64,000 nucleotides of DNA from Bryum argenteum (lineage: Eukaryota; Streptophyta; Bryopsida; Bryales; Bryaceae): the NCBI GenBank assembly GCA_037043015.1, contig CM073321.1, positions 17,419,001-17,483,000 on the forward strand. Direction: 5' to 3'. Position numbers and translations under genes: made by a program. Under the pieces are notes generated by a model. That model was not told the DNA's origin. It saw only the letters and a program-made list of their open reading frames with translations, and ran no database searches. Positions 1 through 64,000 of this stretch are shown piece after piece (position 1 is the first letter of the stretch; every line of letters starts with the position of its first letter).

Positions 1-46
1 CGAATTGCGCCTCTTCTTCCTGACGAGATGGAAAAGGTGCTGAAGG
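1..46 (+). CDS. possible 3' end of an exon at the window edge
   Basis: One frame is open from the window edge and reads a short stretch ending in DEMEKVLK, followed directly by AAG|GTATGT, which fits a plant 5' splice donor. Nothing else supports it, and the next exon was not found. It may be chance. No family is recognised. Confidence 0.2.
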
Positions 47-79
47 TATGTCGTTACTCCCGTATGCATTCTGACCATA

Positions 80-346
80 TCAATAATTCGTATATTCAAC
101 AATCTCTGATCTTCTATCATATTGGCCTCCATACTCGTATGTATCCTTCGGGAGTGATGGCCTACGGTATTCGGGACTCTCGAATATTGTACCGTATTGG
201 TTCTCACGATTGTATGGGTTTATAGGATGAGTTGAGCTTGAGTTGCCTTGAACATTGGATCCGCTACTCTGCTCACCTCCTAAACCATGTGTACCACCTG
301 TATACATTGGGGATGGGTAGTTCGAACTATATCCACCTCTACCGTA
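80..346 (-). CDS. Tyr/Gly/Ser/Asn-rich low-complexity ORF, unidentified
   Basis: An open frame of about 88 codons on the minus strand, rich in Tyr, Gly, Ser, Asn and Arg, with short motifs such as GRGGYSSNYPSP. The composition resembles the disordered region of an RNA-binding or prion-like protein. An in-frame stop lies just upstream at 347-349, so the first Met would be at about 307 unless the ORF is an exon. No domain is recognised; it may be a chance ORF or an exon of a gene outside the window. Confidence 0.25.
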   Translation of the reverse strand, partial: YGRGGYSSNYPSPMYTGGTHGLGGEQSSGSNVQGNSSSTHPINPYNRENQYGTIFESPEYRRPSLPKDTYEYGGQYDRRSEIVEYTNY

Positions 347-349
347 TTA

Positions 350-1050
350 GGAGCGTTTCTATGGCATGAGCGTAGAGCGTAGAATTTCAGACTTTTGAGC
401 ACTAAGAAATTATTTTTACAAAATAAATTTCTAAAAATAAATTTTTTAATAATGAAAAGGGTATATTCTACAAATTATTTGAATATTCTTGTTTGATGAT
501 CGTGGAATTTAGCACCCATAACCGTGCAAAATGGGCTTCAGATAAGGAAAAAATTGATCTATGACCAAGTTCAAACCGCTAAAAATCCAGGCGTTTTCTC
601 GACCTACAGAACCAAAACCTACCATTTTTCACCTTCGTTGGGAAATGGAGAAGTAGAGAAACTTTTGTTTCCAGTTTTAGACTTTGAACCGTAAGATCTT
701 GCACCTAACTTGTATACAAAGGAGTGGTCAAAATTTCACTGCCTGTTTTAAGCTTGAAACCTACAATTTCAAGATGAAGTTCATAAAATCAAAGTTTGGC
801 TTTACAAATTTTATCACATAGACATTACAGTATGGGGAGCATCTAGTAAAAATCTTAGGCAGTAATATCAATTTAATTCCTTAAAATGAGCTGCCCGAAA
901 TCTCACAAAATCGAATTGGTTTTCCTGGATTTTTTGGGGTTAAAGGGTATAAAAGACTTCATTGAAGATGATTAAAGGGCCACATGTTTTCGGAAGGACC
1001 AAAAATGAAGGTTTATAACAAGTAAATAAGAAATTTAAACGTAGCTATAA

Positions 1051-1055
<5 letters not shown>
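350..1055. other. AT-rich intergenic DNA, no gene seen
   Basis: No convincing ORF, RNA gene or terminal repeat was recognised between the low-complexity ORF and the TA microsatellite. Confidence 0.5.

Positions 1056-1091
<36 letters not shown>
1056..1091. repeat. (TA)n microsatellite
   Basis: An uninterrupted run of about 18 TA dinucleotides. A shorter TATA run follows at about 1100-1110. It lies just beyond the 3' end of the MULE-1 reading frame. Confidence 0.95.
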
Positions 1092-1093
<2 letters not shown>

Positions 1094-1209
1094 TATAACT
1101 ATATATATAAATGTATTCACTAAATTGTGAATTTACATAGAGTTGCGTACTTCATAGTCATTAATGTAGAAGAATGTATGTAGAAGACTAATAATGACAA
1201 TTCATGTCT

Positions 1210-4200
1210 CTAAACTAAAGCATGGGCTAAGATCCCACTCTCAAGAATGGTTTTCACCTCATTGAACCTGAGGGTAGGCGCATGCATGAAGAGGTCATGG
1301 TCGGCCTCTAGTTTGCAGACTTGAACATAGACATAGTAAAGATGCTTACAAGGTCGGAATGCTTGCCCACGTCTACCAAACTTAGACATTGCCTCCTTGA
1401 ACGCCGGGCAATTACAATTCGGGAAGGCACTAATAGTGAGATCATAAATTGACTCCGTTGAAGCTGGTTTGGAATGCAAATTGACGATGCATCCAAAACC
1501 CGGTTGAGGTATCATTGTTACCTTCAGAATAGTTGTCTTCATGGCTCTAGCAAAATCAATGTTCCGCATGTGTTTGGAACTCGCACAAGTGATGTTTCGG
1601 CGCACGGTCTTGGACTTTCTTGTTTTTGGATGAATGTCTACATTATCTGGTATTGGAACCTGTGACAGATCCTGTGGCAGGGCTGAACTGTTGAACGTGC
1701 GGCTCACAGGAACGCATTGCTTTTGGAGAAGTTGAAATCCCGCATTCTCCAACGCCTCAATCTTGGAACGTGTGAGATTTGTTCCTATCTTCACAGGCCA
1801 AACCGAAGAGATGGGTGGTCGGTCCACGTAATCTGAGAATGGCTCTATCCATCGGCGACGATGCTCCTTCACACACCTCTCAATATCATTAGCACAAAAA
1901 AAAATTGTTCCACCACCTTCTGGTTACCTTTATAAGCCGGGGTATAAAGTCCTGTGTATGTGGGAGCTGGGGTGCTCTTCCCATTCTGGACAATTCGGGA
2001 TGTGCACTTCTTCCGAGTGACAGCCATCTGCGCCCAACAAGATTTTGCAGAAACCTTATTAAGTCGAGCAATGTGCCACACCTTCTCATTTACACGAGTC
2101 TCTTCCACGGCTGTCACGCATTGAAAATCTATGCCACTTGGGGCAGGAGGATGTGCTGGGCATTCCTCCACCTCCACTTCCTCCTGGATGGTACTCATAT
2201 TTTGGGCACGAGAACGTGTCAAATTACAACCCATACGTGGTCGTGAAAAATTCACGGTGTCTGGCCTATGAGTTTCTTCTTCGGCGCCAAGGGGGACACT
2301 TGCTTTCCTTTTCTTTGACCCAAATACCTCAGCTCCTTCAAAGTGTGCGTCACGTGTACAGAAATTTTGGGCTCCAGACATCTTCAAGATGGCATCGTTC
2401 AGAGGCGTTGGATCCCCAATTCGTTGAGCTCTACGTTGGATTGTCCGAAGTTCAGTTCAAAGTTGAAGTTCATCTCTTGTGGATCTAGAGCCTCCCTCTC
2501 CACCTTCTAGGTGTTGATAAGAGCCCACCACTTGAAGGAATACTCGAACGTAATCGTCGACGCTTGCAACGTAGAGATTGCCACCCCTTTTACCAGATGC
2601 TTGCATCCATTTGTTGTGAACAGTCTCAGTGAGGTTGCAAGATGGCATTTCTGCTAATTCTTCTGGAGAATATCTCTTCTCCTGCAAAAAGTCGAGATAC
2701 TTAGTATTGTTCCAAATCAGAATTGGTCAAAGATAGCCCAAGCAAATAGAATATATTGAAAAGATGATTGCAAATTTACCAGTTCCATGAATCCACCCCA
2801 TTGTCTGTAACGAAAATGCCAAAACGGAAGCCAAAGGTTCAAATGGTAGAGGCCTGCTTCAGTGGCCGCGCCCAAGGATGTCCACCACCCCTTGATTGCA
2901 AGGTAACATGTTTCAGCTTCTGCCACAGAGCTTGCATCTTTGTACTGCTTACACAATTTCTTGTGTTGATCTTGCAATTCGTGCACGATGTATTTTTTTG
3001 TGTGTTTCTCAAGGGATTGCACCCAATGGAAATAACATATTCTGACCTGCCATGGGTATCTTTGGATCACCAGAACCGTATATGATACGCACAGCGTTCC
3101 AATTTGCTTGAGCGTTGTCCGCCATAAACCTTTGAACCGCGGCTTGTGTATTCCATGTCTAGCCATGACGTGATTGAGGTTCTTCTAGAACACAATTTGA
3201 GCATCTGCGGCCTCTGACATGAAATCACAGCAAGCAATGGTGAGAACGCGTTGGTAATTAGTGTCGTAAACGTGGCATGCCATGGTGGTCCAGTCGGTAA
3301 CTCGTTTGACGTGGTCGAACATCATCCACACGTGTTCGAGGTCACCGCTAGGTTGCATTCGCCGGACAAGGTCAACACCACTGCCAGGTCCAACCTCGGA
3401 CATCTTGAAAATGAAAACCTTGTCAGAATCATCACCTTGGCCACGAAACATGTTGCGTTGCACGTAGGCCAGTTGCTAAGCCCTCTTAGCTTAGTGATGC
3501 CGTCTAGAACGCCAAATCTGCGTAGATACTTGAAAGTGTAGACACTTTTTTTGAACTACGGCAGTTGAGCTCCTTGGAGCATTTAAAGATAGGCTTCAGC
3601 TGTTTCAGAGTAAGCACGGAGGGGGGGTCATCTTCTTCGCGGAGCAAGACGTTACCTAAGACATCCTTGCTAGTTTCCAAGACTATCTTGGAAAGAGTAG
3701 CTTGCAGATTGCGGTCCACATGTTGTTCTATCAAATCCTCCATTATCTTCCGTGTGCCCCTATGGGCTCCTACTTTGACAGGATGTTTATGATTGCCTAC
3801 ATGGACGCAAGCACGCTCTTGGGTATCGTCTCCGAAAACATAGATGATTTTGGCATCACAAGAGGCCACACATACAGGAGGTTCTTTGCAGATCTTACAG
3901 ACTATAGTTGAAGTTGAAGGTGGAGCATCTCCAACAGGGAAAGCATCTTTGCAGGAACCTTCGAACTCAACCTCGTTCTCTCCTGCCACGCGTTCAGGCC
4001 TCTGTAGAAATCCACAGTTTGGATTGTGACATTGAAGATGACCTACACAGTACGACGACCGGAATGACAACCCCAGCGTATTACTGATGTGAGTAGTCAT
4101 AGTCTTTGTCCACGTATGGCCATCATAACGTTTGTCCATACCTTCCGTAGATTTTGCATTCGTTTGGAGGGCAGACGGAGGTGTGGGAGGTAAAATGAAG

Positions 4201-4886
4201 ACAACATCCCCATTGAACAAAGGGGGCAGAAAATCAACGTCCTCTATACGGATTAAATCGTAATTTAGCTTTTTAAGAGCTGACTTGCTTCCAAGCATAC
4301 TACATAGTCTACGGAGGGAGAGTAATATGTTTTTTTCTTTTGTAGATTGTAAAGGCAGAATCGAATGAGTAGTCCTACGTGAATCTTGAGAAGAAGAGGG
4401 AGTTGGACGATTAATTCTATGGCGGATAGGTGGAAGATAAGGTCTCCCCTCGTCATTTGAGGTATCTGTCAAGTCGATGGTGACACGTTGATCCGGTTCG
4501 ATCTTGACACGAGATAGCAAAGGGGGTTTAGTGCACAGCATGGAAGAACTACGAGGGGTGAGCAGGACTGTAGAAGCGTTCATGGCGGACTCCGACAAGC
4601 CATAAACGCGATACCTTCTGGGTTTCAAATTCCAGATCCGAGAATTATTGTCTAACGTTTCAGGCTGGACGTAGAGGGAGTAGAGGACATTTTGACTATC
4701 CGGATCAAGAACATCTGTTTCTAACTACAAGCTATCAGCATCAAAACCATAACGAATCAAGAGCCACTGGGGAGTGATATCTGCGGTTGCACCAGGACCA
4801 GGAGGGACGCATATAGGGATGATAGATCGAAGAGACACAAATTCTATGACATCAATGCGAAAAGCTTGAGGAGCAGAGGAAGCCAT
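1210..4886 (-). pseudogene. MULE-1: decayed Mutator-like transposase with C-terminal SWIM zinc finger
   Basis: The frame starts at an ATG at 4886 (MASSAPQAF) and can be followed through breaks to a TAA near 1210. The N-terminal third is Ser/Pro-rich. The core (about 3463-2717) has the MULE pattern: WTTMACHVYD, then IACCDF, then NLNHVMARHG, then a C-x2-H-type CYFHW motif. The MADNAQANW segment, probably holding a catalytic Asp, is readable only one frame over, between two compensating indels near 3140 and 3075. The C-terminal SWIM finger is NCNCPAF followed by PCKH (about 1420-1337), typical of MULE/FAR1-type transposases. Lesions seen: TAG at codon 54 (4725-4727), frameshifts near 3500, TAG for an expected Trp near 3193, TGA at 2457, and a frame change at a T9 run near 1900. 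A related copy lies at 41.4-52.2 kb. The element cannot encode an active protein. Terminal inverted repeats were not found. Confidence 0.8.
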
Positions 4887-4899
4887 GGACACAAATATT

Positions 4900-5440
4900 A
4901 AGAATGATATACGAGTATGAATTTGCGAAAGAGAGAAGTAGTAGAATTTCAGGCATATATACGTGGAAGTTGTAGATTAAGTCCAAGGTTTATGAGAGAT
5001 ACGTACAAGATGCTTTGTGAGCCATTGTTTGTTTCTTTATTGGAAATATGGGTAATCTAATTGGATTGTATTTTTACGTTTGTGGTAGTGGTAGTGGTAG
5101 TAGAGAATAGGAGCTAAAAATACTGTCGTATTTTATGAAATAGTGAAGGAAAAGAAAAAGTTACAGCGGCCGTCATTGTCAGGTAGGATACCTAAATGTA
5201 GTGAGTAATTCAAATTAGATTAGTAAAGCATGTCAGGAACAAGATGGTAGGATTATGTCATAGGTCTCAATCTCTCAACGCATGTTTTAGATAACGTAGG
5301 ATAAAAATTCTAGAGTTGGGCAGGGGAGGAGATTGAGATATAAGGCATTGAAATGGGACGGTTAGGTCTCTCGTTTTTCAGCTTTGATTCTGAGTAGTCT
5401 CTACTTTCTTCAGCGTATAGAGACTTTGTGATTAGAATAT
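4900..5440. other. intergenic region between MULE-1 start and the next gene
   Basis: No gene is seen. It contains a short GTGGTA tandem run near 5083-5103. It would hold the promoter of MULE-1 on the minus strand and possibly that of the gene at 5454, but no defined box was recognised. Confidence 0.4.
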
Positions 5441-5453
5441 ATTGAGGCTCATT

Positions 5454-6118
5454 ATGGAGGCTGCGAGTAGCGAAACAATGAGAGGGAAAGAGGGAAGGCG
5501 GGGGAAGAAGAAAAGGAGAGGGGGCATAAAATTCAGCGGGACTAAGGCAATCAGACGAAGCGCAATGCGAAAGAGGGATGCGTCGGGTTCTTGCGATGAG
5601 GATCGAGTAGGAGATGAAGTGGATATGAACATTGATGAGTTTTTGCCAGGAAGGTTTAGACATGTGAAGAATCGATCGTTGATATTGGATGCTGTTATTG
5701 AGAGCGAAGAGGGAGAAGACGTCAAAGACGAAACTCAGCAGAATGGTGTGAACGAAGATGGAGACGGTGTAAGGAGCTCCTTATCGAGGAGCGAGTTGTT
5801 GGGATCTGAGCATGATAGTGAATATGATAAGATAGAGAAACTGGTAAGATCCAAACCTGAACTACTCTATTAGTAGTTTTAAGCGAAACTTCTTGCCTTA
5901 CTTGTCCCGATGTGTTTGTACGGTTCAATAAAATTGAGACAGTAGTTGGTGATATTTTTGGGCAGCAAGATACGCAGAATGGATCTAGAAGTGAGGACGC
6001 AAGCACAGACAATGACGACAAACAACAAGAAGAGGACGGCGGAGTGCATCAAGAGAGGCAAGAAGAAATAGGAGAGGTTGTGTACCTGTACTTATTCCGA
6101 ATCATGTGGACGAGATAG
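5454..6118 (+). CDS. hypothetical acidic protein with basic N-terminus (two predicted exons)
   Basis: The first exon starts at the ATG at 5454 (MEAASSETMRGKEGRRG). A lysine/arginine cluster (KKKRRGG, RRSAMRKR) that could act as a nuclear signal is followed by an acidic, Ser-rich tail ending in SEYDKIEKL. The exon stops at a good donor (CTG|GTAAGA, near 5845). A plausible acceptor (TTTTTGGGCAG) near 5967 opens a second acidic exon rich in Asp, Glu and Gln that runs to 6118. No conserved domain is recognised. Spacing suggests an independent gene rather than part of MULE-1, and gypsy-A is inserted about 200 bp downstream. It could be a host gene remnant; function unknown. Confidence 0.4.
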
Positions 6119-6313
6119 ATTCGAGTGTTCGTCCCGAGTTGATGATATATATACATCCACACTGTTATATTCAACACTCGCTGATAGAGAACCCTGCAAT
6201 CCCATGGGGTGACCGTGATAGTAACTATGAGGTTGAAAATGCAAACGAACCTAATATAGAGCGATAGAATGTATCCAATCTATGCATGCGGTTACATCTG
6301 AAATATGTATCCT

Positions 6314-6875
6314 TGTTACCCGACTGACGTCATTGGGTAACCTCGGCGGCCAAAGCGGGAGCAGCAGCGGCAACGGAGATAGCAGCACTTTTTCGGTGGA
6401 GGCCAAAGAGATTAACTCGCAGATGCCTCGGCAGTCGATAAGGGCACCGTTCGGTTTCAGGGATATCCGCGGCAGCCGTAGTATAAAAGGTTGTAGAAAA
6501 TAGGAGAGAGACACTCGTTGTAGTCACCGTAGCAGGATATGTTCAGTTTATCTTGGCAGAACGCTTGAATGTACTCCGTTGTTATCAATTGAATACAAAG
6601 GCCATGAGCCACAGTCTTTCTCTCCCATCCTTGTGTCTCCTCATCTCTCACTTGCTTACTCCGAACACCGAGGCTTGCTTGGTAGACTTCGGCAGTAACC
6701 CTAATTGCTGTCTTAGACGTTCTACACCCACGGTACCTTCATCGCTACAGTATCACCGAGGTTACGAAGGAAGGTCCGGTGAGACAAACGGACCAGGTTC
6801 ACGGGCTTCGGTGACCTCACCACCACCACGTTTAAACCTCGGTACCCCCTCTTTTCCCTTCAAGATCAGTACTAC
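6314..6875 (+). repeat. gypsy-A 5' LTR, left part (interrupted by CACTA-1)
   Basis: It begins TGTTACCC, the inverse of the GGCTAACA that ends the right part at 18457. It contains a TATA box (GTATAAAAGG near 6480) followed by pyrimidine-rich leader-like sequence. The LTR is cut at 6875, where CACTA-1 is inserted, and resumes at 18219. Without the insertion it would be about 800 bp. The 3' LTR is missing from the window, so the start is inferred from the TG...CA termini and the primer site only. Confidence 0.5.
6873..6875. repeat. CACTA-1 target site duplication (left), TAC
   Basis: TAC immediately precedes the CACTA terminus and is repeated at 18216-18218. CACTA elements make 3-bp duplications. 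Confidence 0.75.
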
Positions 6876-6905
6876 CACTAGTACAAATCCCGGATTTTTT
6901 GACTG
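6876..6905 (+). repeat. CACTA-1 left terminal inverted repeat
   Basis: Starts CACTAGTACAAATCCCGG and matches the reverse complement of 18186-18215 at about 25 of 30 positions. Confidence 0.75.
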
Positions 6906-7460
6906 CATTTTTGACTAGCCAGCAGTCAAAAACGGACATGTTTTTCGAACTTGACTAGGACTATTTTGAGTCAAAAAGGACAAGTCGCTCCGGACATTTT
7001 GACTCGCAGTCAAAAACGGACATCGGCGTTCCCATGCGCTGCGTTCCCGACAATTTTTGGGACCTCGATTGGGCTGGACTTGGGACTTCGTTTGAATGAC
7101 TTGGAGTAGTCAAAACTTATGACTGCAACCAGTCAATAGTCATATGGGAATTACGTGAATCCGGTTGACTAAGTCTAGTTATGCTGGCAGAGTGTGGCTT
7201 ACAATACTACGACTATTTACAGTCGTACGACTTTACATAATTCACCAATGGATTCGCTTTATCTAAAGGTCACGACTACATGCAATCATCGTCGTGGTTT
7301 TAAGGAGCGTATATTGTGTGAATATGACTTTGGGGAGTGAGGTAGGGATTCAAAGTTGACTGGTTGGAGTCAATTGTGATGACTGCAGTCATTTCAGATG
7401 TCTGTGTATAGTCGAGAGTAGTGGCGACGTGGTGTCATCGGAGATGACTAATTTTTGTCA
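6890..7460. repeat. CACTA-1 left subterminal repeat region
   Basis: Many short direct and inverted copies of GACTA/TTGACT/AGTCAAAA, plus repeats of CAAAAACGGACAT. In this family such arrays are the binding sites of the TNPA-type protein. No ORF belongs here. Confidence 0.7.
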
Positions 7461-7690
7461 TGTAGTGGTGAGTTGTTAATTAATTAAGGTGTTATGTGTT
7501 TTCGTGGAGTCTAGATAGAACAGGCTACAAGTATTGCTAAATATCAATCAGAAATGCTGCACAGTTATGGGTTTGCAATTGAATTAAAATTTTAGGTGTA
7601 TGTTGTTCAAGCCGCATATACCACATGTAGTTGTACACAGTCTAGAATACATGCATGAAAGTTCTCTATAAATCTGAATCGGGTTCTAAC

Positions 7691-10600
7691 TTAGAGAAAA
7701 CACTCTAGGTGACGGAGGAATTCGGTGGGCCATGCAATCCACTGGTGGAGTGCCTCGCCAATCTTAGTCACCGGTGGATCATCGAGGGTGATGGGTTGAT
7801 AGAGGACGTAGTTGTTGTCGTAGGTTTTTAGGACTTGTACTGATAACATGCCCTCGATTAGTTGCATGCCGTAACGCGTGCCCCCCCACGCCGAGCACTT
7901 CTCAATCGGCTACGATCTTGTCTTCTTCGCCCTCGTCAACGCCCATGATGTGCACTTGGTCACCGGGTTCGAATTGAACCTGCAAACGGTTGAAAGTTAC
8001 ACATGTTAGAGAAAATTGCTAAAATGCAGTTCCATAAAGTGAATATCGGAAGGAGTTATTGCCGGACCTCGGTCGAAGTCGACGTTCGGCGGTGTTTTCC
8101 TTCCTCACCCAGTTTATTGTTGTTTATCCCCCGGGCCTTCTCCTTTGCGGTGGCATTGGAATCTGGCGTTTCCTTCGTGGCTCCTTTCTTGGTCTCCTAC
8201 ATGGCTGCTTTTGCGGTCTCCTCTAAAGGCTTCTCCTTCCTGGTTTTGCTTGTAAGCGCATCAGCCCTCTCTTTTGAATTCCCTGTTTTGCTTGCAGGGG
8301 CAACTGCAACCGCCTTCTCCTTCCTCGCTCGCTCGTCGCAGGGCAAAGACCTTCTCCTTCCCCGCTTTGCTCACCGGCATCGCCCTTCTTTTTCGCCGCT
8401 TTGCTCGTTGGAGCGACCGCCTTCTCCTTCCTCGCCTTGCTCGCTTGGGCATCGGCCTTCTCATTCCCCGCTTTGCTCGTTGGGGCGTCGGCCTTCTCCT
8501 TCCCCGTCGCCCTTGCTAGGGCATCGGCCTTCTCCTTCCCCGCCTTCGTAACTGCCTCTTTACCTTTAGTGGGGGAGTTGAGGTTCTTCTCCTTCCCCAC
8601 TTTGCTGGCAGAGGCAGGGGCCTTCTCTTTCCCCTCGTTCCCTGCCTTCGCACTAGCCTCCTTATCTTTACGCTGCGGCTCAGCGGTCCTCTTCTGGCTT
8701 GGTGCCTTCTATAGGGTCTAAACCCTTACCTGTAGTGTCGGATCTTGCCCGAGTCTGGCGTTGCTCCACGGGTTCTGCTTGGAGCTTCCACACCTCCGTC
8801 ATTCTTGGCCGTTTCCGAGCGGCCTTTGGAGCCGCATTGTCTTCTTTCAACGGGGTAGGCGAAGTTGATGCAACAATTCCAATGGCGTCGATTTCACGGA
8901 GCACCTCCAAAGTCCGGTGTGCCATCATCGACATCCGCTTCCGGAAGGAGGACGCTAACTACTACGCGTGTGCGAAGCACGCATTTGATTGTCGATCGAA
9001 TTTCACATTCGGGCATCTTCAACACGATAAACACGATAAATGAAACATTACGCTTAGTTTCATCATCTCAAATGGGTGCAAGAAAAAAAAAATAATCCAT
9101 TGGGTGATGATTCTCCCACCCGATTAGAAGCTCGTCGAGGTCCGCCAATGCAAAGGCGAGGGTGTTTGGCTCGAGTGTGGATTTCGCATTGCAGCCACAG
9201 CATCTCGGAGGGTCGAGAGTTGTTTGCGCCGCATATGATGGACCTGGAATGGGGATTCTCGGATGCTCCATAATGAGCGATATGCTCGCCTCTATACCGG
9301 ACATGCAAGAGGCCGGGTTCGTCACCGACGCCAAATGAGTTACTCGGCTTGATGGTGATCCGGGCTCTAGTCCGCTTCCTCCCGACACCTCCCTAACCAC
9401 GCCACCGCCCACCTTCCGCTTTCGGGCCCCTTTCTCACGAGCCATTTCTCTCTCTAATTCTTCCCGACTTGAGACCGCCAAGCTCCATCGCCGCCACAAA
9501 TCCATCTTGTAGTTGAATATTATTCAATCATCGCATTGTCACCGCATGGGCTCTCAACCTAATCGATCACAATATGACATAATTAAGTGAGAGTGGCCAT
9601 TACCGTGATTGGCCTTCACGGCCCCTTCCGTGCGACCACCTTGAGAGTCTCTTCACGTGTGCCCGGTTTGCTCGCATCTTCTCTCGCTTCAATGATCTTC
9701 CGCTCATCCACTATGAGTTTTGAAAGATTTACCCAAATGATCCTCCGTCTAATATGAGGAGGCTTGGGAGATCCTTCTAGCATCAATTTCTTGAGCTGGT
9801 ACCTTGCACTCTTGAGCTGGCCCTTCAACATGGTGTGGAAAGCCTTATCCGTCACCCTCTGCAAGCCTCCCTTGTACTCGAAGACGTTGTCCACCGATTC
9901 CTTCACAGCCATCAACATCGCCATATCATGCTGCGAATAATTGTCGACGCTGAAGTCTATGTCTCCTGTTTGACCACGCAAGCATGTTAGCCACGTTTGT
10001 CGATAATCCCCCACCGGGAATCCTTGGTAGTCCACCTCCACAACGAATCTCTTCTGCCCCTCGCCTTCTCGGATCGGAAGCACATCCACTTGTTGTTTCA
10101 GTACTTGCCTCCTCTTGGCCTTCTGAAGAGCATCGTAGGACCTGACCAAAGCGGGACTACTTGGGCCTTCGCCGCTGGCTCGTTGAAGCTCACCTTGCCG
10201 TGCCTGCATGGCCGCCCTTTTCTTCTGGAGGAGTTGGAGTTGTTGTTCCTCAATCGCCAAGTCCAAGTCAGCAATCTCATGATCGCGAGCGTCCATATTC
10301 TGTGTTGCACTTGGTAGGAAATCCACCACTTCTCTTCGGACATTAGATTCCGCGAACGGCTCATTCGGCGTCGTGAAGTCAAGATGGCAGCCATCTCCGG
10401 ACCATGTATCCTCTGACATCTTGGTGGGTATTGTAACTGTGATAATATCCTCAACTGAAGGAAACAGCAACGGTCGAGGGGGCCTTGGCGGTGTTGCAAA
10501 TGGCCGAGGGGGCCTTGGCGGTATTGTGGTACCTCTAGCGCTGGGAAGGTTGTCCCGCTTCTTCACACTCCAATCCTGCGGATTGGTTGCAAGTGTGTCG

Positions 10601-12056
10601 AATTGAATCGCTCTCTTTGGAGTCTTGGGAGCAGATTCTTGGGTCACTTTCGGTGATGGTGAAGACGGACGTGCCCATTTCATGGGAGGCTCCAACGGTC
10701 GTTCCTCCCCTACCGACTTGTTCTCTTCTTCGTCCTCCTCTTCAGCGCTGGATTTTGAGTCCGCGGTGGATTCCGACTCCGAAGCAACCTTCTTGCCCTT
10801 CTTGACAGCTCTTGGTGGCTGCTTCTTCAGCGGTGTCAAAATTTTTGACTCGTCCTTCGTGATCTTGCGTCCAGACCTCCTCACAGGCGGCCACAAATCC
10901 CGTTCAGGTCTCAAACGCATAGACCTTCTGGGCGGACGGATCAGGTCTTCGTCAGATACGTTCCTGGAGTCCTCAAACACATCGGTGAGAAGGATTGCGC
11001 TTCTTTCTAACACTCCGCAGAAATTTGTGGAAATAAAGCTACATTTCAAAAAAATGTGTTGAACTTCCACGTCACCGAGATTTGCAATGGTGCGCAAAGA
11101 TCGCCCGAACTTTTTACTAGGGAGTAGATTGACCAAAGATTAATCAAGATTCAAAGGCGAGAGAGTTTGACTTGTGCTCTAACCTCTTCGATGATGCTGG
11201 TGATGACTTCGAAGGGGACTGAATTTTTGCCAAGATGTTCCCTGCAAAGAAGCCCCGGATTCCGAGCTCTTTCAGGTAGGCCTGATTGCGCTCAACGTTC
11301 TTCTGCCTCTGGAGCTCGTACGCGCAGGCGGGTGCCGGAACCTCCTTCTTCTTTGGCTGTGCCCGTTTACCTCGCTTTCTCTTTCGCCTCTTCGACGAGC
11401 TGTCGGATGTGGATGTGCTGCTTGTGTCAACTGACTCAGTGGAGGACTTTGTGCTGGAGTCGGTGTCGTCTCCTTCGTGAGAGGGGTGTAATCTTCCGTG
11501 TCGCCCTCCTCACCGTCCCCCTCGTCACCGTCGCTCTCTACACCCTCGGCCTTATCGGTGCCTTGTTTGGCGTCGTAGGCTCCTCGGCGTCGCTATCTTC
11601 GGGCCGGAGCTACTCCCACACGCCCGAGCCCCCGCCCCTCCCTCACCGTTGGCTCTTCCCTTGCCGACGTCGTCCTCACACTCTTTACCCTCGCCCTCCT
11701 CACCGTCGACGTGTGTCACCTCGGCCTTCTCCTCACCGTCGCCCTCCTCACCGCCGTCACTCTCTGCAAACTACTCCTACACTCTCCCTCGTCACCCCTC
11801 GCCTTCGTCACCGCGCCTTTGTTGTTTGCTTCACCGTTGTTGACGTCCTCCTTTTCACTCGCCCCCTCGTCGTCGCCGCTACTTTTTCTATCGCCGATCC
11901 ATCGCCGTTCTCGCCGCCGCTTTGGCGTTGATCGGCGCGCTAATTTGTCGTTATCGGTGTTGCCGGATCTTTGTGACGCTAATGAGCGTCTCCTCCACGA
12001 TCTCTTCTTCTCCAACCTCGTCAATCGCTCCCACTATCGCTGCTCGCCTCACTCAT
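7691..12056 (-). CDS. TNPA-like (Ptta/En/Spm-type) protein of CACTA-1, multi-exon, partly broken
   Basis: The predicted ATG is at 12056 (MSEASSDSGSD). An acidic/basic low-complexity N-terminus follows with frame breaks, then an exon at about 11520-11163 with KRRKRKRGKRAQPKKK (nuclear-signal-like) and YELQRQKNVERN...LGI, a motif common in plant CACTA second proteins. The long exon 11136-9616 (506 codons) carries RRSMRLRP, RRSGRK, a Gln-rich coil near 10300-10200 and a C-terminal block (VDYQGFPVGDYRQTW). Possible exons follow at 9505-9068 and about 8950-8223, the latter with Lys/Ala repeats. The last exon (7979-7691) opens at a good acceptor and contains IGEALHQWIAWPTEF, matching the WP-containing C-terminus of Ptta/En/Spm proteins. 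The expected role is binding subterminal repeats to assist TNP2. Exon borders are approximate, and at least one stop and several frame changes are visible. Confidence 0.6.
8340..8560 (-). repeat. about 33-bp tandem repeat encoding Lys/Ala-rich units
   Basis: On the minus strand about six imperfect units encode KEKADA-type peptides separated by TSKAG-like linkers, roughly 11 codons each. The repeat lies inside a predicted exon of the TNPA-like gene. Confidence 0.7.
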
Positions 12057-12514
12057 GACTCCATCTCTCTCCAAATCGATCGAAAAAAATTCATTTTTGC
12101 CGCAAAATGACAAACCATGGCGGAAAATTGGAGTGCAAGGAGGAAGAAGAACATCATGTGCGTAGGCGGCTATGATCTTCGTTGATGTTACTCGATTTGA
12201 CACTCAAATCGTAGAAGATTTCAAATGACGGCGTTGCTTTAAATGCAATTAGGGTTGGCGACCACCTACCAACCTACTCGTAGGCACCCCGGCTACTACA
12301 AATAACCGTTGTTTTTCAAAATTGCGCATCTTCCCGAGCACATGCATACTATCATCCCAATGACTAAGATGACCGTGTTGACTATGGGTAGTCAAATTAA
12401 CCCTTCTTAGTGACCCGTTCTAGTCACACCGTGACTACCGTCGACCAAGAGTCATACTCTTAGTCAAGTGGTTCATCATCAATCATTTGGTTCATCATTT
12501 TCATGCAGTAATCG
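12057..12514. promoter_or_regulatory. divergent intergenic region with internal TGACTA/TAGTCA motif cluster
   Basis: The ATG codons of the two CACTA-1 genes face away from each other across about 460 bp. Positions 12350-12470 contain about eight TGACTA, GTGACT or TAGTCA motifs in both orientations, the same family as the subterminal repeats at both ends. An internal cluster at the shared promoter suggests self-regulation by the TNPA-like protein. It could instead mark an old nested CACTA end, since CTACTACAAATAACC at about 12287 is terminus-like. Confidence 0.45.
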
Positions 12515-12712
12515 ATGGACACACAATCGCGGAGGGAGCTGGCGGACTTGTCATTGTGGAAAGAGGAGGAAAAAGAGGCTGATGCACATGGACTCACTAG
12601 TTACTCATGTCCCTGCAAGCGATGCATGGGGGGGAGACGTATGCATCGGGAGACAATCCGGAAGCACCTGCGCTTGTACAAACGCGATCCCCAACTCACA
12701 AAATCTATACTG
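12515..12712 (+). CDS. Transpos_assoc N-terminal exon of the CACTA-1 transposase
   Basis: The start is ATG at 12515 (MDTQSRRELADLSLW). The exon carries SCPCKRCMGGRR followed by TIRKHLRLYKRDP, the CPC-x2-C plus basic HL helix pattern of the Transpos_assoc domain found at the N-terminus of plant TNP2-type CACTA transposases. The frame is open to a donor-like CTG|GTTAGT near 12713. It reads in the same direction as the TNP2 core 1 kb downstream, so it is probably exon 1 of that transcript. Confidence 0.65.
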
Positions 12713-12836
12713 GTTAGTGACCTATCGACCACCCTCTCTCAGTTTCGGCCTTTGCAATTTGTGATCAAAGATTCCCTTAATTTCTCCTTCAAAGAACATA
12801 GCGGAACTTAATGCAGACCAAGTGTTAACAATGTAG

Positions 12837-13430
12837 GAACAACGTCGGCCGCTTGTTCTTGCTGCAATTACAAACGCGCTGCAAGGGACTATTTCGGCAA
12901 AGATCCCTATAATAGGAAAGCTCGTTGATAGAACACCTACAGAATCTAACGCGTGCGCTTCAACGTCGACAAGATTACACGGACAATGGCATCCAGGTCC
13001 TATCCCAAAGTTGACGCAGTTTACATTTTTCGGCCGTACTTGGGAGATTAAAGTTTCAAAGTTCCCTTTCATGGGATGGGGTTTGTTTGCCATGCAGCCA
13101 GCAGCTGTAGGCGTTGAGTTGCTGCCGTTTGTGGGCACTCTCTACTCGCGATCTGAGTATCGTTCACTATGTACTTCCAATCCGCGATTCAAACGATACG
13201 TCTTGCAACTGCAGAATAATGTCTATCAGGATGGTGATGTACTAAATGGAAATGTTGCGCGCTTCATCAATAGTAGTAAAGGACGACACGAAATAGGGAA
13301 TTGCATCTGGGAGTACATTGATTTACCTAGACCATGGTGTAAACACGAATGGGGGTACACAATGACCGTCGCAACCCGAGACATTGCAGTTGGAGATGAT
13401 TTGTATACTTTCTATCATGTGAATCAATAA
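12837..13430 (+). CDS. SET-domain (putative lysine methyltransferase) ORF inside CACTA-1
   Basis: An open frame of 197 codons plus stop. Residues from about 58 onward show SET-domain order: a GWGLFA glycine-loop motif, an LPFVGTLYS strand, NVARFINSSK in the place of the canonical RFINHSC, and DIAVGDDLYTFYHV in the place of the GEEL...Y motif with the likely catalytic Tyr. The His and Cys of NHSC are replaced by Ser and Lys, and no pre-SET or post-SET cysteines are seen. A TAG at 12834-12836 interrupts a frame that is otherwise open upstream, so the 5' end may be spliced or damaged. The first internal Met is at 13011. It lies between the Transpos_assoc exon and the TNP2 core, same strand, with its own TAA. 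It could be a captured host gene, an exon of the transposase transcript, or an element-borne gene. Its substrate is unknown. Confidence 0.65.
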   Translation, partial: EQRRPLVLAAITNALQGTISAKIPIIGKLVDRTPTESNACASTSTRLHGQWHPGPIPKLTQFTFFGRTWEIKVSKFPFMGWGLFAMQPAAVGVELLPFVGTLYSRSEYRSLCTSNPRFKRYVLQLQNNVYQDGDVLNGNVARFINSSKGRHEIGNCIWEYIDLPRPWCKHEWGYTMTVATRDIAVGDDLYTFYHVNQ

Positions 13431-13711
13431 AGGAATACGATTTGCAAACTTGATTTTGAATGATACTAACAGATGCACAGACTTCCTGCCACTCACATTC
13501 TTAATTTTTTTTCTATATGTCTCTTGCATGTGGACTATTAGCAGAATACTAATTTCATGTTTGATCTCATGCTCGTGTGTCATTGTAGAGGGTACAAGTG
13601 GACTCTCCAACACGTTCTCGGCCTCTTTGTCACAAACCCTCGGGACCAAACAAAACCAATCCGGTCACCGCTCCACCAATGAGAGCGAAATCGTCACAAA
13701 GTGTGTGACGA

Positions 13712-16106
13712 CAGATTGATGTTCACCGAATGATTGTTGAATGCTTAGGCCGATATGACAATGACGACGTAGTTCTGCATGATGAGGAAACGTCCCCATC
13801 ACATTCAGAGTTACCTGCAAGTGAACTGGAGGGAGACATGAACTACCCACAAGCAAACATGAACATGGATGGCGAGGGAGAAGTAGAAGACATGACAAAT
13901 TTGTTTGAGCAGTCAACAAAGCCGTTGTTTGAAGGATCTCGGCACAGTACATTGGTAGCCACCCTCCTTATACAGAACTGCTTTACAGTGTTTGGTGTGA
14001 CAAACAGCTTTAGAAATGAGATGTGGAAGTTGTTGAGGGAGCTCTTGCCATGTCCTAACTCTCTACCAACATCCCAATACCTAGCTATGAAATACATTCA
14101 ACGAATGGGAGTGAGCTATGTGTCCATTCACGCATGCCAAAACGGGTGTTGCCTATTCAGGAAGGAATTGCAAGATGCAAAAGTCTGTCCTAAATGCAAC
14201 ACTTCGAGGTATGTGCACAATTCTTCCACTCGCCCGGTGAAGGTGCTCCGCCACTTTCCGCTTATTCCTCGGTTGTTACGAATGTTTCGCTGCAAACGTC
14301 TAGCTGAGCTAAACAAATGGCATGCAACAAGGGAGAAAACTGATGAGAAAGTGGAGTGCGTACCGGACTCGAAGGCATGGAAACACATAAACAAGTTGTA
14401 CCCAGAGTTTGCATCATCAGAACGCAACATTCAATTTGGTTTGGCATTAGACGGTGTTAATCCCTTCTCGAACCAATCGTTGAGTCACTCTACGTGGCCC
14501 ATACTACTGTTCAACTACAACCTCCCCCCCTGGCTTGTTACAAAGCAATTCTTCATCATGCTAGCCTTGTTAATTCCTGGCAAAGAAAGTGTGACATCTG
14601 AAAATATAGACGTCTACATGGCCCCACTAATAGAGGAGTTGCAAATACTATGGGGTGGTTTGATGCCGTAGATGTCTCTGCTTCTGAGAATAGAAGGCAC
14701 TTTCGTATGTTTGGAATGTTAATATGGTGTATACATGATTTTCCTGCATATGGCTTAGCCTCAGGGCAAGTAACAAAAGGTTACAGGGGCTGCCCAGAAT
14801 GTGGACCACACGTCACTACAAGGAGATCAGCCGCCCTCGGGAAAAACATCTATTTAGGTCATCGGAGGTTTTTGAGATTGAACCATCCATATTGGCGAAT
14901 GAAACGAGCATTCGATGGCCACGAAGAACAACGTCCCCCCCCCCCACGAAACTTGTCAGGGCGGGATATTATGCGATTTGCACTTCAACGACGCAGATGG
15001 CAACCTCAGTCGTCTCCAACAACGAATGACGGTGAAATTGATCCAGTCCATGATACAGGGGTGAAGCGCTTGTCGGCCTTGTATGGCCTTCCATACTGGA
15101 AGGTACATACTTTATCTCCGTACATTACATTCCTATGCATGGGGGTACACATTGTGATGGTGTTAACGTTTCTACTAATGATCACTAATTCTGTCCCTCC
15201 GCTTCTGCAGTTCCTGATGATTCGGCATGTTTTAGATGTCATGCACTGTGAAAAAAACCTATGCGAGAACATATTGAAAACAATATGGGGATTGAAGGAC
15301 TCGCTGAAAGTCCGTCTGGATCTAACAGAGGTGAACATACGCCCAGAATTGCATCCGATACCTGGAAAGAAGCCGGGGTCTCTTGCTCTACTGTCATATG
15401 TTCTTTCGAAGAAGGAAAAAGAAATATTCGTAGGAATACTCCGGGGTTTGAAAACGCCCACCAACTACGTCGGGCATCTAGCAAAGAGGATAACTACAGA
15501 TGGTGACTTGAAGGGGTTGAAATCCCACGACTACCATGTATTGATGCAGCAAATTTTACCCCTTTGCATCGGGACGTTGCTGCGGAAGGACGTGCGTGTA
15601 GCCATTCTAAGAATATGTCGGGTATTTCATCAATTGTGTATGAAGGCTATCGATCCAACAAGTATAAAGGGGTTGCTAGAGGAGACGTCTATAGCAATGT
15701 GCTTGCTTGAGAAGGTTTTCCCCCTTCATTCTTTGATGTCATGTCCCACCTTCCAATTCACCTTGTTCAACAATTGGATATTTGTGGACCAGTACACACA
15801 CGATGGATGTACCCAGTGGAGAGGTATCTCAAAATTTTAAAAGGCTATGTTCGACAACGTAACCGCTCGGAGGGATCGATGGCAGCGGGGTACGTGATGG
15901 ACGAAACTCTTGGCTTCTGCACCGAATACATGCAGGACTGCACCTTAACGCAACGTCGGATTTGGGATGATATGGAAGACCCAAGAATGTACGATGAGAT
16001 ACTGGAAGGCAACGGCCGCCGCAGGATATTAACAGATGAGCTGCGTCAATGGATTCACGAATTCGTCCTAAACAACGCCGATATACTAGAAATCTACAAA
16101 GAGTAA
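13712..16106 (+). pseudogene. TNP2-type CACTA transposase core plus DUF4218 (frameshifted)
   Basis: The exon probably opens after ACGACAG near 13711. The TNP2 domain includes a Cys-rich stretch (ACQNGCCLF, VCPKCNTSRY), the first catalytic Asp in LALDGVNPF (about 14450), the second in CIHDFPAYG (about 14740), then RGCPECG and MHCEKNLCENI. The DUF4218 region follows: MSHLPIHLVQQL, GPVHTRWMYPVERYL and EGSMAAGY. Two single-base frame changes are visible, near 14650 and at a C-run near 15722. The locus ends at AAAGA|GTAAGC near 16106, a good donor. In this family the protein cuts and joins transposon ends in the nucleus. With the frameshifts as written it would not be full length, but one of them is a homopolymer change that could be sequence error. 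Confidence 0.75.
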
Positions 16107-16198
16107 GCAATGAACATCCCACCTTTTGTTGCGTGATACGCACCGCTGCTTTTGCATAAGTCATGTCCTAATTAACCCGATTCATGCTTGCAATGTAG

Positions 16199-17040
16199 GC
16201 AATATACCACAACAATGGCCGCCAAAGAACGTGCAAGGGGAGAGTGGCGAAGACGGAACCGTCGCCAGAATTCCAAGGTCCCGGATTATTTGCAAGCGCA
16301 AGCGTTTCACAAATGGTTTGTTGCAGAAATTAAGTGCAATTTGGAGAGAGGACATGACACACCAGAGGATGTCAAAGCTTTGGTTTTCCCTCCGTCGTTG
16401 GAGGCAAGGTCATATCGATCCATGTACGCTTACGGGAATCATATTCGTGTCCACATAGCAGAAGCTGATCTACTCACATGTGACAGTGGTGTCTCAGCAA
16501 CATTCTCACAAGACTGTCCGGCAAGTTTGCAAGATCGAAACATCAGAAATGCAAACTTGGAGTACATTGGATGGGTGGAGGAGATCATAGCAGTCAACTT
16601 TGGGAGGTACGAACTTGTTGTACTGTATTGTAATTGGATAAAGGCAAATACATCTGGTGCCCGAGCGACAGTGAAGCGCGACGAGTACGGATTCACGCTT
16701 ATCGAGTTCGGGAGATTGATCCCGTTCTGGGCTGACTCATTTGCATTTCCCCGACATGTTCAACAGATCTATACCGTCGACGTAGTTGATAATCCAGGAT
16801 GGAAGATCGTGCTCAAGAATACCACGCAGCAGTTTCGAGTTGCCTCAAGCAATCGATGATCTCCCGAGCTACAATGTCTTCAAATGCAATGTGTTGACGC
16901 ACATCCAGGCCTACTACCAAATATACATGTGGATGATGTTACACAAAGCGCTCCAAAGATTTCAAGGGTGTCGGATGATGAGTACGAATGAAGTGAATAT
17001 GGAGATGCACATTCAGGATTCAGAAGACCCTGACATTTGA
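16199..17040 (+). CDS. DUF4216-type C-terminal exon(s) of the CACTA-1 transposase
   Basis: An acceptor-like TGCAATGTAG precedes the exon. The frame to 16859 has an Arg-rich start, then YLQAQAFHKWFVAEI, ARSYRSMYAYGNHIRV and the DUF4216 core: NLEYIGWVEEIIAVNFG, VVLYCNWIKA, DEYGFTLIEFGRL and PGWKIVLKN. This domain commonly follows TNP2 in plant CACTA transposases. The frame ends after FRVASSNR, and similar coding appears to continue in other frames to about 17040, so the true 3' end is uncertain. Confidence 0.65.
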
Positions 17041-18085
17041 AACTACATACACCATAGCAAGAACTACCGCTATCTGGCCTCGTTGCAAGTGATTGTACTT
17101 CCTACCTTCGCTTGTTAGTATTGGTTTTCGAAAAGTTACATTACTCTCCCTGGCCTTTGGCGCTCTTTATGTTTTTGATGTTAGAATCTTGTTTCATTGG
17201 ATGCAGTATAGTTACAATTGTCCAAACATTGTATGAGCATGTTTGTCCCTCGTGTATTTCACTAAGGCATGAGCTGTACCTGTACAAATCAGTGATCATG
17301 AATGCTGAAACTTGTCACAAATTGCCGCCAGGATTCACGCTAAACCGCCCATGCATGATGTGCACCAAATTTTGCCTAAGTGGGCCATTTGACAAAGTCG
17401 TTTTTATGATCCAAACTCCTTTGAACTTATATGATTGAGAAGGTGTATGGAGTCACCATACTCAGATTTTTCTTAACCTATCAACTTTATCACGGATCAT
17501 AAAGATCATAAACTTTGATGCTAATAATTACCTCCAACCTCAGAAGGGGAATTGGCTGTCTCATTAATTTTTAATTTTTCAATTAACTGGCTATGAATGT
17601 ACCATGAATCTATTATGAGAAGTCAATGAATTGATGATCATGTTGTTCCACCTTGGATTAAATATGTACTTATAGTAACCATTTGCATAAGCAATATGAT
17701 TTCAGAAGATAGTCTTTAATTAGTACTTGTAACTATCTCCTTGCCGGTATTCACATTAATTTACATCTGAAATCTTAGATCTAACAAAGATACAACTTTT
17801 TGTGATTTTGATATTCTAGATAGTTACTTGCAAATAAAATTTGTACAATGACGAATAAAATAATTATGCAAAGAGACCAGGATTTGGGCTTAACCGAAGC
17901 CAAACCTCAAACCTCAAACTCACTCAAAGATTATGGAGAGCATCCGAAAAATCCCGGATTTTTTTGTAGTAATGTCTTATGATCACGTGCGATCATATTT
18001 CGAGAGGAGGATGCGTCGAAGGAGATGACGTCCGTCGGGAACACACACCAAATTCTGTTCCCCGAAAGTTCCCATCGAGGTGCCG
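17041..18085. other. CACTA-1 3' non-coding region, nothing recognised
   Basis: AT-rich and with no convincing gene; the 108-codon ORF at 17112-17438 has no recognised features. A sequence resembling a CACTA terminus (GGATTTTTTTGTAGTAATG) lies near 17955-17973 without a clear partner. Confidence 0.4.
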
Positions 18086-18185
18086 CTATTTGTTGACTAC
18101 ACATATGACTAAGCCTTGACTATGGACAATTTGACTACAATTTTTGACTCGTTTTTAAAAATTTGACTAGGCAGTCAAGTGCCCC
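18086..18185. repeat. CACTA-1 right subterminal repeat region
   Basis: Five or more copies of TTGACTA/ATGACTA/TTTGACT in about 100 bp next to the right terminus, matching the left and internal clusters. Confidence 0.7.
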
Positions 18186-18215
18186 CAGTTAAATAATCGT
18201 GGTTTTGTACTAGTG
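18186..18215 (-). repeat. CACTA-1 right terminal inverted repeat
   Basis: Read on the minus strand it starts CACTAGTACAAAACCACG. It is followed on the plus strand by the duplicated TAC at 18216-18218. Confidence 0.75.
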
Positions 18216-18218
18216 TAC
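18216..18218. repeat. CACTA-1 target site duplication (right), TAC
   Basis: Identical to 6873-6875 and directly adjacent to the element end. Confidence 0.75.
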
Positions 18219-18457
18219 CCACCGATTCTATTCGTGGGTAAAGTAAAAATAAGAAAGAAGAAGACGACTGAAATGCCCCTCCTTCCGCAGCACAACCAAT
18301 GTTGCCGAAGTCAACGCTCGGCCTTTTTGGCTACTCCCTGCTGTCCCTGTTAGACCGAGCATAGCTCGGCCTCCCTCGTTATCCACTGCCATCCCAAACC
18401 TGCTACCTCTAGCGGATGAGCTTGTAAAGCACTCCATCCTCGTTACGCAGGCTAACA
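18219..18457 (+). repeat. gypsy-A 5' LTR, right part
   Basis: The continuation of the LTR that starts at 6314. It ends GGCTAACA, three bases before a primer-binding site, which fixes it as the U5 end of a 5' LTR. Confidence 0.55.
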
Positions 18458-18460
18458 TTT

Positions 18461-18479
18461 TGGCGACCATGCTGGGGAC
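18461..18479 (+). other. gypsy-A primer-binding site
   Basis: TGGCGACCATGCTGGGGAC directly follows the LTR. It begins with TGG, as expected for complementarity to a tRNA CCA end, and resembles TGGCGAC...TGGGGAC sites of plant gypsy elements. The tRNA was not assigned. Confidence 0.6.
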
Positions 18480-18532
18480 GGAGAGTTGAGTCATCCAGCA
18501 AAACAGGAAACAAAAACGTCAAACACGACACA

Positions 18533-19506
18533 ATGCCTCCACGAAAAGCAACAGAAAGAACCGCGGAACCTGAGGAGGTTATACCCCAAGAAGACCAAGA
18601 TACCACGAGAGAACTTCTCCAATGGATGAAACAACAAATGACAGATTTGGTGGCAAAAAACGACGCCACCAATGCCAAGATCGAAATATTAAACTCACAC
18701 TATCTCCAAGCGGTAGGAGCATCAACGACTGTTCCGCCCATCGTTACCATGGCCGGACCATCACAGCTACCACCGATTGATCCAAACATAGCCGCTTCTA
18801 TGGCATCAAGGAAAGGGATCGGCTCATCAAGCTACCAAAGATACCTTACCCAATCTTTGATGACTCCGGAGATCCTGATTGGCACATACGCAGGTTTAAA
18901 GTAATAGCTCAAACCAACGGTGTTACCAGCACCGAAGACCTACAGAACATCTTCGGAACCACCCTTCAGGGCAACCACATCAACTGGTACATTGATTTCG
19001 AAGCCGAACATTTGTTGCCGACATGGGAAGAAATGGAGCGTAGCTTTTTGCAGAAGTTCCGAAAGTTAAAAACAAGCTCGGAAATACTCCGAGCTTTAGG
19101 CAATATACAGCAAGAAAGAAACGAACTTGTCGACAAGTTTTACGACAGATTCAAACAACTGGCCGACAAACTCAGTCAACGGCCTGAAGAAGACTACCTA
19201 TGTGAATGGTTCAAAAAGGGCTTGCTACCGTGGATACAACAGGGCATTATCATCCGCGGTGTAAAAACGTTGCAGGAGATACTCACAGCCGCCAATGACA
19301 TTAGCAGGGAATTCGGCGTCATAGACAGAAACGACAACCGTTGCTTCCGCTACCAAGAGTGCCTATTAGGGGGACAGCGGCACCATGCACTACTTGCGGC
19401 AAACTACATGCGGGGCGTTCTTTGGTTTTCCAATACACCGCAAGAACGGAAGATACTCGGACCACGCGAACAAAGGCATCCATGTACCCGGAGGAAGTCG
19501 ATGTAG
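18533..19506 (+). pseudogene. gypsy-A gag
   Basis: The start is ATG at 18533 (MPPRKATERTAEPEE). A frame change near 18890 leads to DWHIRRFKVIAQTNGV and then the retrotransposon gag core: LQGNHINWYIDFE, WEEMERSFLQKFRK, ERNELVDKFYDRFKQL. Cys/His-rich sequence follows from about 19390 in other frames (CTTCGKLHAG; CGYPHHRRGQC) and may be decayed zinc knuckles. In the living element Gag would form the particle. Several breaks make this non-functional. Confidence 0.65.
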
Positions 19507-19704
19507 ACGCTGCTTTCAACCAAACAAACGATGGTCATTGGGAATGCGGATACCCACACCACCGACGAGGCCAATGCCCCGTGTTAAGACAAATAAACCA
19601 ACACCCGTGCTACCACGGACACCAAGGCACATCCCGGCAGCACCGAAGCTACTGCCGGCAACAGAAGGGGGGGAGTTACACTTACCGAAGTCCACGGCAC
19701 CAAC

Positions 19705-20969
19705 GTGGCTACCATAAGTACAGCCGCGGTAACCACAAGATCTAAGGCTACCTTAGATAAAACCGATAAACATGTCATAGAACATCGCAAGCCTTTTGCG
19801 GAACAGCATTGGGAAAGATTGAACAAACTGCGAACTCAAATTCAAAACGACCTGGATACAGCGGTGGTCCCAGAACTGCAACAAGTATTAGAAAAAACCG
19901 ATGTGCGCATTACATTAGCCGATCTGTTGAAGATTAGCCCAGAATTGCAGACATACCTGCAAAATATGCACACTATCCCAACAAAAGGCACGACAACCGT
20001 GGAGATTAATGCGACAACCATAGACACCGATGCCGCCGTCATACATGTCCGATTAGGACAACACCAACTGGCCAATGTATTAGTTGATGGAGGCTCCGGA
20101 GTCAACGTTAGCAGCGATCTCCTAAGACAACAGTTGGGACTACCACACCCTACAACAGCACAGTTCGTTTTGAGAATGGCGAATGATGCCCCTACCCCCA
20201 TTGGGAATACTTTCCACCGTGGCCATCACAACTCACGGTATCTCTACACCGGCAACCTTCGTCGTGATCGACATGCCAGACAGCAGCAATTTCCCTATGA
20301 TTTTGGGCCGACCTTGGTTAAGAGACATGAATGCAATTCATGACTGGGCCAGAAATCAGATCAGAATTCGAAGATACGGGAAAACAATGATCATTCCCGT
20401 GGACAGCTGCATCACTCGAGAAAAAGTCAAACAGATCAGGAATCAGGCCGGCACGGCCTGGGGGAAAGGTCTCACGCACGAGCAAGAAGCCCTGGTGTTC
20501 CACGCCGACCTCAATCTGATTCCGCTGGCGGAGATTCACTTGGCCAGCGTGGTTTCGAGGAGGAGGATACCTCGATATCCCACCCAGGTTCACCACCGAG
20601 GTTTCCAAAACAGTCATAATTGATAAAACTCCGGCAGCCGAAGCTTTAAGTAAACAAGTAGTCACTGGGTGGACACATGGCTCCACAGAGCAAGTACAAT
20701 TGGTCAACCTCGGCACCGAAAACGAACCAAAGAATGTCAAGATCAACGCCGACGCACCGCCTGAAATCAAACAAGCAACAATAGCTCTCTTCAAAGAATA
20801 CCATGATATCTTTGCCTGGACGCATGAAGACTTAAAGGGGATACCGAGGACTATAGCCGAACACACTATAGATCTGATACCGAATGCTCACCCGGTACAA
20901 CAACGCCGGTACCGCATGAATCCAAACTATGCTGTCAGAGTCAAAGCAGAGCTCGACAAGCTGCTCTCT
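19705..20969 (+). pseudogene. gypsy-A pol, truncated in reverse transcriptase
   Basis: The protease is visible as LANVLVDGGSGVNV with the catalytic Asp, and further along as MILGRPWLRDM after a frame change near 20180. The region before RT has FKEYHDIFAWTHEDLKGIP, and the N-terminus of RT (RRYRMNPNYAVRVKAELDKL) stops at 20969, where the LTR of element B starts. The rest of RT, RNase H and integrase is absent from the window. The DIFAW...GIP wording is typical of Tat/Athila-like gypsy elements. Confidence 0.7.
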
Positions 20970-22259
20970 TGTCGCGCACCTCTCCTTGAGGAGTGCCCGC
21001 AACACCAAGGGCCCAAGGGGGACACCGGAGTGACGCCCGGGCCTTGGGGTGCCAAGGTGAAGGGAACCTAAGTGGGCCTAGTGTGGGAGAGGACCCCGGG
21101 CGTTGGAGACGCCTCTCACCCACGGAGACTAGGAGCCACGACGGAATGGACATGAGATTATGGAAGCTCATGTTGCCACGATTCCGGGATGCTAAGGAGC
21201 ACCTCATTTGGAGGTGTGAGCTAAAAGTTATGGGAGTTGGAAGATTGTGGGACTAAAGTGAGTGCTGTCCAGGGACAGTGCTGGACTGGGAAGCTGGCCC
21301 GGGACTCCCGAATCTTCAGAGGGGCATAACTCCCTCAATACTTGTCGGAATGAGGCAAGTAAGGTGTCTATCGGCATCTGCTTGACGAGTAGATGTCGAT
21401 AGAGTGGTCGCTCGTCGCGTTTGGATGCGGGACGAGGTAGATACGAGCCCTGGAAGGTTCGGGAAGTCTCCCGGGGCCTTCCAGCGGCTAAGGCATTGGG
21501 AGATTGGGTGGTCTTCCAAAACTAAGAGGTGTGAGGGTCCAGCCCTTCACCTAGGACCAGGGGCTGCCGAATCCCACAGAGTATACTATGGGGAGGGCTG
21601 GTCTCCTCCCCACTCCCATGGTGCCTTGGTGGTGACCAAGGTGGGAGTCCCGAGTGGTGTGGCTAGTGTTGGGGCCTCACCATGGGGACTCCCAAGCCAA
21701 GGTGAGTCCCAATGGGTGGAGCTAGTGTTGGGGCTCCACCATGGGGACTCAAAGTGCAAAATGAGGCACGGTGGGTGGAGCTAGTGTTGGGGCTTCACCA
21801 CGGTGGCTCATAAGGACAAGGTGAGTCCCGGGGGAGCTAGTGTTGGGGCTTCACCACGGGGACTCATATAGGCAAAATGAGGACCATGAGTGCTACCGAT
21901 GTGGGGTGGTGTCTCACCGCCGGCGTTGTGATTACTTGGTGGCCTTGGGGTCACCATGGTGGTCATGGGCGGTGGTGAGGAGACACCACCAAGTGCGGTT
22001 AGGCCGCGTGGTATGGGAGTGCCACCAAGTTGGGCCTTGGACATAAGTGGAAGTCCGCACCTAACCATTGGCTACCTACGAAGGGGTTGAGTCCCGGTTG
22101 CATGAGTAGGAGGGATTGATAACCAAGCGGTGAGCTTGGTGGTTGGTATGGAGAGCTAACTTTGTGCATGTGGGGGATGTGCGAGTTAGCGCTCGTGACA
22201 CTTGCTAGAGTTGGGAAAATGTTGGTGTAAGCTAAGGTGAGCTAGCAAGGGTTGCGACA
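20970..22259 (+). repeat. Element B 5' LTR
   Basis: 1290 bp, TGTCG...CGACA, nearly identical to 27734-29026. It contains several degenerate repeats of GGAGCTAGTGTTGGGGCT...CACCA...GGGACTC between about 21660 and 21870. Confidence 0.92.
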
Positions 22260-22261
22260 CT

Positions 22262-22279
22262 TGGTATCGTGAGCGGGCT
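22262..22279 (+). other. Element B primer-binding site (initiator-Met-like)
   Basis: TGGTATCGTGAGCGGGCT, two bases after the LTR. It matches the common plant TGGTATCAGAGC site except for a short internal difference. Confidence 0.7.
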
Positions 22280-22311
22280 TTTAGTACCCAAGTGCAAAGT
22301 TGTGAGGAGCA

Positions 22312-23456
22312 ATGGGCAAGAAGAAGACCATTGAGGGTGATGAGCCCGGAGCTTCCAAGCGGCCACGCACGAGGGGGAACAAAGACCCCGATCCTACAAG
22401 TGAGGCTCATTCTCATGACTCCAATGAGCAAGCGCCACTAGGTGAGGGCAATGAGCAAATGGAATTGTCACTTCAAGAGGAGCCCTTGGGTGAAGAGGAG
22501 CGCTCTAGGTCGAGACGCCTAGAGTCTTCCCAAAGGGTGGAAAAACAAGATCCTCAATTGGCTTTCCAAATGAGAATGCTTGAGTTCATGGACTCCGTGA
22601 ATCAAGAGCTCAAGCGTGGGAAGGAAGAAAGGGATCGCCAAGAGAGGTTGATTGAACACCTCATGATGCAAGGGTCCCGACCTTCATCTTCCACCAAAAA
22701 GTTGGCTAAGGTAAACATGCCAAGCACCTTCTCGGGACTTGGTAAGGCAAGGAAGGTGAAGGAATTCCTTCTTGAGATGGATAACTACTATGATGTCCAA
22801 AAGCCGGATGAGAAGACAAGGTTTCCATTGCGGTGACATTTCTCAAGGATCATGCTCTTCAATGGTGGACAAGCAAAAAGGAGCAAGAGCCGGAGTTGGT
22901 GGCAAACTTGACTTGGGGTGGCTTCAAAGACTTGTTGAGTGAACGCTTCACACCGTAGTATCGGGAGTTGAGGGAAGGCATGAACTTGGTGCAAATGAGG
23001 CACACCGGGTCTCTCAAGGCCTATGTGCGTGACTTCAATGCCCAAATGAATGCCACACCCAAGATGGATGAGTTCTCTAAGAAGTGCATCTTTTTGGGTG
23101 GGCTTCAAAAGTGGGTGGTGGATGCCTTGTTCAAGTTCCCAAAACTTCCCGAGGATGTGGCGGGCATCATCAAGATTGTTGAAAGGATTGAGGCCGATGG
23201 ACCCGAGAGGAAGTCAAGTGGCCCCTCTCAACAAAGCGGATCAAATAGGAATGCGGCTCGAGGCAAAGAGCGCAAGAAGTTTGGCTTTGGCAACAAACAC
23301 AAGGGACAAGTGGATGGTGGAGCCTCTAACAAAAGGAAACACCAAGGGGAAAGCCATCTAAAGGGGGAGACAAAGGTGATGACACCAAGGCCAAGAGGTG
23401 CCATGGTTGTGGCAAGATTGGCCACTTCATTGCGGAGTGCCCCGACAAGAAGGTGA
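22312..23456 (+). pseudogene. Element B gag
   Basis: The start is ATG at 22312 (MGKKKTIEGDEPGASKR). A charged coiled N-terminus precedes the gag core: VNMPSTFSGLGKARKVKEFL, then, after a one-base loss in a G-run near 22820, TFLKDHALQWW, LLSERFTP and MRHTGSLKAYVRDFN. A TAG replaces a codon near 22957. The zinc knuckle CHGCGKIGHFIAEC lies near 23400-23450 in a shifted frame. The frame breaks are mostly single bases. Confidence 0.75.
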
Positions 23457-23540
23457 GTACCATTGCAAGTCTTGCTTGTGTTGAAGACCGCATACTAGAA
23501 GGAGGTTTTGTGGCCAAGGCAAGTAGCCTCAAGCCAAGGC

Positions 23541-26500
23541 CGGGCCTCTTGTTTCTTGAGGCCCAAGTGAAGGACAAAGATGTCTCATGTTTGGTTGATA
23601 CAGGGCAACGCACTCCTTCATGAGTCCCAAACTAGCAAGGGAGTTGGGCTTGCCACTGCAAAAGGCAAGCAAGCCCATCAATGTGCGTTTTGCAAAGGGC
23701 GAACCGCACAAGACGGAGGAAGTGGCGTTGCAAGTGACCTTGAAGTGTGGGACATTGGAGTTTGTTGAGAATTTCACATTATGTGAGATGGATGAGGTAG
23801 ACCTCATCTTAGGGGATACCTTCTTTGAGGCGCACACGGTGGATGTGAGGCACAAGCCAAAGACGGTTAGTGGTGCGCCGTGATGGCAAGGAGTTAGTGT
23901 TGAAGTTAACTCGTGGCCCTTCAATAGCGGGGGCAAATTAAACTTGGTCTCTTTAGACCAAATGTTGGAACATCAATTTGTGGTGATGGCTCGTGAAGAG
24001 CAACTTGGGCATGAGGGGAAGGGGGTGCAACAACCACTTCCCAAAGAAATTCAAGAGGTGTTGGCCAAGTACAAGGATGTGCTTACCAATGAGTTACCCA
24101 AAGAGCTACCCCCAAGAAGAGAAGTGGATCACAAGATCGAGGTGCTACCTGGAGCTGAGCCACCTTCTAAGGCACCTTATCGGTTAAACCAAAAAGAGTT
24201 GATGGAGCTAAAGAAGCAACTAAACGACTTGTTGGAAAGGGGTTATGTGAGACCAAGCAAGTCACCATATGGTGCACCGGTCCTCTTTGTGGACAAGAAG
24301 GATGGCAAGCTTAGGATGTGCATTGATTATAGGGCCTTGAATAAGGTGACCATCAAGAACAACTACCCTTTGCCTCGAATTGATGATCTCTTTGATAGAT
24401 TGGCGGGAGCTAAGTACTTTAGTCGCATAGACTTGAAGTCGGGTTACTACCAAATCCGCATTGCGGATGCGGACGTAGAAAAGACCGCGTGCCGCACAAG
24501 GTATGGGTCTTATGAGTTCCTTGTGATGCCCTTTGGGTTGTGCAATGCACCCTCAACATTCACAACCCTTATGAACACCATCTTTCGAGAGGAAATGGAT
24601 GACTTTGTGATTGTCTACATCGATGACATCTTGGTGTTTTCCAAGACGGCCGAGGAACATGCAAGGCACCTTGAGGCGCACTCATGAAGCTTAGAGACAA
24701 CAAGCTTTATGCTAATGGGGAAAAGAGTGAGTTTGCACAACTTGAGATGGAGTTCTTGGGCCATGTGGTTACCGGAGATGGAATCAAGCCGGACATGAAG
24801 AAGGTGAAGGCAATTCAAGAGTGGAAGCGGCCTTCTACACAAAAGGGACTTAGGTCATTCCTTGGCCTAGCAAACTACTATCGCCGCTTCATACGCAACT
24901 TCTCTAAGATTGCCAAGCCTTTGTCCGACTTGTTGAAAAAAAAGGGTGAACCAAGTATGGGATGAATTTTGCTACCAAGCCTTTGAGGAACTCAAGAACA
25001 AGTTGTCATCTCCACCAGTGTTGAAGTTCCCCGAGTTTGATAAGCCCTTTGAGGTCCACACGGATGCAAGTGACTTTGCCATTGGAGGCGTCTTGATGCA
25101 AGATGGTAGGCCAATTGCCTATGAGAGCAAGAAGTTGGATGGGTGTCAAAGGAGATGGCCAACTCACGAGAAGGAGCTCTTTGCGGTGGTGCATTGTTTG
25201 AAGACATGGCAACATTACTTGGGGTTGCACAAGACTAAGGTCTACACCGATAATGTGTCTTTGAAGTATTTTGAGACACAAGCACAAATGAGTGCCAAAC
25301 AATTGAGGTGGCATGATACTTTGGCGCTCATGAATGTGGACTTGATCCACAAACCGGGCCGTGACAATGTAGTGCCGGATGCGCTAAGTAGAAAGGAAGA
25401 GTTTCATGCCATGAGCACCACCCAAGTCTTGCGGCTCATGTATAAGGGTGAAGGCAATTGGGAACGGCGGATAAGAGAGGGGTACATAAAGGACCCCGAG
25501 GCACAACAAATGCTTGGTGATCTTAGGAAGGGCAAGAAGCTCAAGGAGATCAAGTTGGTGAATGGATTGCTCAAGTATAAGCAAAGTAGGGTGTATGTTC
25601 CTCAAGGCAAGCTTAGATTGTTGGTTTTGAAGGAGGAACATGATAGTCCCATAGCCGGCCATAGGGAGAAAAGGCTACCATTGCAACGGTGTCAAGGAGG
25701 TACTATTGGCCGGGGATGAAAGATGACATAACCCACTTTGTGAAGACTTGTGTGAAGTGCCAACTTAACCGGGCTTCATATCAAAAGCAAGCGGGCTTGT
25801 TGCAACCATTGCCAATTCCGCCGGGTCCTTGGCATAGTGTGTCTATGGACTTCATCACAAGCCTTCCCGAGTCGCAAGGGTATGATGCCATCTTAGTGAT
25901 GGTGGATCGGTTTAGCAAGTTGGCTCATATGGTGCCAACTAGAGGAATCTACTGGCTAACGCTTGAGACCGCCAAGATCTTTCTCGATGCATGGTGGAAG
26001 CATCACGGGTTGCCAAGAGTGATTGTGTCGGATCGAGACCCAAAGTTCACAAGTGCATTTTGGAGACACTTCTTTAGGAAGGTGGGAACCAAGTTGACAT
26101 TTAGCACCGCCTTTCATCCTCAAACAGATGGGCAAACCGAAAGGGTGAATGGGGTCTTGAACCAAGATGCTTGAGGAACTTTGTGAGTGCGGACCAACGT
26201 GATTGGGTAGACTATGTGGGGTTGGCGGAGTTCGATTACAATGCGGCCACACACTCGGCGACTAAGGAGTCACCTTTCAAAGTGGCCTATGGAGTGGAGC
26301 CACTCCAACCTCGCCGACTTAGCTCTCGAGGGGGCACATTCAACACCGAGTTCAACCAAGATGGTGAAGACTTGGCCAAGAAGCGGGAACATATGTTGGA
26401 AAAAACCAAGTTGTTGTTGGAGAAGGCAAGAAGGCGCTATGAGAAGCAAGTCAATGCCGGAAGACGTGAAGTGGAGTATGAGGTGGGACAAAAGGTGTTG

Positions 26501-26935
26501 TTGAATGTGAAGAACTTCACCATGCCCGAAGGCCTCACTCCAAAGTTCATGTCCAAGTTTGCGGGTCCGTTTCCCATTGTGGAACGGGTGTTCAAAGATG
26601 TGTATAAGTTGGAGCTACCACCCGAGATCAAAGTGCATCCAACATTCCATGTTTCATTGTTAAAGCCATTCAAGGAGGATACCTTGTGGCCGGATCGCAA
26701 GCAAGTGATTCGGCCACCACCAGAGTTGGTTGGACAACATTTGGAATATGAGGTAGAGGCCATCCTCAAGAGTAGGAACCTCAAAAACAAGAGCAAGGAA
26801 TACCTTGTGAAGTGGCGAGGATACCACGAGAAAGAAGCAACGTGGGTGGCGGCAAAGGACATGGTGAATGCTAAGGAGGTGGTGGAGAACTTTGAGAAGA
26901 ATAGGAGCTCCAACAAGAAGCAACGTAGGCATTGA
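23541..26935 (+). pseudogene. Element B pol: protease, RT, RNase H, integrase, chromodomain
   Basis: Order seen: protease (LVDTG near 23590, one base missing from a G-run, then FMSPKLARELGL); RT 23944-24965 with [14 protein letters not shown] and the YIDD catalytic box near 24620; RNase H from about 24990 (VHTDASDFAIGG, HEKELFAVVH, VYTDNVSLKY); integrase from about 25640 with HH-CC zinc residues (TCVKCQ), SMDFITSLP, SDRDPKF and KESPF giving D, D, E; and a chromodomain near 26740-26910 (YEVEAILKSR, YLVKWRGYHEKEATW). It ends at TGA 26935. Single-base changes near 23600, 24680, 24940, 25670 and 26165 split the frame. All catalytic motifs are otherwise intact. Confidence 0.85.
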
Positions 26936-27733
26936 TGAGGACATCAAGCTCTGTAGTGGGGGAGGATGACTTGTAGCTTGGGCGTAGATCCACAACACTT
27001 GTACTCGTTCTTTGGATTTGGCAATAAAGTTTGGCTTTGGTGTGTGCAAAGAGAAGAGTATGAGATGGAGTCCTAGTCTTGTACTTGTGCTAAGTTGGTG
27101 GAAGAGGGGGAAAAGAGATGTGAAACCGAGTTGGGAAGGCCGAGTAATGGGGACCAAGGCTAGGAGAAAGAGTGGATAAAACCATGAAGTCCCTTGGCCT
27201 TGGGCTTGTCCGGGCGGGGACAAGGTAATGGCGCGTGCTCATAAAAGCGCCACTCCCACAAACTAGTGCAAGCTAGTGCATGGGAGTCATGAACCCATGC
27301 CTCGAAAGAGATAGTGGGATCCGAGTTAAGGCGGAACTTGGCATTACCCCCGTGCGATCGAGTCGTGGTGTAAAAGCCATCTTGGGTTTGCAACCAAGAC
27401 AACTTGGTGGAAGCATTGAGGTCCACCTAGTAGTCAAGGAAGAAGTGTCGGCTAGTGGAGCCTAACTTGGAGAGCCAAGGTAAGGGCAATCCAAGAGGGT
27501 CTCAAAGTAGGTGGGTCTAGAGTAGTTTAGTTGCCTTGGAAGAAGTCCAGGGTTCTAAACGGACCACCTAGTGACGACACCTTTGAGACTTTGCCAAAGT
27601 TTGAGAGTGCATTGTGGGGTCGCGCCCTGGTGAAACACAATGTTTGCACCAATGGGGATGGCAACCCAAGAGTTGGTGTGACCGACTACAAGTATAGTCG
27701 ATGAGGGCATCGACTCCATTAGGTGGGGGTGAG
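26936..27733 (+). other. Element B 3' untranslated region with polypurine tract
   Basis: About 800 bp without a convincing gene. AGGTGGGGGTGAG at 27721-27733 directly precedes the 3' LTR and is the likely plus-strand primer. Confidence 0.65.
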
Positions 27734-29026
27734 TGTCGCGCACCTCTCCTTGAGGAGTGCCCGCAACACCAAGGGCCCAAGGGGGACACCGGAGTGACGC
27801 CCGGGCCTTGGGGTGCCAAGGTGAAGGGAACCTAAGTGGGCCTAGTGTGGGAGAGGACCCCGGGCGTTGGAGACGCCTCTCACCCACGGAGACTAGGAGC
27901 CACGACGGAATGGACATGAGATTATGGAAGCTCATGTTGCCACGATTCGGGATGCTAAGGAGCACCTCATTTGGAGGTGTGAGCTAAAAGTTATGGGAGT
28001 TGGAAGATTGTGGGACTAAAGTGAGTGCTGTCCAGGGACAGTGCTGGACTGGGAAGCTGGCCCGGGACTCCCGAATCTTCAGAGGGGCATAACTCCCTCA
28101 ATACTTGTCGGAATGAGGCAAGTAAGGTGTCTATCGGCATCTGCTTGACGAGTAGATGTCGATAGAGTGGTCGCTCGTCGCGTTTGGATGCGGGACGAGG
28201 TAGATACGAGCCCTGGAAGGTTCGGGGAAGTCTCCGGGGCCTTCCAGCGGCTAAGGCATTGGGAGATTGGGTGGTCTTCCAAAACTAAGAGGTGTGAGGG
28301 TCCAGCCCTTCACCTAGGACCAGGGGCTGCCGAATCCCACAGAGTATACTATGGGGAGGGCTGGTCTCCTCCCCACTCCCATGGTGCCTTGGTGGTGACC
28401 AAGGTGGGAGTCCCGAGTGGTGTGGCTAGTGTTGGGGCCTCACCATGGGGACCCCAAGCCAAGGTGAGTCCCAATGGGTGGAGCTAGTGTTGGGGCTCCA
28501 CCATGGGGACTCAAAGTGCAAAATGAGGCACGGTGGGTGGAGCTAGTGTTGGGGCTTCACCACGGTGGCTCATAAGGACAAGGTGAGTCCCGGTGGGGGA
28601 GCTAGTGTTGGGGCTTCACCACGGGGACTCATATAGGCAAAATGAGGACCATGAGTGCTACCGATGTGGGGTGGTGTCTCACCGCCGGCGTTGTGATTAC
28701 TTGGTGGCCTTGGGGTCACCATGGTGGTCATGGGCGGTGGTGAGGAGACACCACCAAGTGCGGGCCAGGCCGCGTGGTATGGGAGTGCCACCAAGTTGGG
28801 CCTTGGACATAAGTGGAAGTCCGCACCTAACCATTGGCTACCTACGAAGGGGTTGAGTCCCGGTTGCATGAGTAGGAGGGATTGATAACCAAGCGGTGAG
28901 CTTGGTGGTTGGTATGGAGAGCTAACTTTGTGCATGTGGGGGATGTGCAGAGTTAGCGCTCGTGACACTTGCTAGAGTTGGGAAAAAGTTGGTGTAAGCT
29001 AAGGTGAGCTAGCAAGGGTTGCGACA
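27734..29026 (+). repeat. Element B 3' LTR
   Basis: 1293 bp, nearly identical to the 5' LTR. The differences are mainly single-base gains or losses in G, C and A runs and a few substitutions. Confidence 0.92.
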
Positions 29027-29149
29027 GCGGAGGAGAAAGACGAGTGAAAGCAAGAAATGCGCCTCGCAATGGCCGGTAAGTGGGAGATGGGCACTGCGTT
29101 GAAATGGCGGCGGTGATGGGACGTGGGGATCCCATCACAAAAAACTTTT

Positions 29150-29251
29150 CCATGCTCATGATCATGTGCATGGGCATGGTCATGCACATGGTCACACACA
29201 CATGCATGGCCATGTACATGACCATGCCCATGCACATGATCATGGGCATGG
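29150..29251. repeat. 42-bp-arm hairpin built from CATG hexamers
   Basis: The left arm 29150-29191 and the right arm 29210-29251 are inverted copies matching at about 40 of 42 positions, with an 18-base loop containing ACACACACA. Each arm is a run of NCATGN hexamers. It lies about 120 bp beyond the end of element B. Function unknown; it may be part of an unrecognised small transposon or a cruciform-prone satellite seed. Confidence 0.85.
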
Positions 29252-29973
29252 CAAACTTTTTAACTTTAGTGCTTATTAGTCAAAAAATTTGTTACGTTTT
29301 AAGTATGTTTACTAATTTTTTTACTAAATCTTGGCTAAGTTTTGACTACGATTGGACTTTGTTTATGTCCAAGTTTTGTTCAAATTTTGACTAAATAAAT
29401 GTTTAGGTTTTTAATGGAAGTTTGTGACTAAGTTGTGACTAAATTTAGTACTCTAAATTCTTAACCCTAAACAAAAAATTTAGAGAGTACATTGTTCTCT
29501 ATGTTTTGTAAACAAAAAGTCTGTCATGTTTAGTTTTTATCCGCTAAAGTATACATGCATGAAAAACCATTTTTGAGTAAAAATAATTCTATATGAGGCT
29601 CTTCACTTTGTAATTGATGTGTAATTTTTTGATCATCAGAGTAAAACAAATATACTGTATTTGTACCACGAATTGTCTTGTACATATTAATTTCTTCTAC
29701 TTCTAAAATATGTACTATTTTCAGATGATGGGTATTTACAAGTACAAATAATAGTTTGTTAGTATAAATAAATATAACCAGAAGTACATACGCTAAGTTT
29801 TTAAAAACAAGAATATTCTTCTTGTACTAAAGTCACAATTGGGGTAAAGTATGAAAAGATCTATGCGATTACTATCGAAAGGCAAGAGTTGCTAATAAAA
29901 AATTGATGTGATTTTTTTAAAAAATTAGAAATCAAAATGATCACTATTTATCATAATACCTATTCTATATGTC

Positions 29974-30006
<33 letters not shown>

Positions 30007-32760
30007 TTTTTGGTAAATAAGTTTGTTTGCTATTAGTCGTTAATAAACAATATCTTTAATGAATATTTCTTTGGATAATATAAGTATTAATGAAGAGATA
30101 ATTTAATACACATATAATTTGTGAATCAGTGGATATTTTATAGAATTTTCATAAATATGTTAATGTAAATAAATAAAGAAATATACATATAATAAATAGA
30201 TCAGCACAAGATACAGTATCTTATAAATATAGTATTTTGAAAGATAACTGTTAATAAACAAATTATTGAATACACTTAGAAGTTAGAAATAAGGGATTAT
30301 TGATTAGACTATTTACTAAATATATTAATATAACTAAATATATATAATTTAGTGAAGTGATACGCTGATAAATTCATGATCTTATGAATATAGTATTTGA
30401 AAATAGTAGGTTAATAAATAGATTCTTTGGAAAACTCAATAAATATTTTTATTGACATCAAAAGACTAATAAATAGGGAATCCAATAAAGATAGTATTTT
30501 ATAAATATGTTATTTATTTATATGACCTTGATAAATACAATAGTTCATAATAGATTATTTGAAAGAAGGTTAGGAATAGACTATTAATACATATGTAATA
30601 CACTTGTTCTTTGGGAATAAGCTGATATTGAATAGAGTTATGGTAGAATATATTAGTTTAAATATAGATTATTATGAAATATGATACTTCTATAAATAGA
30701 GTATTTGACAACAAAAGTTAATAACTGAATTATTAATTTGAATATTACTTTAAAATTTTAAAATTTGAGGATAAGAGATTCATAAATATGATTAAGTAGA
30801 ACAGTGAAAGTTTGCACAAATGTAAATTTGGATTTTTTTGATGTCTAATATAGGTTAATAATATTAGGTGCTGAGAAATTTTAAAAACATGCTATTGCAT
30901 AGAGGGTTTCGATAAAAATCTTAAATTATAAGCTATAAATATTGCCTGTTGTGTAGAATTTTACAAGCTACATAAATTAAAAAAGACATATCTTAGATAG
31001 TATAATAACTATGATAACATCTCAAATATGTGAAAGCATGTATAAGTTTACATTGTTGCTCACATTGTTATTTACATTGTACAACAATTATTTTTGTACA
31101 TTTATTCTTATTACATGTTCATTTAAAACCATTTTTGTTCTTCAGTATGCGTTTAAATATATTTATAATGTAGTAGAATAAATTATTAAGGAACAGTCAC
31201 GTTTAAAACATAAATACGTCGATGAAGTTCATCACTCTCAAAGGCTGTTCAAAAGTAGTAATAATTTCAGTACTCATATTTGTGAATCTCGATAATGTGA
31301 ATGACGTAAAATATGTGCTGAAAGGAAGAAATTGTAAATGGCTCATCAAAGATTGTTTTTGTTTGTTTTCTAACAGTTACAGTGCTCATAATTTTGAATA
31401 ATCGCAATACTAATGTACATTAGAACTACATAACCAATACCAACATTAGGCTTTACTCTGCTTGCAATGTTTACAATCACTTGTACAGATGTATATGACG
31501 GTGTATATAGAAAAATAAAAACTGTTCAACTCAAACACAAAATCTGTTCATTCAATAAAAAAATATTCAGCTCTTCTGCATACTTCGCAATCATTTGTTT
31601 TGTTTGACATTGTACAAACCCCTAGATACTGATCGAGTTTGGAGGATCAAAGCTTATAATAGTTCTTACACTATACACTATGCTTAAAGACATTAAAAAG
31701 CATTTAGAGACGATAGTTAATAGGTAATTTGAAAGTTACAAAAATTTGCAGAATAAAATTTCAACATTAAAAATTAATGAATGTATTGATTGTATTTGAT
31801 AAATGCATATTTTAAACGATGAGATGTCCATATTTGCAATTCATTTTGAACATTTCAATACAAAATCCAATTGTAAGATTAAACAACTACAATTCAAAAG
31901 TAATCTTATTTTGGTAAGCATTATATTAAAATGAATTAAATGGCATATATACCAATGAGCATGTATACAATGACATTAAGTTTAAATATAAACTTTTATG
32001 TATATTAAAACTTCTTTTATCAAATATTCCAAAGTGTATTTAACAAGATTTACAAATTTACTTATCGAATTGTATAAATTTTTCATCGAAGATTACTTTG
32101 AAGATTTCATTTAAAATTTAAAGTTAGAATATTTGATTTCATCAGTACTGTTTATAGCTGAATCAATTTGATACTCTAAGATTATATTTACATTGTATGA
32201 ATTTACAATTTGAAAGATATATTTTTCATTTATAGATAAATAGTATATAATATAATATGTAATAAATATCAATTATTATATTAAATTATATATAATTATC
32301 GAAGATATTACGTATATACGAATAAGTAAACAAAATTTAATAAAAATTATGTCTACTCGTACAAGTTTTAACAAAATAATGCATATAATAGAATTAATTT
32401 GAAGTGTATAATAATCAACATTCAATTCAGAATTGTTAGCAAGTGCATACACACAAAAAGAGTAGTAGTATTAAACTTATAGATAAGATAATAGCTTAAT
32501 ACTTAATAAGACTTCACCTTAAGGTAAATATTGCATCGAATATATTGTATAGGAACTTTATTCAGAAAGAAAGGCTTGAGCTTAAGGATACCCGATTCAC
32601 AAAAATATGAAATTGCAAGTCGTATCCATTGTATTGCTTCCAAGTAATTTTACTAAAACTTTTTTGTGTCATTGAGTGTTTGCTAACATAGTATACCTCA
32701 CATTAGGTGTATAAAGATTAACATTTTTTTGACCAATAACAATCATCACACACCTGTAAT
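29252..32760. other. AT-rich intergenic DNA without recognised genes
   Basis: About 3.5 kb of strongly AT-rich sequence. A poly(A) run of about 27 bases occupies 29974-30000. Degenerate TAATAAATA-like repetition is frequent between 30000 and 30750. No ORF of note, tRNA or terminal repeat was recognised. Confidence 0.5.
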
Positions 32761-32769
32761 CAGAAATCC

Positions 32770-32835
32770 TAAATTCTAAACCCAAAACCCAAAACCCAAA
32801 ACCCAAAACCCTAAAGCCTAAACCCTATAACCCCA
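32770..32835. repeat. degenerate telomere-like CCCTAAA/CCCAAAA tract
   Basis: A run of AACCCAAAACCC and AAACCCTAAAG-type units related to the plant telomere repeat. It sits just upstream of a 32-bp repeat and a predicted gene, so it may act as telo-boxes in a promoter. Confidence 0.6.
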
Positions 32836-32990
32836 ATCCCGCCAATTTTCAAATGTCGGCACTTTTGTTCCCGCCCATTATTAACTATTGACACTTCAGT
32901 TCGCGCCCATTTTCATTTGTCGAGACTTCAGTTCCCGCCAATTTTAAATCATCCAAACGTCAATTCTCTCCCATTTCCTATTTCTGGGAT
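32836..32990. promoter_or_regulatory. 32-bp tandem repeat carrying TTCCCGCC-like boxes
   Basis: Units start at 32836, 32868, 32900, 32932 and 32964, exactly 32 bp apart. Each begins ATCCCGCC, TTCCCGCC, TTCGCGCC, TTCCCGCC or the degenerate TTCTCTCC, followed by CAATTTT/CATTTT. TTCCCGCC matches the core of plant E2F sites. The position, 1 kb upstream of the predicted start codon at 33922 and before a pyrimidine-rich leader, suits a promoter. Regulation by E2F is an inference. Confidence 0.55.
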
Positions 32991-33443
32991 AGCGCGAAAA
33001 CGACACTCCGCTACGCAATGACCTTCGAAATCCAGGACAAAATGATTCTTTTCTTCTTAATATCTCAGTGTGCTGAACTTCGTCGACGTATTTGAGTTCT
33101 CCGCGCTTCCTTTAGCTCGCCCTCTACCTTCGCGTACGTGTTTCTCGATTGCATTTATGCATGATTGTTTGTCGTTCAATTTGCTTTGCACAGCTTCTCG
33201 CATTATTTGTTTCATTATTCTTCATAGTTTTCTCCTTGTCTAAAGTAGTAGTAGTTGATAATTTCTATTCAATGGTTGTATTTGAATGGCTTGTACTTCA
33301 CCTTTGTGCATTCGGAGTCGTTGTTGTTGACATATTCTTTTGATTTGACGATTACGTTGGTACAAGAGTATATTTTGATTCCTGCGTGTAACAATAGAAT
33401 GGGAGATCGTTGGTTGTAACAGAATTTTGAATTCTATTATGCG

Positions 33444-33834
33444 GTTTAGCTTGATCCGACCTAAACTGAACTGCATGCATATATCTGCAGTTTAGCTCGA
33501 GTCGAGCTAAACTTCAATATGTATTCGTTCGGACAGTTTAGCTCAAGTCGAGCTAAACTGCTGTATGCATCTTGTCGGACATTTTAGCTCGAGTCGAGCT
33601 AAACTGTAGTATGTATATGGTGAATCTGTTTAGCTGGTGTTGAGCTAATCTAAAGCGCGGAACTGTATTCCTACGTCTGCTCGAGTCCAGCTTTACTGCA
33701 AGGCGGTGTAGGTTAGACAGTTTAGCTGGAGTCGAGCTGAACTGATTGATCAAATACATAATACAGTTTAGCTCGAGTCGAGCTAAACTATAGAATGTAT
33801 TTTCTTAGTCAGTTTAGCTCGAGTCGAGCTAAAC
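33444..33834. repeat. array of nine 23-bp palindromes at exact 46-bp spacing
   Basis: Palindromes start at 33444, 33490, 33536, 33582, 33628, about 33674, 33720, 33766 and 33812. The consensus is GTTTAGCTCGA, then one central base, then TCGAGCTAAAC. Five of nine are perfect or within one change. The intervening 23-bp spacers are much less conserved, sharing only a leading T, a loose ATGTAT and a trailing ACA. The array lies inside the predicted leader intron of the gene starting at 33922. The dyads look like sites for a dimeric DNA-binding protein; an RNA hairpin role is also possible. Confidence 0.9.
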
Positions 33835-34231
33835 TGCATGTGTTCGTTTCTCATACTGTCTTGGAGTTGTGACCATGTTTTTGTTCAAATAATTTTTGAC
33901 CTTGTGAAGATATATTTCAGGATGGATTTCTCATCAGACGATGACACTTTTGGCGATGCACCTACGAATCCTGGTTTACTTGCTGCTCAAGTTGTTCCTC
34001 CACGGCTCTGGACAGGGAGGACTGTTGCAATGCTTGATTTCATAGGACTGAGAATCGCTGAGGGTTTACTTCAAAACCTACGATCTGGCGCTGTACCTGA
34101 TTGTAATGACTTACTCGGTGATTCCTGAGTTGTGGTGCAAGTTTCAACTTTGTTTCTTGCGGTCGAGGATCCAGACGACTGGGTATACTCCTTCAAGTCG
34201 TGGCCCATTCAACAAGTCCACCTAGACGGTG

Positions 34232-34234
34232 TTA
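34232..34234. repeat. CACTA-3 target site duplication (left), TTA
   Basis: TTA precedes the CACTATAAGAAA terminus and is repeated at 37845-37847. Confidence 0.85.
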
Positions 34235-37200
34235 CACTATAAGAAACCTGCGTTTTTAATGATGTTGTAAATGATGTCTAAAAAGACATCGTAGACATTA
34301 ATTCAGATGTCTTATAGACGATAAGACATCCTAGACAGCTCAAATGTCTTAGCAGACGTCTAAAAAGACAGGAAAATGTCTTAAGATCGAAGATGTCTTA
34401 GGGTAATTTTGGAATGGTAAAAAGTGTGCCACGTAGGTGCCACGTAGATGACACATCAGCTTGAATTCAACGGGCAGTGCCACGTGGGGATGAAATTCAT
34501 CATGATGTGGAATTTTAGATGGTCCCACGAAAGATGACATGGCGGCGCCAGAATCCTACGTGGACCCGGGAAAATCCGATGTGGCACGCGGGAAAAGTTG
34601 ACGTGGACTTGGAAAAATGACATGGCATGCCACGTCAGCATATTGCGGAGGTTTTATGCTCCTATCATGATAGTTTTAGACATCAGTTAAGACGACTTAA
34701 ATGTCTTGCAAGACATCTTAGATGTTGTACAAGATGTCTTGCAAGACGTATGCAATGTCTTACAAAATATCTTAGAAGACAATTTTTATGTCTTATAAGA
34801 TGTTTCCAGTGCGTAGAATGATGTTTATGTTGATGTCCTTATTAAGTTTGTGATGTTTGCTCGGATGTTTGTAGCGACATCTCCTAGGACATGATGTTTG
34901 CAGCAGTGTTACTATTGATGTTTTTTGGGCATATGAAAGGACATCTAGGATGACATTTTTAGATGTTTATATAGTCATTAGAACTGTAATCCACAGACGT
35001 CTCACATAACATCAACTGTAAACACTGTCACATCAAAAAGTATGAATCAAACATATATTGCTTAGGTCATTAAAACCTCAGATAACACAAACTAGAATAT
35101 TTACTAATACGCCTGTCAACAACTACGATATACTGCGCACCCACAATTTGATCTCCGTAAGTCCCTCCACTTCCATCGCTTGCTGTCAATACCCGTATGG
35201 TCATGTGCATGTCCCGCCGCTACACATATTCAATAAGCCAATATCAACTGCATTTAAAGAAGGGTTTGTAAAGGTAAAAAAATTCTGATTTAATTCCATT
35301 TAATTGCACTACCTAGGTTGAGATGGTTTACTTCCTAACCTCAAGATATCGACACAGTTAGACATTCTTGCAAACATCTGCTTAGACATTTCTTCAGACA
35401 TCCTTCTAGACATCATTGAAAACAATGTTATAGACATCCATACATACATCTGTTCCACTCACCTACAAGCACGCATGTCGCTTCGCGGCCTCAGATCGTG
35501 CTCGCTGCTCCGACCCCTTATGTCCCACCTTCCAGAACAGAATTCCATCAACACATTTAGACATCTTCATAGACATGCTCTAAGACATCTTGCAGACATC
35601 ATCATAGACATCTTCTACAACAAATCAAATACTACAAGTACTAGGGTTTCTTCCACAACAAATCAAATATTACAAGTGCTAGGGTTTCTTGTACATGATG
35701 CTTTTGAAATCCAGTTCCTCTTAAGTAGCAAATCTTAGCCACATGAAGAAGGAAACCTACTCTTGAGAGCTATTGGATTTCTACAAATACTATTCTCTTA
35801 TTGCAGTTAACAATCATTCTGAAACTGAATGGAAACAATTTCGAAATCCTATATACTTTAAACACAAACTCTTTGGAAAAAAAACTAAGGCAAAAATGAG
35901 CTTTGTAATTCCATTTGAAGATCTCATGACCTAACTATGGCGGCGGCAACAAACCCTAGCCACATGAAGAAGCAAACCTTAGCCTCTACACTCCAAACAC
36001 TAACTCTTTGAAAAATGAAGGCAAAAGTGAGCTTCGTGCGGCCTCTAATTCTACTTAAAGGTCTCATGACCTAACTATGGCGGCGGCAGCAAACCCTAGC
36101 CGCCTCTGTTCATCCATTGAAGTCAATGAAAATCATCCCTGTAGATGGTTCTGGATGCTGTCATAGATGTCATCTTCGACATCTTCATAGACATCATGTT
36201 AGACATTTTCATAAACGTCATCTTAGACATCCCTGCAGACATTATCATAAACATCTGATGACATTTTCAGGGTTTCAATCACAACACATTAACTATAAAA
36301 GGTCTTTTGTTTTCCCTCACAACATATCAAATACTAGATGCTTTAAAGTTCTTTCCACAACAAAGCACATATTGTAAGTCTTAGAGTTTCTTCCACAACA
36401 AATCAAATAATCTTTATTGATAGAAAAAGTGTGGAATTACAATCATGAGACTATTTATAGTCTTCCATGGTGATAGGCTCTTTTAAACTCTCAACTACCT
36501 TTTATTTCTACCCTAACTAACTTTCCAACTAACTTTCTTAATACTAATTCTATTCTTGAATTGTCTCCTAAACTGTATTAAATAGCTACTTTCATAAATT
36601 CATATTTCTTGTAAATTTGCTTTAATTTGTATAATATTGGTTGTTAATGATAGAGTAATGTATAGTCTTGCCATTAGACTATAATAATCTAATCTATAAG
36701 TAATAAATAATATTTAATTCCTTCTTGAAGTAAGCCATAAAACACTGTTTATTGTTTTTATTTTCTTTTTATATTTTCTTTATGTATTTGAGGATTACCC
36801 CAATCAAAGACCCGCGCCAATGGAGGACAAGCAGTAAGAGAAAAAGTTGATATTATTCTTTAAAAGACTCTTAAGTACTGCCGCTTTTTAGTAAATGACG
36901 TCTAGGAGGATGTCGTGCAAAACATCTTCATAGACATCCAAGTAGATGTCTATGCGGACATTCATGCCTCGATCGTAGTTATGGTAAGTTGGACATCGTG
37001 TTAGACATCCGACTAGATGTTGAATGACTTGTCAACTGATCTCGACGTGGAGTTTTTGTTGCCATGTAGATAAAGCGTCAGAGATAACTTTATTAATCTA
37101 TGTCCACGTGTTTTTTGAGGATTAAATATCCACGAAATTACTTTTACTTTTTTTTGGCATCATTGTTATCTTGTAGATATTATATATATTATATTTTATA

Positions 37201-37844
37201 CATAATATTTTTAATATTTAAATATTTCTTAACCATAAAAAATTACAATTATAATATTCTAATTTTTTTGAATATAATAAAATTTACAAAATATTTTTTA
37301 TTGAAATATAATTATATATTTTAATATTTAAAAAAATAGACCAATGAAAAAATAGTGAGAATAGCCTGAAATTAGTATTTTCAGTATTGCCACGTCACAT
37401 AATGTTTTAGCAAGAAGAAGAAAAAAAAAGAAAAATTAAAAATTAAAAAAATTAAAAAAAAAATTAAAAAAAATAAAAAAACTACTAAAATGTGATGTTT
37501 CTTTTTCTACTTTTGAAAACCGCTGCCCATTCACCTACTCTTTTAACATTAGAAATGCTTTTTACCCTGTCGACCAGTAAATTTTGGTCGTTTTTACCTT
37601 GCTGGTCTAAAATCCCTTGCCAACGTGGCAGTTTGATGTCTATCAAGATGTCTTCAAAGACATCCATGTCTTCACCAACATCTTTTTGTTTGGTGATGTC
37701 TTCATGCCCCCCCAATCCAAAATGTGCCCGTTAGACGTACAGACATCCTCCCGTCTTCGAAGACATCTTTTAAGACACTAAGACATCACAAAATACATTA
37801 GACATTACACAAGACATCACAAAAAACAGGGTTTTCTTATAGTG
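34235..37844. mobile_element. CACTA-3: 3.6-kb non-autonomous CACTA element with AGACATC subterminal repeats
   Basis: The left end is CACTATAAGAAACCTG and the right end, inverted, is CACTATAAGAAAACCCTG, followed in both cases by TTTTT and GATGT. TTA flanks both ends. Dozens of AGACATC/GATGTCT units in both orientations fill about 34260-34960, 35340-36260 and 36890-37815. There is no transposase. Inside are two near-copies of a segment starting ATGGCGGCGGC (about 35938 and 36078) and a CACGTGG/CCACGT-rich block (34430-34640). It belongs to the same family as CACTA-2. Movement would need a transposase supplied elsewhere. Confidence 0.9.
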
Positions 37845-37847
37845 TTA
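37845..37847. repeat. CACTA-3 target site duplication (right), TTA
   Basis: Identical to 34232-34234. Confidence 0.85.
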
Positions 37848-38455
37848 GTCTTTTTGACCATAGTCAGCACGATGTTTACAACAGATGGGTCCGGGAACGT
37901 AGTCTGCGACAGAGGTAATCTCAAACTCGATCGTATGATAATTCTTCAAGGAATGAGTCTACTCCAGTTTCGCGCAAAGCACAGTTTCTGATGACAGCGG
38001 AGTCAATCAATGCGGTCGCATGTAATACCTGCTGTAGGCACAATTGTGTTCAACTATACCCAAGGGAGAAGATTAAGGTTCTCAAGTGTTGCATGTATGA
38101 CAAGACAACTGTGCAATTCAAGAATCACGTGAAACTTGATGTCCATAGGCAGTTCCACAGAAATGCTGAAAGGCAAAATGTAGTCACTCTAGAGGGTATT
38201 GATGTTTGTCCAATTGCGTGGATGAAAATCATGGGCGTGAGCAACGATACGTTTTATCGCAATGCCTAGAGTGCAGCTGATGGGCATGAGGCCCAGTTAC
38301 ACGGGAGTAATTATGTACAGATTTTATAGTCATCAATCTTGTATGATATAATTTGTGAATCATGATTGATATTCACAAGCGATTAAACAGAATATTCTTT
38401 TATTCCCATCCTTTTTCTATAGTTTGTTCAGAGCGATGTCTCTATTTGAATATAT

Positions 38456-39685
38456 TCATATCATGTTTGATGCATGATCTAGTACTTTATGCTTAACATT
38501 GTACGATAATTTAGATGATTCTTGACTCTTAAATCTCCCAAAGTCCTGCATATTTCCCAATATAACGAATATGGGGTTAAGTTTTACCATGGAAATCAAG
38601 TTCTTCTTGAACTTGGGGATGTGGAGCACCTCCTTTCTGTTGATGTTGTGCTTCACTCCCATCACCATCACCTTCTCAACAATGGTGCCAACTCCAACCG
38701 CATGCACAATGCTATCATCTCCCAAGTGCACATTTCGTGGTGGTGATATTACCTCATATGTTTAGAACGATGCTCTATGCGGTGACATGTGCTTGGTTGC
38801 TCCCGAATCCATGATATACTTGGCCATGGTCTTGTCATCTCCATCATTGATTGCAAAGGCATGCTCCACTTTCATCCCCTCTTTGGTTGCAACAACGGCG
38901 CTTAGAAACGCATAATCCGCCTCGTTGTCGTTGTTGCTCGCAACATTGGCACTCTCCTTCTCCTTCTTGTTGTTTCGAAAGCAATACCTTGCAATGTGGC
39001 CCGGTTTGCCACAATTGTAGCGCATCCTTGGGCCATTTTGCATCCTCCCTTTGTTTTGGGCCGCCTCCAACGCTACGTCACCACTTGGAGCACCCTTCTC
39101 CTTCCTCTTGGACACTTCATGCATCAACCTTGACACAACAAACTTCATCTTAAGGTCAGCAAGTTTTAGGGTCTCTAATGCCGTGATCAAACTCTCAAAT
39201 GAAGGTGTCAAGCTATCAAATAATGTCATGACAATGTCATCCTCTCTCATGGGCACATCCAAGCATGCGAGTTGATCCGCAAGTGCCTTGATGTTGTTGA
39301 TGTGCTCGAACAAGTCCGCCCCTTCCTCCATCTTGATTGTGAAGAACTTGCGCCTCAAATAGAGTATGTTGGACAAGCTTCTTGTCTCGTAGATGTTACA
39401 AAGCACGCTCCATGCTTCCGCTAGACTCTTGCAACTCTTGATGTGCGCAAGTTGCGCATCCACCAAGTTGAGCCCAATCATGGACATCGCCTTGCGCACC
39501 CTCTTTTGGTAGTCCTTCTTGTCCTTCTCACTTGCTTCGGATGGTGGAGCCTCCTCTGTGCCTTCAACAATCTCCCACAAGTCCATAGAAGAAGAGGTCA
39601 AGCTCATCTTGAACTTCCACAAGTTGAAGTTGGTGCCATTGAACCTTTCAAGCACCCTAAAATTCTCACCTTCCAAAGAAGCCAT
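38456..39685 (-). pseudogene. Ty1/copia gag-protease relic
   Basis: The start is ATG at 39685 (MASLEGENFRVLERFNGTNF). The gag carries the typical copia pattern FNGTNFNLWKFKM, SLAEAWSVLCNIYETRSLS, LYLRRKFFTIKMEEGADL and HINNIKALADQL. The zinc knuckle reads RYNCGKPGHIARYC: the first Cys is Arg, so metal binding is probably lost. The protease has YIMDSGATKHMSPHR at the end of the first frame (stop at 38762). More protease sequence (NINRKEVLHIPKFKKNLISM) follows in another frame to 38456. Integrase and RT are absent, so the element is truncated on its 3' side. Confidence 0.8.
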
Positions 39686-40840
39686 GGCAAAGCTCCAATG
39701 TTGCCCTTACAACACAAAGCACTCGAATCTAGCTCCTAAGCACTCATATCAACCCTCTAGGAGTGTGCAAACACACTTATGCACCAAAGAATGCACAATG
39801 AGCCCTTCCAACACTCAAACAAGCAAGATACACTTGCTTCTACTCAAATTGGATCTCCTTCAAGCTATTTGACCTCCAAATAGAACATCCAGATCTCTTC
39901 ATGCACACAAATAAGCACTTGTGCACTCCCTACCCTACATCAACTCTCAAACTTTGTCAACAAAGCTTGTAGATCCACAAATCAGTCAAATCTAAGCTTA
40001 GGAGTCTCAAAACACCTACTTTTGCACCTCAAATGCTAAAATCAGCCCTTTGTGTGCATATATGCACCCCAAATTCTAGATTCAGCCCTCTCAACTCCAA
40101 GTGCACTCAAGTAACATCACAACAATTACTCCTAAACTCAAAACACTTCAAACAATGGATTTGAGAGCCCTTAATGCAAAGTAGCACCTACAATGTGCAA
40201 AGATGACTCAAACAACAAGCATACAAGCTTACAAGCGTTTGAGTCACCTCCAACACCTCCAAATTGCTTCTATTGCCTCCAATGCTCCATATCTCCTCCC
40301 AAATGGTTGCAAACACCTTCAAATGACTCCAAGTGCATTTCCAAAACTCTAAGTGACTCCAAGTAGTGCAAATGAGCCCTACATGTGCATGGAACACCTC
40401 CTTGGCCTCTCCAAGCCTCCAAAAGTACTCAAACTCAACCTCACTAGAAGAGTAGTGGGCCTATAACCTATTGAGATTCAATAGAGGGAGACACAAAATA
40501 CAACACACTCAATGCTTACAAGTAGTAGAGCAAAGAATGTTTGAATGAGATACTTACTCATTCTAATCACTTACTTATACATCCAAGTGAAGGCACTAGG
40601 TGCTACAACAAAGATAAGGTTTGAGTAATCAAGATCACTCTGCAAATGATAGACCACAGGACCTTCTCTCTCTACATACGATAAGGCTCTAGTGGCCCAT
40701 CCTCTCTCCACACGACAAGGCTCTTGTGGACGAGCCCTCTCCATATACAATGAGAATCTATTGGTCCAACCCTCTCCACATATTCTAATCAACTCTTGTT
40801 ACCCTTGCTAACTACGAGCAATCTAATATTCAACACCAAT
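39686..40840 (-). other. upstream region of the copia relic, no gene seen
   Basis: CT-rich on the plus strand with many CACTCAAATG/CTCCAA-like words. Positions 40655-40795 hold three to four degenerate units of about 38 bp (CCTCTCC...ACAAGGCTCT...GGCCCA). It is probably the leader and remains of the 5' LTR, but no LTR border or primer-binding site could be fixed. Confidence 0.35.
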
Positions 40841-41340
40841 GAGAGCTGGGGTGGCTCTAAGAGGTGAAGCTTAGAATGGGGCCTCATTCTTGCACCTTGG
40901 ACATTATAGGATGCTTGTGTGCATCCCAAAACATTGGGTTGGAAAAGTCTCCCACTCCAAACTAGTCCCCATGAAAAATATTAGTGTCTCTTTTTGGTAA
41001 TGTTCCGAACACAGTCATAGACAAGGATGAAAGCGGACTAGTGGGAAGTTGGACAACATGCAAGGGCGATTGGCTCCAAGGGTGAGTAGTGCCACCCTTG
41101 GAAGTTTAGACATTAGTGGAAGGCCGCCTTGTGCCACCAAGTTGCACGTCCATGTGTTTTGTGGCAGTTCCGGGTTACGAGTTTTAGGTGACGAGTTAAG
41201 GAAGTCAAGGTGGGTTCGGCACCTAGACTAGAATGGATGCTTACATTGCGTGTGCGTGGCATGTGCAGTGACAGCTAAGTTGTGGCCGGTTCCTACCAAC
41301 AAAGAGAGCCGTAATTCTGCAACCAAGTAAGGCTCACTTA
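40841..41340. repeat. possible diverged LTR fragment related to element B
   Basis: Word-level resemblance to the element B LTR: GTGCCACC...TTGGA, GACATTAGTGGAAGGCCGC and CATGTGCAGTGACAGC echo GTGCCACCAAGTTGG, GGACATAAGTGGAAGTCCGC and the GTGCAGAGTTAGC near the LTR end. Borders are not defined and the similarity may be partial. Confidence 0.3.
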
Positions 41341-41417
41341 GGAAGAAAAGAGTTAGAGGTGATTAGGGATGTGAAAGTACTGGCATTTGCGCTACAAATA
41401 GCGGACTAGATTTATGG

Positions 41418-41485
41418 AATTTGTAACGCACACTTTGAGGGAGCTGAGGTTTTTGGTTCCAAGAAGTGTTAGTTAGATTTCCAAT
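41418..41485 (+). pseudogene. MULE-2, first fragment
   Basis: It reads AHFEGAEVFGSKK, matching the same segment of MULE-1 near 2355-2320. The match stops at the CACTA-2 terminus, so CACTA-2 was inserted into this MULE copy. Confidence 0.6.
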
Positions 41486-44400
41486 TACTACAAGAAATCC
41501 ATCAAATTTTAGATGTCCTTACATTTTGGAAGATCACTTTTAGGGATGTCTTGCTGTCTTGCAAAATGTCTTGGAAGATGGGAAGATATTTTGTCGTTTT
41601 GAAGATGTCTTCAACCAAGAGTGGGGGATGACTTCAGGACATCCAAAGATAAGTAGGTAATAATATGTTTATTAAGACATCGCATTAAACATGAAATTGC
41701 GACGTTGGCAAGAAATACCCGGTTTCACCAAGTAAAAAACTCTGAAAGTTACCGGTACGCGGGTAGAAAGTAGCCCGATTGTAAAAAAGACATGATAATG
41801 GGCAGCAATTTACATGAGGAAATAAAAAAAGGAACTTCATCTTTTTAAATACTCTTTCGATATTTGTGCACTATAATTTCATTTTGTACAACTAAAAATA
41901 TTGAAATATGAATCTCATAATATTAATCTTTTAATTTCAGATTTTTTTATTGTTCTAATTTTTATAATAATATAAAAATATAAGAATTTAATTTTAATTA
42001 TATATCATATGTATATATGAGGATATTCTCTTTATAAATAATAAGAAAATGGTTTAATAGACCCAAAAAATTATAAAGATTTATTATTAGATATTCAAAT
42101 ATTAAAATATTATATTCAATTATTATTTAATTACTAAAATAAATTAGTTAGAAAAATATAGTTATTTTAATATATACAACAATTTTCGCATATTTATGAA
42201 TGAAATCATACGTGTATATTTCATTACTTTCATAATTTAGAGCTGTTTATCTACATAGTAAACAAAAATCCACATCAAACAAGAGTACATGTCATACAAT
42301 GTCTATGGCAGAGTCTTTGTAGACATTTAAATAGATGTCTCATAAAACATCTTAGAAGACATTGTGTTAGACGTCTCGTACTGCAACTTCTACATTGAAA
42401 ATAATGTCTTTGAAAACATCTACAAAGACATCGATAATTTATAGATTAAAGTATTGTAGTCTATTGGTAAGATTATACATTTTTCTATTATCAATAATTA
42501 TTATAATAAAAATTGAAGCAGATTTACAAAATATATGAATATATGAAAGTAGCTATTTAATAAAAGTTAGGTGACAATTCAAGAATAGAATTAGTATTAG
42601 GAAAGTTAGTCAGGAAGTTAGTTAGGGTAGAAATAAAAGGCAGCTAAGAGTTTGAAAGAGAGCCTATTCGTATGGGAGACCATAAATAGTCTCATGATTG
42701 TAATTCTACACTTTCTCTATCAATAGACAACATCTAAGACAACATCCATGACTATCTACATGGGTGATTTTTATCAACTTCAGTGGATGAACAGAAGTGG
42801 CTATGGTTTGCTGGTGTCGCCATAGTAAGGTCATGAGACCTTTAAGTGAAAGTAGAAGTTGCACAAAGCTCATTTCCGTCTAAGATTTTTCAAGAAGTTA
42901 GTGTTTGAAGTGTAGAGGATTTATAAATTGTTTCCATTCAGTTTTAAGATGATTGTTTAGTACTGTAAGAGAATAGTAGTTGTAGAGAGAGCTGTGAAAC
43001 ATGCACTACTTGAGAGCTACTGATTTCAAAAGCATCATGTATAAGAAACCCTAGGACTTGTAGTATTTAATTTGTTGTGGAAGAAACTCTAAAACTTGTT
43101 ATGGAAGAAATGCTCTGACTTACAATACCTACTTTATTGTCGTAAGAATTTTGAAGCTTGATTTGTTGTGAAAGAAAACAAAAAACCTTCTATAGTAGAT
43201 GTGTTGTGGTTGAAACCCTGAAAATGTCATCAGATGTCTATGATGATGTATGGAGGGATGTCTTGGAGCATGTCAATGAAGATGTTCAAAAGAATGTCTT
43301 ACCGTGTTGATTGAATTTTGTTTTGTTGAGTGGGACTTGCGGAGTCGAGGTCCCCGTACAATGGTAAGGAAAACTCAGAAAATACATGAACATTGAAGAA
43401 TTATGCTAGAGTAAGTGAGTTGTTGTTTTTACACAATTGCAGAGTTGCAGCAAGACACGATCTGAGGTCCCGAACTGATGTCTGCATAGATGTCTGTAAC
43501 ACTGTCTTCAAGGATGTCAACCTGAATGTCTAGCAAATGTCCGCAAGAATGTCTAATTGTGTCGATATCTTGAGGTTAGGATGAAAACCATCTTGAAAAG
43601 CATCATCTAAGACATTGTGCAATAGAGAAAAGTAACCACTGCAATGTCTAAGTCGATGACTACTACAACGCGCTTAGACTACTAAACACATCACCATAGA
43701 CATAAGCAAATACATTAGAAGATGTCTCATAAGACATTGTAAAATGTCTCGTTAGACATCCTTAGATGTGTCGTAAGACATTCTTAGATGTCTTGTAAGA
43801 CATCCTCACATGTCTTAGAAGACATCCTCATATGGAATACTATTTGCACAACAGCATTTGGAGAGCGGAAAATGAAGTAAATGACATATAGGCGGGTCAG
43901 ATTTGGGAATCTCGGGTTTCAAACCAGTTCTTTTAACATCCCAATTCGGAGGTCGCGGGCACCGGCTGGTGTACCTTTTGCCCTTGCACGTTTGGATGTG
44001 GGCAGCGAAATCGACGTCTGCCCGACGTAAACCCGACGACGGATAGACGGAGGGAGACGACGGCAATTCGACTTCTGTGTAACCAATGCACTAACTTGTT
44101 GGAATCTTCGGCAGACAACAACGGTAAGATGAAGGTCACTATTGTGCCACGACCAGGCTCGCTGAGAACATGTAACATTTTTCCGTTCATTAATTGGAGC
44201 AAGCCTTTGCAGATTGCAAGCCCGAGACCTGTGCCTGACGCGTCTCGTCTCGGTGCACCTGCCTGAGTAGCAGCAAATAGTGTCTCTAGCTGCTCCTTAG
44301 CGATGCTGATCCCTATATCAGCTACTCTAACTTCGAGGAATAGCTTCTTGATACCATTTTCTGGAGCTTTCTCAGCTTCAAGTACTGCATTACGAACGTA

Positions 44401-45737
44401 ACGGAGGCTGCCACTAGCGCTTCTTTTCATTCTCTATTTGCCGGAGGATTCAACTGGCTTCTGAGGCGGACAAGGGACGTACCGCCAAGTGACTGTGATG
44501 GTTCCTTGCTCGGTGAACTTGATTGCATTGCCAACAAGGTTGCCAACGATCTGTCGGAGACGAACAGGATCACCACAGACTGCCACAGTTGCCCCTTCCA
44601 TTGGTCTAAGAATGAGCTTCAATCCCTTCTCTGTGAGCTTCGTCTCATGCATTGAGACAACTTGATCGAAGAGGTCACTCAGCGAGAAGTCGATTTCTTC
44701 AAGAGAGAGACAACCAGCTTCGATCTTGCAAAAGTCTAAGATGTTATTAATGACCTGCATGAGACCCTCAACAGACTCTTGCATGATTTTCACAAGCTCC
44801 TGTTGCTGAGGCTCAAGCTTTGTCAAGTGGAAGAGGTCTAGCATTCCAAGGACGCCCGTCATGCATGGGAGTTCAAAGCTCATGGCTCATCATCGCCAGA
44901 AACTGTGACTTCGCACGATTGAACGTCTGTGGCCCGTGTGGTGCCGAAGATTCTACCTGCAATTATCGAGGAACCTGAAGTGGCTAGGTTGGCTGCGCAT
45001 CCACTTCACCTAGGTTCAGATATCCTGCGTCCGCCCAAGCGAGCCTCTGCATGCTCTGTCGCACCGTCCGTCTTCACGAGCCCGTCCGGCCAGCTCCGTC
45101 GCCCCGTCTGTCAGTCCGCACAAGTCCGTCCGTTTGGTCAGCCCGGCTCAGCTGCCCGAAACTCGTGTGCAAACGGGCCACCTAGGATCTGGGCCAAGAA
45201 AAACAAGGATTTGCGATTTCGAACCCTAGACCCAAAAAGCCCGAATCCACAGGCGTTTACCCACCTCTCTAGCCAAACATGCAAACAATATTCCATACCT
45301 CAAATGTGTTCCAATGTTGTTTATGACGATTATTTCAATATAAAAGCAATGAAAACCATGATGACATGGCATGTCACATCGGATTTTCCCGGGTGCCACG
45401 TATATTTCCAGGTGTCACATTGGATTTTATCAAGTCTACGTTGGATTTTGGAGCCGCCACGTCACGCTTTGATTAACCACGGAAAATTCTACATCAGGAT
45501 GAAATTCATCGCCATATGGCACTGCCCGTCCACATGGCGTTGATATGTCCTCCACGTGACTCACTTCTTACACAAGTTAACCTTGACACATCATATCGTC
45601 TAAGACATCTTCCCCTATTTTGGATGTCTTCTTGGACACTTACCCAACTTTTAGTCTAAAAGTCATTTTTAAGATGTCTAATACGACTTTAAATGTCTTA
45701 TTTAAGACATCTAAAATTTGATGGTTTTCTTGTAGTG
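41486..45737. mobile_element. CACTA-2: 4.25-kb non-autonomous CACTA element carrying a histidine-kinase fragment
   Basis: The right end, read inward, is CACTACAAGAAAACCATC followed by AAATTTTAGATGT. The left end is TACTACAAGAAATCCATC followed by AAATTTTAGATGT, so only the first base of the left terminus has changed. The flanking triplets are AAT and AAC, a one-base-different target duplication. AGACATC/GATGTCT units crowd both ends. The segment at about 42550-42900 is an inverted match to 36060-36590 of CACTA-3. It has no transposase. The histidine-kinase fragment at 43933-44925 has no counterpart in CACTA-3, so it was probably acquired by this copy or sublineage. Confidence 0.85.
43933..44925 (-). 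pseudogene. captured histidine-kinase fragment (HisKA and HATPase_c)
   Basis: On the minus strand RAKSQFLAMMSHEL is followed by a TGA (44875-44873), then TPM, a 4-base CATG duplication (44860-44867), and then TGVLGMLDLFHL in the new frame. This is a complete H-box, with the phospho-acceptor His at 44884-44882, broken by one stop and one frameshift. The dimerisation helix continues (VINNILDFCKIEAG). The ATP-binding domain has the N-box (RLRQIVGNLVGNAIKFTEQG), a stop near 44431, a degraded G1 box (ADIGIS where DTGIG is expected) and an intact GTGLGLAICKG G2 box. Receiver and sensor domains are not seen. The family transfers phosphate from His to a receiver Asp in two-component signalling. The sequence resembles plant hybrid kinases. 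It is a pseudogene riding in CACTA-2; the stop fits a CGA-to-TGA change, as expected from cytosine methylation. Confidence 0.85.
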
Positions 45738-46698
45738 AACTAAAATAGAAGAAGATACTCATAGAGAAAACAGCGTAAACTTTTTGCTTCCTCAAATAGG
45801 GAGACGGGTTATTTGAGCTCATACTAAGAGTTTGGGTATAGTTTACGAGAAAGATAAAGATCAAGATTGCTCGGTGGAACTATCTACTTCTGTTGGATCG
45901 AGTATTTAACGCATGACCACTGTGCAAGAGATCAAAGTCAATGAGAAGTTGTGGCACATTTTTTCTTTCAAATAGACATTGTTTGCTAGAACTATCGACT
46001 TTTGTTGGACCCAGTATCCAACGCGTGACCGCGGTTCAAGACACTAAAGTAATCGAGAGGTTGTGGCGCATTTCTTAACTGAAGGAGACATCTTCCAAGG
46101 CTTGTTGGGCATATATAGTTGTGAGTAAGAAGAAATGTGAATCGCACATAGTCCTGAATGGGAAGGCTACCCCGGCTCCAATTTACACTCGAATATGGCA
46201 ACCTCCTCAACGCATACGCAAATTAGAGGAAAATTTCTTTTTTGTGCATATGATATTGGGAGGTGTGTGAAGAGTACTTGTCGGAGGTGAGTTGGGCAGT
46301 TCTCTCGGATCCATGATCGACCACCTATACCATTAGTCTCACTCTTGAAGGTAGGGATACATGTGACAAAATGGAGGCGTTAAAGAATGCGGGATTTGAC
46401 CTTCCACAGAAGGAATGTCTTCTCATCAAGCGTACATTTAATAATGTTGCCCCTCCACGCGACTTGTCACACATTCTAGTGTCGAACGATGCCAGTATCT
46501 TTCTCAAATCAAGAAATTTTGAGAATGTTTGGCACGTCTCTGCTGCATCTCCGAAACACATGAAAAAAATTGATTCTGCTCGCACGACGCAAGTAAGCAC
46601 GCATAATTAAGGTGACCATGATACCGCACCTTGGTTTTGGTTGTATTGTCAATTTTTGGATGGATTGAGGATCTATTTATAAACCTTTAATAAGTGCA
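45738..46698 (+). pseudogene. MULE-2, second fragment
   Basis: Diverged translations match MULE-1 in order: VNEKLWHIF, KKCESHIVLNGKATPAP, ENFFFVHMI, then MEALKNAGFDLPQKECLLIKR, RTFNNVAPPRDLSHI and TMIPHLGFGCIVNF. A block of about 100 bp is tandemly duplicated (about 45877-45968 and 45980-46075). The frame runs into the element C target site at 46694-46698 within the SWIM region and resumes at 52121. Many stops; inactive. Confidence 0.75.
46694..46698. repeat. element C target site duplication (left), GTGCA
   Basis: GTGCA precedes the LTR and recurs at 52116-52120. Confidence 0.9.
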
Positions 46699-46938
46699 TG
46701 TAAGAGTCTACCTGTCAAAACAAGCAAAAACTACAAAAGAAATATATTGATCCAAGACTTAGGTTTACAATGAATAAGAGTCCCTTATATACTAACCTCT
46801 TGGCTCAACTGCCGAGGCTATACTTTAGCTCTCTTTGCATCGCGAGGCTATACTTTAGCTCTACTTCGCCAAGTTCTATTTATAAAATTAATAGCGAGTG
46901 AACATCCGAGCTTATCAACGAGGCCTTGGCCCATGACA
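46699..46938 (-). repeat. Element C 3' LTR
   Basis: 240 bp, TGTAAGAG...CATGACA on the plus strand. It has two diverged copies of the AGGCTATACTTTAGCTCTAC unit, against three intact copies in the other LTR. Confidence 0.92.
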
Positions 46939-46961
46939 AATGCCTCCTCCTCCTCCTCCTG
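46939..46961 (-). other. Element C polypurine tract
   Basis: On the minus strand a GGAGGAGGAGGAGG run directly precedes the 3' LTR, confirming that the element reads on the minus strand. Confidence 0.65.
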
Positions 46962-47048
46962 TGCTGATGAATTAACAAGTGTCATACAAGAGAATGTGCC
47001 CAAGGAATATCAAGATGCCACGCGCGCAACAAGCGCTCGTAATCGCTT

Positions 47049-48498
47049 CTAAGGCCATGACATTTTGTAATTGGCAAACAGTTTAAGTAGGCTCCGCCAT
47101 CCTGTCCACTTTACAAGTAGTTGCCAACCGCGCCCACGACGTCGATGTTGCAACACTCGTTCAACAAAGATACTCGTCCTCGCTAGTGGATGCCTCCGAA
47201 AGGGATTGCTCAAAACATCACCGGGCTCATTATCATGAGATAGTTGGGAAGGCAACGGATCCTCACCGCCTTCTTCACTAAACTCACATGAAAAAGCATG
47301 AATACCTGACGTGTATTCAAACGAACCGCATGTGTACCTACGCACTCCAATACACGATAAGGAAGAGCAATCCAATCAAGCTTCTTGATTGGCCTGGACG
47401 TGTTGATGTTCTTCAACTTCAACCACACACGATCACCCGGACGAAAATCCTCGGCCACCGAGCGTCGTGTATTTGACTGACGTTCTTGAGTCTCTTGCGC
47501 AATGGCCATTGCCGTTGTTGCCAGTTCACTTGAATTGCGCCAGTGCTCAACAAGCTTGCGTCCTTTTTCCGCCGGTGACAACGAAGAACCTGCCTCCTCG
47601 GGTATAGTAATATTCATGACCGAATGATGGTAACCGTGAGTCATAAAAATGCGTACATACCTATAGATCGCGACACACGATTATTCAACGCCATCATCGC
47701 GATCGGCAAATCGAAAAGCCCAATCTTCTTGCTCAAATGTCGTGAAAATACGAAGATATGTTTCAAGCTCTTGATTCGCCCTCTCTCATTGCACCATCTG
47801 TCTCGGATGGAAAGTCACGACAACCGACGCGTAATCTTCATCAATCTGCATACTTCATCCCAAAGCGGACTAACAAATTGACTACCACGATCCGACACAA
47901 TTGCTTTGTAGGCAATCCGTGATCTTGAAAAACTTGCTCTAAAAGTTTGTGAGCCACATCAAGTGCACGAATTGTCTTCATAGGCACAAAATGATGATAG
48001 ATTTGGACAAACGGTCATCACAACGATGATATTTTTATGCGATCGGCCGCTTGGTGCCAATCCGGTAATAAAATCAATGGAGAGCTCAAAAATCCGTGCG
48101 GAATTGGCAAAGGTTTTAGCAACCCTTGCTTCGCTTCCCCGCCAAATCTTCGATTTTCCACACACGTTGCGCCTCCGCATAAATCTCCGAACATCTTGTG
48201 TCAACCCAGGCCACGTATATTCACGTGCAATCAAGTCACGCGTACCCTCACGACCTGGATGTCCTGCTAGTGGTGAATCATGAGTAGATTGGATCAAACG
48301 CGTCCGAAGAGGTTCGTGCGCCGGAATCCATATTCGTCCACGCCAACGCAATCGATGACCTGAATCTACAGAACACTCACTAATCGTGATAGGTAAGCCC
48401 CATTCTTTAGGTAGTCGGCGCTCACCATCCATAACCGCCTTTCGCATCTTCCAATAACGATGATTTGTTTGCAGGGCAACATCCCATAATGCAATCAT
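47049..48498 (-). pseudogene. Element C integrase and chromodomain
   Basis: The zinc-binding part is visible as HDSPLAGHPG and NVCGKSK, the core start as LSIDFITGLAPSG with the first catalytic Asp, and GYHHSVMNI and FRPGDRVWLKL from the integrase C-terminus. The chromodomain follows as FVERVLQHRR...WQLLVKWTGW near 47200-47100. The central part with the second Asp and the Glu is lost or scrambled between about 47960 and 47650. Several frame breaks; inactive. Confidence 0.7.
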
Positions 48499-49115
48499 CT
48501 CTGCGTCAATAAATGGACATATGGGACGCGTTGGGGAAGATCCTGTTCCCGACGAGAAAGTGCATCCGATTGAACTTGATCCTTGCCAGGCTTATGCACG
48601 ATCTCAAAGTCAAAATCATTCAACTCGTAGGCCCAACGCATTTGCCTCTCACTCAAATGTTGCTTCTTCTGAAAATAAGCCAATTTGCGATGATCTGAAC
48701 TTACTTCAAAATGTTGGCCAACAAGTAATGTACGCCACTCGCGGATGCAATGTACAACTGCTAGCATTTCCTTGTCATGAATCGGATAATTGGACTCCGC
48801 TGGGCTGTGTTTCTTCGAGAAATAAGCAACCGCATGCCAAAGTCCGTCCACCTTTTGCATTAAGGTGCCACCAACAGCATAACCAGAGGAATCACATTCA
48901 ATGGTTGTTTCCAAACCTGGAGTCCATTTAACGAGCAACGGCGCATGAATTAATGCCTCCTTCAATCGATCAAAGGCATGTTGACATTTCGATGTCCAAT
49001 GGAAAGGTTGATCTTTCCGCGTTAGTCGAGTAAGAGGTTCTGCAATGTTAGAATATCCATCTATGAATTGTCGATAATAATTGCAGAAACCTAAAAATCC
49101 ACGAACTCCTTTCAC
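48495..49115 (-). pseudogene. Element C RNase H domain
   Basis: An open frame of 206 codons: VRGFLGFCNYYRQFI (connection), TIECDSSGYAVGG, YPIHDKEMLAVVH, EVSSDHRKLAYF and EIVHKPGKDQVQSDALSRRE. The catalytic acidic residues of a gypsy RNase H are present. It is joined to RT through a break near 49125. Confidence 0.8.
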
Positions 49116-49130
49116 TTTTGTTGGCGGCTC

Positions 49131-50405
49131 CTATTGACGAATTGCCTCAAGTTTTGCTGGATCAGCCTGCAAACCCCAACCGGTCTTCACCAAATATCCA
49201 AGATACTTAATAGTGCCTGCTTCAAACTCGCTCTTATCAAAATCAAGTTGAAGCCCTGCATTAGCAAGCTTACGGATGATCCTGAGAACTGCATCACGAT
49301 GTTCTTTTTGAGTATCACTATAGATCACCACATTATCAATATATGCGGAGCAGCATATGTCCAATTCGTCGCGAAGTATCCAATTGATATATCGTTGAAA
49401 AGTTGCAGGTGCGCCCGTCAGTCCAAACGGTGTGACCAACCACTCATATAAGCCAAAGCGTGTTTTGAACGCCGTCTTCCACTCGTCACCTTCTTTCACA
49501 CGTATCCGATGAAACGCAGAGATTACATCAACCTTGGAGATATATTTGGTCAGCAAAGAATGGATCTTAACGCCTCATCAATGCGCGGAATCGGATAGCT
49601 GTCCTTCCGACTCATCTCGTTCAATCGCCGATAGTCAACACGAATCGCAATCCTCCGTCAGGTTTCTTCACAAATATGACCGAGTGCTGCGGAGTGAATT
49701 ACTTACGCGAATAAATCCATTATCCAACAACTCCGTAAGGGTCTTGCGCAAAACTAATAATTGATCCTTGGACATCTGATACAGCGGCATGGCAGGGATG
49801 TCATCATTAGTCTTCCCTTCAATAAGATTGATCTCGTGATCAACCCCTTTCCTATGCGGGGACAACGACTTTGCATCTTGTCGATTAAAAGCGTCAATAA
49901 TTGGCATGAGCCAGTCAGGAGCATGTTGTGCCGGGTCCCTATACACCTTCTGTTGTAGTGCCTTCTGGATGTCAACCAAGCTGGCACTAAAAACCTCTAC
50001 TGGTTCACCGCTTCTCTGCAAAGTTTGAATCACTGATGCACGTATCTCTTGCATTGGCTCCAACGTAATCGGTCGAGTCTTCACAATCATCTTGAAAGGT
50101 TTTCGAATGCAAACCTCTTCTTTAGCAGGTCGAACACTTGCATCATGTCGCTCCATCCAACCTTTTCCCAAGATTATATCATCTATCTGTCCTGGAATAA
50201 CATAGGCAACAATCTTCTCCTCCATACCATCAATATCGGCCATAAAATTTGCAATTTGGCAAATCATAGGCCGCTTCTTCATTGTCGTAACTTGCTCCAA
50301 AGATCTAGGTTGAATAGATGACGCATCCAACCCTCTCCGTCGAACAAATTGCTCAGACACAGTTGCAAAGCATTGGCATCCAGAATCACACAAAGCACGA
50401 GTAGA
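49131..50405 (-). pseudogene. Element C protease and reverse transcriptase
   Basis: The protease has LCDSGCQCF with the DSG active site near 50395 and IILGKGWMERHDA downstream. RT follows, broken near 49560-49670, with SKVDVISAFHRIRV, LVTPFGLTGAPATFQ and AYIDNVVIYSD. The catalytic box is YIDN instead of YIDD: the second Asp is Asn, which is expected to kill polymerase activity. Confidence 0.8.
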
Positions 50406-50507
50406 TATAGTTGAGTTTATTTAAACATCAACATACATACCACCCGTGTCTAAGCTATCTCCTAGATTCTTCAACTTTGACAACTCCGCTCCACGCCCGA
50501 TCGAGTC

Positions 50508-51382
50508 TTATGCCGAAGTCGCTCGTTTTTCCGACTCTACATCAGAGTCACAACTCTCCATCTCTTTGACCTCCTCTGTCTTGACATTGCTCTTCTTTCT
50601 CACTGCGCGCACTATCGAAGTTTTGTCCGCGCTCTCTTTCTTCTTCTTCTCATTGCCTTCACCTTGCTTGGATGAACAGTCATTTGCACGGTGGCCTCGC
50701 TTCAAACATAAAAAACAGCGTCCCTCTTGGCGACACCGTTGTTGTTCCTCCAAAGTCAGACGTCTCCGAAGCTTGCTTATTTGGACTGTAGGCATCCAAT
50801 CCATCTCATCTCCATCTGGCCATACGCGATTTGATGTCGCGATCGGAGCTGCACGACCCTTCTGATATTGCAAGCAATCAAGTTGAGAGCCGACCGCCAA
50901 CAAAGCTTGGACAAACATACCATAATCGATGTACGTCACAAGTCCAATCATCGCGCGTTGCATCTCTGAGTTGAGAGCACCGCGAAGATATCCTATCTTC
51001 ACCATATCCGGAACCATGGTAAGTTGACTCTCACCAAGCTCCTTCTCAAACTTGGGCAAGAATGTTGCGAATGACTCCCTACCCTGCTTCATTGCTTGAA
51101 GCCGATTCAATGCCAGCTACTTCTTTGCATTCGGTCGATGTAAACGCTGTCAAGATGTTGAATAAAAGTCGCCGCATTGCAACCACGTTGATTTTGGTAG
51201 AAACATACTACCATCATCTGCGCCTTCGCGTCCATCCTCGAAAACAAGTATGCGGCTTGATCTTGAGGTGTACCAAGTACAGCTCCATCAATTCGAAGCA
51301 TGTTATCTGCTTCGACCTTCCATATTGGGTAGCCCTTGCGACTCCCGTCAAACTTTGAAATATCTGGCAATCGCTTGCGCAA
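50508..51382 (-). pseudogene. Element C gag
   Basis: Two frames (51382-51107, 51110-50508) cover FDGSRKGYPIWKVEADNML, AYLFSRMDAKAQMMV, ESFATFLPKFEKELGE, the knuckle CFLCLKRGHRANDC near 50690 and a charged Lys/Glu tail. Further gag-like helical sequence (QVEKLAISDWFALDRRRW) is seen at 51677-51453 and may be the N-terminus, broken by stops. Gag would form the particle and bind RNA. Confidence 0.75.
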
Positions 51383-51843
51383 TGCGACGGCAGTTCCTCC
51401 ATATTGTTGTTTGCATCGATTGCGGCATCATCTCGCGATGAAGACGGACCTCCTAAACTCGTGAATTGTCCAAATTACTGAGCCACCTGCGACGATCAAG
51501 TGCAAACCAATCGCTGATAGCCAACTTCTCGACTTGGCGAGAAGCTTGAAGTGTGTGCGCAACCTCACGATCTCCTTTTGATAGTCTTCCGCCGTAATTT
51601 CTCCTTGCGCTTGCTGCTTTGCCCGCAAAGATCTCATCATCGATCATCTGGGCGTTTTTCATCTCAAAAAGCAACACCTCTCAATCAACTCTTCAGGCTT
51701 CGCAAAGCCTTCAAATGCGTCCCGGTTCTGTGGCTATCTTCAATCACTACCACGAGGGTGGATAAGTTCCTCAATCTAATCAATGTCCTACTTTTGTCGT
51801 TTGAAAAAACAAGGGAGGATGAAGCCCTTTAGAAAATCAAGAG

Positions 51844-51854
51844 AAGTCTTGGAT
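51844..51854 (-). other. Element C putative self-primer-binding site
   Basis: Two bases inside the 5' LTR the RNA-sense strand reads ATCCAAGACTT, the exact complement of AAGTCTTGGAT at 51918-51908 in the same LTR. It lacks the TGG start of a tRNA-type site. The arrangement matches the self-priming of yeast Tf1, where the first 11 bases of the RNA prime DNA synthesis. Confidence 0.65.
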
Positions 51855-51856
51855 TA

Positions 51857-52115
51857 TGTAAGAGTCTAGCTGTCAAAACAAGCAAAAACTACAAAAGAAA
51901 TATATTGATCCAAGACTTAGGTTTACAATGAATAAGAGTCCCTTATATACTAACCTCTTGGCTCAACTGCCGAGGCTATACTTTAGCTCTACTGCCGAGG
52001 CTATACTTTAGCTCTACTGCCGAGGCTATACTTTAGCTCTACTGCCGAAGTTCTATTTATAAAATTAATAGCGAGTGAACATCCGAGCTTATCAACGAGG
52101 CCTTGGCCCATGACA
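51857..52115 (-). repeat. Element C 5' LTR
   Basis: 259 bp, identical in layout to 46699-46938. The U3 part contains three copies of a 25-bp unit (CTGCCGAGGCTATACTTTAG plus CTCTA) just upstream of the TATA box, an enhancer-like position. Confidence 0.92.
51940..51949 (-). promoter_or_regulatory. Element C TATA box
   Basis: TATATAAGGG on the minus strand; the A at 51918 lies 31 bp downstream, a normal distance for a start site. The same box is present in the other LTR. Confidence 0.65.
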
Positions 52116-52120
52116 GTGCA
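52116..52120. repeat. element C target site duplication (right), GTGCA
   Basis: Identical to 46694-46698. Confidence 0.9.
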
Positions 52121-52230
52121 TTGCCTAATTGCACTTGCTTAGTAATGAGGGACACAATTGCTAAATTGGAAAGAAATTATGTTTATATAAACTCTGAAAG
52201 CACCTATACTATTTCTTTGTATTAGTATCC
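52121..52230 (+). pseudogene. MULE-2, third fragment (SWIM region)
   Basis: Across element C the frame joins as SIYKPLISA then LPNCTC and RDTIAKLERNYVYI, aligning with SIYDLTISAFPNCNC and following residues of MULE-1. Similarity fades after about 52200; the CKH half of the zinc finger was not found. Confidence 0.65.
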
Positions 52231-52650
52231 AATTTTCATGGATATGTATACTACCAGATAGGAGGCTTCTCAAGCGACTTTTGGGACGTTTCGAGACGCT
52301 TCTCAATCATCTAGAAGTTTCTAATGTATGTCCGTGACATCACCTCCCCTTCTAGCTTCGAGGTCTCCGGGAAGCAATATTGTCGTCAGTCACAACTAAC
52401 GCAGAAGAATGAAAATCTGCCGCATAACGTCTGCGATGAAATTTAATTGTTGTTCTCGCGGCAAGTGGGTCTTCTCGCGGCAAGTGGGTCTTCGTCTCGG
52501 GGTTGCCCACGGGATATCGTTGGTTGAGATGACAGGACTGGAATATTGTCAATCTCTTGCCTATCTATGACTAAAGACCAAACTATAGCTACTGGAAAAA
52601 TTCTATCTAGGACCACTTAACTATCTCAATTGTGAATCATGGTGGTGTCG
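52231..52650 (-). other. probable 3' LTR remains of gypsy-D
   Basis: Non-coding sequence between MULE-2 and the gypsy-D purine tract. A CTCGCGGCAAGTGGGTCTT unit is directly duplicated near 52454-52492. By position it should hold the gypsy-D 3' LTR, but no second LTR is available to define borders. Confidence 0.35.
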
Positions 52651-52672
52651 TCTCCCCCCTTTTATTTTCTTG

Positions 52673-52755
52673 GGTCAGAGAGAAGCTATCGTTGGGCAAG
52701 CCTCAGAGAGAAGCTATCGTTGGGCAAGCGTCAAAGAGAAGCTATCGTTGGCATG
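52673..52755. repeat. three tandem units of about 28 bp
   Basis: Three copies of CAGAGAGAAGCTATCGTTGG plus GCAAGCCT, the last diverged. It lies at the 3' end of the gypsy-D pol frame. Confidence 0.85.
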
Positions 52756-53927
52756 GTTTAGGCTTATGAGAGTATCGTTACTGAAATTCTTGTACCTTGT
52801 CTGGCGTGTTTGTAAGATTCTTGACATCCTCCCATGTTCTTTCATTGATGTCGTAGCCGCTCCAATGCACGAAATACTCCAATTTTTCCCTCCTGTGCGT
52901 GAATCTAATACTGTTTTGACCTCATATTCCTTGTGGTTCTCAATTTCAATACTAGGTGGCGGCCCTTGGACTCTTCCACGAAGAGCCGACTCGCAATATG
53001 GTTCCAACAAAGACACGTAGAGGATTGAACGTACCTTCATAGCAGTTGGTAACTCTACCCAATACGCCACTGGATGACAAACGGTCCCAATCTGATGACA
53101 AACGGTCCCAATCTTTGATAGTCCAACTTGTCACACGGCCGTTTGGTCTTAATGTTCCGTCGAAGCAGCCAAACCTTATCTCCAATTTTAAAACTAGGTG
53201 CCTCGTTCCAAAATTTATCTGCGGACGCCTTGTAAGACTCATGTGCAACTTGCGATTGAAGTTTCAACGTGGCTTGAATCTCTAATAGTTGCTTCGTAAA
53301 TGCCTTAGCTGCCGGATTGATGTTTGTTGATGAACTCAACAAATCAAGCTTTGGATGATATGCATAGTTGGAAAAGAATGGTGTTTGTTGAGTTGACGCG
53401 TACAGAGTGTTGTTGTAAGCAAACTCGGCAAGTGGTAGATATGTGGTCCAATTGGTATGTTGATAGTTAATGTTGCATTGTAGGTACCGCTCCAAATCTT
53501 GATTCATTCGCTCTGTTTGGCCGTCAGTTTGGACATGGAAAGCTGAAGAAAGCTTGAAATCCACCTTCAATGCTTCAAAGAGAGATCTCCAGAAGTTTGA
53601 TACGAACTGAGTTCCTCGATCCGGAACGATATCATCTGGTAGGCCATGATAACGATATATGTTACCAAGAAAGAGCCTTGCAGTATCTTTACTTGAAGAC
53701 GCCTTCTTGCAAGGGTCAAAATGTGTCATCTTTGTAAGCCGATCCACTACAACAAAAATGCTATCAATTGAACCTGATGGCGGTAGATCTGTAATGAAGT
53801 TCATAGAAACCAAAGACCATGGTCGACGCGGAATAGGCAATGGTTGTAGAAGTCTATAAGGGCGGTGCCGAGGATTCTTGGATTTCGAACAAATGTCACA
53901 GGAAAACTCCAATACATCCTTCCACAT
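52714..53927 (-). pseudogene. gypsy-D integrase and chromodomain
   Basis: CDICSKSKNPRHRP (zinc part), SLVSMNFITDLPPSG (the first catalytic Asp is Asn), VPDRGTQFVSNFW with the second Asp, HVQTDGQTERMN, YASTQQTPFF around the expected Glu, and SFKIGDKVWLL. A decayed chromodomain starts as EYEVKTVLDSRTGGKNW. A short direct duplication (GACAAACGGTCCCAATCT, about 53077-53115) breaks the end of the first frame. Confidence 0.8.
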
Positions 53928-53933
53928 TTGAGG

Positions 53934-54764
53934 TCACCAAAAATCCCGAGAGATAAGCTCCAAAGTCTTATTGAACCGGAAATGTCCCGCAGCTGGAAAG
54001 TCATGACGAGATTGAAGAACTCGGAGCCGTGTTGGCCCCTTCAAAATGTACAACTGTTCTTCAAAGTATAAGAGATCTTCTTCCACCTTAAATTTGTCAT
54101 TGTCGATGCGTTGTTTGATATCAACGGCCACAGCATCTTCAAGAGACGCAGCACGTACTTGGTCGAGGAAATCGGCATCAATTGGCACAGAAGCAGCGCA
54201 AATTTTAAATCGTTCTGGCCTCAACAATGTTGCACACTGTTGGCCGAAAACTGCATCTCCAACCTTTGGCGCAAGATATGATCTCCTCGATATTGCATCC
54301 CATAATCCTTGTTGCTTTCCAGGTCGATAAGTAATAACAAAGTCAACTTTGGAAAGCGACATATTCCATCGAGCTTGACGACGATTCAGAACTCGAGACG
54401 TCATGAAGTATTCCAAATTCTTGTGATCCGTGTATACGGTCACTAGATGTGCAGCTCCTTTGAAGAAATGACGCCACACTTGAAAAGAATCCACCGTTGC
54501 AAGGAGTTCTTTATCATGGATCTCATAGTTAATCTCGGCCGCACAAAATTTGCAGGAATAGAATGCAATTGGATGGAGCTTCCCGTCTGCACCCATCTCT
54601 AAAAGCACCGCTCTCAAAGCAAAATCTGAAGCATCGGTCTCTAAATAGAAGGCTTTTGTAAAGTTAGGATGTACCAAGATTGAAGCCGTAGTAAATGCGA
54701 CCTTAAGATTTTGAAATGTTTTTTCCGCTTGAGGTCCCCATTTGAGCTTGTCCTTACATGTCAA
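53934..54764 (-). pseudogene. gypsy-D RNase H domain
   Basis: An open frame of 276 codons: FYLETDASDFALRAVLLE, YEIHDKELLATVDSFQVW, VTVYTDHKNLEYF and FVITYRPGKQQGLWDAISRR, running into the start of integrase (RHDFPAAGHFRFNKT). The RNase H catalytic residues are present. Confidence 0.82.
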
Positions 54765-54953
54765 CCGAGTGAGGAGAGCAACAACTTGAAAGTAATTTTT
54801 TATGAAGATCCAGCATAAGTTAAGAAAGCCGAGGAAGCATTGTACGTCACGAAGTGTCTTTGGAACTTCTCAAGACACGATTGCCTCCACCTTCTTAGGA
54901 TCCATCTTTAATCCTTCTATCGTCGCAATAAATTCCAAAAATTCCATGTCAGT

Positions 54954-55777
54954 CTAGTGGAATAGGCATTTCTCCAATTTGGCGTAGAGCCCTAGTTCGC
55001 GTAGTTTCTCCAGGACCAAACAAACGTGTTTCTCATGTTCTTCTTTGTTTTTGGAAAATATAAGAATGTCATCTAAGTAGATGGCAATAAAGTCGGCAAG
55101 GTGCTCTCGAAAGATATTATTCATCATGTGTTGGAAGACGACGGGAGCATTGGTAAGGCCGAAAGGCATGACATTGTACTCAAAATGGCCATACCTTGTA
55201 CGGAAAGTTGTCTTCCATTCGTCTTCTTCCTTGATACGCACAAGATTGAAAGCACCTCTTAGATCAATTTTTGTGAAGATCCTTGCATGTCCAAGTTGTT
55301 CTAATAGACCGGAGATCAACGGTAACGGATAACAATTCTTTTAGTCACCTTGTTGAGACCTCGATAATCAACGCACATCCGCAATGATCCATCCTTCTTC
55401 TTCACAAATAAGATTGGTGCACCGGCCGGCGACTTAGAATGACGAATGAAATTCTTGGCCAGATTCTCGTCGATGTACTTCCGCAACTCCGCCAAGTCCG
55501 TTTGCGACAGATTGTAGATTGGGCCAAACGGTGGTTGTGCTCTTTCTTGTAGATCGATGGCGCAATCGTATGGTCGGTGCTCAAGTAGCATGTCAGCATT
55601 CTTCTTTTGAAATACGTCTTGGAAATCCTTGTATTGCTCCGGTATGCTTGTTGTTGAAATTGTTTTCTGTGCTAGTTGGAGCCGCGTAAATAACAAATGG
55701 TTTGCTTTTTCTAGATGTCCTTGCAAACGCTCTTGCTCCAATAAACAGGGGCTTTTTGACTCGAGGTCTCTTATCAA
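54954..55777 (-). pseudogene. gypsy-D reverse transcriptase
   Basis: Two frames: 55777-55316 ([41 protein letters not shown]) and 55319-54954 ([43 protein letters not shown]). The YLDD box is intact. A one-base change near 55320 separates the parts. Confidence 0.85.
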
Positions 55778-55796
55778 GCTTATTTTCGAGTTACAC

Positions 55797-56213
55797 TCAA
55801 GGAAATTTTATCCTCCGCAACCTCCAATCTATAGAAGGGTTATGTTCTTCTAACCAAGAAAGGCCAATAACAACAAGGTTCGACGGGGTTCCAATAATGT
55901 TGAAAATAATATAGCTACTATGGTCTTCAAAGGTTACTTCCATAGGTTCTGACTCATAGATAACATTACTAGATAATAGGGGTCGTCCATCTATTACTTC
56001 TACGTGCAATGGTTTAAATTTCTGTACTAGAGGAATCTTATTATGCTTGGCAAATTCCTTATATAAGAAACAAGCAGGTGCTTCTGAATCTACTAATGCT
56101 AAGGTTTTTAGTTTTTTAGAACCTACAGACAAAAGAATTGTGAAACAACGGGCAGGTTGGGTAGAACAGGAGGAACCTGATTGTCGTTGAGGTATCGAAT
56201 TGTCCAGCCGCAC
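55797..56213 (-). pseudogene. gypsy-D protease
   Basis: TLALVDSEAPACFLYKEFA contains the catalytic Asp, but the usual DSGA is DSEA, a Gly-to-Glu change expected to disturb the active site. IGLSWLEEHNPSIDW is the conserved downstream block. Confidence 0.75.
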
Positions 56214-56684
56214 GGTCCCTACTGTCGCTGGGCACCTTCGTTTCCAGAATCACAACGCTTCTAGTCTTGACAATGCGTCTGTATGGCTTCTTGGGATAGT
56301 TCCCAACCTTATGGCCTTCTTTAGCACAGTACAAACATAATCCTTCTTCCATACGTCGTTTCGTTTCTTTTGGAGTAAGAGACTTTCCATGTATCGCATT
56401 AATTTGCATGTCTTCCGCCTCCAATTGTGAATTTAGACCGCTTGCTGGCATAGTTGCACTATGACGAGTTGTGTATTGTCTTGGGCGTTGATCTTGGCGA
56501 CGCTCAAATAAGCGGTTATCACACTTCACAGCTTGGCTAATAGCCTTGTTGGGGGCTTGTGATTCAGGAAGAGATAATAACAAGTCCTCCACATCCGACC
56601 TCAGACCGTAGTAAAATTGGCTCATCAATGCTTCTTCGCCCAAATTGATGTTGCTGACCAATTGCCGGAAATCTGATGCATAGG
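56116..56684 (-). pseudogene. gypsy-D gag, 5' truncated
   Basis: It begins mid-gag as YASDFRQLVSN next to the gypsy-E LTR and continues with EEALMSQFYYGLRSDVEDLL, an LTPKETKRRMEEGLC linker and a knuckle CLYCAKEGHKVGNYP, whose final Cys is Tyr. The wording is again fungal/Tcn1-like. Confidence 0.75.
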
Positions 56685-59600
56685 TGTCGGACCCCGTTTT
56701 TTTCGATTTTTGGCCATTATATTCTAATGCGCATTAAGAATAAGTATAGTGTCTAGAATCCGACCTATGTATTTGCTAAGCCGTATACTATAAGGCAATT
56801 ACGTTTTTACAAATCAAGGAATTAGTTAAACTCTAGTTTATGTTAAGTAGGACGGATTTGCCAATCCGTACTCTGTCCCCGTACGGCTAGGACGTGCTGT
56901 CAGAGGACGGATTAGGAGTTATGATGGTAGGTGAAGGACGGAGTGGCGAAGAATTTAATAATGGCGAGAAATCTAGAAGGCGACTCCGTGCACGGAGGAC
57001 AATTATGGCGGACCATGTCATGATGGTCGGACTTAACTCCGCCCCCTCGATATAAGGCAACCCGTCCGCCCTTGTCGCCACCGCCTCCCTCGTTTTCTCG
57101 CGCCCCTGTCGTCTTGCGCTCCCCGCCCTCCGTCTTTACGCTTCCGTCCTTAGCCGCGATCCGCCCATCGGGCCGACCTCGGCCGGCGACTCTCTATTTC
57201 CTTGCGCACTTCTTTCCGATGGCGAGAACGGCGTCCGCTTCCGCTTAGGAGCAAGAAGAGTCAAGATTTCCATCAAGCTCGTGTCGCCGTGTATTCCGAT
57301 CGAGGAGAATGAGAAGAAGTCCTTGACGGAAGACCTCGAGAGGATGGGGTTAGCCGCCTGCTGGATACGCCCGGGATTGCGCGACGCGAGATGGTGCGCG
57401 AGATCAAGGTCGGCGCGCCAAACCAGCCGAGGGGACGGTTAGAGGGAAGCCGGCTTCCCGGACGGCCGAGCATCGAGAGTCATTACGGTCGACCGTAAAC
57501 AACGGAGTAGGGTTGTGCGGCCGAAAACACAAGTGGGCGAAGAAGCGTTCCACGGGATCCACACAAGAACAATGGCTACTCGATCGAGGATTGCGAGAAT
57601 CCGGAGCGCGCCGTCATCAAGTTTTTGGCGCCGATTATTCACGGAGAGAAGCCGCACCGGATCACCGTGACGGCCGGCCAACACCGTCTGGGCTCCTTGC
57701 GCGAACGGGAGACGGATCGGGGATGATCATCATCCGCGACTTAGTCGCCCGGCTTGCGGAAAACGTAGGTAAAACCCGTCCTAGCCCTATTACTCCTTTT
57801 CTTTACCACCGCAAGAAGGAGGAGGTGGCTTGACGGATGAGGAGGAGTCGAACTATGAGATCGCTACTGTCGCCGCAAAACAACGGCGTGTTCGAGTCAA
57901 GAGGAGAGTACGGATAGCAAGGCCGTGTACTCGGAAGAGGAGGAGGACGAGGTCGGATCAGACGAAGGGGACGTTCCACCCGACGCACCAGAGGAGCCGG
58001 CTCCGGAGGCAACCCCACCGCGGACGCGTCCACAGGTAATCATCCTTCCGTCCCCGTCCCTCCCACGAATCCGACCGAGGCCGAACTCGATCGAGAGGGG
58101 ACAACCCTCGAGGCCGGTGGATGAAGGGGAAGTTACGGCCGATTGGGAGAACCCCATGAATCCGAACGACCCCCGACTCCCCCCACCTCTCAGTCCGTCC
58201 GCCAATCACCCGGATCCCATGAGGCGAGCATGGCACCACTTCACGGAAGCCAGTGCCGCATTTCCTCTACCAAGGATCACCGGCGAAGCTATGCCAAGAA
58301 TTTGGAGTGAAGACGTTCTTTGGAGGTCAAATGTGGGACTCCAAACCGGACGAGGAGCGATTCCGGCGCACGGAGAAGCAAGTGACCAAGCTAATCCTGG
58401 AGAATAGACGTCTTCGCGAGACGGTCGAGGAGAAGGGAGGAGGAACTCCGGTCGGAAGGCGGCCGTAATCACGGCAAACGAGCAGTCGTAAAGCTCGTGG
58501 AAATCTGCGAGGTTCCGGCCGAAGTCTTTGCAGAGGGCGAACCTGCTCGAGGCCGGAATCCTCGAGTCGGAGGTTTTCAAGGCGGAGACATTCAAGAAAT
58601 TCCTCTTGGCGGCGAAGACGTACGCCACGAAAGTAGAGAAGAGCAACGCCGAGGTCAAGGTCTTTGCTCGACGCCGTCCGGGAGCGTATGAAGGAGGTAG
58701 TGATGTCGGCCTTCACTTCTACTCCGGCCAAGACCCCGGGCGGATACAACGAGGACGGATGCTTGGGCTCTCCATCCGACCGACACGAAGGGCAAGGCAA
58801 AGGTGAAGACGGAGTCGGATGCACCCGCCCCAAAGACTCGCCGCCAAGAACACGCGCACCGCGAAGAGGAAGCTCACGGCCGAGGAATACGAGAAGTCTC
58901 CCGGGCGCGAAGCTTCACGACATCGGCCTCGAGCATTCCGAAGAGGAAGAGTTGAAGAGCGGAGACGAGACTAACTCCAGCGAGGACGAGTACGTGATCA
59001 CCGACACGGGCAAGAGAGTGAAGGCGGGGCGTATCGCAACGACGCCATCAAGCGGCCAAGCACGGAGTTAGTTCGCGAAGAAAGAGGTAGGACGTCTTAG
59101 AGGCCGGGCGGTCAAAGGACGGCGAGTTAGGAGGTCGGATTGGTATCCGTCCTAGGCCATATAGTGTTTTCTTTTTGGGAATGCGTGCCGCTTTTTGAGG
59201 AGTAGGCCTGGTAGGCCGGCGCCGCAATCCAGTTAGGGATCTAAGTCGTTGACTTAGAAGTACTTATAGGTGGGAGTTTTGTCCACCAAAGCATTCCTTG
59301 CTCGAGTGTTAATCGAACCTTCTTACGCGCATATTCGGCGTGATCATTTCCCCTCTCCTTTTCGCTTGAGTGCTTGGAAAGCCGGATCTACTTTGTGTGT
59401 GAGTTGGGAGTTAGGAATCCGGATTCTTTGTTAGATCGTTTCGTGGAATTGAAGTCGGGTTGGGCGTATTCTTGAGTGCCTTGTGTCTTGAACCGGTCTA
59501 GGCGTCCGAGAGAGGGAATCACGTGGTAGAGACTTACGGTGCAGGGAGGTTCTGGGAGTACGGTGTGTGAGGACGGATTCCAATCCGGCCTCAGTACCGC

Positions 59601-60083
59601 CACGACTTGGGTTCCTCTCGTAGTCTCGGAGGACGGATTAAGCGCAGTACGTGACCAGAATACGTGTAGACGTCTTCTAGCCGGATTCGGAGCTCTTGAA
59701 GTCCGTCATTGTAGTAAGGGTGATAGGGTAACCAGGACGGCCTGCGTGACTTGCTAGTTCGGACGGATAGGACGGATTAGTTGTGAGGACGTAATGTGTG
59801 CCTTAGTATGTGTGTGTGTGTGTAGAGTCTAAGTGTGGAAGTTTCCGCCACGATAAACATAAGGGAAAGAGTCTTTGTGCATCCCCTCTTGCAAAGGGAT
59901 ACCCTTGCCCTGCAAGGCTAAAACATAAGTTGGGACTAGGAACGTTTGTGGGTTTGGTTGTTTTAGCACTACTTGCCTTGGTCACTTCACAGAATCCCTG
60001 GAACGATACACGAGTCACCTGAACACGGGTTTTACACCAATAAACGTGTAAGGGAAGATAAAGTGAATACATGGCATCCGACA
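56685..60083 (+). repeat. gypsy-E putative 5' LTR, 3.4 kb
   Basis: The borders are inferred from TGTCGGA...TCCGACA termini, the abrupt end of gypsy-D gag at the left and a primer site 12 bases beyond the right end. At 3.4 kb it would be unusually long. A GT microsatellite lies at about 59808-59823. No second LTR is in the window, so the length is unconfirmed. Confidence 0.5.
57830..59071 (+). CDS. ORF of unknown function inside the gypsy-E LTR (frameshifted)
   Basis: Coding-like sequence shared over three frames. An acidic, Pro-rich N-terminal part (YSEEEEDEVGSDEGDVPPDA, about 57925) is followed by KPDEERFRRTEKQVTKLILE and LRETVEEKG (coiled-coil-like, about 58350-58440). Next come SEVFKAETFKKFLLAAKTYA (about 58575), MLDAVRERMKEVVMSAF (about 58664) and a Ser/Glu-rich tail to TAG at 59071. 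Single-base changes separate the parts. No domain is recognised. It could be an element gene within a long LTR or a captured host sequence. Confidence 0.4.
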
Positions 60084-60095
60084 TGTAAAAATTTT

Positions 60096-60114
60096 TGGCG
60101 CCGCTGCCGGGGAT
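60096..60114 (+). other. gypsy-E primer-binding site (tRNA-Asp type)
   Basis: TGGCGCCGCTGCCGGGGAT closely matches the TGGCGCCGTTGCCGGGGAT site used by many plant Athila/Tat elements and attributed to tRNA-Asp. Confidence 0.8.
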
Positions 60115-60386
60115 TCTAACAGCTGACCGAGTGGTAGTGTTAGTACGTGAGGAGGACGGATTCGGATAGGACGTATTCTTTATCCGGCCTACTTGTGAGG
60201 ATAGTTCTGCGTGAGATACGTGCCGCAAGTGCAGTCGGTTTCTATTGTTGTAAATGAAGTACAAGAGAGTTACCTAGTTACTTCTTTATGAGTCGAAGGC
60301 ACAAGAGGTGCGGGGACGTAAGGAGGTCTCGTCCGGATTGGTGCTAGAAGGTCGGAAGGTGTGAGTACTCCAACGGCCGTCCCCAC

Positions 60387-61880
60387 GTGCGAACGCGCGC
60401 ATCCAGCTCACGAGAGAGAAGGAGGTATTGTGTGACGTGTCCTTGGACGGGAGGGACGGTGAACACAAGAATAGAAGAATCAACGCCGGAAGTAACCTTC
60501 TTGGTTCCGGATCCCGAACAGGCGGGAAGGAGGGAGCCGGAACAAGAAGAGGTTGAGATGGCACCCCACAACCGGCTAAAATACAAACAGTTCAGAGGAA
60601 CTGGGAAGACGGACGTGGATGATTGGTATGGCGAATTTGAGGCCACAGCGAATGCTAACGAAGAGACTCCGGATTCTAAACATCGGATTTTTCAAGGATT
60701 GTTGAAGGAGAAGCACTGAGGTGGTATCAAGATCCTGGAGGTAGCGAAAGAACAAATTGGAATACGCTCATTCCATTGTTCTTGCGAACTTTTAGAGAGG
60801 CCGGAGGAGAAGACCGTGCGTTGGGGCAACTCAAAGAAGATCTACCTCGGTCGGATGAGACAACCGGAAGTACGGCCAATGAGTGAAGGCACTGATCCGT
60901 GTTGACGGACAATGTCGCCCCAAAGATTCGATTGCTTGGTATGTGGCCGGATTGCCGGAAGAGATGGGATTCCGAGATCCGCCAAACTAGGCCGGCCACA
61001 CTACGCGAAGCTATGGATTCCGCCGAAATTATGAAAATTCTCGCAAATCTGCGAACATCCGTCCTCAAGGCCGAGAAGAAGAAGAAAGAAAAGAGAAGGA
61101 GGCAAGACGACGCAGAGGAAGACGGCATAGGAGTTCGGATGAATCGTGAGCCGGGAAGTGACAAAAGGCCGGATCTCGAATACGACTCGAGCCGGAATCC
61201 TCTTCCCGAGAGGAGGCCGGAATCGTCAAGACGACCGCACAAGTGCAAGGACCTCGATTGAGCGGGATCGTAGTGCACGCTTTGCATCAAAGGTAAAGAA
61301 GGAAGATGACGAATCAAAGAAGACGTTAAAAGGCATCCAGGAGACTCTTGAAGCCATCGAGTTAATCTCGCAAAGAGCGGAAACCAAGGAAGATGATTCC
61401 GGTCTCGGGCAAATGTGTTCTGCGTCTTGTGCGGTGGGCGGGGGCATTTTGCTGCGTGAATGCCCAAAACGTGTCAAGAACGTCCGTGCGTCCACGGAAG
61501 AGGACGTATGGCAAGATGAAGAATCGGCAGAAAATGGACGAGCTGGTTTTTCAGATTCAACAATCGTCTGGCAGGTAAACCTCAAAGTAGGCCGCCACAA
61601 TCTTGGACGGTCCGGGCAAGCGACTCCAAGCACGTACACCGGGCCACGCACGCAGTCGGATTCTCGCTTCTCTCTGGCGCAATGGGAACATTTTGCAAAT
61701 AATTGCCCATGGAAGAAGGAAGTGGGAGGAGGAACTCGCTACCACTACCGTGTCAAAATTGCGGAAAGTGGGGACACGTAGCAAAGGATTGCCCGGAGCC
61801 GGAAGTTCGAAAAGCACCGGTCAAACACGCCCGTCTCTTACCGAGAGCGCAGACCGCCTCAACTACGCGCATACGGCCGG
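60387..61880 (+). pseudogene. gypsy-E gag and zinc knuckles
   Basis: The core is LKYKQFRGTGKTDVDDWYGE, then SKHRIFQGLLKEKH, and in another frame NWNTLIPLFLRTFREAGGED. A charged region with KAEKKKKEKRRRQ follows. Knuckle-like motifs are spread over three frames: CASCAVGGG...ECPK (about 61420), EHFANNCPW (about 61690) and an intact CQNCGKWGHVAKDC (about 61753-61795). Several single-base breaks. Confidence 0.7.
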
Positions 61881-62101
61881 GACGGAAAGGCCGGATAAAT
61901 GATGTTTGGCCGCGGAGCATGCGGACAGAGAGGACGTATTCGAGTGGCCACCCGCAGCCTCCACGCAAAAGAGTCACGCCATAGTCGTAGGAAAAATAGG
62001 AGAAGCAAGAGGAGATCCAAGAGAAGCGGTACACACCGGGACGGATTCGTATAATCCACCCGTCCCAAAAGTTGACAAGATGACGCCACCTTTGAAAAGG
62101 G

Positions 62102-62900
62102 GTGGAAGCAAGTGCATTAGACGTAGATATTAGTGCAGAAATCAGGGACTCTTTAGGTGAAATAGCCGATGAAGAGGAGCAGGACGGTATCCCTAGGACG
62201 GAATCAGCCGGCCGAACAGTGAAGTTCAATGACGTCCCCATCGTGATTAGTCCTCGTTTGAAGGTGGACGAATACGACATAGTCCAGGACATTAAGAATC
62301 AGATGGTGAACGTCACATTTGGGCAATTGCTGCATGATAATATTAATTATCAAAAGCTGCTCAAGGACGCTTGGACGAAGAAGCGTCAACGTCGGATCAA
62401 ACTTCCGCCGTGTGCGACCGTAAACTACACGGGGACGGAAGATCATGGAGCTCCGTGATTGAAGTTGAAGTGGAGGGTCGCATGATCAAGAAAGTTCCGA
62501 TGAGACGGGGTCCGGTGTCAACATAATGCTGGAAGACACTGCACACGAACTCGGCTTCACAAACTTCGAGCCGACCAAGCAAGTACTCAGAATGGCCGAT
62601 CAGACGAGGGTGATTCCAGTAGGACGGTTATCACTCGTACCTGTCCGGATCAGCAAGTTCACGTACTTGCTCAACTTCGTCATCATCAGGGTCGGCATTG
62701 GGCAACCGTTCCCCATACTGCTGGGAAGGCCGTGGTTGTATTTGTCAAAAGCACTGGTTGACTGGGGAGCAAGAGAGTTCGTCATCGGCAAGCCGTCCGT
62801 ACGGATTCCTTGGGAGACAGTCTCTAAGATGGGGGAGACGGCTAGGTCGGACGGGTACACGACAGACTGGTCAGGGCCGGAGGAGGAAGACGATGAAGTT
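62102..62900 (+). pseudogene. gypsy-E protease
   Basis: The frame to 62458 has AGRTVKFNDVPIVISPRLKV and NVTFGQLLHDNINYQKLLKD. After a break at 62458-62520, where the catalytic DGGSG-type motif should be (only a shifted remnant is seen), the frame from 62526 continues MLEDTAHELGF, VLRMADQTRVIPVGRL and FPILLGRPWLYLSKALVDW. Confidence 0.65.
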
Positions 62901-64000
62901 TCAAGCTATTTTGTCAGCCCAATTGACAGGCTGACAGAGGATGACCTGAAGTTTCCGTACCCGGTCGTAAATGAGGAAGAAGCCAACACGGCCGAGGCCG
63001 TGTATCAACCAGCAGAGGATAGGTCGCCGAGAAGAAGCAAGCGTCGCTTAATCGCAAAATGGGTTCGACAACAAATCTCGGACGGCCTTCTACCACCAGT
63101 TGGGTTGAGCATTGGCAAAGTAGGACGGAAATGGTCCAACCTACTTCCAGATCCAGAAGAGGCAGCAGTGGATAAGGTAAAATCCATTGTAAACCCCAAT
63201 GATTACGAGAAGACGGAGGTGATAGAGGGAAAATTCTTCTTTTTGGGCAAGTCAATGATGGAAGAGGAGAGGATCACGTACATAAAGACATTGAGGGAAT
63301 ACCAGGACGTGTTCGCCTGGGCGCCATCCGACCTCAGGGGCATTCCCGCCTGGTTGGGGGAGCATCGAATAGACCTCAAGGACGGAGCCACTCCGGTGAG
63401 GCAGAGGCAGTACCGACTGAATCCGAAATACTCACTCATGGTGAAGGACGAAATTGATAAACTCCTCGAGGCCGGATTCATTTATCCGGTGGACAACTCG
63501 GAGTGGGTGTCACCAATTGTAGTGGTGCCGAAGAAGGTCGGAGCGGACGGGAAGGTCAAAATCCGGGTGTGCCAGGACTTCCGCAAGTTAAACGCAGCAG
63601 AACTAAGAAGGACCACTTCCGATCCCGTTCACGGACATCATCTTAGATCATGTAGCAGACGGGAATACTACGGCTTCGGGACGGATTCTCAGGGTACAAC
63701 CAGGTCGTAATCAGGAAGGAGGATCAGCTGAAAACAACGTTTACAACGGAGTGGGGGACGTTTGCATTCAATCGCATGCCATTTGGGTTATGCAATGCAC
63801 CAGGGACGTTTCAGCGCCTCATGATGGACATCTTCAGAGACTTTCTTCGACACTTCCTAGAGGTGTTCATAGACGACTTTGCCGTCTTCAGCTCAAGGAC
63901 GAATCACCTCAGCTACCTGCGGAGGACGTTCCAGAGATGCAGAGAAACAGGGCTGAAGCTCCATCCGGGTAAGTGTTTCTTCGGAATGCTATCCGGCCTG
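62901..64000 (+). pseudogene. gypsy-E reverse transcriptase, cut by the window end
   Basis: Open from the protease frame: LREYQDVFAWAPSDLRGIPA, RQRQYRLNPKYSLMVKDEI, FIYPVDNSEWVSPIVVVPKK and IRVCQDFRKLNAA. A one-base change near 63600 moves the frame; [16 protein letters not shown] and VFIDDFAVFSSR (catalytic FIDD, about 63865) follow at 63775-63890. The DVFAW/GIP signature places it near Tat/Athila elements, like gypsy-A. RNase H and integrase lie beyond the window. Confidence 0.82.

Follow-up and report, generated by a model that had tools for sequence, protein, structure and literature searches.

What is a SET-domain gene doing inside a transposon, and does it belong to the element that carries it? 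The question is raised by a stretch of Bryum argenteum DNA (hereafter the window: the whole 64,000 nucleotides analysed, C1:17419001-17483000, within a genome assembly of 258.8 Mb in 25 contigs that was the genome searched here). The initial annotation of the window had placed a SET frame inside a complete CACTA element and had suggested that the element either carries a methyltransferase with which it alters its own chromatin state or has captured a host gene. The reading that we favor, with a probability of roughly one half, is that a clade of CACTA elements carries a SET exon making a self-targeted TPA-SET protein, whose lysine methylation would aid or tune the expression of the element.

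The element and its genes

Two divergent genes are found within the element, a minus-strand frame of 506 aa and a plus-strand series consisting of TPA (Transpos_assoc-like), SET, TNP2 (Transposase_21), DUF4218 and DUF4216.

6876..18215, plus strand: complete CACTA element, 11,340 bp, with exact 12-bp terminal inverted repeats
6873..6875, strand not applicable: left target-site duplication TAC, 3 bp
18216..18218, strand not applicable: right target-site duplication TAC, 3 bp
9619..11139, minus strand: divergent second gene, 506-aa frame, repeated beside TPA/SET loci
12515..12712, plus strand: TPA exon, putative 5' coding exon with ATG; Pfam E 2.2e-4, length divisible by 3
12713..12836, plus strand: putative GT...AG intron between TPA and SET, placed from the sequence
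12837..13430, plus strand: SET exon, 197 codons and a stop, its frame right after a TAG acceptor; Pfam SET E 2.6e-7
13589..14668, plus strand: start of the TNP2 exon, with a phase-0 acceptor at 13589 and the first core ORF from 13709 (Pfam and copy comparison)
14602..15837, plus strand: second TNP2 core ORF, in a different frame; Transposase_21 E 4.4e-27
15711..16103, plus strand: DUF4218 part of the transposase gene; Pfam E 1.4e-30
16176..16856, plus strand: DUF4216 part of the transposase gene; Pfam E 1.4e-5, 26.0 bits, just under the cut-off of 30.6

Both termini and the target-site duplication are as annotated. The terminal repeat, CACTAGTACAAA, is found at 6876-6887 (plus) and 18204-18215 (minus) with 0 mismatches, TAC flanks it on both sides, and the 3' end of the element is common to other copies in the genome. 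The subterminal motif TTGACT is present six times in the first 600 bp and five times in the last 600 bp, against 0.18 times per 600 bp in between. CACTA termini, a 3-bp duplication, a TNP2-type transposase and a repeated subterminal motif together identify the element as CACTA / En-Spm. The position claimed for the SET frame, between a Transpos_assoc exon and the TNP2 core, was confirmed with a weak TPA match upstream (21.8 bits, under the cut-off of 27.7) and strong Transposase_21 matches downstream (E 1.2e-36 and 4.4e-27 in Pfam). The two TNP2 core ORFs are in unlike frames, the frame is broken before 13709 and the N-terminal part is interrupted in comparison with the copies L010, L012, L014 and L015, indicating that the window copy is probably non-autonomous, though its SET frame is open.

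No Pfam family reaches its cut-off with the 506-aa frame. Scoring 85 of 204 candidates in the genome gave at least 78 matches to it, many of them adjoining TPA/SET loci on the opposite strand. This frame and a second one at 11144-11509 (minus) make up the divergent gene, the C-terminal half of which is ca. 33–47% identical to frames located beside SET-bearing elements of other families. To the right of the element, long plus-strand frames at 18428-20623 and 22306-26932 resemble by eye the gag and pol of retrotransposons; the ORF at 18428-18901, the sole right-flank frame checked, had no family match in Pfam.

The SET domain

The SET frame comprises codons 12837-13427 and the stop 13428-13430. 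Residues 80-193 of its product match positions 1-104 of the 105 in the Pfam SET profile (31.4 bits, cut-off 22.4), and when the bases of the exon were shuffled 20,000 times the frame never stayed open, so an open frame of this kind is not due to chance. The motifs GWGLFA, ARFINSS and GDDLYTFYHV, which had been read as a SET series, are all present and in SET order. Conservation was followed in an alignment of 49 sequences, 27 from the same genome and 22 from the protein database.

13071..13091, plus strand: MGWGLFA, GxG region; G82 in 48 of 49 aligned sequences
13263..13277, plus strand: FINSS at the place of the F-I-N-H-S motif, with Ser for His; N145 in 45 of 49, S146 in 45 of 49
13413..13415, plus strand: Y193, at the place of the C-terminal Tyr; Tyr in 46 of 49, gap in 2

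We take MGWGLFA to be the cofactor-binding GxG region of SET and Y193 to be the position of the catalytic C-terminal Tyr; in general, the roles given here to conserved residues are presumably those of known SET enzymes. The GxG and the C-terminal Tyr of active SET methyltransferases are thus present, and N155 is also kept (48 of 49). The N-H-S-C motif of active methyltransferases, on the other hand, reads N-S-S, and its alteration, already remarked in the initial annotation, proved to be real and to extend over the whole family. The pattern is inherited and not a product of decay, and decay confined to the window copy could be discarded. In addition, the pocket Tyr is Phe in all 49 sequences, and the protein ends a few residues past Y193, leaving no post-SET cysteines. 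The position before F-I-N is Gly in 46 of 49 sequences, so that the Arg of the window copy is unusual.

The N-S-S, the pocket Phe and the missing cysteines mean that the enzyme may be dead. These same three features are what recommend a different view of the protein, namely that SET is no longer an enzyme and that, within a TPA-SET regulator, it serves to bind histones, cofactor or the transposase; the regulator might for example be a repressor or stabilizer of the transposase. The retention of G82, N145, N155 and Y193 speaks against it, as does the fact that the nearest solved sequences are active enzymes, and we consider this alternative rather doubtful.

Predicted structures bear on whether there is a SET fold at all, the lack of which would have overturned the annotation. 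A family member from the database, P0008, was predicted to have a SET fold, with one of five models confident, similar to those of MLL1, EZH2, SET8, SET7/9 and ASH1L at ca. 20–26% identity in the structure matches. The model of the window's own protein was poor (pLDDT 45.4, pTM 0.39), so its SET fold follows by homology to P0008.

Copies and families

A DNA search with the SET exon gave 26 matches in the genome, 13 of which (the window included) had at least 92% identity over almost the whole exon. At the protein level there were 94 matches at E 0.01 or better, merged into 73 loci. TPA was located 70–383 bp upstream in 62 of these loci and TNP2 28–2246 bp downstream in at least 41, a lower bound obtained with 125 of the 585 TNP2 candidates scored. 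Among the fetched loci, the order TPA-SET-TNP2-DUF4218-DUF4216 was found in four diverged families, A (that of the window), B, C and D. The expectation that other CACTA copies would carry the SET ORF at the same position was therefore borne out, and the opposite outcome, a SET frame absent from all other copies, was ruled out by the genome DNA search and the fetched loci. Some of the fetched copies were truncated or interrupted, six of them without TNP2, and a SET match of at least 175 residues was uninterrupted in 28 of the 73 loci (counted by eye in the table).

One could argue that the SET loci belong to the host, as genes or as a gene family, and merely neighbor CACTA elements, as 32 of the 73 have no scored TNP2 match downstream (again with 125 of 585 candidates scored). 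However, the TPA exon lies directly upstream in 62, at least some of the 11 loci without it are truncated, and the SET frame of the window lies deep within an element that has both termini and a target duplication, all of which makes this possibility scarcely credible.

SET is limited to a part of CACTA diversity, being carried by 34 of the 38 best TNP2 matches versus 7 of the 87 others scored. A SET-less subfamily was represented by L052 and L053 and by TPA matches at C4:134851, C4:286625, C4:357612 and C1:5425441; its TNP2 is 63% identical to that of the window, closer than those of families B, C and D. These relatives exist in several copies, indicating that SET is not required for every amplification.

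A second subfamily (L011, L013, L016, L017, L018 and L019) belongs to the window's family and is non-autonomous, retaining TPA, SET and the 3' end. The stretch matching 13629-17675 of the window is missing and is replaced by an array of ca. 190-bp repeats, the repeat-bearing gap being 5.4 kb long in L011 and 707–1854 bp in the other five copies. L019 has three 3' ends in tandem. In all six copies the SET frame has stops or shifts, one stop recurring in L011, L013, L016 and L017 and another in L011, L017, L018 and L019; with its frames broken this subfamily says nothing in favor of function. Several of the SET stops in close copies (L010, L011, L015, L022) resemble C-to-T or G-to-A changes, for instance at CAG and TGG codons, and look like those expected from methylated cytosines. 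In family B, the SET frame of L047 (C2:26300053) is cut near its end and the next TNP2-like match on the same strand is ca. 56 kb away (C2:26356494), possibly because nested insertions have split the locus.

The protein database yielded 103 relatives, all named no further than “hypothetical protein.” In two of the database ORFs, P0094 and P0103, a single open frame covers TPA and the beginning of SET, which shows that the arrangement also occurs outside this assembly; the stretch in between is also open, and an intron is not needed in these two. In a viral collection 8 stretches matched a pattern with the SET protein and 70 with the profile, and in a collection of prokaryote genomes 25 matched the SET profile, none of them a relative.

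Selection and descent

The families were compared using one copy of each. Synonymous differences were saturated (pS 0.75–0.91 for SET, 0.77–0.87 for TNP2) and nonsynonymous ones stayed low in both (pN 0.34–0.39 and 0.31–0.35), indicating that SET has been held nearly as tightly as the transposase. The resulting pN/pS was 0.39–0.52 for SET, with pS saturated, and 0.36–0.43 for TNP2. The comparison points to purifying selection on SET between families. Pooled within each family, pN/pS came to 0.34 in A, 0.86 in B, 0.72 in C and 0.55 in D. The high values are what copies drifting once inserted would show, and selection acting at present cannot be read from them.

Each family came out as a clade in trees of 18 loci, whether built from SET or from TNP2, with stems of similar length, and so no movement of SET between families was seen; the order of the families was unresolved in both trees, as were most forks inside A. 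The simplest history would be a single acquisition of SET before the families split, followed by descent together with the transposase. The other suggestion of the initial annotation, if it is taken to mean that a fragment of a host gene was captured recently and only once, is unsupported because SET is common to families that are ca. 50% identical; it was rejected on the strength of the 73 loci and the selection between families.

A passive form of the capture idea is that SET is a passenger, of the kind found in Pack-CACTAs, with no function for the element. The SET-less subfamily, the broken frames of the TNP2-less one and the within-family pN/pS, which is not low in B and C, could all be read this way. 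Set against them are the occurrence of SET in four families whose synonymous sites are saturated, its constraint, about equal to that of TNP2, and the 28 loci with uninterrupted matches. Besides, a Pack-CACTA is an element without its own transposase gene, and here, the six TNP2-less fetched copies aside, TNP2 follows SET in at least 41 of the 73 loci. We regard a mere passenger as very unlikely. The claim that the element carries a SET gene is well supported as a matter of anatomy, given the same position in four families, the conserved positions of the splice sites and the purifying selection between families; that the gene alters the chromatin state of the element would be a further step, taken up below.

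Splice anatomy

Of the 43 fetched loci, 32 have a TAG acceptor directly before the SET frame, which starts elsewhere in the other 11 owing to shifts or truncation; the TPA exon ends at GT in 25 of 26 sequences, the GT being lost in L022. The TNP2 exon follows a phase-0 acceptor in families A, B and D; in C, where L033 has a duplication of 20 bp and L035 carries changes, the phase is not readable. All readable junctions are in phase 0. Families A, B and D have the stop of SET at almost identical positions, and in C it comes ca. 12 codons later; the frame is four codons longer in L039 and runs on in L045 and L047. In the window, TPA and SET can be read as one frame of 263 aa. SET-less elements show what lies at this position otherwise: in L052 and L053 a short stretch, apparently containing a phase-0 intron, separates TPA from TNP2, and in the more distant L054 TPA and TNP2 share one frame. 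From these junctions we infer that SET is an alternative exon located in the TPA-TNP2 intron.

The same junctions could be used in another way. If a donor just before the SET stop were active, SET would be included as a cassette exon, giving a fusion transposase TPA-SET-TNP2 with a layout similar to that of SETMAR. In favor of this, families A, C and D have a phase-0 GT(A/G)AA(C/T) immediately ahead of the stop, and in A, B and D the TNP2 acceptor is in phase 0. However, the GT(A/G)AA(C/T) is also plain coding sequence for a conserved Val-Asn, the comparable GT of family B is not in phase 0, and the SET stop, needless for a fusion, is conserved. Such a fusion seems unlikely to us.

Proposed function

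Our preferred reading of a self-targeted TPA-SET protein would work as follows. In a CACTA (En/Spm-type) clade, a SET exon would have entered the phase-0 intron between TPA and TNP2, most simply in a single event, and would have been kept during divergence into at least four families. The TPA exon would be spliced in frame either to TNP2, giving the transposase, or to SET with its own stop, giving the 263-aa TPA-SET protein. The Cys/His-rich TPA part would recruit SET to the DNA of the element itself, a DNA-binding role suggested for TPA by its Cys/His pattern and its place in transposases. There, SET would most likely methylate a lysine of histones (or of the transposase), helping the element to stay expressed or tuning it. 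Action on the chromatin of its own element is our best guess, by analogy with what is described for VANC of VANDAL (PMC5735166) and for the TET genes of fungal EnSpm (PMC12730594). The weak likeness to Set1 and ASH1L favors an activating effect, a direction that is a guess.

A fuller version can be stated as well: one CACTA gene, by the use of one or the other of two phase-0 acceptors, would code for a transposase or for a lysine methyltransferase targeted to its own element, both with the same DNA-binding TPA exon; the enzyme would place an activating mark on the element's own copies as anti-silencing, long established and in several plant lineages. All of this together is possible, and we advance it tentatively. 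If TPA-SET works as proposed, the transposase gene of a plant DNA transposon would contain a writer of chromatin marks aimed at the element itself, the evasion or tuning of silencing by such elements would become directly testable and the protein would be a compact tool combining targeting and SET. Even if SET is inactive, its tight retention between families implies a long-run dependence of these elements on the exon.

Comparison with known systems

SET genes are already known in DNA transposons. According to PMC12730594, which cites Repbase Reports 2014, HarbingerS and MuDR elements of Phytophthora carry a SET histone methyltransferase gene; they belong to other superfamilies and other hosts than the Bryum CACTA, and the comparison is one of descriptions only. 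In the open-licence library searched we found no CACTA or EnSpm element with SET, and a CACTA-borne SET appears to be new. The initial annotation had pointed to SETMAR (Metnase), and the likeness holds loosely, in that both pair a SET domain with a DNA transposon protein. SETMAR is, however, a primate host gene fused to a mariner transposase, whereas the transposase of the window is Transposase_21 and its SET is an exon of a multi-copy element; as this exon has its own stop, a straight fusion with the transposase is not the simplest product. Among solved structures the best profile matches were the SET domains of Set1/COMPASS and ASH1L (E 2.2e-6 and 1.2e-3), from which the CACTA SET differs by its N-S-S for NHSC and its lack of post-SET cysteines.

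Pack-CACTAs are likewise CACTA elements with extra sequence of presumed host origin. They are described in PMC8616336 as non-autonomous carriers of captured pieces, unlike the families studied here, in which SET is a constant part of transposase-bearing elements. In fungi, a TET/JBP dioxygenase is carried by EnSpm elements and by other DNA transposons (PMC12730594); here too there are EnSpm/CACTA-type elements with an acquired gene for a chromatin- or DNA-mark enzyme and a proposed escape from silencing; there, unlike SET, the enzyme carries out DNA demethylation and the hosts are fungi. Finally, VANC of the Arabidopsis VANDAL elements (MuDR-type) is element-encoded and influences the chromatin state of the family that encodes it, with anti-silencing demonstrated (PMC5735166). 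The proposed TPA-SET would likewise be a plant-element protein acting on the chromatin of its own family, a role given to it by analogy, in a different superfamily and with an anti-silencing effect that is experimental for VANC and only inferred for TPA-SET. To our knowledge VANC has no SET domain.
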